Of a stretch of 7,078 nucleotides of DNA, positions 1 through 7,078 are shown piece by piece. A program made the translations under genes and the position numbers. The stretch is from Candidatus Brocadiaceae bacterium (GTDB lineage Bacteria; Planctomycetota; Brocadiia; SM23-32): positions 1-7,078 of the forward strand of contig PUNP01000813.1 of assembly GCA_003551785.1 (NCBI GenBank), in the 5' to 3' direction. The stretch's first letter is position 1, and each line of letters begins with the position of its first letter. The notes under the pieces were generated by a model that ran no database searches, was not told where the DNA came from, and was given only the letters and a program-made list of their open reading frames with translations.

Positions 1-16
1 AGGCCTTAAACTGCGG

Positions 17-151
17 TTTACCCTGCGGGCGCGTTCTCAGTGGCGCATCTGCGGCAAAAGTCTGCGCTTGCAGTATACGAATACAGCGGCGTTTGACATT
101 TGCCACATATGCACTACTGAAAACGCGTGAAATATGCAGGTTAGTGTCAAC
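17..151 (-). repeat. Structured hairpin repeat element, copy 1
   Basis: This is the left copy of a ~135-nt element whose inverted second copy lies at 5254-5387. Arms 30-62 and 95-127 pair over 33 positions with 27 Watson-Crick pairs, one G-T and five isolated mismatches. Inside them, 65-67/89-91, 70-71/86-87 and 73-76/81-84 can pair, with ACGA (77-80) as the terminal loop. Bases 67-95 match 5309-5337 exactly as the reverse complement (29 nt). Conserved flanks lie outside the hairpin: TTTRCCCTRCGGRC (17-30) and GTGARAWAWGCRGGTTA (127-143). The minus strand is assigned because three C/A mismatches (36/121, 44/113, 52/105) become G-U pairs only on that strand. The structure is seen directly; an RNA or single-stranded DNA role is inferred. 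I do not recognise the family. Confidence 0.8.
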
Positions 152-238
152 TGGCACCATACGTGACCACATTGACACTATCCGTGATAATGCCAATTGT
201 CACTTCACGCTATATGTTGTAGAGATGCCATTTGGCAC
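144..238. repeat. Three related 14-bp imperfect palindromes
   Basis: Three 14-mers resemble one palindromic consensus, GTGCCAATTGGCAC: GTGTCAACTGGCAC (144-157), ATGCCAATTGTCAC (190-203) and ATGCCATTTGGCAC (225-238). Start-to-start distances are 46 and 35 bp, so they are not a regular tandem array. An extra arm, TTGACACT (172-179), is the perfect inverse of AGTGTCAA (143-150). They could be binding sites for a dimeric DNA-binding protein, or decayed copies of a small palindromic repeat. No gene start lies close enough to choose between these. The first site overlaps the outer flank of the 135-nt element. Confidence 0.4.
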
Positions 239-615
239 AATCGAGGTTATTGGCCATCTTCATAATTTGTGCGCAATTCTTGGGTTCTTGGGGCGCCCTT
301 GAGAAAATTCAGTATGACAAAAATGGGCCGGTGCAAACAGAATTGTCCACAAGTCACAAATAAAGAACTTATCCCCCAATAAAACGGTATAAGTTCTTGT
401 CGAAAGCAGATACACATCGCCCCCCGTCACTTCATCACCACCGTGCCCTGCGCCGGCGATCATGCCTGGTTGTTCACCATGAACTGACGAATAATGAATG
501 CCCAACATACTTAATATTTTATCTTAAAGTCCATAGTTACTACAAACAAAAAAAACGCGAATCGATTTCCAAAATCAGCGGTTGATAAAGTTTTTACGCA
601 TTTTTAGAGACTGCG
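239..615. other. Non-coding stretch with no recognisable gene
   Basis: No open frame here looks like a protein. The candidates are 60-82 codons long, lack a ribosome binding site and show no recognisable family. The only distinct structure is the 10-bp inverted repeat at 363-398. A locally GC-rich patch at about 415-465 lies between AT-richer flanks. It might be a relic of an older insertion, but I could not identify it. Confidence 0.5.
363..398. repeat. Perfect 10-bp inverted repeat
   Basis: AAGAACTTAT (363-372) and ATAAGTTCTT (389-398) are perfect inverse copies separated by 16 nt. No T-tract follows on either strand, so it is not a typical intrinsic terminator. An operator-like dyad or a remnant terminal inverted repeat would both fit. 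Confidence 0.5.
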
Positions 616-777
616 CTCTGGAAATGGGGCGCTTTTGGCGCTGTGCATTGCAGAGTCAAAGAAAACGGACAATATTGATATATCCGCCGTGTCCTGAAAA
701 GGACACTACATACCAGCCCGGGGTGTGAACCCTGGGAACGCGAATGCAACCCAACAAACCGCGTCCTGTAGGGACGC
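616..777. repeat. Cluster of four short hairpins (REP-like palindromes)
   Basis: Four consecutive hairpins fill this stretch. The first, 616-655, is long and imperfect: CTCTG/CAGAG outside, AATG/CATT, then GCGC/GCGC at the tip. The second is GTGTCCT-GAAA-AGGACAC (689-706), a perfect 7-bp stem with a GAAA loop. The third is CCCGGGGT-GTGA-ACCCTGGG (717-736), 8 bp with one G-T pair. The fourth is GCGTCC-TGTAG-GGACGC (761-777), a perfect 6-bp stem. The stems are seen directly. Dense short palindromes in non-coding DNA are typical of dispersed REP/MITE-type repeats, but no transposase is visible here. An open frame across them on the minus strand is a by-product of the repeats. Confidence 0.6.
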
Positions 778-924
778 CACATAAATGGCTGTTTAAATAC
801 AAGGATAAACAAACTTCCTGGCAACTTTTTGACCGGTCTTGAGCGAGAGCCCCCTGAAATTGTAATAAATTAATTAAAAAAAGTTACTTGAGTTAAAGTA
901 ATTGCTACGTGCACCATGACCCAG

Positions 925-972
925 GGACGCTTGAAAGCGTCCACTACGAGCCGTCTTTCAAGAGGCTGTAGT
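925..972. repeat. Pair of adjacent hairpins
   Basis: GGACGCT-TGAA-AGCGTCC (925-942) is a perfect 7-bp stem with a 4-nt loop. It is followed at once by a second hairpin: ACTAC, AGCC and TCTT (943-957) pair with AAGA, GGCT and GTAGT (960-972), giving 13 pairs with single-base bulges at 948 and 953. The first stem shares its GGACGC/GCGTCC core with the hairpin at 761-777 in inverted arm order, so both may belong to one palindrome family. Confidence 0.6.
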
Positions 973-1066
973 TGTTTTTGAGAGAGCAAAGGCGGCGCGG
1001 GAAAGAGAGGACCGGGATACAATGAAAGAGGTTCCCGACGATTTATATTCTATCATAGGATGCGGG

Positions 1067-1095
1067 TTGACAGGCATTTATTCTTAACTTATAAT
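1067..1095 (+). promoter_or_regulatory. Consensus sigma-70 promoter for the PAS-GGDEF-HD-GYP operon
   Basis: TTGACA (1067-1072) and TATAAT (1090-1095) are both exact consensus hexamers with an exact 17-bp spacer. Transcription would begin near 1102, giving a leader of about 205 nt before the GTG start at 1308. So perfect a promoter predicts strong basal initiation, so any control is likely to act by a repressor or within the leader. Confidence 0.85.
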
Positions 1096-1166
1096 CTAGG
1101 AGCGTGGCCGAAAAGGGGTGCTCTCGGAAACTCAATTTGAAAACCTTCTTCTGACCGTTAATGTAT

Positions 1167-1209
1167 GACAGGCATCTTGCCTGTCCAGAGCGCACGCAGG
1201 GATGCGTGC
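1167..1209 (+). repeat. Two perfect hairpins in the operon leader
   Basis: GACAGGCA-TCT-TGCCTGTC (1167-1185) is a perfect 8-bp stem. GCACGCA-GGGA-TGCGTGC (1192-1209) is a perfect 7-bp stem, only 6 nt further on. Both lie in the predicted 5' leader, 98-141 nt before the start codon. Neither has a following T-tract, so they are not intrinsic terminators. They resemble the other short GC-rich palindromes of the left region and may be repeat insertions. Their position could also influence stability or translation of the mRNA. Confidence 0.65.
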
Positions 1210-1291
1210 TATACTATGAAAGGCATCTTTTGTTACTATATTTCTCATTCTGCACCTTTTGGGCAGGCCCCTGGAAGCTTGTAAATAACGT

Positions 1292-1298
1292 AAGAGGA
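1292..1298 (+). promoter_or_regulatory. Shine-Dalgarno supporting the GTG start at 1308
   Basis: AAGAGGA ends 9 nt before the GTG at 1308. The competing ATG at 1377 has no purine-rich site ahead of it. This favours the GTG, although the first PAS domain begins only after residue 24. Confidence 0.6.
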
Positions 1299-1307
1299 TG
1301 ATCTCAG

Positions 1308-3686
1308 GTGTATCTCCCGCTGCCGTTTTCATGCATTGTGCTGTTCGAAGATGAAAATGCACAATGTTTTTCCCCTATGAAAGATAAAATTTACCAAAAA
1401 ATCATAGCAGAATCTCCAACCGGATACCTTTATTTAAAGGTTATAGAATACGAGCCGGGTGTACCCTGTAATTATGAGTTGTTTGATGCGAACCCGGCTT
1501 TTGAAAAGGCAGTCGGTGTAAAAGGTGGAAATATCATCGGGGAAAAAATCACTGACGTAATGCCTGAGATCAACGAGTGCCATTCTCAATGGATGGAGTG
1601 CTGTGCTCGCGTCGTTTCCAAAGGTGAGAGTGAGAGTTTTATCCATTTTTTTGAACGTTCAGGCCGGTGGTTCAAGGTAAATATCAGTGCCGCAGAAAGA
1701 GGTTTTCTCATCGTGTCTTTGACGGATATTACCGAAGAGAAAACCCGGATTGCGGATTTGCATAAAATGGCTGTTTTTTCTGAAGAATTCCTGCAAGGTA
1801 AGGATATAGATTACCATAAAATTGCGAATGATTTTTTGGAACTCTCCGGTGCGAAATACGCAGCCTTTAACCTTTATGATGAGGATGGACGGTATTACTA
1901 TACGATGTCTATCGCCGGCGATAAAGGGGTAATAAAGAAGGCAATGAATATAATGAGGATGGATTTGTTTGGCAAGCAATGGACACATGATCCGGTGCGG
2001 GCCGGTAAAATTAAAGATAATCTGATAACGCGCTTTTCCGATCTGCATGATTTATCCGGGGACGTCATTCCCAAGCCGGTTACCACCCTGCTTCAGAAAT
2101 CATTCGGCCTTGGCGAAACGGTGCTGGTTAAGATCATGAAAAATGACCTGATGCTCGGCGATTTTACGTTCATGATGCCGAAAAATAAATCATTTCGTAA
2201 CGATGATATTGTTAAAATTTACACCCGTCAGCTGGGCCAGCTTATTACAAAAAAAAGGGCTGATGATAAACTTGAAAAAAGCGAAGCGCGCTTCCAGAAG
2301 ATGCTTTCTATCGTGCCTGACCTGGTATCGATACAAGACACGGACATGAATATCGTCTATAGTAATTGGAACGGGATGGGAAATGTAGCTGAACATAAGA
2401 AAGTTCTTCACTCGAAATGCTACAAAACGTACAGAGGGTATGACGGTATCTGCCCCGATTGTGAGGCTATAAAGGTGATTCAGAGTAAAAAGAACTACTA
2501 CAATGCTGAAATCAAAATGCCCGATGGAAGCTGGATTGATTTGCGCATTCTGCCCGTCACGAACAATGAAGATAATGTTGAATATTTTGTTGAGTGGGTC
2601 AGGGATATAACACAAAGAAAACAGGCGGAGCAGAAAATACAATATTTGAACTATTCTGATCAGCTGACGGGCTTGTATAACCGCCGGTACTATGAAGCCG
2701 AACTGGAGCGTTTGGATACCGAAAGGAACCTTCCTCTTTCCCTGATAATAATTGATGTAAACGGACTAAAATTAACTAATGATGCCTTTGGCCACATCAT
2801 GGGCGACAAGATACTGAAGAAGGTGGCGGGAATTGTCAAAAATGAGTGTCGGTCCGATGAAATCGTTGCCAGAATCGGAGGTGATGAGTTCGTTGTTTTA
2901 TTGCCGAAAACATCTGTTGCTGAGACTGAAAAAATTGGAGAACGTATCAGAAAAGCCGTAGATGATGAAAATGTAGGTGCTGTAAGCCTTTCAGTATCAA
3001 TGGGGTGGGATGCAAAAGAATTAAGTGATGAAAACTTTGATGGCATTTTTAAAAGTGCTGAAGACGCTATGTATCATAATAAGCTTTCTGAAAGCGCAAG
3101 CATGAAATACAAAACCGTTGATATGATTTTGGAGACTTTGCATAGGGAACACCCCGGGGAAAAATTGCATTCTGAAAGAGTGAGTCGCCTGAACTCGAAG
3201 GTAGGGGCTGCATTACATCTGAGTTGCAGAATAATTGAAAACCTCGAAATACTCGGTCTGCTGCATGACATAGGGAAAGTGGCGATAAGTAAAGATATCC
3301 TGGAAAAACCTTTCATACTCGAAGAAAAAGAACGGCAGTTCATACAGCGCCATACCGAAGTCGGATACCAAATTCTGAACTCCGTCAATGAGTACTCGCA
3401 TATAGCTTCATACGTTTTGTCGCACCATGAGAGATGGGACGGGAAAGGTTATCCCAAAGGCTTAAAAGGTGAAAACATACCCCTGGAGGCAAGGATACTC
3501 TCGGTGGCCGAAGCTTATGATGCGCTTACTAATGAGAGAACATACCGCAAGAAAAAGAGCCATGAAGAAGCGCTCGAAGTGTTATCTAAAAATGCCGGAA
3601 CCCAATTTGATCCTCATATTGTTTCCGTATTTAAAGATGCGATACGAGAAGAAATCGCATGTATAAGTGACTCTCACCAAGTCTGA
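1308..3686 (+). CDS. PAS-GAF-PAS diguanylate cyclase / HD-GYP c-di-GMP phosphodiesterase
   Basis: A 792-aa soluble signalling protein with modules for making and hydrolysing cyclic di-GMP. Order: PAS (~28-145), a GAF-like region (~150-325), a second PAS (~330-447) with C371 and a CPDC motif (382-385), GGDEF (~447-605) and HD-GYP (~615-785). The cyclase signature GGDEF (524-528) is intact. The inhibitory RxxD site reads R515-S-D-E518, so product inhibition may be weak. The phosphodiesterase part has H621 (HSERV), HDIGK (653-657), H682 and HHERWDGKGYP (706-716). The usual Asp of the VAD-x-x-DA motif is Glu735, a conservative change. There is no signal peptide or membrane segment, so it should be cytoplasmic. 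GTG at 1308 was chosen for its ribosome binding site; ATG at 1377 (769 aa) is a real alternative because the first 23 residues precede the PAS fold. What the sensor domains bind is unknown. Confidence 0.92.
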   Translation: MYLPLPFSCIVLFEDENAQCFSPMKDKIYQKIIAESPTGYLYLKVIEYEPGVPCNYELFDANPAFEKAVGVKGGNIIGEKITDVMPEINECHSQWMECCARVVSKGESESFIHFFERSGRWFKVNISAAERGFLIVSLTDITEEKTRIADLHKMAVFSEEFLQGKDIDYHKIANDFLELSGAKYAAFNLYDEDGRYYYTMSIAGDKGVIKKAMNIMRMDLFGKQWTHDPVRAGKIKDNLITRFSDLHDLSGDVIPKPVTTLLQKSFGLGETVLVKIMKNDLMLGDFTFMMPKNKSFRNDDIVKIYTRQLGQLITKKRADDKLEKSEARFQKMLSIVPDLVSIQDTDMNIVYSNWNGMGNVAEHKKVLHSKCYKTYRGYDGICPDCEAIKVIQSKKNYYNAEIKMPDGSWIDLRILPVTNNEDNVEYFVEWVRDITQRKQAEQKIQYLNYSDQLTGLYNRRYYEAELERLDTERNLPLSLIIIDVNGLKLTNDAFGHIMGDKILKKVAGIVKNECRSDEIVARIGGDEFVVLLPKTSVAETEKIGERIRKAVDDENVGAVSLSVSMGWDAKELSDENFDGIFKSAEDAMYHNKLSESASMKYKTVDMILETLHREHPGEKLHSERVSRLNSKVGAALHLSCRIIENLEILGLLHDIGKVAISKDILEKPFILEEKERQFIQRHTEVGYQILNSVNEYSHIASYVLSHHERWDGKGYPKGLKGENIPLEARILSVAEAYDALTNERTYRKKKSHEEALEVLSKNAGTQFDPHIVSVFKDAIREEIACISDSHQV

Positions 3687-3699
3687 ACAAACTGGAAAA

Positions 3700-5181
3700 A
3701 TGAACTTAAAATTAGCTGTAATAACCGATCTTCATTATTCTCATATAGACAACTCAGCCCTTCCACGGCGCAAAGGCCATCTGGCGGATGTTTTGCTGGA
3801 GAGAGCCGTACAACGCCTGAACAGGGCCATTAAACCTGACATCACTGTCTTCCTGGGCGATTTGCTCGATGACGGCGCCGCTGCAGACGCGCAAAATCTT
3901 CGTGAACAGCTCTGCCGGATAATGCTCAAACTCGACTCACACCTGCTTGTGCTGCCTGGCAATCATGACGGTAATATAGACGGTTTTTATCAGGACTTTC
4001 CCGAAGCTTCGCCCGTAACAGACATCAAAGGACACCGGCTGCTTACTTTTATCGACCCAGAAGCCCCCGGCTATAATGCTTACAGGAGAAGCTGCGACCT
4101 GGAAAAGATGCAGACTGCGTCAAAGGGATTTGACGGGCCTGTGATAAGCCTGCAGCATACTTCCCTGTTTCCACCGGGGGCGTCGGATTGCCCGTATAAT
4201 TATACTAATGTGGCTGAAGTGCTGGTCGCTATGAAAAACGCGGGCGTCAACATCTCGATGAGCGGTCATTACCATGATGGAGCCGGAATCATCAGAGATC
4301 AGGGGATGGAGTATATTTTGGCTCCCGCACTGTGTGAATCACCCTTTATATTCTATGAAATCGATATCGAAGATGGTCAAGCGCATTTGACTCCGCATCG
4401 GCTAAAACTTCCCGATAACAACAATATCATCGACTATCATGTCCATACACCTTATGCCTACTGCAGTAAGGGGATGTCCTTTGAGAAGTCGTTGGAGCTT
4501 GGCGAGGAATTCGGTTTGGAACAGTTAGTTTTTACGGAACATTCCGGCCACCTTTATTTTAATTCCAGAGATTATTGGGGCGGTGCTTATTGGGAAAAAG
4601 GGATGGCTTCCGCCTCAAAAAAAGATTCACGGATAGCAGATTTTCTCGTCAGTGTGCGCCAATTTTCACCACCAGCTAAAATTGGCCTGGAGGTCGATGC
4701 CTGCCAGTGGGGCAAAACTCTTTGGAATGAATGCGACCGCTCGCAAGTCGATATAGTCATAGGCGCGCTGCATACTATGCCTGAGGTGAAAAAAGAAGTT
4801 CCGGACAGTAAGGCGGCTGCTCAGCAGTTCATGGAGATACTTGGAAATTTCCTGCAGCAAGATATTGATATCCTTGCGCACCCTTTACGTATATTCCGGA
4901 AAGCCGGCATATATTTTGAGGATGAACTTTACCTGCCCACCGCTCAATTGCTGAAAAAGAATGATGTAGCAGCCGAAGTGAACTTCCATACCAATGAACC
5001 TGACAGCGATTTTATCCTGACATGCATTGAAAACGGCGTAAAACTGGCCTTTGGAAGCGATGCCCATGAGCCTTACGAAGTAGGAGAGTTTTTTTATCAC
5101 CTCCGTATGCTGGAAAATTGCGGCTGTCTGGGCCGGCTGGATGAGATTCTGTTCACTCCCGTGGAACGGAGTTCGATTTAA
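3700..5181 (+). CDS. Metallophosphoesterase-PHP fusion protein
   Basis: A 493-aa fusion of two unrelated metal-dependent phosphoesterases. The N-terminal half (~1-235) is calcineurin-like: DxH (10-12), GD...D (53-58), GNHD (87-90), H153 and GHYH (189-192). The C-terminal half (~240-490) is a PHP domain like histidinol-phosphatase: HVH (247-249), H281, E331, H358, H394 and DAH (454-456). Every expected metal ligand of both folds is present, so both sites are probably active. There is no export signal. ATG 3700 puts the DxH motif at residue 10, as is usual, and lies 13 nt after the upstream stop. A GTG at 3667 in the same frame would add 11 residues and overlap the upstream gene by 20 nt. Either start implies coupling with the GGDEF-HD-GYP gene. 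The substrate is unknown; a nucleotide or sugar phosphate is only a guess. Confidence 0.88.
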   Translation: MNLKLAVITDLHYSHIDNSALPRRKGHLADVLLERAVQRLNRAIKPDITVFLGDLLDDGAAADAQNLREQLCRIMLKLDSHLLVLPGNHDGNIDGFYQDFPEASPVTDIKGHRLLTFIDPEAPGYNAYRRSCDLEKMQTASKGFDGPVISLQHTSLFPPGASDCPYNYTNVAEVLVAMKNAGVNISMSGHYHDGAGIIRDQGMEYILAPALCESPFIFYEIDIEDGQAHLTPHRLKLPDNNNIIDYHVHTPYAYCSKGMSFEKSLELGEEFGLEQLVFTEHSGHLYFNSRDYWGGAYWEKGMASASKKDSRIADFLVSVRQFSPPAKIGLEVDACQWGKTLWNECDRSQVDIVIGALHTMPEVKKEVPDSKAAAQQFMEILGNFLQQDIDILAHPLRIFRKAGIYFEDELYLPTAQLLKKNDVAAEVNFHTNEPDSDFILTCIENGVKLAFGSDAHEPYEVGEFFYHLRMLENCGCLGRLDEILFTPVERSSI

Positions 5182-5253
5182 ACTTTGGTATTGTAACATT
5201 TGATTATCCCGAACATTTCATAAACTAACGACACAAAGATGGAAATTCATATT

Positions 5254-5387
5254 GTTCCCTTTAACCCGCTTTTCTCACAAGCCTCCAGTGGTGCAGATAC
5301 GCAGAAAGCAAACGCCGCTGTATTCGTATACTGCAAGTGCAGCTTTCTAAAGTAGATGCGCCGCTGGAGGCTTGTCCGTAGGGCAAA
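5254..5387 (+). repeat. Structured hairpin repeat element, copy 2
   Basis: This is the right, inverted copy of the element at 17-151, starting 72 nt after the stop of the fusion gene. Twelve perfect outer pairs (5277-5288 with 5364-5375) continue through G-T pairs at 5289/5363 and 5292/5360 to 5295/5357. A tandem G-A/A-G mismatch (5296-5297 with 5355-5356) and a small internal loop follow. Then GAAAGC (5304-5309) pairs with GCTTTC (5342-5347). The 32-nt tip is the same length as in copy 1 and carries GTAT-TCGT-ATAC (5320-5331). Imperfect pairs are G-U compatible on the + strand, so in the operon transcript this would form a long 3' hairpin. It lacks a U-tract. Confidence 0.8.
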
Positions 5388-5416
5388 GTGCCGTTTGTTA
5401 CAATCATTTTTCACTG

Positions 5417-5434
5417 TGGTAAAACGATTTACCA
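5417..5434. repeat. Small dyad upstream of the PHP gene
   Basis: TGGTAAA-ACGA-TTTACCA is a perfect 7-bp inverted repeat with a 4-nt loop, about 130 bp before the -35 of the next promoter. It could be an operator or a minor repeat. No T-tract follows, so it is not a classical terminator for the upstream operon. Confidence 0.4.
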
Positions 5435-5563
5435 TAAATTATTCCATTAACTGCAAATATTAAAGCCGTTTATCCTAATATGTGCCGTTACTTGGGCGGC
5501 CGTTATGGATTATTATTTTGGCCACCTAGCCTTACCGGTTGTGAGAAATTCGGGTTAATTGAG

Positions 5564-5592
5564 TTGTAAGCCCCCGCCTTAAGTATTATAAT
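5564..5592 (+). promoter_or_regulatory. Predicted sigma-70 promoter for the PHP gene and possibly clpB
   Basis: TTGTAA (5564-5569) and exact TATAAT (5587-5592) are separated by 17 bp. Transcription would start near 5599, leaving a ~37-nt AT-rich leader before the ATG at 5637. It is the only good promoter seen in the 455-nt gap. No other promoter is visible before clpB, whose start is 27 nt after this gene. Confidence 0.7.
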
Positions 5593-5636
5593 GGAATCTT
5601 CTACTTATTAATTTAACATTAAACTCTAAAATAACC

Positions 5637-6986
5637 ATGAACACCAACGATCTTACGGCTAAATTGGACAGTTTTTGTGAAAAAGAGAGGTTTGCCGCGC
5701 TGCAAACTCTTATAGAAACGGAGTCTGAAAAAACTGAATCACCGGAAAAAGGGTGGATAAATATGCACTGCCATACCTTCTTCTCTTACAACGCCTATGG
5801 GTATTCTCCTGCGCACATAGCGTGGGAGGCACGCCGCCGCAAGCTGGACGCCGCCGGGATCGTCGATTTTGATTGTCTGGACGGCACAAAAGAGTTTCTG
5901 GAATGCGGAAGGATGCTCAAACTCAAAACCTGTGCCGGTTTCGAAACACGAGCCTACATTCCCGAATACAGTGATGTCGTGATTAATTCTCCTAAAGAAC
6001 CCGGTGTCTTCTATGTTGCCGGCACCGGATTCATCGCCCCGCCAACCGAGGGAACTAAAGCAGCCGATACGCTGAATTCTATGCGGCAGCGGGCTAAAAA
6101 CCGTAACATTATCATGATGGAGAAAATCAATGACTACCTGGGGAAAGACGCCGCTATCGACTATGAAAAAGATGTCATACCAAGAACACCGTCCGGAAAC
6201 GCCACTGAACGGCATATGCTGAGCGCATATGAGGGCAAAATGCGCAAAAATATACCCGACAGCGATAGGCGCGCAGCGTTCTGGGCCTCCAAATTAAATG
6301 AACCTGAAAGCGAGGTCAGCGACATAATAGATTCGCCGACACAGCTTAAAGGCCTTATAAGGAGAAAACTGATGAAATTCGGCGGTATCGGTTATGCAGA
6401 ACCCGATCCGAATTCATTTCCCGATCTCTCTGAAGCCATAGAGATGACGCTGGAATGCGGGGCTCTTCCCTCCGCCTGCTGGCTGGACGGGGCGAGTGAA
6501 GGTGAAAAAGATGCCGGTAAACATCTGAAATTCCTGCGGGATAAAGGGTGCCTCAGCGTAACCATTATACCGGACAGAAACTGGAATGTTGATGAAGGTG
6601 ATTATCAATGGAAAGTCGGTAAGCTCGATGAAATTGTCTCCGTCGGGAAACAGCTCGATATGATTGTGCTGGCCGGAACCGAGATGAACAAAAGCGGCAA
6701 TAAATTCGTGGATGATTTCAGTACATCCGCGCTCTCAAAACATCTTGAAACGTTTCGGAAGGGAGCATTTGCAAGTTGGGGCCATACTCTGCTGATGATG
6801 ACTGCCGGTATCGGGATTACCGGCAAATGGAGTCGCAGGCATTTCGGCGAGGACGTCGCCGGCCGTAATGAATTTTTCGTGCAAATTGGTTCCCAACAGT
6901 ATCCTGATGAAGACCAATTTAAAAAGTTAGGAGAATGGGGCTCACAGGGAACACCGGATGATTACATGAACATATTGGATACTTAA
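5637..6986 (+). CDS. PHP-family protein with altered metal motif, function unknown
   Basis: A 449-aa soluble protein. The PHP-type N-terminal motif HCH is at 44-46. The second motif reads V76-D-F-D79 where PHP enzymes usually have TDHD, so the expected His is Phe78. E103 (GFETR) fits the next ligand. Later conserved-looking segments are CWLDG (281-285), IPDRNWN (311-317), GTEMN (347-351), KFVDDF (356-361) and H383 (WGHT), which might complete a different metal site. The middle (~150-260) is charged and probably helical. It belongs to a different PHP branch from the neighbouring fusion protein. The start has no clear Shine-Dalgarno. The next in-frame Met is residue 43, directly at the HCH motif, so 5637 is preferred. 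Substrate and reaction are unknown. Confidence 0.85.
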   Translation: MNTNDLTAKLDSFCEKERFAALQTLIETESEKTESPEKGWINMHCHTFFSYNAYGYSPAHIAWEARRRKLDAAGIVDFDCLDGTKEFLECGRMLKLKTCAGFETRAYIPEYSDVVINSPKEPGVFYVAGTGFIAPPTEGTKAADTLNSMRQRAKNRNIIMMEKINDYLGKDAAIDYEKDVIPRTPSGNATERHMLSAYEGKMRKNIPDSDRRAAFWASKLNEPESEVSDIIDSPTQLKGLIRRKLMKFGGIGYAEPDPNSFPDLSEAIEMTLECGALPSACWLDGASEGEKDAGKHLKFLRDKGCLSVTIIPDRNWNVDEGDYQWKVGKLDEIVSVGKQLDMIVLAGTEMNKSGNKFVDDFSTSALSKHLETFRKGAFASWGHTLLMMTAGIGITGKWSRRHFGEDVAGRNEFFVQIGSQQYPDEDQFKKLGEWGSQGTPDDYMNILDT

Positions 6987-6995
6987 GTTTTCTAT

Positions 6996-7004
6996 AAGGG
7001 AGGA
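6996..7004 (+). promoter_or_regulatory. Strong Shine-Dalgarno of clpB
   Basis: AAGGGAGGA ends 9 nt before the ATG at 7014. It is much stronger than the initiation regions of the three upstream genes, as expected for an abundant chaperone. Confidence 0.8.
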
Positions 7005-7013
7005 TAAATAATT

Positions 7014-7078
7014 ATGCGCTTGGACAAATTTACTATAAAAGCACAGGAAGCTCTTGAAGAAGCTCAGAAATCGGCTGG
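7014..7078 (+). CDS. clpB: ClpB disaggregase chaperone, N-terminal fragment (runs off window)
   Basis: Only the first 21 complete codons are visible. They read MRLDKFTIKAQEALEEAQKS, then Ala and the first two bases of a Gly codon. This is the typical beginning of ClpB, the ATP-driven hexameric disaggregase that works with DnaK; ClpA and ClpC begin differently. The visible part belongs to the N-terminal substrate-binding domain. The gene follows the PHP gene by 27 nt with no terminator between, so the two may share a transcript. No CIRCE-type inverted repeat or sigma-32-like promoter is visible just upstream. Only ~21 residues support the call, but the match to the family start is distinctive. 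Confidence 0.85.
   Translation, partial: MRLDKFTIKAQEALEEAQKSA

Follow-up and report, generated by a model that had tools for sequence, protein, structure and literature searches.

The two hairpins of the window (the whole stretch of 7,078 nucleotides analyzed here, from a Candidatus Brocadiaceae bacterium) are the inner parts of a short, non-coding, non-autonomous transposon, a miniature inverted-repeat transposable element (MITE), with IS1380-like ends. The unusual feature of this MITE is its strand-specific, covarying internal hairpin. MITEs are usually viewed as passive deletion derivatives, in which foldback is a by-product. We consider it likely that the present family is a non-autonomous MITE with IS1380-type ends, moved in trans, whose internal hairpin has been preserved as a folded bottom strand. 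The family itself was not found in the sources searched.

The Hairpins of the Window

An initial annotation, made from the window sequence alone, had described two inverted copies of a structured element whose outer stems differ in sequence and keep pairing. Two inverted copies, long hairpins, and genuine compensatory changes are confirmed. The apical 29-nt block at positions 67-95 is the reverse complement of 5309-5337 at 29 of 29 positions (chance of about 1e-10 in the window), and the long hairpin claimed for copy 1 is borne out at approximately 29-128. The fold of window 10-160 has a z-score of -5.1, and none of 200 shuffles was as stable. All five two-sided changes that had been listed are present between copy 1 and copy 2, namely GC to AT at 31/126, CG to AT at 32/125, and TA to CG at 34/123, 35/122, and 37/120. 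Pair 36/121 reads C/A in copy 1 and T/A in copy 2, as described; the supposed mismatch of copy 1 is a G.U wobble on the bottom strand. The minus strand of window 1-140, containing copy 1, folds with a z-score of -6.5, copy 2 folds better on its bottom strand (-56.9 versus -48.8), and the whole copy 2 element reaches a z-score of -7.7.

Other parts of the annotation require revision. The unit is larger than the proposed 17-151, and that of copy 1 extends past the window start. The unpaired flanks are conserved, as had been noted, but the alignment of copies identifies them as terminal and sub-terminal parts of a transposon. In the same alignment the hairpin forms the 3' half of a longer transposon unit and does not constitute an independent RNA gene of 135 nt. 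The proposal of a non-coding RNA or folded single-stranded DNA under structural selection agrees with the many further copies and their strong covariation, which the annotation had predicted for a covariance search; it had not foreseen that the hairpin lies inside a MITE and that the conserved fold belongs to the opposite strand. The possibility of a known repeat, raised there as an objection, proved partly apt: the copies are numerous and keep their pairing, yet what they form is the interior of a MITE, and MITEs are a known kind of repeat. The family had not been recognized, and no Rfam family matches the hairpin.

Element Architecture

The unit starts with CCCGCATATTTCATAAACCAACG and finishes with ACGCGTGAAATATGCGGG or close variants, and beyond these ends the flanks vary among copies. 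Its size is approximately 245-290 bp, with terminal inverted repeats of 13-16 bp and target duplications of 4 bp, mostly YTAR-like. The hairpin unit is assigned to a MITE on account of its defined ends, differing flanks, exact 4-bp duplications, and high copy number. The window contains the following features:

1..140, plus strand: MITE copy 1, its 5' part lost at the window start (alignment with copies from two Brocadiaceae MAGs)
29..128, minus strand: internal hairpin of copy 1, conserved fold on the minus strand (folding and alignment)
128-140: 3' terminal inverted repeat of copy 1, TGAAATATGCAGG (copy alignment)
141..144: TTAG, presumed target-site duplication on the 3' side of copy 1 (position equivalent to the duplications of complete copies; partner outside the window)
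5208..5233, plus strand: lone 5' end of another family element, CCCGAACATTTCATAAACTAACGACA, preceded by TTAT and adjoining copy 2
5261..5264: TTAA, target-site duplication left of copy 2
5265..5554, minus strand: MITE copy 2, complete, 290 bp, of another subfamily (inverted repeat; same outer stem as L181, L183, L185, and L215)
5265-5280 and 5539-5554: terminal repeats of copy 2
5277..5375, plus strand: internal hairpin of copy 2, conserved fold on the window plus strand
5555..5558: TTAA, target-site duplication right of copy 2

Copy 1 is 94% identical over 137 nt to a copy on contig C120 of the MAG PUMZ01 (hereafter G001). A motif scan found no 3' end for the lone 5' end at 5208..5233. Coding capacity is lacking, as only 1 of 108 frame-by-copy tests (18 copies, six frames) was open throughout. 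Among 38 complete copies, the two terminal repeats agree better within a copy than between copies (11.58 versus 11.07 of 13 positions; 0 of 5000 shuffles). Short derivatives without the full hairpin also exist (L046, L047, L053, and L112), and L047 carries an exact duplication.

Several copies have acquired additional sequence. GC-rich palindromes of approximately 19-30 nt (CCTGCCTGCAGCAGGCAGG and variants) occur at different places inside L003, L005, L033, L035, L038, L040, L042, and L071, and may themselves be mobile. In L045, L059, L068, and L089, A/T-rich segments split the hairpin tip or stand in its place, as if hairpin tips served as insertion targets; the segments in L045 and L059 contain CCTACTTTTTT and, further on, AAAAAAGTAGG.

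Distribution and Copy Number

A 20-base probe from the hairpin tip matched 11 contigs, all in the Candidatus Brocadiaceae MAGs G001 and PWZK01 (G002). With copy 1 as DNA query, 53 matches were obtained in G001 and 55 in G002 with 40 candidates scored per genome; such counts are rough, given that 40 or 150 candidates were scored per genome and that both strands of one hairpin can appear. This distribution suggests that the window derives from a close relative of the two MAGs. The 5'-end pattern of the MITE, with up to three mismatches, occurs at 105 places in G001 and 125 in G002, truncated copies included, and a reversed control pattern occurs at none. A model search added one diverged copy in a third genome, G007, and a fourth genome, G008, has three 5'-end matches, one of them with its hairpin split by an insert. 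Under stricter filters, a class-wide model search matched 3 of 75 genomes (G001, G002, and G007); the G008 copy L089, whose tip is split by an insert, was missed by the model search. Two deleted hairpin copies, L218 (G002, contig C271) and L225 (G001, contig C4), are identical; either the site is orthologous or the two bins share sequence.

No Rfam family scored above its gathering score for the window, and one complete copy, searched at E up to 10, gave a single chance-level match. A plasmid search gave no match. In IMG/VR, an exact 20-mer was absent and a 16-mer gave 12 matches, a number that we guess to be near chance. In the literature, no such MITE family appears in the titles or abstract beginnings among the matches listed, a coverage from which subscription journals are mostly absent.

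Covariation and Strand Asymmetry

Three sets of copies were compared. The first alignment has 29 rows, comprising 28 aligned from 86 non-redundant matches (which include antisense self-matches, truncated copies, and inserted copies) and L009 with hand-set coordinates. A hold-out set consists of 25 loci from model matches (5 plus 20 newly fetched), 24 of which, all but L230, have a near-full match; all 24 were counted, 23 of them distinct owing to the identity of L218 and L225. An alignment of 47 rows leaves out L220 and L231-L234 (inserts) as well as L218 and L225 and includes the G007 copy. For whole elements, 18 complete copies of 231-246 bp were aligned.

Across the 47 hairpins, 95.1% of 1387 pair cells are paired, the cells not being independent since the copies are related. 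Two-sided changes affect 18 of 30 pairs and 140 cells, compared with 10.8 pairs and 50.5 cells after shuffling; slid controls, which keep the relatedness of the copies, never exceeded 9 pairs or 29 cells. The consensus fold clearly belongs to one strand. For the 29 copies, aligned regardless of structure, it scores -36.0 on the bottom strand versus -3.4 on the top, and 28 of the 29 single copies agree; the corresponding alifold values for the 47 copies are -31.5 and -1.7. In the hold-out set, single folds are better on the bottom strand in 20 of 24 copies, better on the top in 3, and equal in 1. Whole elements behave likewise (alifold -59.0 on the bottom strand versus -23.3), with all 18 copies folding better on the bottom strand, where the terminal repeats close the whole-element fold. 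The diverged G007 copy keeps the fold and shows double changes in the tip stem.

The wobble pairs reveal the same asymmetry. C/A mismatches of the top strand correspond to G.U on the bottom strand, where pairs alternate among UA, UG, and CG and the A.C state is rare. In the 47 copies there are 179 G.T and 25 A.C cells, with a choice of pairs that allowed G.U and thereby favors G.T counts; a separate register-wide count gave 115 versus 13. The held-out copies have 93 G.T and 20 A.C cells (96 versus 32 register-wide). On a parsimony tree, 25 changes led from Watson-Crick pairs to G.T and 7 to A.C. A control at paired sites showed no mutational strand bias (39 changes for C>T plus A>G, 40 for T>C plus G>A), and unpaired sites gave 11 and 15, respectively. 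On internal branches, G.T and A.C arose 9 and 0 times (9 and 1 over all register positions), and on terminal branches 16 and 7 times (p = 0.09; 17 and 10 over all register positions, p = 0.25). Without two outlier rows, the counts of G.T and A.C are 17 versus 6 and 11 versus 1. A bias stronger on internal branches is expected if source elements are constrained while dead copies drift, although the numbers are small.

Matched stem changes mainly on one strand suggest that the folding of a single strand is important to the element. The folded bottom strand, as RNA or single-stranded DNA, was probably under selection in source elements, as judged from these substitution patterns. The folds do not discriminate between RNA and single-stranded DNA, since the energy parameters for both favor the bottom strand, in 42 and 43 of the 47 copies, respectively.

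Target Duplications and the Candidate Transposase

The 38 complete copies span 59-477 bp, 27 of them 231-289 bp long. An exact 4-bp duplication flanks 18 of the 38 and is lacking in the other 20; in 1000 re-pairings the mean was 2.1 and the maximum 7, and eight shifted registers gave 0. Exact duplications occur in 16 of the 27 copies of 231-289 bp versus 2 of the 11 copies of other sizes (Fisher p = 0.03, with size classes chosen post hoc), which hints weakly at a role of the interior in movement. In mechanical gene calls, an open frame stops exactly at the duplication at 11 of 75 sites, where it may mark a former stop codon or a truncated gene.

Searches with the ends of the MITE led to the IS1380 family (NF033539, PF13701). 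The combined end motif matched 10 of 392 genomes across the phylum, most with one match, and one of these matches led to a 1664-bp element in G062, identified as IS1380 by NF033539. An independent search for the transposase covered 294 genomes, of which 17 matched at 1e-60, and 26 IS1380 loci were collected. CCCG-type ends of the same sequence class as those of the MITE, on both sides and with readable flanks, were present at 8 of the 26 (L190, L191, L192, L197, L202, L208, L211, and L213). Five of these eight are flanked by exact YTAR-type 4-bp duplications (CTAG three times, CTAA, and TTAA), and three, including that of G062 (CTAG/CTGA), have no matching duplication. Locus L196 has a 5-bp duplication, and 5-bp repeats are given for IS1247 of the IS1380 family in a table of PMC3281130. 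In G118, the left end of an IS1380 element, CTAA followed by CCCGCATTATTCATGAACCAGC, equals the 5' end of the MITE at 18 of 22 positions; its right end could not be located within the sequence fetched. These planctomycetal IS1380 elements differ from the MITE in containing a transposase (approximately 1.4-1.7 kb) and in having no hairpin at the one start viewed by eye (G008).

The IS1380 transposase (PF13701) was found in neither G001 nor G002, draft MAGs in which absence is weak evidence, and G008 has a transposase fragment (the gene start) behind CTAA and CCCGAAAATCTCACAA. The MITE is called IS1380-type by its ends, and is not a proven IS1380 derivative, because only this fragment was found in G008 and no such transposase in G001 or G002. 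From the likeness of ends and duplications, IS1380 is most likely the driver of MITE movement; we infer mobilization by its transposase. Another candidate, PF01609, is represented by one gene in G001, of IS1634 type, and MITE-like ends are absent from its 3.3-kb locus.

Proposed Mechanism and Alternative Explanations

In the proposed mechanism, an IS1380-family DDE transposase would act in trans and recognize CCCGCATATTTCA-type ends, inserting the element at YTAR-like, mostly intergenic sites with duplication of 4 bp. Between the ends, a non-coding hairpin of approximately 100 nt would be preserved in source copies as a folded bottom strand, its paired positions changing together and its one-sided changes passing mostly through G.U on that strand. 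The hairpin may act in a transcript and not in the form of single-stranded DNA; its likeliest role would be that of a stable stretch of read-through RNA, RNase-resistant or RNase-processed, which would aid persistence or copying of the element. A bolder version, offered tentatively, holds that the bottom strand encodes a functional structured RNA, in which the terminal repeats close the hairpin and which is needed for propagation or persistence; a DNA transposon would then have evolved under RNA-structure selection, with wobbles maintaining the stem in RNA and sparing the DNA a perfect palindrome, which is unstable.

The hairpin could instead be the leftover palindrome of an ordinary MITE, its matched changes arising from copying between arms, by template switching or subfamily recombination, with no selection on a folded strand. 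The near-perfect Watson-Crick outer stems, in new sequence, of the outliers copy 2 and L009 are what arm copying predicts, and the short derivatives, with the exact duplication of L047, also fit. Arm copying, however, removes wobbles, yet G.T exceeds A.C about seven-fold on one strand only, the excess recurs in the held-out copies, and it is present without mutational strand bias; the higher duplication rate of the 231-289 bp copies, in post hoc classes, likewise speaks against this explanation, which we regard as rather unlikely. Recombination through a folded bottom strand, as in an integron attC-like or IS200/IS605/REP-like substrate, would follow the known logic of attC sites and fits the better DNA fold of the bottom strand in most copies. 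The family nevertheless has 4-bp target duplications and terminal inverted repeats, which to our knowledge neither attC nor IS200/IS605/REP-like systems produce together; its ends are IS1380-like, and its copies are dispersed rather than arranged in cassette arrays. Such a substrate is very improbable.

Single copies might also be of use to host genes as signals in the 3' UTR, for termination, or for processing, a role proposed for ERIC and Correia elements. Among 46 neighbor pairs within 300 nt, convergent pairs outnumber divergent ones (16 versus 8), and two papers report processing by RNase III or RNase E for the transcripts of known MITEs (PMC10969869; PMC2229807). Within 300 nt, however, mechanical gene calls at 75 sites give 35 genes reading into the top strand and 30 into the bottom strand, and no orientation bias of the element relative to neighboring genes was seen, which argues against host use of single copies and for constraint on the copies that multiply. 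Moreover, it is on shared branches that the strand bias of substitutions is most pronounced, and not on private ones, and no U-run was seen by eye after the hairpin on either strand. A host-level role thus appears improbable, and a MITE moved in trans with a preserved bottom-strand fold is favored.

Comparison With Known Small Repeats

According to PMC10969869 and PMC2229807, Correia/NEMIS, ERIC, RUP, and QMITE elements resemble this MITE in being short, non-coding or nearly so, and intergenic, with terminal repeats and transcripts predicted to fold. Unlike them, it folds through a hairpin that lies internally, close to one end, and that shows compensatory changes and a wobble bias toward one strand in dozens of copies; the term "covariation" is absent from PMC10969869 and "compensat-" from PMC2229807. 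REP/BIME sequences are likewise palindromes in high copy, but measure 20-40 bp according to the abstract of PMC3733652, compared with approximately 245 bp, terminal repeats, and duplications for this MITE. Its dozens of diverged copies provide a natural data set for asking whether selection on RNA or single-stranded DNA structure can act on non-autonomous transposons. They also counsel caution: a covarying hairpin in metagenomic sequence can belong to the interior of a transposon, and a test of the strand should precede any call of a non-coding RNA.

Other Sequence Around the Copies

Further repeats are scattered through the window. Another dispersed repeat occupies positions 1160-1265 and matches L001/L160 in inverted orientation with 93% identity; by eye, it is bounded at both places by inverted GGCCGAAAAG-like ends, which are short, and it is possibly another MITE. 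Directly after copy 1, positions 142-241 are 80% identical to L005:6304-6404, and a word running from GTGCCA to TTGACACTA, like the start of this segment, also lies beside another MITE copy (L070). The 43 nt at 422-465 are another small repeat, with 88% identity to L011/L020/L184 (one G001 site). As for genes, 3700-5178 encodes a metallophosphoesterase-PHP protein (PF00149 over the cut-off, PHP slightly under), within which 4951-5102 has a 71% match to L025/L173 of G002, presumably a gene relative. A 449-aa protein without a Pfam match is encoded at 5637-6983, and downstream of its gene begins another, whose start resembles that of ClpB.
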